From: Gammaproteobacteria bacterium
GTDB taxonomy: Bacteria; Pseudomonadota; Gammaproteobacteria; Ga0077536
Assembly (NCBI GenBank): GCA_019747795.1
Contig: JAIEQK010000078.1
Location: 1 to 40,437 of the forward strand
Reading direction: 5' to 3'
Length of the DNA: 40,437 bases
Part shown: piece by piece, positions 1 through 40,437 of the stretch
Position numbering within the stretch: the stretch's first letter is position 1
Layout of the letters: each line of letters starts with the position of its first letter
Translations under genes and position numbers: made by a program
Notes under the pieces: model-generated
Told to the model about the DNA's origin: nothing
The model's input: only the letters and a program-made list of their open reading frames with translations
The model's database searches: none

Positions 1-73
1 CGGCGCCGACGTCGACCTGGCCCGGGCCAAGGCGCGCGCGGCGGCCGCCGCCGTCACCATCGACATCCACTGA
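1..73 (+). CDS. C-terminal fragment of an unidentified protein
   Basis: An open frame from base 2 ends at a TGA at 71-73 and gives about 23 residues, starting [10 protein letters not shown] and ending VTIDIH. The codons are GC-rich at third positions, as in the neighbours, so this is probably the true end of a gene. The Ala/Arg-rich helix after GADVDLA faintly resembles the C-terminal helix of ATP synthase epsilon subunits, but so short a fragment cannot be assigned. It ends 28 bases before gloA, so the two genes may be cotranscribed. Confidence 0.4.
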
Positions 74-101
74 CCGCGCTCACCGCGAGGAGACAGCTCC
101 C

Positions 102-488
102 ATGCGCATGCTGCACACCATGCTCCGCGTCACCGATCTCGAAGCCTCGCTCAGCTTCTACCGCGAGGTGCTGGGCATGCGGCTCCTGCGCCGCGCCGAC
201 TTCCCCGAGGGGCGCTTCACGCTGGCCTTCGTCGGCTACGGCGACGAGAGCAGCAACACGGTGCTCGAGCTTACCCATAACTGGGACACCAAGGCCTACG
301 AACTCGGCACCGCCTACGGCCACATCGCGCTCGGCGTGCCCGACGTCTATGCCGCCTGCAACGAGATCAAGGCGCGCGGTGGACGGGTGGTGCGCGAGGC
401 CGGTCCGATGAAGGGCGGCACCCGTGTCATTGCCTTCGTCGAGGACCCGGACGGCTACAAGATCGAGCTGGTCGAGGATCACGCCTGA
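102..488 (+). CDS. gloA: Lactoylglutathione lyase (glyoxalase I)
   Basis: This cytosolic enzyme converts the hemithioacetal of methylglyoxal and glutathione into S-lactoylglutathione. The 128 residues form one vicinal-oxygen-chelate unit of normal family length. His5, Glu56, His74 and Glu122 match the four metal ligands of the E. coli enzyme at the same residue numbers, so it is probably of the Ni-type short class. The ATG at 102 follows a GAGGAGA ribosome site at 86-92. It sits directly upstream of mlaC, where mlaD would normally be expected. An imperfect GC hairpin at 500-518 follows the stop codon and may mark the transcript end. Confidence 0.95.
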
Positions 489-531
489 GTCCGGCGCGCG
501 CGTCCCGGCGACGGGCGCTTGTGCTACATTA

Positions 532-540
532 TCGGCCCGA
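532..540 (+). promoter_or_regulatory. Probable extended -10 promoter for mlaC-ibaG-murA
   Basis: TGCTACATT matches the extended -10 form TGnTAnnnT, with TG at 532-533 and the -10 hexamer at 535-540. No good -35 hexamer is visible. Transcription would start near 547 and leave a GC-rich leader of about 110 bases before mlaC. The assignment rests on the motif and on its place in the only sizeable gap before mlaC. Confidence 0.4.
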
Positions 541-656
541 CCGCGGGCCCGCGCGTCGCGCGGCTCGCGAGTTCCCCGCGCGGTTTCCACCACGCCCATC
601 CGGCGTCGCGCGTCCACACGGCGACCATTCACCTGCTGGTACTGAGGACCAATGGC

Positions 657-1274
657 ATGAAGCGTTTCCTTCGAGTTTCGATCGCCTCCCTGTTGCTCGC
701 GATGAGCGCGCTGGCCTTTGCCGGCGAAGCGGCGGTCGAGGTCGTGCGCAGCACCACCGACCAGGTGCTGGCCAGGGTCAAGACCGACAAGGAAGCGCTG
801 CGCGCCGATCCCGGCAAGATGTACAACCTAGTGGCCGAACTCATCTTCCCGCACTTCGACTTCGACATCATGTCGCAGTGGGTGCTGGGCGACAGCTGGG
901 GCGGCGCCGACGCGGCGAGCCGCGCAGCCTTCGAGGAGCAGTTCCGCAAGCTCCTGGTCCGGACGTACGCGACCGCGCTGCTGGAATTCTCCGACCAGAC
1001 CATCACCTACCCGGACATCGAGCAGCCGACCCAGCCGCACACCGCGGCGGTGCGCCAGGAAATCAACCAGGAAGGCGCCGACGTGCTGCCGGTGCTCTAC
1101 CGTCTGCACGACAAGTCCGGCGAGTGGAAGGTGTTCGACGTCTCGGTGGACGGCGTCAGCCTGATCAAGACCTATCGCGCGTCCTTCGCCGCGGCGATCA
1201 AGAACGACGGACTGCCGGCCCTGATCAAGAATCTCGAGGCCAAGAACCAGCAGTACGCTGCCCAGGCGCAGTGA
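657..1274 (+). CDS. mlaC: Periplasmic phospholipid-transport protein MlaC
   Basis: MlaC (Tol_Tol_Ttg2 family) carries phospholipid across the periplasm between the outer-membrane MlaA complex and the inner-membrane MlaFEDB transporter. The ATG at 657 was chosen because the protein then begins with a clean signal peptide (Lys-Arg n-region, Leu/Ala core, likely cleavage after AFA at about residue 23), and a TGAGGA ribosome site lies about 10 bases upstream. An in-frame start at 519 would bury that signal. The 205 residues fit the family. Family-like stretches such as FPHFDFDIMS and the late VFDVSVDGVSLI segment are present. mlaF, mlaE and mlaD are not adjacent upstream, and no mlaB lies between this gene and ibaG. 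Confidence 0.88.
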   Translation: MKRFLRVSIASLLLAMSALAFAGEAAVEVVRSTTDQVLARVKTDKEALRADPGKMYNLVAELIFPHFDFDIMSQWVLGDSWGGADAASRAAFEEQFRKLLVRTYATALLEFSDQTITYPDIEQPTQPHTAAVRQEINQEGADVLPVLYRLHDKSGEWKVFDVSVDGVSLIKTYRASFAAAIKNDGLPALIKNLEAKNQQYAAQAQ

Positions 1275-1293
1275 GCGGGCGAGCAGCACGGTC

Positions 1294-1545
1294 ATGACAC
1301 CGAACGAAATCCGCCAGATGATCGAGGCCGGCCTGCCCGGCGCGGAAGTCCACGTCGACGGTGACGGCCAGCACTTCGTCGCGCGGGTGGTGTCGGACAG
1401 CTTCGCCGGCGTGCCGATGATCAAGCAGCACCGCATGGTCTACGCCACGCTCGGCAACGCCATGGAAGGCGCGATCCACGCGCTGTCCATCCAGACCTAC
1501 ACCAAGGACGCCTGGGAAAAGGCGCGCAAGTTCCAGACGCTCTGA
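1294..1545 (+). CDS. ibaG: BolA-family protein IbaG
   Basis: This small (83-residue) cytosolic BolA-fold protein belongs to the family that partners monothiol glutaredoxins in iron-sulfur handling. The diagnostic helix-turn segment FAGVPMIKQHRMVYATLG, with its conserved His and VYxxLG, is intact. The gene sits 19 bases after mlaC and 15 before murA, the place of ibaG (yrbA) in E. coli and Pseudomonas, which favours IbaG over BolA. The STAS gene mlaB that often separates it from mlaC is missing. Confidence 0.9.
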   Translation: MTPNEIRQMIEAGLPGAEVHVDGDGQHFVARVVSDSFAGVPMIKQHRMVYATLGNAMEGAIHALSIQTYTKDAWEKARKFQTL

Positions 1546-2820
<1,275 letters not shown>

Positions 2821-2821
2821 G

Positions 2822-2841
2822 GGCGCGATGGGCATCGCGCC
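2822..2841 (+). terminator. Stop-proximal GC hairpin after murA
   Basis: GGCGCGATG (2822-2830) and CATCGCGCC (2833-2841) are perfect 9-base inverted arms around a 2-base centre, starting two bases after the murA TGA. No T-run follows, so this is not a classical intrinsic terminator. It could be a 3'-end stabiliser or part of a Rho-dependent end. Confidence 0.4.
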
Positions 2842-2853
2842 TGGCACGTCGGT

Positions 2854-3016
2854 CTGTAGGTCGGACTTCAGTCCGACATTCAAACCAAGCAAACGCGCGC
2901 GTTTCTGGCAGCAATGTCGGACTGAAGTCCGACCTACAGTCCGACGTTCGAATCAACCAACCGACTGCGTGCGTTTTTGGAGCAATGTCGGACTGAAGTC
3001 CGACCTACGGTCCGAC
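2854..3016. repeat. REP-like inverted and tandem repeats between murA and hisG
   Basis: The palindromic core GTCGGACTTCAGTCCGAC (8-base arms) occurs at 2860-2877 and, in the opposite orientation, within 2913-2939 and 2984-3010. Bases 2854-2880 and 2913-2939 are an exact 27-base inverted repeat with a 32-base loop. Read directly, the spacer is also a diverged tandem duplication of about 70 bases (2869-2936 and 2937-3007) with a third partial start at 3008-3016. Such short palindromes often mark REP/RAYT-type dispersed repeats, but family membership is inferred. They could also end murA transcription or protect its 3' end. Confidence 0.8.
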
Positions 3017-3051
3017 CTGCATTCCCACGCGTAGCGCGATAGGCAGACGTC

Positions 3052-3711
3052 ATGAGCATCGCCTTCAACGCCAACCCCGACGAGCTGATGCTCGCGGTGT
3101 CCAAGGGCCGCATCCTGGAACAGGCGCTGCCGCTGCTCGCGCGAGTCGGCATCACCGCCACCGAGGATCCGGACAAGTCGCGCAAGCTCGTGCTCGACAC
3201 CACCATGCCCGGCGTGCGGCTGCTGGTGATCCGCGCCACCGACGTGCCGACGTATGTCGAGTACGGCGCGGCGGATCTCGGCATCGCCGGCAAGGACGTG
3301 CTGATGGAGTACGAAGGCAGCGACTACTACGAGCCGCTCGATCTCGGCATCGCGCGCTGCAGGCTCGCCGTCGCCGGCCTGCCGCAGCACGCCGAGAGCG
3401 GCGGACGCACGCGGGTCGCGACCAAGTATTCCAAGGTCGCGCGCGAGCATTTCGCGCGCCAGGGCGTGCAGGCGGAGGTCATCAAGCTGTATGGCTCGAT
3501 GGAACTCGCGCCGCTGGTCGGGCTCGCCGATCGCATCGTCGACCTGGTCGACACCGGCAACACGCTGAAGGCCAACGGCCTGGTGGAGTTCGAGACCATC
3601 TGCGAGATCAGCTCGCGGCTGATCGTGAACAAGGCGGCGATGAAGACCAAGCACAAGCGGGTCAGCGCCATCATCGCGGCGCTGCGCAAGGTGGTGAACG
3701 ATGACGGCTGA
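3052..3711 (+). CDS. hisG: ATP phosphoribosyltransferase, short form
   Basis: HisG joins ATP and PRPP to begin histidine biosynthesis. At 219 residues this is the short form: the catalytic domain is complete, including [14 protein letters not shown] at the N-terminus and the phosphate-binding segment [13 protein letters not shown], but the C-terminal regulatory domain of the roughly 300-residue E. coli type is absent. Short HisG normally works in a complex with HisZ, which is not in this window. The ATG at 3052 has only a weak AGGCAG site upstream. The end overlaps hisD by 11 bases. Confidence 0.95.
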
Positions 3712-5005
3712 ACTCATTCGCCGGCTCGACGCCGACGCGCCCGGCTTCGACGCCGAACTCGCGGCGCTCCTGGCCTGGGACGACGACACGCGGCCGGAGG
3801 TGGTGGAGGCCGTGCGCGGCATCCTGGCCGACGTGCGCCGACGCGGCGACGCGGCGCTGGTCGAGTACACCAATCGTTTCGATCGCCGCCAGGTCGCCGA
3901 CGCGCGTGAACTCGAACTGCGCGACTTCGCGTCGCATGCGCGCGGCATACCCGACGAACTCGGCGCGGCGCTCGGCGCCGCCGCGGACCGCGTCCGCGCC
4001 TACCACGAGCGGCAGAAGGTCGAGTCCTGGGACTACCGCGAGGCCGACGGCACGGTGCTCGGCCAGCAGGTGCGGCCGCTCGACCGGGTCGGCATCTATG
4101 TGCCGGGCGGCAAGGCCGCCTACCCGTCCTCGGTGCTGATGAACGCCATTCCGGCCAAGGTCGCCGGTGTCGCCGAAGTGGTGATGGTGGTGCCGGCGCC
4201 CGACGACGCGCTCGAGCCCGTGGTGCTGGCGGCGGCCGCCATCGCCGGCGTCGATCGGCTGTTCACCATCGGCGGCGCGCAGGCCATCGCCGCGCTGGCC
4301 TATGGCACGCAGACGGTGCCCGCGGTCGACAAGATAGTCGGCCCCGGCAACATCTATGTCGCCACCGCCAAGTCCATGGTGTTCGGCCGGGTCGGCATCG
4401 ACATGATCGCCGGGCCGTCCGAGATCCTCGTCGTGTGCGACGGCGCCACCGATCCGGACTGGATAGCGATGGACCTGTTCTCGCAGGCCGAACACGACGA
4501 GCAGGCGCAGTCGATCCTGCTCTCGCCCGACCAGGCCTGCCTGGACGCGGTCGCGGCCAGCATCGCGCGCCTGCTGCCGGACATGCCGCGCGCCGCCATC
4601 ATCCGCCAGGCGCTTGGCCGCCGCGGCGCGCTGGTCAAGGTGCGTGACATGCCGCAGGCCATCGCGCTCGCGAATCGCATCGCGCCCGAACACCTGGAAC
4701 TGTCCGTGGCCGAGCCGCGCCGCTGGCTGCCGGAGATCCGTCACGCGGGCGCCATCTTCCTCGGGCGCTACACCGCCGAGGCGCTCGGCGACTACTGCGC
4801 CGGGCCGAACCACGTGCTGCCGACCGCCGGAAGCGCGCGCTTCTCGTCGCCGCTCGGGGTCTACGACTTCCAGAAGCGCTCGTCGATCATCGAGTGCTCG
4901 GCCGACGGCGCGGCCGTGCTCGGCCGCGTGGCCGGCACGCTGGCGCGCGGCGAGGGCCTGGTGGCCCACGCGCGCTCCGCCGAGTTCCGCGTGCCGAAGC
5001 CATGA
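3701..5005 (+). CDS. hisD: Histidinol dehydrogenase
   Basis: HisD oxidises histidinol to histidine in two NAD-dependent steps, the last of the pathway. The 434 residues match the family length. The zinc ligands are visible as Gln262 and His265 ([10 protein letters not shown]), Asp364 (GDYCAGPN) and His423 (LVAHARSAE), and the catalytic pair is Glu330-His331 (APEHLEL). All lie three or four positions beyond the E. coli numbering. The start overlaps hisG by 11 bases and the stop overlaps hisC as ATGA, so the three his genes are probably translated together. Confidence 0.97.
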
Positions 5006-6090
5006 GCATCGAGTCGCGCATCGCACGCTTCGTCGCGCCCTGGGTGCGGGATCTCACGCCCTACCACGTGGCCGACGCGAGCGGGCTCGTCAAGCTGGAC
5101 GCGATGGAGAATCCCTACCCGCTGCCGGCGTCCTTGCGCGAAGCGTGGGTCGAGACCCTGGCGCGTACCGATCTGAACCGCTATCCCGATCCGCACTCGC
5201 GGGCGCTCAAGGCCGCCTGGCACGGCAGCCTGGGGCTCGGCCCCGAGGTCGGGCTGGTGCTCGGCAACGGCTCGGACGAACTGATCCACCTGCTGTGCCT
5301 GGCGGTCGCCGGCCAGCCGGGCGCCAAGGTCATGAGCCCCGAGCCGAGCTTCGCGGTGTACCGCATCGCCGCGCAGTCGCTGGGGCTGGAATTCGTCGGC
5401 GTGCCGCTCGATCCGGAGGACTTCGCCCTCGACCTGCCGGCGCTCCTGGCCGCCATCGAGGATCACCAGCCGGCGGTGATCTTCCTCGCCAGTCCGAACA
5501 ATCCCACCGCCAATCGGCTCGAGGCCGCGGGCGTGGCGGAGATCTGCCGGGCCGCGCCGGGCGTAGTGGTGCTGGACGAGGCCTACTACCGCTTCTCCGG
5601 TCCGACCCGCGTCGGCGAGATCCCGGCGCACGAGAACCTGGTGGTGATGCATACGCTGTCCAAGATCGGGCTGGCGGGCCTGCGGCTCGGCGCGCTGTTC
5701 GCCCAGCCGGCGTGGGTGGAACTGTTCGAGCGGCTGCGCATGCCCTACAACATCAACACCCTCACCCAGGTCGGCGCGTGCTTCGCGTTCGAGCATCTCG
5801 GCGAGTTCGAGCGCCAGATCGCACGCATCGTCGAGACGCGGTCCGCGCTGGCCGCGGCGCTCGCCGACCTGCCGGGCATCCGGGTGTGGCCGAGCGCGAC
5901 GAACTTCATCCTGTTCCGCGTGCCGGCCGGTCGCGGCAACGTGGTGTTCGAGTCGCTGCGCGAGCAGGGCATCCTCGTCAAGAACGTTGGTGGCGCGCAC
6001 GCCTCGTTGGTCGATTGCCTGCGCGTGACGGTCGGTACCGAGCGTGAAAACGCGCTGTTCATCGCGGCGCTGACGCGCGCCCTGGGCTGA
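5002..6090 (+). CDS. hisC: Histidinol-phosphate aminotransferase
   Basis: This PLP enzyme transaminates imidazole-acetol phosphate with glutamate to give histidinol phosphate. With the ATG at 5002 (ATGA overlap with hisD) the protein has 362 residues, the usual family size; an in-frame start at 4894 lies inside hisD and is not needed. Fold-type I landmarks are present: [15 protein letters not shown] (about 164-170), LDEAYYRF and the PLP lysine at residue 221 in [13 protein letters not shown]. Only hisG, hisD and hisC are here, so the rest of the pathway must be encoded elsewhere. Confidence 0.96.
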
Positions 6091-6166
6091 GTCGAGCGCG
6101 CTGTTTCGTCCACGCGGCGCGCACGTCGCGAAGCGCTTCGGGCCGGGATTTGGCCCAGTATTTTGG

Positions 6167-6175
6167 TGATATACT
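6167..6175 (+). promoter_or_regulatory. Extended -10 promoter for petABC
   Basis: TGATATACT is a perfect TG-n-TATACT extended -10 element in the 272-base gap between hisC and petA. No well-spaced -35 is seen; the nearest TTGGCC leaves only 14 bases. A weak 5-bp hairpin (6140-6144 with 6152-6156) lies just upstream and might end hisC transcripts. Transcription starting near 6182 would give a leader of about 180 bases before petA. Confidence 0.55.
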
Positions 6176-6362
6176 CGCCCGCCATCGAGCGTGACCGTCA
6201 AGCCCGCGCCCCCATGGCACAACGCATGGAAGCCGCGCGACGCAAGGTCGAGTGGCGATCGGGGCGGGGGCAGATTTCCGGTGCGCAAGCCACCGCGAAC
6301 AGGCGGGGTGCCCGCCGCGCCCGTCGCCGGCATGAATTTCTTATTGCAGGAGACCTTTGAGC

Positions 6363-6950
6363 ATGAGCGAGACTGCCGTCGATCTGGATCGACGCCGCTT
6401 TCTCACCGGCACCGCCGCCGTGATCGGCGGCATCGGTGCGGCCACAGCAGCGGTACCCTTCATCGCGTCGTTCCAGCCCAGCGCCAAGGCCAAGGCCATC
6501 GGCGCGCCGGTCGAGGCCGACATCAGCGCCATCGAACCTGGCCAGCGGGTGACCTACAAGTGGCGCGGCAAGCCGGTGTGGGTGATGCGCCGCACGCCGG
6601 AGCAGATCGATGCCCTCAAGGCCGGCGGCCCGCTGCGCGACCCTGAGTCGATCGAGTCCGAGCAGCCCGAGTTCGCCAAGAACGCCTGGCGCTCGTCGAA
6701 GCCCGAGTACCTGGTGCTGGTCGGCATCTGCACCCACCTCGGCTGTTCCCCGAGCTTCCGTCCGGTGCCCGACGCCGAGACCGGCGCCGACTGGAAGGGC
6801 GGCTTCTACTGCCCCTGCCACGGTTCCAAGTTCGATCTCGCCGGGCGCGTGTACGCTGGTGTGCCCGCGCCGCTCAACATGGTCGTGCCGCCGTACAAGT
6901 ACCTGACGGATACCCGCATCCTGATCGGCGAAATGGAAGGGAGCGCATAA
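6363..6950 (+). CDS. petA: Ubiquinol-cytochrome c reductase Rieske iron-sulfur subunit
   Basis: This subunit carries the high-potential 2Fe-2S cluster that takes the first electron from ubiquinol in the bc1 complex. The ATG at 6363 is preferred over the in-frame TTG at 6357 because the AGGAGA site at 6348-6353 is nine bases from it. The 195 residues begin with a Tat-type anchor (RRRFL at 10-14, then a hydrophobic helix to about residue 35). The cluster motifs are Cys123-THLG-Cys128 with His125, and Cys150-P-Cys152-His153. The stop overlaps the petB start (TAATG). Confidence 0.97.
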   Translation: MSETAVDLDRRRFLTGTAAVIGGIGAATAAVPFIASFQPSAKAKAIGAPVEADISAIEPGQRVTYKWRGKPVWVMRRTPEQIDALKAGGPLRDPESIESEQPEFAKNAWRSSKPEYLVLVGICTHLGCSPSFRPVPDAETGADWKGGFYCPCHGSKFDLAGRVYAGVPAPLNMVVPPYKYLTDTRILIGEMEGSA

Positions 6951-8203
6951 TGGGCTTCATCGTCAAGCAGCTCACCGGTCTGCGCGACTGGGTGGATGAT
7001 CGTTTCCCGCTGCTCTCGCTGTGGAACGATCACATGGGGCAGTACTACGCCCCGAAGAACCTCAACTTCTGGTACTACTTCGGCGTGCTGTCGATGGTGG
7101 TGCTGGTCATCCAGATAGTCACCGGCATCTGGCTGGTGATGAACTACAAGCCGGACGCGAACCTGGCCTTCGCCTCGGTCGAATACATCATGCGTGATGT
7201 CGACTGGGGGTGGCTCATCCGCTACATGCATTCGACCGGCGCGTCGTTCTTCTTCATCGTCGTGTACATGCACATGTTCCGCGGGCTCATGTACGGCTCG
7301 TACAAGCAGCCGCGCGAGCTGATCTGGATCCTGGGCATGTTCATCTACCTGTCGCTGATGGCGGAAGCCTTCTTCGGCTACCTCTTGCCCTGGGGCCAGA
7401 TGTCGTTCTGGGGCGCGCAGGTCATCACCTCGCTGTTCGGCGCGGTGCCGGTGGTGGGTGAGCAGCTCGCGGAGCTCATCCGCGGCGACTACGTCATCTC
7501 GGACATCACGCTGAACCGCTTCTTCTCCTTCCACGTCATCGCGCTGCCGTTCGCCATCGCCGGCTTGGTGGTGCTGCACATCATCGCGCTGCACGAGGTC
7601 GGGTCGAACAATCCCGACGGCGTGGAAATCAAGAAGCTCAAGGGCCCGAACGGCAAGCCGCTGGACGGCATTCCCTTCCATCCCTACTACACGGTGCACG
7701 ACTCCGTGGCGGTGGTGGTGTTCCTGATGCTGTTCTCGGCGGTGGTGTTCTTCGCGCCGGAGATGGGCGGCTACTTCCTGGAGTACAACAACTTCATCCC
7801 GGCCGACCCGATGAAGACGCCGCTGCACATTGCGCCGGTGTGGTACTTCACGCCGTTCTATTCGATCCTGCGCGCGAACACCGTCAACTTCTTCGGCATC
7901 GACGGCAAGCTGTGGGGCGTGATCTTCATGGGCCTCGGCACGGTGATCTTCTTCCTGCTGCCGTGGCTGGACCGCAGCCCGGTCAGGTCGATCCGCTACC
8001 GCGGCCCGATCTACAAGTTGGCGCTGACGCTGTTCGTGGTCTCGTTCCTGATCCTCGGCTGGCTGGGCACCCTGCCGCCGACCGAGGGCCGCACGCTGAC
8101 CGCGCAGATCTTCACCGTCGTCTACTTCCTGTTCTTCATCCTGATGCCGTGGTACACGAAGATCGACAAGACCAAGCCGGTGCCGGAAAGGGTGACGCGA
8201 TGA
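6950..8203 (+). CDS. petB: Ubiquinol-cytochrome c reductase cytochrome b
   Basis: This is the membrane core of the bc1 complex, carrying haems bL and bH and both quinone sites. The 417 residues have the expected series of transmembrane helices. Likely haem ligands are His94 and His108 in the second helix and His195 and His210 in the fourth, that is, 13 and 14 residues between the paired histidines. The Qo loop reads PVWY (296-299) instead of the mitochondrial PEWY; from what I recall of the family this form is common in beta- and gammaproteobacteria. The start overlaps petA by one base. Confidence 0.97.
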   Translation: MGFIVKQLTGLRDWVDDRFPLLSLWNDHMGQYYAPKNLNFWYYFGVLSMVVLVIQIVTGIWLVMNYKPDANLAFASVEYIMRDVDWGWLIRYMHSTGASFFFIVVYMHMFRGLMYGSYKQPRELIWILGMFIYLSLMAEAFFGYLLPWGQMSFWGAQVITSLFGAVPVVGEQLAELIRGDYVISDITLNRFFSFHVIALPFAIAGLVVLHIIALHEVGSNNPDGVEIKKLKGPNGKPLDGIPFHPYYTVHDSVAVVVFLMLFSAVVFFAPEMGGYFLEYNNFIPADPMKTPLHIAPVWYFTPFYSILRANTVNFFGIDGKLWGVIFMGLGTVIFFLLPWLDRSPVRSIRYRGPIYKLALTLFVVSFLILGWLGTLPPTEGRTLTAQIFTVVYFLFFILMPWYTKIDKTKPVPERVTR

Positions 8204-8220
8204 TTGGGGGGAGCCGCATC

Positions 8221-8961
8221 ATGATGAGACTGGTCTTTGCCGCGGTCCTCGTGACCTTGGGGCTAGCGGCATCCGCCAATGAGGGTGGGCCCGAACTGCT
8301 CGAAAGCCACGTCAACCTGGACAGCAAGAACAACTTGCAGCGTGGCGCGCGCACCTTCGTCAATTACTGCGTGTCCTGTCACTCGGCGAGCTTCATGCGC
8401 TACAGCCGCGTGATGGAGGACCTCGGGCTGTCGAAGGAAGCGGTGGAAAAGAACCTCATGTTCACCACCGACAAGATCGGCAATCCCATGCAGGTCGCCA
8501 TGCGCCCGGCGGACGGGGAGGCCTGGTTCGGCGTCGCGCCGCCCGACCTCTCGGTCGTGGCCCGTGCGCGCGGCGCGGACTGGCTGTACTCGTTCCTGAT
8601 GAGCTTCTACCTGGACCCGAAGCGTCCGACCGGGGTGAACAACCTGTACTTCCCCGAGACCGCGATGCCGGCGGTGCTGTCTGCCCTGCAGGGCGTGCAG
8701 CGCAAGGTCGAGCATCAGGCCGAGGGCGAAGCGCACGGCGGGCACCACGCCGGTCCGGCGCTGGAACTGGCCGTGCCCGGCAGCCAGACCCCCGAGGAGT
8801 ACGCCAATACGGTGCGCGACCTCGTGAGCTTCATGGTCTACCTGGGCGAGCCGGCGAAGCTCGTGCGCTACAAGGTCGGTTTCTGGGTGATCGCTTTCCT
8901 GTTCGTGCTGTTCATCGCGTGCTACCTGATGAACAAGGAATACTGGAAGGATGTTCATTGA
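8221..8961 (+). CDS. petC: Ubiquinol-cytochrome c reductase cytochrome c1
   Basis: Cytochrome c1 passes electrons from the Rieske centre to soluble carriers. The ATG at 8221 is placed eight bases after a GGGGGGAG site; an ATG at 8200 overlapping the petB stop is the alternative. The 246-residue precursor has a signal peptide (likely cut after ASA, residue 19), the haem motif CVSCH at 50-54, the probable axial Met149 in TAMPAVL, and a C-terminal anchor helix at about 219-236. A His-rich, Gly-rich loop (EHQAEGEAHGGHH, about 164-176) lies between haem ligand and anchor. sspA follows at once. Confidence 0.96.
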   Translation: MMRLVFAAVLVTLGLAASANEGGPELLESHVNLDSKNNLQRGARTFVNYCVSCHSASFMRYSRVMEDLGLSKEAVEKNLMFTTDKIGNPMQVAMRPADGEAWFGVAPPDLSVVARARGADWLYSFLMSFYLDPKRPTGVNNLYFPETAMPAVLSALQGVQRKVEHQAEGEAHGGHHAGPALELAVPGSQTPEEYANTVRDLVSFMVYLGEPAKLVRYKVGFWVIAFLFVLFIACYLMNKEYWKDVH

Positions 8962-8962
8962 T

Positions 8963-9586
8963 ATGACCGCCCTGGCAAATCGGCGGTCCGTCATGACGCT
9001 TTATGCTGACGCCGCCGACCCGCTGGGGCATGCCGTGCGCCTCGAGCTCACCGAGAAGGACATCAACGTCGAGATTCACTTCATCGACGAAGAGAGCAAG
9101 CCCGAGGACCTGCACGACTTAAACCCATATCACACCCTGCTGACGCTCATCGATCGTGATCTGGTGCTGTACGACGCCCAGATCATGCTCGAGTACCTCG
9201 ACGAGCGTTACCCGCATCCGCCGCTGATGCCGGTGGATCCGGTCTCCCGCGCCAACAACCGCCAGCTGCGCTACCGCATCGTGCGCGACCTGTACTCGCT
9301 GGCCAACGACCTCGAAGGCGACAACGAGATCGCCGCCGCCGCGGCGCGCAAGTCCATGCGCGACAACCTGCTGGCCATCTCGCCGCTGTTCAGTCAGTTC
9401 GCCTACTTCATGTCGCCCGAGTTCTCGCTGGTGGATCTGTGCATGGCCCCGCTCCTGTGGCGTCTGCCGCGCTACGGCGTGAAGCTGCCGCCGCAGGCCA
9501 AGCCGCTGATCAAGTACGGCGACAAGCTGTTCGACCGGCGCGCCTTCCAGAACAGCCTCTCGCCCGTCGAGCAGGAAATCCGCTGA
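8963..9586 (+). CDS. sspA: Stringent starvation protein A
   Basis: SspA is a glutathione-transferase-fold protein that binds RNA polymerase and supports stationary-phase and acid-tolerance gene expression in E. coli. The 207 residues comprise a thioredoxin-like N-terminal domain and a helical C-terminal domain. The surface Pro84-His85-Pro86 motif, important in E. coli SspA, is conserved at identical positions (ERYPHPPLMP). The ATG at 8963 lies one base after the petC stop with a GAAGGA site 11 bases upstream; an ATG at 8951 inside petC is possible. The petC-sspA-sspB order is typical of this class. Confidence 0.95.
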   Translation: MTALANRRSVMTLYADAADPLGHAVRLELTEKDINVEIHFIDEESKPEDLHDLNPYHTLLTLIDRDLVLYDAQIMLEYLDERYPHPPLMPVDPVSRANNRQLRYRIVRDLYSLANDLEGDNEIAAAAARKSMRDNLLAISPLFSQFAYFMSPEFSLVDLCMAPLLWRLPRYGVKLPPQAKPLIKYGDKLFDRRAFQNSLSPVEQEIR

Positions 9587-9597
9587 GCTAGGCCGGC

Positions 9598-10044
9598 ATG
9601 AGCGACGCGACGCCGATGAGCTCCACGCGGCCCTACCTGATCCGCGCCATGTACGACTGGATAGTGGACAACCGTTGCACGCCGCACCTGCTGGTGGACG
9701 CCAAGGATCCGCAGGTCAGGGTGCCGCGCCAGTTCGTCGACAAGGGCGTGATCGTGCTGAACGTCTCGCCGACCGCGGTGAAGAACCTGGTGCTCGGCCT
9801 CGACAACATCACGTTCAGCGCGCGCTTCAGCGGCACGCCACACGACATCGACGTGCCGGTGCCAGCCGTGCAGGCTATCTATGCGCGCGAGAACGGGCAG
9901 GGAATCTTTCTCGGAGAAGGCGGTGAAGAGCACACCACCACCGCGCCGGCCGCCGCCTCCGACGGCAACGAGCCGCCGCCACCCGCGGGACCCGGCGGCG
10001 GACGGCCCGCGGGCCGCGCGCCGCACCTGACGGTCGTGAAGTAG
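9598..10044 (+). CDS. sspB: ClpXP adaptor SspB
   Basis: SspB delivers ssrA-tagged peptides from stalled ribosomes to ClpXP. The N-terminal substrate-binding domain (about residues 8-105, with YDWIVDNRCTPHLLVDA and NLSP-like NVSP) is followed by a Pro/Gly-rich flexible tail and the C-terminal ClpX-docking tag HLTVVK, which resembles the E. coli LRVVK end. The length of 148 residues is normal. It begins 11 bases after sspA. Its stop codon is inside a hairpin shared with the convergent dolP gene. Confidence 0.95.
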   Translation: MSDATPMSSTRPYLIRAMYDWIVDNRCTPHLLVDAKDPQVRVPRQFVDKGVIVLNVSPTAVKNLVLGLDNITFSARFSGTPHDIDVPVPAVQAIYARENGQGIFLGEGGEEHTTTAPAAASDGNEPPPPAGPGGGRPAGRAPHLTVVK

Positions 10045-10059
10045 CGCGTCCGCGCTACT
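10040..10059. terminator. Bidirectional hairpin between sspB and dolP
   Basis: AGTAGCGCG (10040-10048) and CGCGCTACT (10051-10059) are perfect 9-base arms with a 2-base centre. The left arm contains the sspB stop TAG (10042-10044) and the right arm, read on the minus strand, the dolP stop TAG (10057-10055). No T-run flanks it on either side. Its place at a convergent junction of only 10 bases suggests a shared transcript end. Confidence 0.55.
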
Positions 10060-10639
10060 GGTATTCGAAGAGCTTCACCACCCGCAGCACGCCGGGCGTC
10101 TGGCTGGCGAGCTGCGCGGCCAGGGTGCCCTCGGCCTGCGTCACCATGCCCAGCAGATAGACGGTGGCCGCCTCGGTCACTACCTTGAACTTGATCGCGC
10201 TGAGTTCCTTCGCGCCGACGATGCGACCCTTCACGTTGGTCGTGAGCCAGCTGTCCTTGGAGCGCGCCGACACCGGGCTCGGCGCGCCGATCGTGACCTC
10301 GTTGTGCACCGTGCGCACCTTCTCGATGCCCTTCACCATCTCGATGAGCCGGGTGCGCATGTCTTCGGTCGGCGTCTCGCCGGTCACCAGCACCACCTGG
10401 TTGTAGCTGGTGACGTTGATGTGCGACTGCTGGTTGAGTTCGCCATCGCCACGGATCAGGTTGCCGGCCTTGATCTCGATGCTCTCGTCCTCCACCTGGC
10501 TGCCGGTGGTGCGCGGATCGTTGACCACCGACGCGCCGCCGGCGGCGCCGCCCAGCATCACGCCCACGCAGCCGGTGAGCGCGCCGACCATCAGCGCCAG
10601 CGCGAGCGCTCGCGGCGCCCAGGCCGCGCGAGTATTCAT
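10055..10639 (-). CDS. dolP: BON-domain outer-membrane lipoprotein DolP
   Basis: DolP (YraP) is a lipoprotein with two BON domains that supports outer-membrane integrity and, in E. coli, acts at the division site. The ATG at 10639 was chosen because AAGGA (10653-10649) is nine bases away; an ATG at 10648 would touch that site. The 194-residue precursor has a lipobox LTGC with Cys24, a first BON unit at about 45-115 and a second at about 120-190 ending in VLRVVKLFEYQ. It follows diaA in the yraN-diaA-dolP order of E. coli. Confidence 0.9.
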   Translation of the reverse strand: MNTRAAWAPRALALALMVGALTGCVGVMLGGAAGGASVVNDPRTTGSQVEDESIEIKAGNLIRGDGELNQQSHINVTSYNQVVLVTGETPTEDMRTRLIEMVKGIEKVRTVHNEVTIGAPSPVSARSKDSWLTTNVKGRIVGAKELSAIKFKVVTEAATVYLLGMVTQAEGTLAAQLASQTPGVLRVVKLFEYQ

Positions 10640-10651
10640 TGCATGCATTCC

Positions 10652-11245
10652 TTATGACTCCTGGCCGAGGAGGTGGCCGTCCACCAGATCGCACAGACAA
10701 TGGATGAAGGCGATGTGCGATTCCTGGATGCGCGCGGTCGATTGGCTCGGCACGCGCAGTTCGATGTCACCCTCGCGTAAAGTGGGACTGGCCTGACCGC
10801 CATCCCGCCCGGTGCAGAGGATGATGCGCATGTCACGGTCGTGAGCCGCGTCCAGCGCGTTCAGTATGTTGTGCGAGTTGCCGCTGGTCGAGAACGCGAG
10901 CAGCACGTCGCCGGGATTGCCGAGGGCGCGGATCTGGCGCGCGAAGATGTCCGCGAACTGGTAGTCGTTGGCGATCGAGGTGACGGTCGATGCGTCGGTG
11001 GTGAGCGCGATCGCGGGCAGGCCCGGGCGCTCGCGTTCGAAACGATTCAGCATCTCGGAGGAGAAGTGCTGGGCGTCGGCGGCCGAGCCGCCGTTGCCGC
11101 AGGCCAGCACCTTGCCGCTGTTCAAGAGCGAGCCCGCGATGCAGTCCGCCGCGTCGGCCAGCTGGCGCGGCAGCTCGTCGCGGCAGCGACGCTTGACCGC
11201 GATGCTCTCGTCGAAGATGGCCTGGATGCGTTCGATGGGGTCCAC
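10652..11245 (-). CDS. diaA: SIS-domain protein, DiaA/GmhA family
   Basis: This 197-residue SIS-domain protein occupies the diaA position between yraN and dolP and carries DiaA-like stretches (NRFERERPGLPAIAL, ARIQESHIAFIHCLCDLVD). DiaA binds DnaA and promotes orderly initiation in E. coli. Unlike E. coli DiaA, this protein keeps residues used by phosphoheptose isomerase GmhA: His60 and Glu64 (AQHFSSEML), Gln174 and His182, with the same eight-residue spacing as GmhA Gln172/His180. It may therefore be an active sedoheptulose-7-phosphate isomerase or do both jobs. The start is GTG (11245-11243). Confidence 0.85.
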   Translation of the reverse strand: MDPIERIQAIFDESIAVKRRCRDELPRQLADAADCIAGSLLNSGKVLACGNGGSAADAQHFSSEMLNRFERERPGLPAIALTTDASTVTSIANDYQFADIFARQIRALGNPGDVLLAFSTSGNSHNILNALDAAHDRDMRIILCTGRDGGQASPTLREGDIELRVPSQSTARIQESHIAFIHCLCDLVDGHLLGQES

Positions 11246-11299
11246 GGCGCTGGTTCCGATGAAGACACTGATGACCGGCGTTCTCGGGCCGCGGCCGCA

Positions 11300-11692
11300 T
11301 TATGCCGAAAACGCCCCGGCAATCCACTCGCAGCGCGGCGTGTTCGCCGGACCGTGCACGGCGATCACGTCGAAGCGACACGGGCTGTCGGCGAAGCGCG
11401 CGTGACGCGCCAGGAAGTCTTGCGCGGCGAGCACGATGCGTCCCTGCTTGCGCGGGTCGATGGACTCGGCCGCGCCGCCGTGGCGCGCACTCGCCCGGTA
11501 GCGTACCTCGACGAACACCAGGGTTTCGTCAGACTGCATGACGAGATCGATCTCGCCGCCGCGGCAGCGATGATTGCGCGCCACGCAGCGCAGGCCGTGG
11601 GCCTCGAGATAACGCTCGGCGCGCGCCTCCCATGGATCGCGCGGGCGAGCGCGCGCGACCCGTCGTCCGGGTTCAGCGCGTGCCGAGCCCAT
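11300..11692 (-). CDS. yraN: YraN family (UPF0102) putative endonuclease
   Basis: The 130-residue protein has the UPF0102 nuclease-like core: [21 protein letters not shown] carries the acidic and basic residues of a PD-(D/E)xK fold, preceded by [22 protein letters not shown]. The family's cellular role is not settled. The ATG at 11692 lies inside the end of lpoA, overlapping it by 20 bases. The first 20 residues are Arg/Ala-rich and not conserved, so a later start cannot be excluded. It belongs to the lpoA-yraN-diaA-dolP transcript. Confidence 0.85.
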
Positions 11693-13571
11693 CGGCTTCG
11701 CCGATCACGGTCGGTACGCCGTCGTCGAAGCGCAGCCAGGACATGTTGCGATGGAGCACGCCGTCGGTGTCCATCCACAGGTCACCGGTCACGCCCGGCA
11801 CGCGCATGCTGGCGCGCGCCCGCATGCGCGACAGGAACGGCAGCACGCGGTAGGCATCGATGCCGAAGGCGTAGAGGCGCGCGTAGCTGGCGGCCGGGCC
11901 CGGCCAGCTGCGTCGCACCAGGTCGTAGGACTCGCGATCGACCTGGCCGAACAGCCAGGGCATGTCGCCGAACACCAGCCCGTTCAGATCGACGTCGCGT
12001 TCCGCGCTCGAGGCGCCGGCATAGACGTTGGAGGTGGCGAACACCGGGATGCTGTCGGCGCCGAAATAGCGCAGCTGCGGCAGCAGCTGGCGCGCGTTGT
12101 TGGGCAGCGCCGCGAGCAGGATCACGTCGATGTCCGCGCGGTGCCGCACCTCGGCATGCAGTGGAATCCCGAGCCGGCGACGCAGGGCCGCGGCGCGCGC
12201 TTCGCTGACATCGATGTTGAGCGCGCGGCGGATGGCCGCGACGTAGGCGTCGGCGGCGTCCGAGTAGACCACCTGCCCCAGCACCGTGCCGCCGAGGCTC
12301 TGCCAGGCGCGACCGTAGGCGGCGCCGAGCCGCGTTCCCCAGGGCGAACTCGGCGCGATGATCAGCGCGCGTGTGCCGACGCCGTAGGCGCGCCGCGCGA
12401 CCTGCGCGGCCTCGTCCTCCGGCGTCAGCCCGAACTGGTAGAAACCTGGGCGCGCGGCCGGCGCGCCGGGGCGGGCATCGACTACGTTCAGCGCGAGCAC
12501 CGGCACCGGCAGATCGGGACTCGCCGCCAGGCGCTCCACCAGGTTCTTCTGCAGCGGGCCGATCACGAACTGCGCGCCGTCGGCCACCGCGCGCTGGTAG
12601 TCCTTGAGGATGTCGTCGCCGCCGTTGGGGTAGACCGTCAGCGCCGGCCGGGCCTGGCGCTGGCCGTCGCGGAACCAGGCGGTGATGAAACCATCACGCA
12701 CCGCGCGGCCGGCGGTGCCGAGGGTGGCGTCGAAGGGCAGGATGAGCGCCACCCGGGCGGGCCGTGCGCTGGCCGCGCTCGCGCGCTCGAGTATGCCCTC
12801 GATGAGAGGCGTGGCCGGGTGGCCGGGATGTCTTTGCCGCCATTCGTCCAGGCGCGGCGCCACCGCGGTCGGGTCAAGGTTCGCCTGCTGGGCAAGCGCG
12901 GCAAGCGAGTACCAGCCGTGGGCGGCCGGGTCGGCGGCGCTGGCGGCAATGCGCTGGCCGAGTTCGGCGGCGCCGAGGCCGGTCAGGCTGCCGAGCGCCG
13001 CCTCGCCCATGATCGTCTGTTCGGTCACTGGGTGGGGCAGGGCGAAGGCCTCGATCCAGGCCGGCCCCGCCACGGGGAAATTGCGCAGGCCGGTGGCCGC
13101 CGCCGCGATCACCCGCGCGCGGACGCCGCGAGCATAGGGGGCGAGCGTGGTCGGCTCGATTGCCTGGGCATGGGCGAGCGCTGTTTCGGCCTGCCCCGCG
13201 CGCAGTTCGGCACGCGCGCCGGCCAGCGCCAGCAGGGGATTGCTGGCCGCCGCGGGACCCTGCGCCGCCAGCAGCTGCGCCGCGCGCGGCAGATCGCCCG
13301 CTTCCTGCCACGCGAGCGCGGCCAGGCCCAAGGCGCGCGCCGACTGTTCGGGCGGGGCGTCGGCCGGCAGGGCCTGGTAAGCGGCGGCGGCCTGGGCATA
13401 CTGCCCCTGCGCGAGCAGCCGGTCGGCGCTCGCCAGCGGGTCGGGCGGCGGCGTCGGCGCGCTTTCCTCGACATTGCCAGGCGCGGTGCAAGCGCCTGTA
13501 ATGAGCGCGGCCACCAACACCGATGCCAAGTACAGGAGACGCCAAGAGAAAATGGGCGCGGAGCGGATCAC
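11673..13571 (-). CDS. lpoA: Outer-membrane lipoprotein activator of PBP1A, LpoA
   Basis: LpoA spans the periplasm from the outer membrane and activates the bifunctional murein synthase PBP1A. A GTG at 13571-13569 gives 632 residues beginning with a short basic n-region ([10 protein letters not shown]), a hydrophobic core and the lipobox ITGAC with Cys28. A TPR-rich N-terminal half (about 35-290) is followed by a periplasmic-binding-like half starting [10 protein letters not shown]. An ATG at 13703 would hide the signal peptide and lie well inside rsmI. The predicted promoter starts transcription at about the GTG itself, so the mRNA may be leaderless. Confidence 0.88.
13474..13502 (+). promoter_or_regulatory. 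Promoter for rsmI
   Basis: TTGCCA (13474-13479), 17 bases, then TGTAAT (13497-13502): five of six consensus bases in each hexamer. Transcription would start near 13509. The promoter lies inside the signal-peptide codons of lpoA on the other strand. Confidence 0.6.
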
Positions 13572-14469
13572 CGAGGCAGTATCTTTGCCGCCCGTGGAGG
13601 TGTCAATCGAACGGCCGGCGCTGTACGTGGTGGCGACGCCGATTGGCAACCTCGGCGATTTCGCGCCGCGCGCCGCGGCGGTGCTGGCGGCGGTCGACGT
13701 CATCTACTGCGAAGACACCCGGCACAGCCGCCGGTTGCTCGACCACTTCAACATCCGTACCCCGGTGGCGGCGCTGCACGCGCACAACGAGGGCGACGTG
13801 AGCGAGCGCCTGCTCACCCGCCTGGCCGCGGCCGGCCAGGCTTGTGCGCTGATTTCCGATGCCGGCACGCCGCTGATCTCCGACCCCGGCTTCCCCCTGG
13901 TGCGCGCCGCGCGCACGGCCGGTATGCCGGTCTACGGTCTGCCCGGTCCCTGCGCGCTGGTTGCCGCACTCAGCGTCTCGGGGCTGCCCACCGCGCGTTT
14001 CGTCTTCGAGGGTTTTCTGCCCGCCCAGGCCGGGGCACGGGCGAGCCGCCTGGCGGCGCTCGCGGGCGACAGCCGCACACTGGTGTTCTACGAAGCCCCT
14101 CACCGCCTGGCGGCAAGCCTGGAGGCGATGGGCGAGGCTTTTGGCGGCGACCGGCCGGCAGTCCTGGCGCGCGAACTGACCAAGCGCTTCGAAACGGTCT
14201 ACGCCGGCACCCTGGCTGAACTCGCCGCACGGGTCGCGAGCGATCCCAACGCGGCCCGGGGTGAGTGCGTACTCATGCTGGCAGGGGCGCCGGAAACGGC
14301 GCAGGCCGACGATACCGAACTCGCCAGGCTGCTGACCTTGACGCTCGCGGAGACCGACAGGCGCACCGCGGTGCGCATCGTCGCCGCACTCTCGGGGCGG
14401 CCGCGCAACCAGGTCTACCAGGCTTCATTGCGGCTCGGCGGCCAGGATGTCGAGGTCGACGCTGATTGA
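13552..14469 (+). CDS. rsmI: 16S rRNA (cytidine-1402-2'-O)-methyltransferase
   Basis: RsmI methylates the ribose of C1402 in the decoding centre of 16S rRNA, using SAM. From the ATG at 13552 the protein has 305 residues; the conserved region starts at LYVVATPIGNLGDFAPRA and includes VIYCEDTRHS, ISDAGTPLISDPG and GLPGPCALVAAL. AGGAGA (13534-13539) lies 12 bases upstream, slightly far; TTG 13585 or GTG 13594 are later options that would still keep the domain. The gene is divergent from lpoA and their 5' ends overlap. rnpB follows 31 bases after the stop. Confidence 0.93.
   Translation: MGAERITEAVSLPPVEVSIERPALYVVATPIGNLGDFAPRAAAVLAAVDVIYCEDTRHSRRLLDHFNIRTPVAALHAHNEGDVSERLLTRLAAAGQACALISDAGTPLISDPGFPLVRAARTAGMPVYGLPGPCALVAALSVSGLPTARFVFEGFLPAQAGARASRLAALAGDSRTLVFYEAPHRLAASLEAMGEAFGGDRPAVLARELTKRFETVYAGTLAELAARVASDPNAARGECVLMLAGAPETAQADDTELARLLTLTLAETDRRTAVRIVAALSGRPRNQVYQASLRLGGQDVEVDAD
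13578..13606 (-). promoter_or_regulatory. Promoter for lpoA-yraN-diaA-dolP
   Basis: On the minus strand, TTGACA (13606-13601), a 17-base spacer and GATACT (13583-13578) form a consensus-like sigma-70 promoter. The start point is expected near 13571, where the GTG start of lpoA lies. It sits within the first codons of rsmI on the plus strand. Confidence 0.65.
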
Positions 14470-14494
14470 ATTCGCGGCGTGGAAGGCCGACACT
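14466..14494 (+). promoter_or_regulatory. Probable rnpB promoter
   Basis: TTGAAT (14466-14471), a 17-base spacer and GACACT (14489-14494) would start transcription at about 14501, where the P1 helix of the RNase P RNA begins. The -10 is weak, with three of six bases matching. The -35 overlaps the rsmI stop codon. Spacing and position are the main support. Confidence 0.45.
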
Positions 14495-14500
14495 CCTGCC

Positions 14501-14895
14501 CGGCAAGTCGGCCGGGTGATCGCTGTCCTTGGCGTCGGCGCAAGCCCGCGCCGGGGCAGAGGAAAGTCCGGGCTCCGCAGGACGGGATGCCAGGTAACGC
14601 CTGGGGGGCGAGAGCCCACGGAAAGTGCCACAGAAAATATACCGCCACGCGGCAACGCGGGGTAAGGGTGAAATGGTGCGGTAAGAGCGCACCGCGCCGG
14701 CCAACACCGGTGGCAGGGTAAACCCCATCCGGAGCAAGACCAAATAGGGAAACGTGCCGCGCGAGCGGTGAAGCGTGGTCCGCGCCAGTTTCCGGGTAGG
14801 TCGCTTCAGGCGCGTGGCGACGCGCGTCGCAGATGAATGATCACCGCCGTCCGCAAGGGCGGAACAGAACCCGGCTTACAGGCCGACTTGCCTCC
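14501..14895 (+). ncRNA. rnpB: RNase P RNA, bacterial type A
   Basis: This is the catalytic RNA that matures tRNA 5' ends together with the protein RnpA. The universal 5' core GAGGAAAGTCCGGGCTCC is at 14559-14576 and the matching 3' core ACAGAACCCGGCTTA at 14864-14878. The ends pair: GGCAAGTCGGCC (14502-14513) is the exact complement of GGCCGACTTGCC (14881-14892), giving a 12-bp P1 helix and placing the ends near 14501 and 14895. The length of about 395 bases suits the type. The exact 3' end and terminator are not clear. Confidence 0.95.
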
Positions 14896-15061
14896 TCTTC
14901 CCTTCGACCAGCGGGTTCTCCAGTCTGATGTATCGGATGAGCTGTCGGGCTTATCTGGATGATTTTCGTAAGCGTTTTGCTACCGCTATTCCGTCCTCTT
15001 CGGCAGTTCGACAGACCCGGCCTAAGTCACTGTTCGCAAAGCAAGAATCGCCCGGATTTTC
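14896..15061. other. Gene-free, relatively AT-rich spacer after rnpB
   Basis: I see no gene, no strong terminator hairpin and no tRNA here. Base composition drops to roughly 50% GC against nearly 70% around it. TCCTCTTC followed by TTCGAC occurs twice about 100 bases apart (near 14893 and 14990). The region separates rnpB from the dcw promoter and may hold the 3' processing signals of rnpB or an undetected small RNA. Confidence 0.4.
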
Positions 15062-15091
15062 TTGACAGTTTTTCGCCTCGATCCGTATAGT
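15062..15091 (+). promoter_or_regulatory. Main dcw-cluster promoter (Pmra)
   Basis: TTGACA (15062-15067), an 18-base spacer and TATAGT (15086-15091) form the strongest promoter in the window. Transcription should start near 15098 and leave a leader of about 108 bases before mraZ. The position corresponds to the mra promoter that drives the division and cell-wall cluster in E. coli. Confidence 0.8.
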
Positions 15092-15099
15092 GCCCGCTG

Positions 15100-15123
15100 G
15101 TGGTGAATAGTGGGGAAAAGTGG
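15100..15123 (+). promoter_or_regulatory. MraZ operator: three GTGG repeats
   Basis: GTGG occurs at 15100, 15110 and 15120, exactly ten bases apart, just downstream of the predicted start point. E. coli MraZ binds direct TGGGN repeats with the same 10-base period near its own promoter, so this is very likely the autoregulatory site. Confidence 0.75.
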
Positions 15124-15206
15124 ATCCGGCCTGACTTGCCCGCAGGGCGACGGTGGAACGTTCTCCACCCACGCAGCCCGCGCGTCACGCTCGATCCCGC
15201 ATGTGC

Positions 15207-15665
15207 ATGTTCCGCGGCCAGAGCACAATCAGTGTCGATCCCAAGGGGCGTCTGGCCGTGCCGACGCGCTTTCGGGATGCACTCGCCGCCCTCCCCAGCC
15301 AGGACCTGGTGCTGACCCTCAATCCCTGGGACCGCGCGCTGTGGGTCTACCCGGTGGCCGAATGGCAGACCATCGAGACCAAGCTCGCGGCCCTGTCCGA
15401 CTTCGATCGCCAGAGTCGCCGCACCAAGCAGATCATGCGCGGCTACGCGGCGGACTGCAGCTGCGACGGCCAGGGCCGCGTGCTGCTGCCGGCGGAGCTG
15501 CGCGAGATAGCCGGGATCACCAAGCAGGTCACGGTGCTTGGCCAGGGCAACAAGATCGAGATCTGGGACCAGGCCACCTGGCAGTCCGAGCGCGAACAGT
15601 GGCTGCGCGACGTCGCCGACGGCGTCGACACCTCGTCGGCCGCGCTGGAATCCTTGTCCCTGTGA
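15207..15665 (+). CDS. mraZ: Transcriptional regulator MraZ
   Basis: MraZ is an AbrB-like (SpoVT type) DNA-binding protein that represses its own dcw operon. Starting at the ATG at 15207 gives 152 residues beginning MFRG, as in E. coli, and of the same length; the in-frame ATG at 15201 would add two residues. The duplicated DxxxR motifs appear as DPKGR (11-15) and DGQGR (87-91), each followed by a VP/LP turn. No clear ribosome site is seen. It is first in the cluster, and its repeats lie in its own leader. Confidence 0.95.
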   Translation: MFRGQSTISVDPKGRLAVPTRFRDALAALPSQDLVLTLNPWDRALWVYPVAEWQTIETKLAALSDFDRQSRRTKQIMRGYAADCSCDGQGRVLLPAELREIAGITKQVTVLGQGNKIEIWDQATWQSEREQWLRDVADGVDTSSAALESLSL

Positions 15666-15674
15666 TCGGTCGCC

Positions 15675-16571
15675 ATGTTCGCCCACGTTCCGGTACTGCA
15701 GGATGAAGTGCTCGCGCACCTGCGCATCGCGCCCGCGGGCAGCTACGTGGATGCGACTTTCGGACGCGGCGGACACAGTCGCGCCATCCTGCGCGTGCTC
15801 GGCCCCGAAGGCCGGCTGTGCGTGTTCGACCGCGATCCCGAGGCCATCGCCTGCGCGCGGGCCCTGGCCGCGGAGGACGCGCGAGTGACGGTGATCCACG
15901 CCGCGTTTTCGCGCCTCGAAGCGGCCGGTCCCGCGCTTCGCGACGGCATCCTGTTCGATCTCGGCATCTCTTCGCCGCAGGTGGACGATGCCGCGCGCGG
16001 CTTCAGCTTTCGCGCCGACGGTCCGCTCGACATGCGCATGGACCCGACGCGCGGGCAGAGCGTCGCTGCGTGGCTCGCCGAGGCCGCCGAGAGCGACATC
16101 GCCGACGTGCTGTGGCGCTACGGCGAGGAGCGTCGCTCGCGCCTCATCGCGAAGCGCGTGGTCGAAGCGCGCCGACGCGCGCCGCTCGCCACCACCCTCG
16201 AACTCGCCCGCCTGGTGCACGGCTGCTTTCCCCACCATGGTGGCCGCATCGACAATGCCACCCGCACCTTCCAGGCGCTGCGCATCTTCATCAACGACGA
16301 ACTCGGCGAGATCGAGCGCGCGCTGGACGTCGCGCTCACGCTGCTGAAAGTCGGCGGCCGGGTGCTGGTGATCAGTTTCCATTCGCTCGAGGATCGCCTG
16401 GTCAAGCAGCGCTTTCGCGCGCTCGATGACGCGGCGCGCGCCGCGGTGAACGACACAACGCCGCGCTTTCGCCTGGTGCAGCGCAAGGCCATCCAGGCCG
16501 GCGAAGCCGAGCTCGCGGCCAATCCCCGCGCCCGCAGCGCGCGCCTGCGCGTCTTGGAACGCGCCGCGTGA
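15675..16571 (+). CDS. rsmH: 16S rRNA (cytosine-1402-N4)-methyltransferase
   Basis: RsmH (MraW) adds the N4-methyl group to C1402 of 16S rRNA, the nucleotide whose ribose RsmI methylates. The 298 residues include HVPVLQDEVL, the SAM-binding loop DATFGRGGHS, FDLGISSPQVDD, DMRMDP and the late SFHSLEDRLVK block. It starts nine bases after mraZ and overlaps ftsL (GTGA). Enzymes for both modifications of C1402 thus lie within 3 kb of each other, on either side of rnpB. Confidence 0.97.
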   Translation: MFAHVPVLQDEVLAHLRIAPAGSYVDATFGRGGHSRAILRVLGPEGRLCVFDRDPEAIACARALAAEDARVTVIHAAFSRLEAAGPALRDGILFDLGISSPQVDDAARGFSFRADGPLDMRMDPTRGQSVAAWLAEAAESDIADVLWRYGEERRSRLIAKRVVEARRRAPLATTLELARLVHGCFPHHGGRIDNATRTFQALRIFINDELGEIERALDVALTLLKVGGRVLVISFHSLEDRLVKQRFRALDDAARAAVNDTTPRFRLVQRKAIQAGEAELAANPRARSARLRVLERAA

Positions 16572-16831
16572 AGACCTTCATCGTCGCCGCCATCATCGGC
16601 CTCATGACCTTCGGCTCGGCCGTCGAGCTGGTGCTGTCGCGGCACCAGAGCCGTCGCCTGTTCGTCGAGCTGCAGGATCTGCACGAGGCACGCCAGGCCC
16701 TCGACCAGGAGTGGGGCCAGCTGCTGCTCGAACAGGCCACCTGGGGTACGGAGCTGCGCGTCGAGCAGATCTCCCACGACAAGCTCGGCATGGTGGTGCC
16801 GAGCCCCAAGCAGATAGTGGAGCTGCAGTGA
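16568..16831 (+). CDS. ftsL: Cell division protein FtsL
   Basis: FtsL is a small bitopic division protein that joins FtsB and FtsQ and activates FtsWI. From the GTG at 16568 (overlapping the rsmH stop) it has 87 residues: a transmembrane helix at about 4-20, then a periplasmic coiled coil rich in Leu, Gln and Glu. Sequence conservation in the family is low, so the call rests on size, topology and position between rsmH and ftsI. The stop overlaps the ftsI GTG. Confidence 0.9.
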   Translation: MKTFIVAAIIGLMTFGSAVELVLSRHQSRRLFVELQDLHEARQALDQEWGQLLLEQATWGTELRVEQISHDKLGMVVPSPKQIVELQ

Positions 16832-18570
16832 GCCCGCGCGCCGAGCAACGCCGCGACCTGCGCTTTCGGCGCCGCTTCGTCGTCGGCCTGTTCTTGGCCG
16901 GCGCGCTGGTGCTGTGCTGGCGCGCGCTCGACCTGCAGATCAACAAGCGCGAGTTCCTGCAGAGCCACGGCGATGCGCGCTACCTGCGCAAGGAGAAGAT
17001 CGACGCCAACCGCGGCATGATCCTCGACCGCAACGGCGAGCCGCTCGCGATCAGCACGCTCACGCAGTCGGCCTGGGTGCAGCCCAAAAGCTTCATCGAG
17101 TCGCGCGACAAGTGGCCCAAGGTGGCGAAGATCCTCGGCATGCCGCGCGAGCAGCTCGAGAACCTCATCATGCCGCGTCGGCAGAAGAAGTTCGTCTACC
17201 TGCAGCGCCACCTCACGCCGGACGAGGGCGAGGCGCTGCGCAAGCTGGACATCGATGGTCTGCACCTGCAGGAAGAACAGCGCCGCTACTACCCGGCGGG
17301 CGAGGTCACCGCGCACATCCTCGGCTTCACCAACGTCGACGACCAGGGCCAGGAAGGCATCGAGCTGTCCTACAACCAGATCCTGAAGGGCGAGCCGGGC
17401 CAGCGCCGGGTGATCAAGGACAACCTCGGACGCGTGGTCGAGGACGTCGAGCGCCTGCGCGCGACCCGTCCCGGCAAGGACGTGCGCCTGTCCATCGATC
17501 AACGCATCCAGTACGCCGCCTACCGCGCGCTCAAGCTCGCCGTGCAGCAGAACGAGGCGCGCGCGGGCATGATGGTGGTGATCGATCCAGAGACTGCCGA
17601 AATAGTCGCGCTGGTCAACCAGCCGTCGTTCAATCCGAACAATCGCGACAAGCTCGCCAGCGAACGCTACCGCAATCGCGCGGTGACCGATCTGTTCGAA
17701 CCCGGCTCGACCATCAAGCCCTTCACCCTGGCCGCGGCGCTCGAGACCGGCCAGTTCACGCCGGCCTCGATCATCGACACCACGCCGGGGCGTTTCCGCG
17801 TCGGGCGGGATCTCGTCAAGGACATCCACAACTACGGCGTGCTCGACTTCGGCGGCATCATCGAGAAATCGAGCAACGTCGGCGCGAGCAAGGTCGCGCT
17901 GGCGCTCGAGCCGGAGGTCCTGTGGCAGGCGTTTCGCGACTTCGGCTTCGGTTCCATCTCCGAGGTCGCACTGCCCGGCGAGGGCTATGGTCGTCTGAAC
18001 GAATTCCGCAACTGGTCGGAGATCGAGCACGCGACGCTTGCCTTCGGCTACGGCCTGTCGGTCACCGCCGCGCAGCTCGCGCGCGCCTACATGGTGCTCG
18101 CCAACGACGGCTTCATGCAGCCGCTCAGCATCGTCAAGGTCGACGAACCGAGTCCGCGCAAGCGCATCATCAAGGCCGAGACCGCGCAGCAAGTGCGCCA
18201 GATGCTGACCCGCGTGATCACCAAGGGCACCGGCGTGCTCGCGCAGGTGCCGGGTTACTCGGTGGCGGGCAAGACCGGCACGGTGCACAAGTCCATCGGT
18301 GCGGGCTATGCCGAGCATCGCTACCGTTCACTCTTCGCCGGGATGATCCCGGCCGGCAAGCCGCGCCTCGTCGCGGTGGTGATCATCGACGAGCCGCAGC
18401 GCGGCAAGTACTACGGCGGCCTGGTCGCCGCGCCGGTGTTCTCGAGCGTGATGCGCGAAGCGGTGCGGATCCTGAACATCCCGCCCGACCAGCCGGTGCA
18501 GGCCACGCCCGAGGCGGTGTGGCTCGCCACCGGTCACGAGGGCGCGCGCGCCGCGGAGGCCACGCAATAA
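16828..18570 (+). CDS. ftsI: Septal peptidoglycan transpeptidase FtsI (PBP3)
   Basis: FtsI crosslinks septal murein and is a target of beta-lactams. The GTG at 16828 overlaps the ftsL stop (GTGA) and gives 580 residues; an ATG at 16711 lies inside ftsL. A basic N-terminus and one transmembrane helix (about 16-33) are followed by the dimerisation domain and the transpeptidase domain, with Ser294-TIK297, Ser348-Ser-Asn350 and Lys482-Thr-Gly. The stop overlaps the murE start (TAATG). Confidence 0.97.
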   Translation: MSPRAEQRRDLRFRRRFVVGLFLAGALVLCWRALDLQINKREFLQSHGDARYLRKEKIDANRGMILDRNGEPLAISTLTQSAWVQPKSFIESRDKWPKVAKILGMPREQLENLIMPRRQKKFVYLQRHLTPDEGEALRKLDIDGLHLQEEQRRYYPAGEVTAHILGFTNVDDQGQEGIELSYNQILKGEPGQRRVIKDNLGRVVEDVERLRATRPGKDVRLSIDQRIQYAAYRALKLAVQQNEARAGMMVVIDPETAEIVALVNQPSFNPNNRDKLASERYRNRAVTDLFEPGSTIKPFTLAAALETGQFTPASIIDTTPGRFRVGRDLVKDIHNYGVLDFGGIIEKSSNVGASKVALALEPEVLWQAFRDFGFGSISEVALPGEGYGRLNEFRNWSEIEHATLAFGYGLSVTAAQLARAYMVLANDGFMQPLSIVKVDEPSPRKRIIKAETAQQVRQMLTRVITKGTGVLAQVPGYSVAGKTGTVHKSIGAGYAEHRYRSLFAGMIPAGKPRLVAVVIIDEPQRGKYYGGLVAAPVFSSVMREAVRILNIPPDQPVQATPEAVWLATGHEGARAAEATQ

Positions 18571-20057
18571 TGGCCGGCACGCTGCTGCACGGGATGTCCC
18601 TGACTCGCCTGCTGGACGGCCTGGTCGAGGTGCCGCCGACCTGCGAGCGCCAGGTGGAGGCGCTCACCCTCGACAGCCGCGCGGTGACGCCGGGCGCCTG
18701 CTTCGTCGCGCTTACGGGCACGCGCGACGACGGCGCGCGCTACGCGGCCGACGCCATTGCGCGCGGCGCGCTGGCGGTGATCGCGGACAAGCCGCTCGCC
18801 GGCCTGCGTCCCGATGTGCCGGTGTTGTGCGTGCCTGGGCTGCGCGGCCTGCTGGGTGAACTCGCCAACCGCTTCTTCGCCGCGCCTTCGGCCGCGCTCG
18901 CGCTGTGCGCGGTGACCGGCACCAACGGTAAGTCGAGCGTCGCGCACCTGCTGGCCCAGGCAGCCGATAGCCTCGGGCTGGGCGGCGGCTACATCGGCAC
19001 CCTGGGTGCGGGGCGGCTCACCGCGCTCGCGCCGCTCGCGAATACCACGCCCGACGTGCTCAGCATCAACCGTTGGCTCGCGGCGTTTCGTGATGACGGT
19101 TGCGGCGTCGCCGCGCTGGAAGCCTCGTCCCACGCGTTGAGCCAGGGGCGGCTCGATGGCCTTGCGCTGCGCGCCGCGGCCTTCACCAACCTCGGCCACG
19201 ATCACCTGGATTACCACGCCTCGCTCACCGACTACGCGGCGGCCAAGCGCCGCCTGTTCGAGCAGCCCGGGCTCGGCGCAGCGGTGCTGAACGTGGACGA
19301 CGCGCTGGGCGCCGAACTCGCACGCGAGCTTGCGGCGCGCATGCCCTGCTGGACCACCAGTTCGCGCGGCACCGACGCGCGCCTGCGCGCATCGGACATC
19401 GAAGTCACACCCGACGGCATGCGCTTCGTGCTCGAGCTGGATGGCGTGCGTCACGTGGTGCAGAGCGCACTCGCCGGCCGCTTCAACGTCGACAACCTGC
19501 TCACCGTGAGTGGACTGCTGCGTGCGCTCGGCGTGGCGTCTGCGGATATCGTTGCGCTTCTGCCGCGGCTGCGCGGAGTCACGGGCCGCGCCGAGGAATG
19601 CGCGCGCACGCCGCGTGGCGCGCGCGTGTTCGTCGACTATGCCCATTCGCCCGACAGCCTGGCGGCGATCCTCGCGACGCTGCGCGCGCTCGGCCCGCGC
19701 CGCCTGTTGCTGGTGTTCGGCTGCGGCGGTGATCGTGATCGCAGCAAGCGGCCACTGATGGGCGAGGTGGCCGAGCACGATGCCGACCTGCTCATCGTCA
19801 CCTCCGACAATCCGCGCAGCGAAGCGCCCGAAGCCATCGTCGCCGAGATTCTCGCCGGGTTGCGTGCGCCGTCGGCCGCGCAGGTGATCCTTGATCGCGC
19901 CGACGCGATCCACGCCGCGCTGGCGATGGCGGAGGCCGACGACATCGTGCTGGTGGCCGGCAAGGGGCACGAACGCACCCAGGAGATCGGCGGGCGCGTG
20001 CTGGCCTTCAGCGACCACGCCGAGATCGCGCGCGCGATCGCGGAGCAGCGCCCATGA
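18570..20057 (+). CDS. murE: UDP-MurNAc-L-Ala-D-Glu:meso-diaminopimelate ligase
   Basis: MurE adds the third residue to the stem peptide using ATP. From the ATG at 18570 it has 495 residues. The ATP loop reads GTNGKSS rather than the more usual GKTT/GKST, the substrate segment NTTPD is present, and the DNPR motif in TSDNPRSEAP marks meso-diaminopimelate as the amino acid added. GKGHERTQE is near the C-terminus. The open frame continues far upstream through ftsI, but the TAATG coupling fixes the start. The stop overlaps murF as ATGA. Confidence 0.96.
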   Translation: MAGTLLHGMSLTRLLDGLVEVPPTCERQVEALTLDSRAVTPGACFVALTGTRDDGARYAADAIARGALAVIADKPLAGLRPDVPVLCVPGLRGLLGELANRFFAAPSAALALCAVTGTNGKSSVAHLLAQAADSLGLGGGYIGTLGAGRLTALAPLANTTPDVLSINRWLAAFRDDGCGVAALEASSHALSQGRLDGLALRAAAFTNLGHDHLDYHASLTDYAAAKRRLFEQPGLGAAVLNVDDALGAELARELAARMPCWTTSSRGTDARLRASDIEVTPDGMRFVLELDGVRHVVQSALAGRFNVDNLLTVSGLLRALGVASADIVALLPRLRGVTGRAEECARTPRGARVFVDYAHSPDSLAAILATLRALGPRRLLLVFGCGGDRDRSKRPLMGEVAEHDADLLIVTSDNPRSEAPEAIVAEILAGLRAPSAAQVILDRADAIHAALAMAEADDIVLVAGKGHERTQEIGGRVLAFSDHAEIARAIAEQRP

Positions 20058-21415
20058 TCGCCTTGTCCTTGCGCGACACCGCGGCGCTGCTCGGCGCGCC
20101 GCTCGCGGGCGCGGATGCGACCTTCACCGGTGTCAGCACCGACACCCGCAAGCTCGCATCCGGCCAACTGTTCTTCGCGCTCCGCGGCCCGAATTTCGAT
20201 GCCCACGACAAGCTCGCCGACGCCGCGTCCGCGGGCGCGGTCGGCGCCGTGGTCGAGCGACGCCTGGCGGACAGTCCGCTGCCGCAGATCGTGGTCGCGG
20301 ACACGCGCGCCGCGCTCGGGGTGCTGGCGCGTGGCTGGCGCGAACGCTTCGACATCCCGGTGCTCGCGGTGACGGGCAGCGCCGGCAAGACCACGGTCAA
20401 AGAAATGCTCGCCGCGATCATGCGCACCCAGGGCACAGTGCTCGCCACCCGCGGCAACCTGAACAACGACATCGGCCTGCCGCTGACCCTGTTCGAACTC
20501 GGGCCCGAGCATCGCGCGGCGGTGCTCGAGATGGGCGCCAACCACGCCGGTGACATCGCGCTCCTGGTCGGTATCGCGCGGCCCGAGGTCGGCGTGATCA
20601 CGCTGTGCGCGCCCTGTCATCTCGAGGGCTTCGGCTCCATCGAGGGCGTGGCGCGCGCCAAGGGCGAGATGTTCAGCGGCCTGCCCGCCGACGGGGTCGC
20701 CATCGTCAACAACGAGGACGTGCAGGCGCCGCTCTGGCGCCAGCTCGCCGGCGCGCGTCGCATCGTGAGCTTCGGCGCGGGCGGCGACTTCCAGGCCGAC
20801 GCGATCGAGGCGCGTGCCGATGGCGCGGCCTTCGTGCTCCGCGCCGAAGGCGTCGCGACGTCCATCCGCATTCCGCAGCGCGGGCAGCACAACGTGCGCA
20901 ACGCGCTCGCCGCCGCGGCCGCCGCGCGCGCCGCGGGTGTGTCCTTCGCCGATATCGCGGCCGGACTCGCCACCGCAGCCCAGGTCGGTGGGCGCCTCGA
21001 TTTCCGCGCCGGTCGCGAGGGCGTGCGGCTGATCGACGATTCCTACAACGCCAACCCGGCCTCGCTCGCCGCGGCCATCGACGTGCTCGCCCACGAACCG
21101 GCGCCGCGCTGGCTGGTGTTCGGCGACATGCGCGAACTGGGCCCCGACGCGCCGCGCTACCATCGCGAGGTGGGTGAGCGCGCGCGCGCGGCCGGCATCG
21201 AGCGCCTGTTCACCCTGGGCGAACTGGCGCGCCATGCCGAGGCCGGGTTCGGCGGCGCGGCGGTGCATGGCGCCGATCGCGATGCGCTCATCGCCCTCCT
21301 GCGTGAAGCGATCGCGGCGAGCGGCGCCACGCCGCCCACCATCCTTATCAAGGGCTCGCGCGCCATGGCGCTCGACCAGGTGGCCAATGCGCTCGCCGCG
21401 GGGGAGGCTGCCTGA
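20054..21415 (+). CDS. murF: UDP-MurNAc-tripeptide:D-Ala-D-Ala ligase
   Basis: MurF joins D-Ala-D-Ala to the UDP-MurNAc-tripeptide, the last cytosolic step of stem-peptide building. The 453 residues match E. coli. GSAGKTT (108-114) is the ATP loop, followed by [20 protein letters not shown] and [11 protein letters not shown]. Cys185 and Cys188 flank a position usually occupied by small residues before HLEGFGS, a local peculiarity. The gene overlaps murE by four bases and mraY by one. Confidence 0.97.
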
Positions 21416-22497
21416 TGCTGCTCCTGCTCGCGGAATGGGCGGCCCGCTACCACTCGGGTTTCGACGTCTTTCGCTACCTGACCTTGCGCACCATCCTCGG
21501 CGTGCTGACCTCGCTCTTCATCGCGCTCATGGTCGGCCCGAAGATGATCCACTACCTGGCCAAGTTCCAGATCGGCCAGACCATCCGCGCCGACGGCCCG
21601 GAGTCGCATTTCTCCAAGGCCGGCACGCCGACCATGGGCGGTCTCCTGATCCTGGTGTCGATCGCGTTGAGCACGCTCCTGTGGGCCAACCTCGAGAACC
21701 GTTTCGTGTGGATCGTGCTGATCAACACGCTGGCCTTCGGCGCCATCGGCTGGTACGACGACTATCTCAAGCTCGTGCGCAAGAACAGCAAGGGGCTCGC
21801 GCCGCGCTACAAGATGCTGTGGCAGTCGCTGGCGGCGCTCGCCGCGGCGAGCGCGCTGTTCTTCACCGCCGTCACGGCGAGCGAGACCCAGCTCATCGTG
21901 CCGTTCGTGAAGAGCGTGGCGCTCGATCTCGGCTGGTTCTATTTCGTGGTGGCCTACTGCGTCATCGTCGGCGCGAGCAATGCCGTCAACCTGACCGACG
22001 GCCTGGACGGCCTGGCGGTGCTGCCGACGGTGATGGTCGCCGCCGCGCTCATCGTGTTCGCCTACGTGGCCGGCAACGTCAAGTTCGCCCACTACCTCGC
22101 CGTGCCCTACGTGATCGGCGTCGGCGAGGTGTGCGTGTTCTGCGGCGCGATCGTCGGTGCGGGCCTGGGCTTCCTGTGGTTCAACACCTATCCCGCGATG
22201 GTCTTCATGGGTGACATCGGCGCGCTGGCGCTGGGCGCCGCCATCGGCACGGTCGCGATCACCGTGCGGCAGGAGCTCGCGCTCGTGATCATGGGCGGTG
22301 TGTTCGTGATGGAGACGGTGTCGGTCATCCTGCAGGTCGCGTCGTTCAAGCTGACCGGCCGGCGCATCTTCCGCATGGCGCCCATCCACCATCATTTCGA
22401 GCTCAAGGGCTGGCCGGAGCCGCGCGTCATCGTGCGCTTCTGGATCATCACCGTCGTGCTGGTGCTGGCCTCGCTGGCCACGCTCAAGCTGCGCTGA
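21415..22497 (+). CDS. mraY: Phospho-MurNAc-pentapeptide transferase
   Basis: MraY moves phospho-MurNAc-pentapeptide to undecaprenyl phosphate, making lipid I at the inner membrane. The 360 residues equal the E. coli length and show about ten hydrophobic helices. Signature segments are [21 protein letters not shown], the aspartate loop [10 protein letters not shown] and [13 protein letters not shown]. It starts by TGATG overlap with murF and ends two bases before murD. Confidence 0.97.
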
Positions 22498-22499
22498 GC

Positions 22500-23870
22500 A
22501 TGCTGCCCATGGCCACGCCGACCCAACCCAAGAGCGAGACCCGCGCCGACTACGCGGTGGTCGGGCTCGGCGTGAGCGGGCTGTCCTGCCTGCGCCACCT
22601 GCGGGCGCGCGGCGCCTCGGTGCTCGCGCTGGACACGCGCGAAGCACCTCCCGGTCTCGATGCCGTGCGCCGCGAATGGCCGGATCTCGATGTCGTGCTC
22701 GGGCCGCTCGACGCGTCGTTGCTCGCGCGCTGCCGCCACGTGGTGCTGAGTCCCGGGCTGTCGCGCGCCACGCCGGAGATCGGCGCGGCGGCGGCGGCTG
22801 GGGTCGAGATCATCGGCGACATCGAGCTCTTCGCCCGCGCGGTCAACGCGCCGGTGATCGCCATCACCGGCACCAACGGCAAGAGCACGGTCACGACCCT
22901 GGTCGGCCGCATGCTGGAAGCCGACGGCTACCGGGTGAAGGTCGGCGGCAATCTCGGCACCGCCGCGCTCGACCTGCTCGAATCACCGGCCCCCGACTGC
23001 TACGTGCTGGAACTGTCGAGCTTCCAGCTCGAGACCACCACGAGCCTCGCGCCGCGCGTCGCCTGCATCCTCAACATCACGCCGGATCACCTCGACCGCT
23101 ACGCGAGCTTCGAGGACTACCGGGATGCCAAGGCGCGCATCCTCGCGCGCGCCGGGCAGGCGGTGCTGAATGCCGACGACCCGGTGACCGCGGCGCTCGC
23201 GCGCTATGCGCCGAGCACGCTGTTCTCGCTCGGTGTGCCGCCGGCGCTCGGTTACGGTCTCGCGCCTGGCGCCGCGGGCCCTGCGCTGCACGGGCCCATG
23301 GGCGCGCTGCTGCCGGTCACCGATCTCCGTCTGGCAGGCATGCACAACGTCGCCAACGCGCTTGCCGCGCTCGCCGTGTGCCATGCGTTCGGCGCGCGCG
23401 GGCCGGCGCTCATCGAGGCGCTGCGCGAGTTCGGCGGCCTCGAGCATCGCGCGCAGCGGGTCGCGACCATCGACGGCGTGGACTACATCGACGATTCCAA
23501 GGCGACCAATTCCGGCGCCGCCTGCGCCACCATCCGCGGGCTGTGCGTCGATCGCGGCGGCGTGCTGATCGCGGGCGGCGAGCCCAAGGAACCGGATTTC
23601 ACCGAGTTTGCCGACACCGCCGCCGCGCACTTCCACACCGTGGTGCTGATCGGCCGCGCGGCGCGCCAGTTCGACGCCGCGCTCGCGGGCCGCGTGAAGA
23701 CCGTGTTCGCGACCGACATGGCAGGCGCGGTGGCCGCCGCCGCCGCCGCCGCGCGCGCCGGCGACCTGGTACTGCTGTCGCCGGCCTGCGCGAGCTTCGA
23801 CATGTTCGCGAACTACGCCGCGCGCGGCCGCGCCTTTCGCGACGCGGTGCTGGCGAGGCAGCGCTCATGA
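22500..23870 (+). CDS. murD: UDP-MurNAc-L-alanine:D-glutamate ligase
   Basis: MurD adds D-glutamate to UDP-MurNAc-L-Ala. The 456 residues show the uridine-binding GLGVSGLSC, the ATP loop GTNGKSTVTTL, the block ELSSFQLETT, YIDDSKATNSGA and the C-terminal LSPACASFDMFANYAARG. Either ATG 22500 or ATG 22509 could be the start; neither has a clear ribosome site, so coupling to mraY is likely. The stop overlaps ftsW (ATGA). Confidence 0.96.
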   Translation: MLPMATPTQPKSETRADYAVVGLGVSGLSCLRHLRARGASVLALDTREAPPGLDAVRREWPDLDVVLGPLDASLLARCRHVVLSPGLSRATPEIGAAAAAGVEIIGDIELFARAVNAPVIAITGTNGKSTVTTLVGRMLEADGYRVKVGGNLGTAALDLLESPAPDCYVLELSSFQLETTTSLAPRVACILNITPDHLDRYASFEDYRDAKARILARAGQAVLNADDPVTAALARYAPSTLFSLGVPPALGYGLAPGAAGPALHGPMGALLPVTDLRLAGMHNVANALAALAVCHAFGARGPALIEALREFGGLEHRAQRVATIDGVDYIDDSKATNSGAACATIRGLCVDRGGVLIAGGEPKEPDFTEFADTAAAHFHTVVLIGRAARQFDAALAGRVKTVFATDMAGAVAAAAAAARAGDLVLLSPACASFDMFANYAARGRAFRDAVLARQRS

Positions 23871-25156
23871 GCGCGACGGCCGAAGTCATCGCCGGCCAGG
23901 CCGTCCCGCAGGCGGCGCGGGACGAGCAGGCGTTTCCCTACGATCTGTGGCTGATGGGCGGCGCGATGGCGCTCATGTGTGTCGGCCTGCTGATGGTGGT
24001 GTCGACCTCGGTGTCCATCGCCGAGCATCGCGATCTGCCGCAGCTCTACTATTTCTTCCGGCAGGTGGTCTCGGGCGGCATCGGCCTGACCGCCGCCGCC
24101 GTGCTGATGCGCACGCCGCTGCGCTACTTCGCGCAGTGGAGCACACCGCTCCTGTTCCTCGCGGTGATCGCCCTGGTGGCGGTGCTGATCCCGGGGCTCG
24201 GCCACGAGGTCAACGGCTCCATGCGCTGGCTGGGCTTCGGCTTCTTCACCCTGCAGACCTCGGAACAGGCCAAGCTCGCGGTGGTGATCTACGTGGCCGC
24301 GTATCTCGTGCGCCACAACAAGCAGGTGCGCAGCGAGTTCGCCGGATTCATCAAGCCGATAGGCGTGATCACCCTGATCGCGGGCCTCTTGCTGCTCGAG
24401 CCGGACTTCGGCACAGCGGTGGTGTTGTTCACCGCCGTGCTCGGCATGCTGTTCCTGGCCGGCGTACCCAACGCGCGCTTCTTCTTCTGGGGACTGGCCG
24501 CGCTAATGGCGCTCGCCGCGCTGTCCATGCTCGCGCCCTATCGCCTCGCGCGGCTCATGACCTTCATGGACCCCTGGTCCGATCCGTTCAACACCGGTTT
24601 CCAGCTGACCCAGGCGCTGATCGCCTTCGGGCGCGGCGAGTGGTTCGGCGTGGGGCTCGGCAACAGCGTGCAGAAGCTCTTCTACCTGCCCGAGGTGCAC
24701 ACCGACTTCGTGTTCGCGGTGATCGCGGAGGAGGCCGGCTTTGTCGGCTGCCTGACCGTGATCGCGCTGTTCGTGTTCCTCATCTGGCGCATCTTCTATA
24801 TCGGCGGCCAGGCGGAGCGGGCGGGCTTCCTGTTCAACGCCTACGTGACCTACGGCATCGGGCTTCTGATCGGCATCCAAGCCTTCGTCAACATCGGCGT
24901 GAACATGGGCATCCTGCCCACCAAGGGCCTGCCGCTGCCCTTCCTGAGCTACGGCAGCAACAACCTGGTGGTGACGCTCGCGTCCATCGGCATGGCGCTG
25001 CGTGCCGGCTACGAGGCGAGTCCGACGGTGATCAACCGCGCCGCCGCCAGCAGCGCGCCGCCGCCGGTCGAAGCGGCGGCCGCGCCGCACCATGGCGAGC
25101 CGCAGATCCTGGGCCCGTTGCCGGATGTCGACGACGAGGACTACGCCCGTGTCTAG
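23867..25156 (+). CDS. ftsW: Septal peptidoglycan polymerase FtsW
   Basis: FtsW is the SEDS glycosyltransferase that polymerises lipid II at the septum together with FtsI. The ATG at 23867 overlaps the murD stop and gives 429 residues with about ten membrane helices. Family marks are NGSMRWLGFG, the catalytic aspartate segment LEPDFGTA, GVGLGNSVQK, HTDFVFAVIAEE and PLPFLSYGSNNLV. A cytosolic tail of about 50 residues, rich in Ala, Pro and acidic residues, ends the protein. It overlaps murG by eight bases. Confidence 0.97.
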   Translation: MSATAEVIAGQAVPQAARDEQAFPYDLWLMGGAMALMCVGLLMVVSTSVSIAEHRDLPQLYYFFRQVVSGGIGLTAAAVLMRTPLRYFAQWSTPLLFLAVIALVAVLIPGLGHEVNGSMRWLGFGFFTLQTSEQAKLAVVIYVAAYLVRHNKQVRSEFAGFIKPIGVITLIAGLLLLEPDFGTAVVLFTAVLGMLFLAGVPNARFFFWGLAALMALAALSMLAPYRLARLMTFMDPWSDPFNTGFQLTQALIAFGRGEWFGVGLGNSVQKLFYLPEVHTDFVFAVIAEEAGFVGCLTVIALFVFLIWRIFYIGGQAERAGFLFNAYVTYGIGLLIGIQAFVNIGVNMGILPTKGLPLPFLSYGSNNLVVTLASIGMALRAGYEASPTVINRAAASSAPPPVEAAAAPHHGEPQILGPLPDVDDEDYARV

Positions 25157-26228
25157 GTCGGTGTTGATCGTCGCCGGCGGCACCGGCGGGCACGTCTATC
25201 CCGGCCTCGCGGTGGCGGAGGCGCTGCGCGCGCGCAACGTGGAACTGCACTGGATGGGCACCGCGCGTGGCATCGAGGCGCGCATCGTGCCGGCCGCCGG
25301 CGTGCCGCTGGTGACCATTCCCGTGAGCGGTCTGCGTCGCCGTGGCTGGTGGCGCTGGCTCGCCGCGCCCTTCGGCATCGCCTGGGCGGTGTGGTGCGCG
25401 TTGGCCGAGATTCGTCGTCTGAGCCCGCAGGTCGTGCTCGGCATGGGCGGCTTTGCCAGCGGGCCGGGCGGCATCGCCGCGTGGCTCACGCGTCGGCCGC
25501 TGATCATCCATGAACAGAACGCCGTGCCGGGGCTGGCCAACCGCATCCTCGCGCGCTTCGCGCGGCGCGTGCTGCAGGGCTTTCCGGACAGCTTCGCGCC
25601 GGCGCGGCGCGCGATCACCACCGGCAACCCGGTGCGCGCGGAGATCGCCGCACTTGCGACGCCCACCGCGCGCGCCGCGTCGGCCCACGCGCCGCGAGTG
25701 CTGGTGTTCGGCGGCAGTCGCGGTGCGCGCGCGCTGAACGAGCGCGTGCCGGCGGCGCTCGCCCTGTGCGGCGTGGCGGGCATCGAGGTGCGGCATCAGT
25801 GCGGGGCCGAGGACGTGGCCGCCACCGCCGCGCGCTACGCCGTGGCCGGCAATCTCGCCAGCCACGAAGTGCTGCCCTACATCGACGACATGCCGGCCGC
25901 CTACGCCTGGGCCGACCTCGTCATCGCGCGCGCCGGCGCGAGCAGCATCGCCGAGATCGCGGCCTGCGGCGTGGCCGCCATCCTGGTGCCCTATCCCTAC
26001 GCGGTGGACGACCACCAGACGGCCAACGCGCGCTACCTGGCGGGCGCGGAGGCGGCGGTGCTGCTGCCGGAGACTGACATGAGCGTCGAACGTCTGGCGG
26101 CGGAGATCGGTCGCCTGCTCGAAGACACCTCGGGGCGGCTCGCGATGGCCGAGCGCGCGCGGGCCTGCGGACGCCCGCACGCCACGGCCGAGGTCGCCGC
26201 GCAGTGCCTGGAGTTCGTCGATGCATGA
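25149..26228 (+). CDS. murG: Lipid II synthase MurG (GlcNAc transferase)
   Basis: MurG adds GlcNAc to lipid I on the inner face of the membrane, completing lipid II. The GTG at 25149 gives 359 residues starting SRSVLIVAGGTGGHVYPGLA; an ATG at 25092 would add non-conserved residues inside ftsW. Other marks are GMGGFASGPGG, HEQNAVPGLANR, GGSRGARALNE and ARAGASSIAEIAACG. The 8-base overlaps at both ends suggest translational coupling with ftsW and murC. Confidence 0.96.
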   Translation: MSRSVLIVAGGTGGHVYPGLAVAEALRARNVELHWMGTARGIEARIVPAAGVPLVTIPVSGLRRRGWWRWLAAPFGIAWAVWCALAEIRRLSPQVVLGMGGFASGPGGIAAWLTRRPLIIHEQNAVPGLANRILARFARRVLQGFPDSFAPARRAITTGNPVRAEIAALATPTARAASAHAPRVLVFGGSRGARALNERVPAALALCGVAGIEVRHQCGAEDVAATAARYAVAGNLASHEVLPYIDDMPAAYAWADLVIARAGASSIAEIAACGVAAILVPYPYAVDDHQTANARYLAGAEAAVLLPETDMSVERLAAEIGRLLEDTSGRLAMAERARACGRPHATAEVAAQCLEFVDA

Positions 26229-27627
26229 CCCTTCCTCCACCCTGATGCATCGCGTCGAGCACATCCACTTCATCGGCGTCGGCGGCTCGGGCATGAGCGG
26301 CATCGCCGAAGTGCTGTCCAATCTCGGCTACAAGGTCTCGGGCTCGGACCAGAGCGCGAGCAAGGTCACCGAGCGGCTGCGCGCCCAGGGCGTGGCGGTG
26401 CTTGGCGCGCACGCCGCGGGCAATGTCACCGGCGCGGACGTGGTGGTGGTGTCGAGCGCCATCGCCGAGGACAACGTCGAACTGGTGGCGGCCCGCGCGC
26501 AGCGCATCCCGGTGGTGCCGCGCGCCGAGATGCTCGCCGAACTCATGCGTTTCCGGCGCGGCATCGCCATCGCCGGTACCCACGGCAAGACCACCACCAC
26601 GAGTCTCGTCGCCGCGGTGCTGGCCGAGGCGGGACTCGATCCGACCTTCGTGGTCGGCGGCCTGGTGAAGAGCATCGGTTCCAACGCGCGGCTCGGCGCC
26701 GGCAGCTATCTCGTCGCCGAGGCCGACGAGAGCGACGCGTCCTTCCTGCTACTGCATCCGCTGGTCGCGGTGCTGACCAATGTCGACGCCGATCACATGG
26801 CCACCTACCACGGCGACTTCGCCGTGCTGAAGGCGACCTTCGTCGAGTTCTTCCGCCGTCTGCCGTTCTACGGCGTGGCCTGCGTGTGCCTGGACGATGC
26901 GCAGGCCGCGTCGCTCATCCCCGAGATTCGCGCGCGGGTCATCACCTACGGCGTACACGAGGACGCCGACGTGCGCGGCCACGACCTCCGTCACGCCGAT
27001 GGCCGCGAGCATTTCCGCGTGGCCCTGAAGGGCGAGGCGAGCCAGCCGGAGGAAGAGTTCGTGCTCAACCTGCCGGGCGAGCACAACGTGCAGAACGCGC
27101 TCGCCGCGATCGCGGTCGCGCGCGAACTGGGCGTGGACCTGGATGCCGCGCGACGTGCGCTGCTGGCATTCGAAGGCATCGGTCGGCGCTGCCAGATCCA
27201 CCGCGACATCGACGTCGGCGGCAAGCAGGTCACCGTGGTCGACGACTACGGTCATCACCCGAAGGAACTGGATGCGGTCCTGAAGACCATTCGTCGCACA
27301 TTTCCAGGCAAGCGCCTGGTGGTGGTGTTCCAGCCCCATCGCTACACCCGCACCCGCGACCTGCTGGACGATTTCGCCACGGTGCTGTCCCGCGCCGACG
27401 TGCTGGTATTGCTGGAAGTCTATGCCGCGGGCGAGGCGCCCATCGCCGGGGCCGATGGCCGCGCGCTGGCGCGCGCGATTCGCAGCCGCGGCCACATCGA
27501 CCCGGTGTTCGTCGCGGAACTCGCGCAGGTCACCGAAGTGCTCGCCGACCTGGTCCAGGACGACGACGTGGTGGCCTTGCTCGGCGCCGGCAACATCGGC
27601 GGCATCGCGGAGGCGCTGGTCGCATGA
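26221..27627 (+). CDS. murC: UDP-MurNAc:L-alanine ligase
   Basis: MurC attaches the first residue, L-alanine, to UDP-MurNAc. The 468 residues show the nucleotide fold HFIGVGGSGMSGIAEVL, the ATP loop GTHGKTTTTSL, EADESDASF, DDYGHHPKE and FQPHRYTRTRDL. The ATG at 26221 overlaps murG by eight bases; a later ATG at 26245 directly before the conserved block is possible. The stop overlaps murB by ATGA. Confidence 0.97.
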   Translation: MHDPSSTLMHRVEHIHFIGVGGSGMSGIAEVLSNLGYKVSGSDQSASKVTERLRAQGVAVLGAHAAGNVTGADVVVVSSAIAEDNVELVAARAQRIPVVPRAEMLAELMRFRRGIAIAGTHGKTTTTSLVAAVLAEAGLDPTFVVGGLVKSIGSNARLGAGSYLVAEADESDASFLLLHPLVAVLTNVDADHMATYHGDFAVLKATFVEFFRRLPFYGVACVCLDDAQAASLIPEIRARVITYGVHEDADVRGHDLRHADGREHFRVALKGEASQPEEEFVLNLPGEHNVQNALAAIAVARELGVDLDAARRALLAFEGIGRRCQIHRDIDVGGKQVTVVDDYGHHPKELDAVLKTIRRTFPGKRLVVVFQPHRYTRTRDLLDDFATVLSRADVLVLLEVYAAGEAPIAGADGRALARAIRSRGHIDPVFVAELAQVTEVLADLVQDDDVVALLGAGNIGGIAEALVA

Positions 27628-28538
27628 ACGCCGCCCTGCGCGACCCCGACACGGCGACCTGGCGTGGTGAATTCCGGCGCGACGAGCCGCTCGCGCGTCA
27701 TTCGAGCTGGCGCTGCGGCGGGCTTGCGGAGCGCTGGTTCGAGCCGGCCGATCGCGCCGAACTCGAGGCCTTTCTCGCGAGCGACGCGCGCGACCCGCTC
27801 TTGTTCCTGGGTCTCGGCAGCAATGTGCTCATCCGTGACGGCGGCGTGCGCGGCACGGTCGTCTCCACCGCGCGGCTCGCCGGCCTCGAATGGCTGGACG
27901 ATACCCGGCTCTACGCCGAGGCCGGCGTGCCTTGCGCGCGACTGGCGCGCGCCGCGGCCGCGCGCGACCGCGCCGGGCTCGAGTTCCTGGCCGGCATTCC
28001 CGGCAGCCTGGGCGGCGCGCTGCGCATGAACGCCGGCGCGCTGGGCGGCGAGACCTGGCAGTTCGTCCTGTGGGTCGAGATGATCGATCGCGCCGGCGTC
28101 GTCACGCGGCTGCCGCGCGAGGCCTTCACCGCCGGCTATCGCCACGTCGACGCGCCGCAGCCCGGCTGGTTCCTGGCCGCGCTGCTCGCGTTGCCGGACG
28201 CCGCCGCGGGGCAGGGCGCGGAGCGCATCCGCCAGGTGCTGGCCCAGCGCGGCGCGACCCAGCCGACCGGCAAGGCGTCCTGCGGCTCGGTGTTCAAGAA
28301 TCCGCCCGGCGACTTCGCCGGTCGGCTCATCGAACAGTGCGGACTCAAGGGCTATCGACGCGGCGGCTGCGAGGTCTCGACCGTGCACGCCAACTTCATC
28401 GTCAACGACGACGGCGCGCGCGCGGCCGACATCGAGGCGCTGGTGCGCCACGTGCAGGCCACCGTGCGCGAGCAGACCGGCATCACACTCGAGCCCGAAG
28501 TGCAGTTCGTCGGCGAAGACGCGGAGGCCGCGCCATGA
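27624..28538 (+). CDS. murB: UDP-N-acetylenolpyruvoylglucosamine reductase
   Basis: MurB, an FAD enzyme, reduces the MurA product to UDP-MurNAc with NADPH. The 304-residue length and the segments LGLGSNVLIRDGGV, GIPGSLGGALRMNAGALGGE and CGSVFKNP (Ser222 the likely proton donor) indicate the shorter type II form rather than the E. coli type I. The ATG at 27624 overlaps the murC stop. Its place between murC and ddl is unlike E. coli and Pseudomonas aeruginosa, where murB lies elsewhere. Confidence 0.95.
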   Translation: MNAALRDPDTATWRGEFRRDEPLARHSSWRCGGLAERWFEPADRAELEAFLASDARDPLLFLGLGSNVLIRDGGVRGTVVSTARLAGLEWLDDTRLYAEAGVPCARLARAAAARDRAGLEFLAGIPGSLGGALRMNAGALGGETWQFVLWVEMIDRAGVVTRLPREAFTAGYRHVDAPQPGWFLAALLALPDAAAGQGAERIRQVLAQRGATQPTGKASCGSVFKNPPGDFAGRLIEQCGLKGYRRGGCEVSTVHANFIVNDDGARAADIEALVRHVQATVREQTGITLEPEVQFVGEDAEAAP

Positions 28539-29494
28539 GCGGCTTCGAATGCGCGCGACTCGACGCCGCCGCGCGTGACGCCGGGCGCGTGGGCGTGCTG
28601 ATGGGCGGTACCTCGGGCGAGCGCGAGGTATCGCTGAAGAGCGGCGCGGCGGTCACCGCGGCGCTGCGTGCCGCCGGCGTCGACGCGACCGCGCTCGACT
28701 GGCAGGGCACGCTCGACGATCTGCTGCGCTACCGCGACTTCGATCGTTTCTTCATCGCGCTGCATGGCCGTGGCGGCGAAGACGGCCAGGTGCAGGCGGC
28801 GCTGGAACTCCTCGGCAAGCCCTACACCGGCACCGGCGTCACCGGCTGCGCGCTCGCGATGGACAAGTACCGCGCCAAGCTCGCGTGGCTCGGCGCCGGC
28901 CTGCCGACGCCGGACTTCCGCGTGGTGGACGAACAGAGTGACGTGCGCGAACTGGCGCGCGCGCTCGGCCTGCCGTTCTTCGTCAAGCCGGGGCGCGAGG
29001 GCTCGAGTCTCGGTGTGTCCAAGGTGAAGCTTGCCGACGACTTCGCCGCGGCGGTCCGCGCCGCGCGCGCCTACGACGACCTGGTCATCGCCGAGCGCTT
29101 CGTCGACGGGCCCGAATACACCTTGTCCATCGTCGCAGGCGAAGCGCTGCCCATCATCCGCCTCGAGACGCCCCACGAGTTCTACGACTACTCGGCGAAG
29201 TACCTGGTCGACACCACGTCCTATATCTGTCCCTGCGGCCTGTCCGAGGCGGACGAGCGCGCCGCCGCGGCCATCGGTCTGCGCGCCTTCCAGGCGCTGG
29301 ACGGGCGCGGCTGGGGACGGGTGGACTTCATGCGCGGCGGCGACGGCCGGCTGTGGCTCATCGAACTGAACACCGTGCCGGGCATGACCGATCATTCGCT
29401 GGTGCCGATGGCCGCGCGCCAGGCGGGCCACAGCTTCGAAGACCTGGCGCTCGCCATCCTGGCCGCGAGCATGGACGGAGGACGGGGCGCATGA
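28535..29494 (+). CDS. ddl: D-alanine:D-alanine ligase
   Basis: Ddl makes the D-Ala-D-Ala dipeptide used by MurF. The ATG at 28535 overlaps the murB stop; 319 residues follow, with the conserved core starting at RVGVLMGGTSGEREVSLKSG. ATP-grasp marks are HGRGGEDGQVQ, FVKPGREGSSLGVSKV and the metal-binding end IELNTVPGMTDHSLVP. The position before ftsQ corresponds to ddlB of E. coli. Confidence 0.97.
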   Translation: MSGFECARLDAAARDAGRVGVLMGGTSGEREVSLKSGAAVTAALRAAGVDATALDWQGTLDDLLRYRDFDRFFIALHGRGGEDGQVQAALELLGKPYTGTGVTGCALAMDKYRAKLAWLGAGLPTPDFRVVDEQSDVRELARALGLPFFVKPGREGSSLGVSKVKLADDFAAAVRAARAYDDLVIAERFVDGPEYTLSIVAGEALPIIRLETPHEFYDYSAKYLVDTTSYICPCGLSEADERAAAAIGLRAFQALDGRGWGRVDFMRGGDGRLWLIELNTVPGMTDHSLVPMAARQAGHSFEDLALAILAASMDGGRGA

Positions 29495-30249
29495 GTCACG
29501 CCACGCTCAAGGTCACCGAGCCGACGCCGCCGCCGATCTCGCCGACGCTCGCGGTGTTCCTGACCATGGTGGTGCTGACCGTGGCCGGCGTGCTGTGGCT
29601 CGCCCATGAGCTGTCCAATCCCGCCGCGCTGCCCATCCGTCGGGTGATGGTGGAGGGCGAGTTCAAGCACCTCACCACCGAACACGTGCAGCGCGCGGTC
29701 GCCGGCGCGGTGGAGGGCGGCTTCTTCGGCGTGGACGTCGAAGAGATTCGGCGCCAGCTCCTGAACCAGGCGTGGATCAAGGAGGCCAACGTCAGCCGCG
29801 TGTGGCCCGACGGCCTGCACGTGACCATCGTCGAGCAGGTGCCGGTGGCGCGCTGGGGCGACTACGGCCTGCTGAACGCGCGGGCCGACATCTTCGTGCC
29901 GGCGCCGGAGGACCTGCCCAAGGAACTGGTGCAGCTCACCGGTCCGCTGGGCTCGGAACAGGAAGTGCTGGAGCGCTTCGGCTTCATCAAGAAGGAACTG
30001 GCCGGTGTGGGGCTCGTGCCGGTGGCGCTCGGTCTGTCCGACCGGCGCGCCTGGACGGTCACCACCGAGGGCGGCCACGAGATCCTGCTCGGCCGGCGCG
30101 ATCTAGAAGAGCGCCTGGCCAGATTCAAATGGGGATACACGCGCGGCCTCAATGCCGCCTGGGATCGCATCGGTCACGTCGACATGCGGTACACCAACGG
30201 TTTCGCGGTCGGCGAACGCGCGACAGCGCTGAGGAATGGCAGCAAATGA
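29491..30249 (+). CDS. ftsQ: Cell division protein FtsQ
   Basis: FtsQ is a bitopic divisome scaffold that binds FtsB and FtsL. The ATG at 29491 overlaps the ddl stop and gives 252 residues: a short cytosolic Pro-rich start, one transmembrane helix at about 22-42, a POTRA domain from about residue 48 (IRRVMVEGEFKHLTTEHVQ), and the beta domain ending with MRYTNGFAV. It is followed by a 49-base gap with the ftsA ribosome site. Confidence 0.95.
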   Translation: MSHATLKVTEPTPPPISPTLAVFLTMVVLTVAGVLWLAHELSNPAALPIRRVMVEGEFKHLTTEHVQRAVAGAVEGGFFGVDVEEIRRQLLNQAWIKEANVSRVWPDGLHVTIVEQVPVARWGDYGLLNARADIFVPAPEDLPKELVQLTGPLGSEQEVLERFGFIKKELAGVGLVPVALGLSDRRAWTVTTEGGHEILLGRRDLEERLARFKWGYTRGLNAAWDRIGHVDMRYTNGFAVGERATALRNGSK

Positions 30250-30298
30250 TCGAGAGGGGCACAGACGCGGACGCCGCGGGCGAACGCGGGAGCGCAGC

Positions 30299-31543
30299 AT
30301 GATCGCGAAGAAATCGGACAAGAAGCTGCTGGTCGGGCTCGACATCGGCACCTCCAAGGTGGTGGCGATCGTCGGCGAGGTGGCGCCCGACGGCTCCATC
30401 GAGGTGGTGGGACTCGGCTCCCATCCGTCCCGCGGCCTGAAGAAGGGGGTGGTGGTCAACATCGAGTCGACCGTGCAGTCCATCCAGCGCGCCATCGAAG
30501 AGGCTGAGCTGATGGCGGGCTGCGAGATCCACTCGGTCTACGCCGGCATCGCCGGCGGCCACATCCGCAGTCTCAATTCCCACGGCATCGTCGCCATCCG
30601 CGACAGCGAGGTGACGCACAGCGACGTGGAGCGCGTGATCGATGCCGCGCGCGCGGTGGCCATTCCGGCGGACCAGAAGATCCTGCACATCCTGCCGCAG
30701 GAATTCATCATCGATGGCCAGGAGGGAATCCGCGAGCCGATAGGCATGTCCGGTGTGCGCCTCGAATCGCGCGTGCACATGGTGACCGGCGCGGTGTCGG
30801 CCGCGCAGAACATCGTCAAGTGCGTGCGCCGCTGCGGGCTCGAGGTGGACGACATCATCCTGCAGCAGCTCGCCTCGTCCTACGCGGTGCTGACCGAGGA
30901 CGAGAAGGATCTCGGCGTGTGCCTGTGCGACATCGGCGGCGGCACCACCGACATCGCGGTGTTCGTGCACGGCGCCATCCACCACTCGGCCGTGATCCCC
31001 ATCGCCGGCGACCAGGTGACCAACGACATCGCGGTCGCGCTGCGCACGCCGACCCACCACGCGGAGGACATCAAGATCCGCTATGCCTGCGCGCTCACCC
31101 AGCTCGCCAACCCCGAGGAGACCATCGAGGTCCCGAGCGTGGGCGACAGGCCGCCGCGCCGCCTGGTGCGCCAGACGCTGGCCGAGGTGGTCGAGCCGCG
31201 CTACGAAGAACTCTTCAACCTCGTCGCCGCCGAGCTCAAGCGCAGCGGCTTCGAGGAGATGATGGCCGCCGGCGTGGTCCTGACCGGCGGCGGCTCCAAG
31301 ATGGAAGGCGTGATCGAGCTCGCCGAGGAAGTGTTCCACATGCCCGTCAGGCTCGGTACGCCGCAGTACGTGGCGGGCCTGGTGGACGTGGTGCGCAACC
31401 CGATCTACGCCACGGGCGTGGGACTGCTGCTGTTCGGCAACCAGGCCGGTGGCGGCAACAGCTTCACCCAGCCCAACCCGCGCTTCGAGAACACCGCCAG
31501 TCTCTGGGAGCGCATGAAGGCCTGGTTCCATGGAAATTTCTAG
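30299..31543 (+). CDS. ftsA: Cell division protein FtsA
   Basis: FtsA is the actin-like protein that tethers FtsZ filaments to the membrane. The ATG at 30299 has a GGGAG site six bases upstream and gives 414 residues; an in-frame ATG at 30236 lies inside ftsQ. ATPase marks are GLDIGTSKV, CDIGGGTTDIAVF and VVLTGGGSKMEGV. The C-terminus SLWERMKAWFHGNF is the amphipathic membrane-targeting helix. Confidence 0.97.
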   Translation: MIAKKSDKKLLVGLDIGTSKVVAIVGEVAPDGSIEVVGLGSHPSRGLKKGVVVNIESTVQSIQRAIEEAELMAGCEIHSVYAGIAGGHIRSLNSHGIVAIRDSEVTHSDVERVIDAARAVAIPADQKILHILPQEFIIDGQEGIREPIGMSGVRLESRVHMVTGAVSAAQNIVKCVRRCGLEVDDIILQQLASSYAVLTEDEKDLGVCLCDIGGGTTDIAVFVHGAIHHSAVIPIAGDQVTNDIAVALRTPTHHAEDIKIRYACALTQLANPEETIEVPSVGDRPPRRLVRQTLAEVVEPRYEELFNLVAAELKRSGFEEMMAAGVVLTGGGSKMEGVIELAEEVFHMPVRLGTPQYVAGLVDVVRNPIYATGVGLLLFGNQAGGGNSFTQPNPRFENTASLWERMKAWFHGNF

Positions 31544-31651
31544 ACGTTCGCGCGCGGCTGGCGGCCGCGGCGGCGTCGACGCTGGCACACACGATTACAT
31601 AACAGTCACCCACCCCGCGAGCGGGGCGACAGTAGACGGAGGGATTGAAAG
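31544..31651 (+). promoter_or_regulatory. ftsA-ftsZ spacer with small hairpin and strong ribosome site
   Basis: The 108-base spacer is the longest gap inside the cluster. CCCCGC (31613-31618) and GCGGGG (31621-31626) form a 6-bp hairpin, and GGAGG at 31638-31642 is nine bases before the ftsZ ATG. ftsZ is thus translated independently, unlike most upstream genes. No convincing promoter was found in it. Confidence 0.5.
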
Positions 31652-32869
31652 ATGTTCGAACTGATGGACTCCTACAGCCAACGGGCGGTCATCAAGGTGA
31701 TCGGCGTCGGCGGCGGCGGCGGCAACGCCGTGCAGCACATGCTCACCGCCGACATCGACGGGGTGGAATTCATCTGCGCCAACACCGACGCGCAGGTGCT
31801 GAAGAATTCCGCGGTCAAGACCACCCTGCAACTCGGCGCCGACATCACCAAGGGGCTGGGCGCGGGCGCCAACCCCGACGTCGGCCGGCAGGCGGCGATG
31901 GACGATCGGGACCGCATCCACGACGTGCTGGAAGGCGCCGACATGGTCTTCATCACCGCCGGCATGGGCGGTGGCACCGGCACCGGCGCGGCGCCGGTGG
32001 TGGCGCAGATCGCGAAGGAGATGGGCATCCTGACCGTCGCGGTCGTGACCCGGCCGTTTCCCTTCGAGGGCCGCAAGCGCGGCGCCATCGCCGACCAGGG
32101 CATCCGCGACCTCGCGCAGTACGTCGACTCGCTGATCACCATCCCGAACGAGAAGCTGCTCTCGGTGCTCGGTCGTGACATCAGCCTGCTGGACGCCTTC
32201 AAGGCGGCCAACGACGTGCTGCTCGGCGCGGTGCAGGGCATCGCGGAGCTGATCACCTGCCCCGGCCTCATCAACGTCGACTTCGCCGACGTGCGGACGG
32301 TGATGTCCGAGATGGGCATGGCGATGATGGGTTCGGGCGCGGCCCGCGGTCAGGACCGCGCGCGCATCGCGGCCGAGGCGGCCATCTCGAGCCCGCTGCT
32401 GGAAGACGTCAACCTGGCGGGCGCCAAGGGCATCCTGGTCAACGTCACCTCGGGCCTCGACCTCAAGATGGGCGAGTTCGAGGAGGTCGGCAACACGGTC
32501 AAGGCCTTCGCCTCGGACAACGCCACGGTGGTGGTGGGCACGGTCATCGACCCGAACATGAACGACGAGATCCGCGTCACCGTGGTGGCGACCGGCATCA
32601 GCACCGACAGCCGCAAGGAAGAGCCGGTGCCGACCCAGGCGCCGAGCCGTCCGGTGGCCGTGGCCGCGGCACCCGCTCCCGCGGCGGCGCCGAGCCATGC
32701 ACCCGCGCCGCAGCGGGCCGAGCGATTCGAGGACGCGGTGGAGATCCGTCGGGTCGAGCGTCCGGCCGCAGTGCCGCGCGCGCGGGACGACCGCGTGTTC
32801 CAGGACATCACCGAGGGCAACACCGACTACCTGGACATCCCGGCCTTCCTGCGCCGCCAGGCCGACTGA
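31652..32869 (+). CDS. ftsZ: Cell division GTPase FtsZ
   Basis: FtsZ polymerises into the division ring. The 405 residues contain the nucleotide-binding [10 protein letters not shown], the tubulin signature [10 protein letters not shown] (106-115), the synergy-loop segment [12 protein letters not shown], an Ala/Pro-rich linker of about 60 residues and the C-terminal peptide [14 protein letters not shown] that binds FtsA and ZipA. The start has an excellent ribosome site. A long GC hairpin follows the stop. Confidence 0.98.
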
Positions 32870-32880
32870 GCCGCGCACCG

Positions 32881-32907
32881 CGGGGCCGCCCGTGCGCGGC
32901 GGCCCCG
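32881..32907 (+). terminator. GC hairpin after ftsZ
   Basis: CGGGGCCGCC (32881-32890) pairs with GGCGGCCCCG (32898-32907): a perfect 10-bp stem with a 7-base loop, 11 bases after the ftsZ stop. No T-run follows, so termination by this element alone is uncertain. It probably ends or trims the dcw transcript before the lpxC promoter. Confidence 0.55.
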
Positions 32908-32971
32908 GGGCCCGCTGACGAAGTCAGCAAGGGATGAATAAGAATCGGCTTATCAAGCCCCTACGGAGGTG

Positions 32972-32980
32972 TGTTATATT
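32972..32980 (+). promoter_or_regulatory. Extended -10 promoter for lpxC
   Basis: TGTTATATT is a TG-n-TATATT extended -10; a weak TTATCA (32950-32955) lies 19 bases upstream. The expected start near 32987 leaves a leader of about 38 bases containing a CTTCTC/GAGAAG hairpin (32999-33004 with 33010-33015) just before the GGGGG ribosome site. GGAGG (32965-32969) and CCTCC (32982-32986) form a dyad around the -10. Confidence 0.55.
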
Positions 32981-33024
32981 CCCTCCAAAAAAGCGGACCT
33001 TCTCTCTGGGAGAAGCGGGGGAAA

Positions 33025-33936
33025 ATGATCAGACAGCGCACGCTGAAGAACGTGATTCGGGCCACGGGTGTGGGCCTGCACACCGGCCGCAAGGTTTTCC
33101 TGACCCTGCGCCCGGCCCCCGCGGACACGGGCATCGTGTTCCGCCGGGACGATCTCGAGCCGGCCGTGGACATCGTCGCCCGCGCCGAGAACGTCGGGGA
33201 CACCAGCCTCTCCACCAGCCTGGTGAAGGGCGGCGTGCGCATCTCGACCGTCGAGCACCTGCTGTCGGCCTTCGCGGGCCTCGGCATCGACAACGCCTAT
33301 GTCGATTTGAGCGCTTCGGAAGTGCCGATCATGGACGGCAGCGCGGGGCCCTTCGTGTTCCTCATCCAGTCCGCGGGCTTCGAGGAACAGAACCAGCCCA
33401 AGCGATTCTTCCGGATCAAGCGCTCCATCGGCGTGCGTGACGGCGACAAGTGGGCGCGGTTCGAGCCCTTCGACGGCTTCAAGGTGTCCTTCGCCATCGA
33501 ATTCGACCATCCTTTCTTCCACCAGCGCAGCAAGCACGCGGAAATCGATTTCTCGACCACCAGCTTCGTCAAGGAAGTGGCCCGGGCGCGCACCTTCGGC
33601 TTCATGAAGGACGTCGAACTGCTGCGTGAGCAGAACCTGGCGCTCGGCGGCAGCCTGGACAACGCCGTGGTGGTGGACGACTACCGCGTGCTGAACGAGG
33701 ACGGGCTCCGTTACGAGGACGAGTTCGTCAAGCACAAGATCCTCGACGCCATCGGCGACCTCTACCTGCTCGGCCACAGCCTGATCGGCGCCTTCCATGG
33801 CTACAAGTCGGGCCACGAACTGAACAACCGCCTGCTGCGCAAGATTCTCGCCACCGAGGACGCCTACGAACTGGTGTCCTTCGAGGGCGAGCAGACCGCG
33901 CCCTTCAGCTTCAGCCAGCCGATCCCGGCGCGCTGA
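33025..33936 (+). CDS. lpxC: UDP-3-O-acyl-N-acetylglucosamine deacetylase
   Basis: LpxC is the zinc deacetylase that commits UDP-GlcNAc derivatives to lipid A. The ATG at 33025 follows CGGGGGAAA and gives 303 residues, close to the 305 of E. coli. Zinc ligands are His78 ([12 protein letters not shown]), His237 and Asp241 (HKILDAIGD), and the catalytic His264 ([11 protein letters not shown]), each one position before its E. coli counterpart. The stop codon sits in the loop of a hairpin at the junction with dciA. Confidence 0.97.
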
Positions 33937-33944
33937 CGCGCCGG
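33925..33944. terminator. Hairpin at the lpxC/dciA convergent junction
   Basis: CCGGCGCG (33925-33932) and CGCGCCGG (33937-33944) are perfect 8-base arms; the 4-base loop CTGA contains the lpxC stop codon. No T-run follows on either strand. The gap to the convergent dciA stop is only 15 bases, so it may serve both genes. Confidence 0.5.
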
Positions 33945-33951
33945 CCAAGAC

Positions 33952-34389
33952 TCAGTCCCGGGCGTGGCGCGCGAGCCGCGCCAGGGCGGCGCGCAGGCGC
34001 GGGTCCTCGGTGCAGGCCGCCGCCGCGTCGAGCGCCTCGCCCGCTGACTGGCTCATGTGGCGGGGCGCGGCGGTGGGCAGCTTCTCCCGCGGGTCCACCA
34101 CGTTCCGCACCCGCACACTCCTCACCTCGGCGAACTCGGGCAGGCTGCGCAGTCGGCTGAGGATCTCCGGCGTCTTGAAGCGCAATTGCCCCGCCCAGGT
34201 CGAGCCCTCGGCCTGCAGCACCAGGCAGCCGTCGCGCACGGTCGCCAGGCGCACGTGGCGACGCAGCCCCTCCGGCACGCAGTCCAGCAGGCGGTCGTTC
34301 ATCTCCCCCAGCCGCCGCGCGCGGTCTGTCAATTGCTTTAGCTGGGAGAATCTGGCGACAATGTCACAAACAGAAAGGGGGGTGCTCAC
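33952..34389 (-). CDS. dciA: DUF721 protein, DciA-type helicase-loading factor
   Basis: The 145-residue protein has the DUF721 layout: a helical N-terminus, then the KH-like core with CLVLQAEGSTWAGQLRFKTPEILSRL, and a variable Ala/Arg-rich tail. DciA proteins help recruit the replicative helicase DnaB in bacteria that lack DnaC/DnaI loaders. The minus-strand position between lpxC and secA is typical in Pseudomonas-like genomes. The start is GTG (34389-34387) with no clear ribosome site. It is divergent from the M23 gene 51 bases away. Confidence 0.85.
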   Translation of the reverse strand: MSTPLSVCDIVARFSQLKQLTDRARRLGEMNDRLLDCVPEGLRRHVRLATVRDGCLVLQAEGSTWAGQLRFKTPEILSRLRSLPEFAEVRSVRVRNVVDPREKLPTAAPRHMSQSAGEALDAAAACTEDPRLRAALARLARHARD

Positions 34390-34440
34390 TGCGGCTGGCC
34401 CGTTGAGGACGGCGGGACTGGTCGTTGCCCACTCATAGTC

Positions 34441-35409
34441 ATGGAAATAATCATCCTATCAAAGTCGCGGGGGACCACCGCGCGGTTTCGTATTGGCCTG
34501 CCGTTGGTGCTGGTCACCGCCATCACCCTCGCCACCGGCTCGGCCGGTCTCGCCTATTGGGGGTACACCCGCGGCGGCAGCGCGATGGTCGAGGAGATCC
34601 TCAACAATCCCGAGCGCTCCGCCCAGGTCTGGCAGCGCGAGATCATCAACCAGCGCCAGTTCCTGAATTCCCTGAACGAGGACATGAGCGGCGATCTGAG
34701 CGCCCTGTCCGGCGCCATCGGCCGCATGCAGTCCCAGCTCACGCGCCTGGACGCGGTGGCCGAGCGCGTCGCCAAGTCGGCGCGACTCGACGTCGCCGAG
34801 TTCGACCTCGGCCATGACCCGGCCATTGGCGGTCCGCAGCCCGAGGACGCCCGGCCGCCGGAGTGGACCGAACTGCTGGCCAACCTCGATGCTCTGCGCG
34901 ACGAGGTCGGCCTGCGCGGCGAGCGCCTCGATGCGCTCGAAGCGCTGATGCAGGACCGCCTGCTGCACGACGACATGAAGCCCGACGGCCAGCCGCTCGG
35001 CGGCGGGTGGATCTCGTCGGGCTTCGGCTACCGTACCGACCCGGTGACCGGCGGTCGCGAGTTCCACGACGGCCTGGACTTCGTCGGCAAACCCGGCGAG
35101 CCGGTGCGCGCGGTGGCGGCCGGCGTGGTGATCTGGTCGGGCAAGCGCTGGGGCTACGGCAACCTGGTCGAGGTGAGCCACGGCAACGGCTACATCACGC
35201 GCTACGCGCACAATCGCGCCAACCTGGTGGCGGTCGGCGAGAAGGTCGACAAGAACCAGTCCATCGCCCTGCTCGGGTCCACCGGCCGCACCACCGGTCC
35301 CCACGTCCACTTCGAAGTCGTGCACAACGGCGAGAAGGTCAATCCCATCGCCTTCGTCGGCAATCCCGCCAAGCTGCGGGTCCAGGCCGGCACCAAGCTG
35401 CAGCGCTAG
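34441..35409 (+). CDS. M23-family murein endopeptidase (LytM domain)
   Basis: This is an envelope protein with an uncleaved signal or membrane anchor (about 18-40), a coiled-coil region (about 65-180) and a C-terminal LytM domain (about 190-310). Metal-site motifs are present: FHDGLDF, then TRYAHN and the HxH in GPHVHFEV, so it is probably catalytically active and cuts peptide crosslinks in murein. Its 322 residues and place before secA match an uncharacterised M23 gene of Pseudomonas. The ATG at 34441 has no good ribosome site. It is not an EnvC/NlpD-type inactive LytM protein. Confidence 0.9.
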   Translation: MEIIILSKSRGTTARFRIGLPLVLVTAITLATGSAGLAYWGYTRGGSAMVEEILNNPERSAQVWQREIINQRQFLNSLNEDMSGDLSALSGAIGRMQSQLTRLDAVAERVAKSARLDVAEFDLGHDPAIGGPQPEDARPPEWTELLANLDALRDEVGLRGERLDALEALMQDRLLHDDMKPDGQPLGGGWISSGFGYRTDPVTGGREFHDGLDFVGKPGEPVRAVAAGVVIWSGKRWGYGNLVEVSHGNGYITRYAHNRANLVAVGEKVDKNQSIALLGSTGRTTGPHVHFEVVHNGEKVNPIAFVGNPAKLRVQAGTKLQR

Positions 35410-35415
35410 TCACAT

Positions 35416-35437
35416 CCCGGCGCGTCGCCGCGCCGGG
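35416..35437 (+). terminator. GC hairpin after the M23 gene
   Basis: CCCGGCGCG (35416-35424) pairs with CGCGCCGGG (35429-35437) around a TCGC loop, seven bases after the stop codon. No T-run follows; GC-rich sequence continues up to the secA promoter. Confidence 0.5.
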
Positions 35438-35450
35438 CCCGCGCCCGCCT

Positions 35451-35459
35451 TGCTACAAT
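35451..35459 (+). promoter_or_regulatory. Extended -10 promoter for secA
   Basis: TGCTACAAT (TG at 35451-35452, hexamer TACAAT at 35454-35459) is an extended -10 with five of six consensus bases and no visible -35. The expected start near 35466 gives a leader of about 65 bases that opens with a perfect 8-base hairpin, CGGTCGCC (35473-35480) with GGCGACCG (35483-35490). There is no secM gene upstream. Confidence 0.6.
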
Positions 35460-35530
35460 GGCGGGCCGCGATCGGTCGCCTCGGCGACCGCTCTCCATAG
35501 CACCTCCACCACCAGCTAAGCGCACAGTCC

Positions 35531-38278
35531 ATGGCCGCATCCTCCAAGTCCCTTGCTCAACGCCTGGTGCAGGCCGTGTTCGGCAGTCGCAACGACCGCC
35601 TGCTGAAGCGCCTGCGCAAATCGGTCGAGGCCATCAACCAGCTCGAGCCCGGCCTGCAGGCGCTTAGCGACGACGAACTGCGCGCCAAGACCACCGAGTT
35701 CCGCGAACGCTACAAGAACGGCGAGACGCTGGACGACCTGCTGCCCGAGGCCTTCGCCGTGGTGCGCGAGACGGGCAAGCGCGTGCTCGGCATGCGGCAC
35801 TTCGACGAACAGCTGATCGGCGGCATGGTGCTGCACCAGGGCAAGATCGCCGAGATGCGCACCGGCGAGGGCAAGACCCTGGTGGCGACCCTGCCGGCCT
35901 ACCTGAACGCGCTGTCTGGCAACGCGGTGCACGTGGTGACCGTGAACGACTACCTCGCGCGCCGCGACGCGGAATGGATGGGGCGGCTGTACAACGCGCT
36001 CGACATGTCGGTCGGCGTGATCCTGTCCGGCATGACACCGCAGGACCGGCAGCGCTCCTACAGCTGCGCCATCACCTACGCGACCAACAACGAGCTCGGC
36101 TTCGACTACCTGCGCGACAACATGGCGTTCCACCCCAGTCAGCGGGTGCAGCGCGATCACGCCTTCGCGGTGGTTGACGAGGTCGACTCCATCCTCATCG
36201 ACGAGGCGCGCACGCCGCTGATCATCTCCGGCCCGACCGACGATCGCAGCGAGCTCTACATGAAGGTCAACGTCCTCATCCCGCTGCTCGAGCGGCAGAT
36301 GGAGGAAGAGGGGCCGGGCGACTACACGGTGGACGAGAAGGCCCGCCAGGTGTTCCTGACCGAGGCCGGCCACGAAAAGATCGAGCACCTGATGGTCGAG
36401 CGCGGCCTGCTGGCCGACGGCGACAGCCTGTACAGTGCGACCAACATCCAGCTGATGCACCACGTCTACGCCGCGATCCGCGCCCACGCGCTGTTCCAGA
36501 AGGACGTCGACTACGTGGTGAAGGACGGGGAGATCGTCATCGTCGACGAGTTCACCGGCCGCACCATGCCGGGCCGGCGCTGGTCGGAGGGCCTGCACCA
36601 GGCGGTGGAAGCGAAGGAGGGCGTGGCCATCCAGCAGGAGAACCAGACGCTCGCCTCCATCACCTACCAGAACTACTTCCGCCTCTACGGCAAGCTGTCC
36701 GGCATGACCGGCACCGCCGACACCGAGGCTTACGAGTTCCAGGAGATCTACGGGCTCGAAGTGGTGGTGATCCCCACCCATCGGCCGATGGTGCGCGACG
36801 ATCGCGGCGACCTGGTGTTCCTGACCGCACGCGAGAAGTTCACCGCGATCATCGAGGACATCAAGGACTGCGCGGCGCGGCAGCAGCCGGTGCTGGTCGG
36901 CACCACCTCCATCGAGACCTCGGAGTTCCTGTCGGGCCTGCTCAAGAAAGACGGCATCAAGCACCAGGTGCTGAACGCCAAGTTCCACGAGCAGGAGGCG
37001 CAGATCGTCGCCCAGGCCGGCCGGCCCGGCAGCGTGACGGTCGCGACCAACATGGCCGGTCGCGGCACCGACATCGTGCTCGGCGGCAACCTCGAGTCCG
37101 AACTGCACGGGCTGGGCACCGACGACCCGGCCAAGGTGGCGGCGGCGCGCGAGGCCTGGCAGGTTCGCCACGACCAGGTGATCGCGGCCGGCGGCCTGCA
37201 CATCGTCGGCACCGAGAGACACGAATCGCGGCGCATCGACAACCAGCTGCGCGGCCGCTCCGGCCGCCAGGGCGACCCGGGTTCCAGCCGCTTCTACTTG
37301 TCGCTGGAAGACAACCTGATGCGCATCTTCGCCTCCGAGCGGGTCAGCGCGATCATGCAGAAGCTCGGCATGGAGGAAGGCGAAGCCATCGAGCACCCGT
37401 GGGTGACACGCGCCATCGAGAACGCGCAGCGCAAGGTCGAGGGGCGCAACTTCGACATCCGCAAGCAGCTGCTCGAGTTCGACGACGTCGCCAACGACCA
37501 GCGCAAGCACGTCTACGAGCAGCGTCGCGAAATCATGGAAGCCGACGACATCTCGGAGAACATTCGCGGCATCCGCCACGACGTGGTGAACGGCATGATC
37601 GACACCTACGTCAAGCCCGACAGCTTCGAGGAGACCTGGGATCTGCCCGGGCTCGCGGCCGCGGTGGAGAGCGAGTTCGCGGTCAAGGTCGATGTCGCGG
37701 CATGGCTGAAGGAGAACGAGAATCTCGAGGAGAGCGAGATCCGCCAGCGCATCGTCGAGGCGGTGGAGCAGGCCTATGCCGACAAGGAGGCGCTGGTCGG
37801 CGCGGCCGACATGCGCAGCTTCGAGAAGGGCATCATGCTGCAGGTGCTGGACACCCATTGGAAGGAACACCTGGCGGCGATGGACCACCTGCGCCAAGGC
37901 ATTCACCTGCGCGGCTTCGCGCAGAAGAACCCGAAGCAGGAATACAAGCGCGAAGCCTTCGAGATGTTCGGCCGCATGCTGGAAGAGATCACGCGCGATG
38001 TGATCGGCATCCTGTCCAAGGTGCAGGTGCGGGCGCGCGAGGACGTGGAGGCGGTCGAGCGTCAGCAGGCCGAGCGTGAGGCCGAGGCCCAGCAGCACTA
38101 TCACTACCAGTCGGGCGGCGCGCCGGCGCTGGACGAAGACGAGGCCGCCGCGAACGCCCCGCCGCTGCCCGCCGCGCAGAGCCCGGTGGTGCGCAACGAG
38201 CGCAAGGTCGGGCGCAACGAGCCCTGCCCCTGCGGCTCCGGCAAGAAGTTCAAGCAGTGCCACGGCGCGCTGCAATAG
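35531..38278 (+). CDS. secA: Preprotein translocase ATPase SecA
   Basis: SecA drives unfolded preproteins through SecYEG by ATP hydrolysis. The 915 residues are full length. Walker A is TGEGKT (111-116), [15 protein letters not shown] is the Walker B region, [10 protein letters not shown] and [12 protein letters not shown] belong to the second nucleotide-binding domain, and the C-terminal zinc tail [16 protein letters not shown] binds SecB. The ATG at 35531 has only a weak ribosome site. argJ follows after 18 bases. Confidence 0.98.
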
Positions 38279-38296
38279 ATCCCTGGAAGCCACTCC

Positions 38297-39526
38297 ATGA
38301 CCGCTGCCAACGACACGCTCGTCGCCGACACGACGCCACGCCCCATCGCCGGCATCCGCCTCGCGGTCGCCGCCTCGGGCACGCGCTACAAGAACCGCAA
38401 CGATCTCACCGTGCTCGAGATTGCGCCCGAGTCCACGGTCGAGTGCCTGTTCACGCGGAACCTGTTCTGCGCCGCGCCGGTGACGGTGGCCCGTCGGCAC
38501 CTGGCGGAGGGCCGCGCGCGCTACGTGGTGATCAACGCCGGTAACGCCAACGCCGGCACCGGCGCCGAGGGCGAGGCGCGCTGCCTCGAGGTGTGCGCCG
38601 CGCTCGCCGCCGCGGGCGGCGTGGCGACGGCGGACGTGCTGCCGTTCTCGACCGGCGTCATCGGCCAGCAGCTGAATGCGGCCGCGCTGTCCGCGCCGAT
38701 GCCGGCGCTGGTCGCGGCGCTCGACGCCGACGCCTGGGAGCCGGCGGCGCACGCGATCATGACCACCGACACGCGGCCCAAGCTCAGGAGCGTCGCGGTC
38801 GAGGCCGACGGCGCGCGCTTTGCCGTGACCGGCATCACCAAGGGCAGCGGCATGATCAAGCCGAACATGGCGACCATGTTGGCCTATGTCGCGACCGACG
38901 CGGCGGTGGCGCCGGCGGTGTTCCGCGAAATCGCGCGCCGCGCCTGCGATCTGAGCTTCAACCGCATCACGGTGGACGGCGACACTTCGACCAACGACGC
39001 GCTGGTGCTGATCGCGACGGCCAGGAGCGGCGCGCCGCGCATCGACAGCCTCACCCATCCGCTCTGCGCGCGGCTCGCCGCCGCGGTGGAGGCAGTGTGC
39101 CTGGGTCTCGCCCACGACATCGTGCGCGACGGCGAGGGCGCGACCAAGTTCGTCGCCGTGGAAGTGCGCGGCGGACACAGCGAGGCGGACTGCGCGCGGG
39201 TGGCCTACGCTGTCGCCGAGTCGCCGCTGGTGAAGACCGCGCTGTTCGCGAGTGATGCGAACTGGGGCCGCATCCTGGCCGCGGTCGGCCGCGCGGGCGC
39301 GGAGCGCCTGGCCATCGACGAGGTGGACATCGCCATCGGCGGTGTGCCGATCATCGCCGGCGGCGAGCCCGCGGCGGGCTACACCGAGGCGCAGGGCGCG
39401 GCGGTGATGAAGCAGCCCGACATTCATATCGCGATCTCCATCGGCCGCGGGCCCCACGCCACCACGGTGTGGACCTGCGACTTCTCCTACGACTACGTGA
39501 AGATCAACGCCGACTATCGCAGCTGA
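38297..39526 (+). CDS. argJ: Glutamate N-acetyltransferase / ornithine acetyltransferase
   Basis: ArgJ recycles the acetyl group from N-acetylornithine to glutamate in arginine synthesis and may also use acetyl-CoA. The 409-residue precursor cuts itself between Ala192 and Thr193 (KPNMATMLAY), leaving Thr193 as the nucleophile of the beta chain. Other marks are NAGNANAGTG, STGVIGQQL, TVDGDTSTND and SDANWGRIL. It is 18 bases after secA with no terminator between, so it may share the secA transcript. Confidence 0.97.
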   Translation: MTAANDTLVADTTPRPIAGIRLAVAASGTRYKNRNDLTVLEIAPESTVECLFTRNLFCAAPVTVARRHLAEGRARYVVINAGNANAGTGAEGEARCLEVCAALAAAGGVATADVLPFSTGVIGQQLNAAALSAPMPALVAALDADAWEPAAHAIMTTDTRPKLRSVAVEADGARFAVTGITKGSGMIKPNMATMLAYVATDAAVAPAVFREIARRACDLSFNRITVDGDTSTNDALVLIATARSGAPRIDSLTHPLCARLAAAVEAVCLGLAHDIVRDGEGATKFVAVEVRGGHSEADCARVAYAVAESPLVKTALFASDANWGRILAAVGRAGAERLAIDEVDIAIGGVPIIAGGEPAAGYTEAQGAAVMKQPDIHIAISIGRGPHATTVWTCDFSYDYVKINADYRS

Positions 39527-39531
39527 GCCGC

Positions 39532-40437
39532 GTGGCGGTGTCAGCTCGCCGAACCGGCGGCGTGCTGCGCGTGGCGGCGGCCGCCATTCGGCGCGAGGAC
39601 GGCGCCGTGCTGCTCGCGCTTCGACCGCGCCACGCCAACCAAGGCGGCAAGTGGGAGTTTCCGGGCGGCAAGCTCGAGCCGCGCGAGAGCGCTGTCGCCG
39701 GGCTCGCGCGCGAGTTGGACGAGGAGCTCGGCATCGCCATCGAGGCCGCCACGCCGCTCATCACGGTGCGTCACGACTATCCCGACCGGCGCATCGAACT
39801 CCTGGTGTTCGAGGTGCGCGCCTGGCGCGGTGAACCCCACGGCCGCGAAGGCCAGGCGGTCGAATGGGTCGCCGCCGAAGACCTCGCGCGGCGCGAGTTC
39901 CCCGCCGCCAATCTGCCCATCCTCGCCGCGCTGCGGCTACCGCGCGTGCTCATGATCACGCCCGACGTCGGCGCCGATGAGGGCGCCTTTCTCACGCGTC
40001 TCGAGCGCTGCCTCAAGGCCGGTGTCGAACTCGTGCAGCTGCGCATCACGGCCGAGGGCGCGCGCCGCGCGCGCATCGCACGGCGCGCCATCGAACTCGC
40101 CCAATCCCACGCCGCCCGCCTGGTGCTGAATGGCGCGCCCGAAGAGGCGCTCGCGCTCGGCGCCCACGGCGTGCATCTCAATCGCGCGCGGCTTCTGGCC
40201 TGCGCGGAACGGCCGCTGCCGCGTGAACTGCTGGTGAGCGCCGCCTGCCACGATGCCGCCGCGCTCGAGCACGCCGCGCGCCTCGAGGTCGACTGCGCGC
40301 TGGTCTCGCCCGTCGCGCCCACCGGAAGCCATCCGGGCGCGCCGGTGCTCGGCTGGCGCGCGCTTCGCGGTCTCACGCGCGCGGCGCGCTCGCCGGTCTA
40401 CGCGCTGGGCGGTCTGCGCGCGGCGGATGTCGGCCGC
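39532..40437 (+). CDS. Nudix hydrolase (MutT-like) fused to a ThiE/TenI-like domain, 3' end outside window
   Basis: A frame from GTG 39532 stays open to the window end (302 residues). The N-terminal domain has a complete Nudix box, GKLEPRESAVAGLARELDEE followed by LGI, and resembles MutT, which removes 8-oxo-dGTP. From LMITPDVGADE (about residue 140) the sequence is a ThiE/TenI-like barrel with LVQLR, GVHL, SPVAPTGSHPGAP and YALGG, but usual thiamine-phosphate synthase residues look replaced. The same fusion follows argJ in Pseudomonas-like genomes. GTG 39538 is an alternative start. Confidence 0.88.
   Translation, partial: MAVSARRTGGVLRVAAAAIRREDGAVLLALRPRHANQGGKWEFPGGKLEPRESAVAGLARELDEELGIAIEAATPLITVRHDYPDRRIELLVFEVRAWRGEPHGREGQAVEWVAAEDLARREFPAANLPILAALRLPRVLMITPDVGADEGAFLTRLERCLKAGVELVQLRITAEGARRARIARRAIELAQSHAARLVLNGAPEEALALGAHGVHLNRARLLACAERPLPRELLVSAACHDAAALEHAARLEVDCALVSPVAPTGSHPGAPVLGWRALRGLTRAARSPVYALGGLRAADVGR

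Follow-up and report, generated by a model that had tools for sequence, protein, structure and literature searches.

The analysed window, i.e., the whole stretch of 40,437 nt taken from a gammaproteobacterial assembly of 5.94 Mb, harbours the divergent gene pair lpoA and rsmI, the start codons of which (GTG 13571 and GTG 13600) are separated by 28 nt; all coordinates given here are positions of this window (Table 1). The Pfam matches indicate that both genes were named rightly in the initial annotation, and the hexamers of the two putative promoters at this junction agree, in their letters and coordinates, exactly with those it had proposed.

Table 1. Features of the lpoA/rsmI junction (positions of the window).
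Feature	Position	Strand	Remarks
lpoA CDS	11673–13571	−	outer-membrane lipoprotein LpoA; from GTG 13571; Pfam LppC, E = 9.8e-79
rsmI CDS	13600–14469	+	Pfam TP_methylase and RsmI_C; GTG 13600 most likely start
lpoA −35 TTGACA	13601–13606	−	sequence; conserved in relatives
lpoA −10 GATACT	13578–13583	−	sequence; N17 from −35
Predicted lpoA transcription start	13571	−	7th nt after −10; coincides with the first nt of the start codon GTG
rsmI −35 TTGCCA	13474–13479	+	sequence; antisense in lpoA codons
rsmI −10 TGTAAT	13497–13502	+	antisense in lpoA lipobox codons; N17 from −35
Predicted rsmI transcription start	13509	+	7th nt after −10; inferred
Predicted doubly transcribed region	13509–13571	both	63 nt; starts placed 7 nt past each −10

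For rsmI, GTG 13600 is the most likely start as judged from the sequences, with in-frame alternatives at 13594, 13552, 13501, and 13474; an ATG, GTG, or TTG stands at the equivalent place in the representatives of 22 of the 24 families having the exact lpoA promoter described below. The start may be located at 13552 or 13501 in the window's genus, and in two genomes of another genus (G008 and G015), the sequences of which were read by eye, an in-frame TAG occurs between the equivalents of these codons and the GTG equivalent to 13600. For lpoA, GTG 13571 is the most likely start: according to the codon comparison, it is kept in six genomes, in which there is little conservation of the dozen residues that follow. 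Starts located farther downstream were rejected for the window because the candidates at 48, 57, and 60 nt would leave the signal peptide without a positive charge. In some relatives such starts are possible, with GTG at 24 nt (G008 and G015) or TTG at 42 nt (G007), and an ATG located still farther downstream is a possible start in several other families.

In loci L015 and L121 (genomes G017 and G022), the lpoA ATG and an in-frame rsmI ATG share one CATG palindrome, so that the start codons overlap head-on. In locus L008 (genome G008), GGG occupies the place equivalent to the rsmI start at 13600 and the lpoA −35 reads TTGACC, which may be real or an assembly error. At its 3′ end, rsmI is directly followed by the RNase P RNA (RF00010, 292.8 bits; 14504–14894, plus strand), which lies 5′ of mraZ. 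A promoter-like site TTGACA-N18-TATAGT occurs 5′ of mraZ (region 15062–15124, plus strand), and on its 3′ side there are three GTGG repeats spaced 10 bp apart (15100, 15110, and 15120), which we take to resemble MraZ boxes.

The lpoA promoter and the predicted leaderless transcript

The comparison covered 140 loci, which included 100 regions from the class, 38 from relatives (30 and a further 8 of 80), locus L121, and E. coli. Nine loci without the anchor motif were left out; 131 were kept, and 129 are distinct and have at least 250 nt upstream. Locus L034 is a duplicate of genome G002, being identical at the junction. RsmI was found in 349 of the 369 genomes of the class search, the 100 regions coming mostly from the top of the similarity list, and the family search comprised 36 genomes. 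In five of 32 family genomes, all belonging to one genus (L020, L024, L032, L033, and L224, i.e., G018, G012, G023, G004, and G030), no long divergent lpoA frame was seen beside rsmI.

The lpoA promoter matches the sigma70 consensus at 10 of 12 positions, as expected for a promoter of this type, and it is the only site listed at the lpoA/rsmI junction by a strict promoter scan of positions 11000–16000. The pattern TTGACA-N16-18-[GT]ATA[AC]T is found at four sites in the whole 5.94-Mb genome, the lpoA promoter included, and its reversed control at none. Among the sampled loci, the score of the junction zone exceeded that of every same-strand control located within lpoA in 87 of 125 cases for the minus strand (15.6 expected) and in 60 of 125 for the plus strand (20.8 expected); since this excess is partly due to base composition, a test with dinucleotide shuffles was added. 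For the zone of the window, the observed score was attained by none of 60 shuffles, whichever strand was considered, and at the level of at most 5% the test was passed by 58 of the 129 junctions for the minus strand and by 31 for the plus strand (6.5 expected each).

Conservation of the hexamers in relatives, the check that had been suggested together with the promoters, is widespread for the lpoA promoter: TTGACA-N16-18-GATACT occurs in 37 of the 129 distinct gammaproteobacterial junctions, representing 24 families, and this proportion is not a class-wide frequency because most class loci are top RsmI matches. Before de-duplication the exact promoter was counted in 39 of 131 loci, and 38 distinct sites are obtained if a shorter upstream region is allowed; among the latter, the spacing is 17 nt in 33, 18 nt in four, and 16 nt in one.

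When junction sites were selected only on TTGACA-N17-NANNNT, 32 of 33 had GATACT as the −10. This hexamer occurs in the zone of 40 of the 129 junctions, 37 of them having TTGACA 16–18 nt upstream; the 180 letter arrangements of GATACT, itself included, occur in the zone 1.8 times on average. TTGACA is found in the zone of 48 junctions, 11 of which have no GATACT at 16–18 nt. Apart from the hexamers and the rsmI codons, the sequences are poorly conserved; together with the varying spacing, this is more in keeping with a promoter than with a single rigid site for a protein. In the relatives' junctions, the −10 usually ends 58 nt before the rsmI TPIGN codons. Since the −35 overlaps the rsmI start codon and codon 2, it is in part constrained by the coding function of rsmI; in the window, neither of the two likely coding regions includes the −10. 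The proposal that the lpoA promoter lies inside rsmI is therefore not valid for the start at GTG 13600, which overlaps the −35, and would be valid if rsmI starts with the ATG at 13552 or 13501; given GTG 13600, the predicted lpoA transcription start falls in the rsmI 5′ leader.

The near-constant GATACT is two letters off the consensus, though it is noncoding in the window. A general preference of these genomes for GATACT was considered and was not seen in the TTGACA-N17-NATANT matches from 56 class genomes; among the matches listed, eight have GATACT, five of which are beside rsmI by coordinates.

Since GTG 13571 begins at the seventh nucleotide after the −10, the lpoA mRNA is predicted to be leaderless, the −10 being placed so that transcription would start at the start codon; no Shine–Dalgarno-like stretch was seen before this GTG. 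In the window's family, the start codon is located close behind the −10 in all 10 genomes with the lpoA promoter: GTG stands 6 nt after it in six genomes (three genera), and ATG 9 nt after it in four. Outside this family, an ATG or GTG occurs 6–8 nt after the −10 in 6 of the 27 genomes with the promoter, and the remaining 21, having no such start, presumably possess a leader. When the duplicate is removed, 16 of 37 genomes with the promoter have ATG or GTG 6–11 nt after the −10. The underlying analysis of leaders covered 40 rows (39 exact promoters and G008 with TTGACC), in which the lipobox was recognised in 38 and such a start in 17. With one duplicate included, 13 genomes fall into the bin of 6–8 nt and four into that of 9–11 nt, and each remaining 3-nt bin, as far as 44 nt, contains from zero to five.

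In the portion of the survey of 953 bacterial genomes used here (PMC3160421), a TA-like box located about 10–12 bp 5′ of the start is given as the mark of leaderless genes, which were recorded in 15 of 239 gammaproteobacterial genomes. The lpoA gene resembles these genes in having the −10 six nucleotides before the start codon and no Shine–Dalgarno-like stretch, whereas its box is GATACT accompanied by a full TTGACA −35, and its start is GTG. Leaderless GUG starts, according to the cited part of PMC9031893, are weak in E. coli and efficient in some other bacteria.

The candidate rsmI promoter within lpoA codons

The putative rsmI promoter also shows 10 of 12 matches to the sigma70 consensus, as a promoter of this type should, and none of 60 shuffles was as good. 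It is missing from the strict scan because its −10 is without the usually critical A at position 2. Transcription from this site would give the rsmI mRNA about 91 nt of leader before GTG 13600.

Here, too, the hexamers withstood the comparison with relatives, within a narrower circle: of the genomes examined, the six nearest, which represent three genera, retain TTGCCW-N17-TGTAAT, and the occurrence of the exact pair of boxes was limited to six genomes from three genera. Among the 141 degenerate lpoA columns with a common amino acid in the six genomes, the codon is identical in all six in 15. They include a single run, GCG CTC ATT ACA, which is complementary to TGTAATGAGCGC; apart from the ATT and ACA of this run, none of the 15 codons ends in A or T. 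Where lpoA overlaps the rsmI −35, the Gly codon GGC is identical in the six genomes.

In the wider family, an NRTAAT box is present at the lipobox in 19 of the 27 genomes with lpoA (the pattern itself was found in 21, two of them off position), and the peptide varies from LIT to LII, IIA, and SIM. As NRTAAT itself implies ATT, the fairer figure is the use of ATT for the first lipobox Ile that precedes an Ile, Met, or Thr, which was seen in 19 of 19 cases versus 201 of 617 Ile codons gene-wide, the relatives being non-independent. In G010, G011, G017, and G022, four members of the family which possess the lpoA promoter, no rsmI site scored above the controls. The shuffle test was passed on both strands in 16 of the 129 junctions, six of which belong to the window's family. 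The simplest reading of these sequences is that the TGTAAT stretch represents the −10 element of rsmI; it may instead be held by an RNA-level need of lpoA.

The lipobox sequence of LpoA is ALITGAC in the window (13488–13502) and ALITCAC in five relatives (L005–L009), the second cysteine of the relatives being located two residues upstream.

Overlapping 5′ ends and the orthologous pair of E. coli

The predicted start sites are 62 bp apart, and the promoters would therefore stand face to face at a short distance. The claim that two head-on promoters would give overlapping 5′ ends of about 60 bases is supported by the sequence comparison; the overlaps predicted for six genomes from the promoters only are 63, 63, 63, 57, 57, and 63 nt. 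Such an overlap is nearly forced because the start codons are only 28 nt apart. A bidirectional promoter with a shared −10 has one AT-rich element which serves both strands. This arrangement was rejected for the present junction, where two separate −10 elements occur with 75 bp between them.

We suggest, as a reading that is rather probable as a whole, that lpoA and rsmI form a compact conserved divergent pair with two sigma70-type promoters placed face to face, both being ordinary housekeeping promoters. The lpoA promoter would extend across the rsmI start codon and, in the window's family, produce a leaderless lpoA mRNA beginning with GTG. The rsmI promoter, located antisense within the lpoA codons for the signal peptide and the lipobox, would produce the rsmI mRNA with its long leader, and about the first 63 nt of the two mRNAs would be complementary. 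Each polymerase would cross the promoter of the other gene, where a waiting polymerase would be dislodged or the promoter briefly covered, both genes being modestly lowered, and RNase III would cut the paired lpoA and rsmI 5′ ends. The comparison of genomes is the basis for both promoters and for the leaderless spacing; the start sites in this organism, the cutting by RNase III, and the interference, which is expected from the 62-bp geometry, we infer.

In phage 186, the convergent promoter pR lowers pL about 6-fold, mainly by dislodging the waiting polymerase, as given in the cited part of PMC6593788; elsewhere in this paper, a promoter distance of 65 bp was chosen to keep collisions few. The lpoA and rsmI promoters are likewise face to face at a short distance, and interference by dislodging would be expected for them. 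They differ from pR and pL in that they serve two chromosomal housekeeping genes with no known regulator, the interference being a prediction. For RNase III, the passages used from PMC7154746 describe the cutting of paired transcripts genome-wide in bacteria.

The orthologous pair of E. coli, yraL/yraM (rsmI/lpoA), has 64 nt between the genes, lpoA being annotated with ATG, and its junction sequence differs from that of the window. To place the published double-stranded RNA (dsRNA) cluster S-259 on E. coli lpoA, we assumed a coordinate shift of about 1978 nt. Cluster S-259 is this very pair as listed among the 20 top-ranking coding dsRNA clusters (PMC7373196, Table 2; coordinates of U00096.2), where it is assigned to the 5′ overlap type; its dsRNA was captured by p19 in stationary phase, and it is positive also in the Lybecker and Conway data sets. 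The assumed shift fits the asd cluster of the same paper and would place the E. coli duplex in about codons 9–48 of lpoA; therefore, in E. coli as well, transcription of the rsmI strand must begin within lpoA. The promoter scores of the E. coli junction were unremarkable on either strand in the comparison with shuffles, so the support from E. coli consists of the published dsRNA only.

The RNA duplex which had been predicted for the window is thus already known at the orthologous E. coli pair, insofar as the cited part of PMC7373196 records it. The two cases share the same divergent genes, the 5′ ends of which overlap to form dsRNA, and, with the assumed shift, the location of the duplex in the first part of lpoA. 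They differ in junction sequence and promoters and in the lpoA start, which is ATG in E. coli and the predicted leaderless GTG here. A search of the open-licence literature by gene names revealed no other paper on the lpoA/rsmI promoter pair.

Alternative readings and significance

On the evidence of the compared sequences, the lpoA/rsmI arrangement is real and conserved, and it is of a kind already known. It may still be inconsequential, i.e., a by-product of packing divergent genes 28 nt apart, with interference and duplex too weak to matter; we regard this as a possibility of some weight, well short of even. The gap between GTG 13571 and GTG 13600 is too small for two promoters, so that each sits in the other gene; E. 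coli keeps the pair and forms the duplex with different junction sequences, and PMC7373196, in the part cited, refers to the view of antisense RNAs as mainly noise. However, compaction alone leaves unexplained the letter-for-letter GATACT in 24 families.

It is rather unlikely that the lpoA promoter alone is real, with TGTAAT held by the lpoA mRNA or the signal peptide and rsmI transcribed from another site. The imperfect TGTAAT, which fails the strict scan, and the four family members possessing the lpoA promoter with no such rsmI site agree with this possibility, but the −35 half of the rsmI promoter and its N17 spacing are kept too, NRTAAT persists in the family while the peptide changes, and rsmI still needs a promoter, with just lpoA upstream of it.

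The initial annotation also proposed a regulatory link between murein-synthase activation (LpoA) and rRNA modification (RsmI), which we found to be unsupported, the overlap being nearly unavoidable at 28 nt. An excludon-type switch coupling these functions is quite improbable. The head-on layout is long conserved, and 5′ overlaps of divergent mRNAs, as in lpoA/rsmI, are known for excludons (PMC7154746, in the part cited). However, excludons are described there by a long transcript silencing its neighbour, whereas the lpoA/rsmI overlap is about 60 nt and repression is hypothetical; moreover, no condition is known that switches either gene, and the open-licence literature searched by gene names contained no paper on an LpoA–RsmI regulatory link.

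A broader reading, which we consider very doubtful, is that the junction represents an old interference module balancing lpoA and rsmI. In the family it would form a feedback, in which RsmI tunes LpoA translation and rsmI transcription dampens lpoA, and the constancy of GATACT would be due to an additional protein or to the requirement of an exact promoter strength. RsmI methylates C1402, which is said in the cited part of PMC5053481 to matter for start-codon selection. The feedback was conceived because this nucleotide belongs to the ribosomal P site and the lpoA mRNA would be leaderless with GTG; the tie between C1402 methylation and this GTG is only an idea. That the hexamers are chance matches can be practically dismissed: matches at 10 of 12 positions do occur randomly and the plus-strand −10 is imperfect, but genome-wide rarity, shuffles, and conservation speak against it.

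Returning to the facing promoters of a compact divergent pair, we suggest that one of them, residing in signal-peptide codons, and the other, extending across a start codon, provide a head-on arrangement traceable over many families. The constant TTGACA-N17-GATACT raises the question of whether interference has led to selection for an exact promoter strength, and the leaderless GTG mRNA predicted for lpoA raises that of whether an envelope gene may depend on the P-site methylation.
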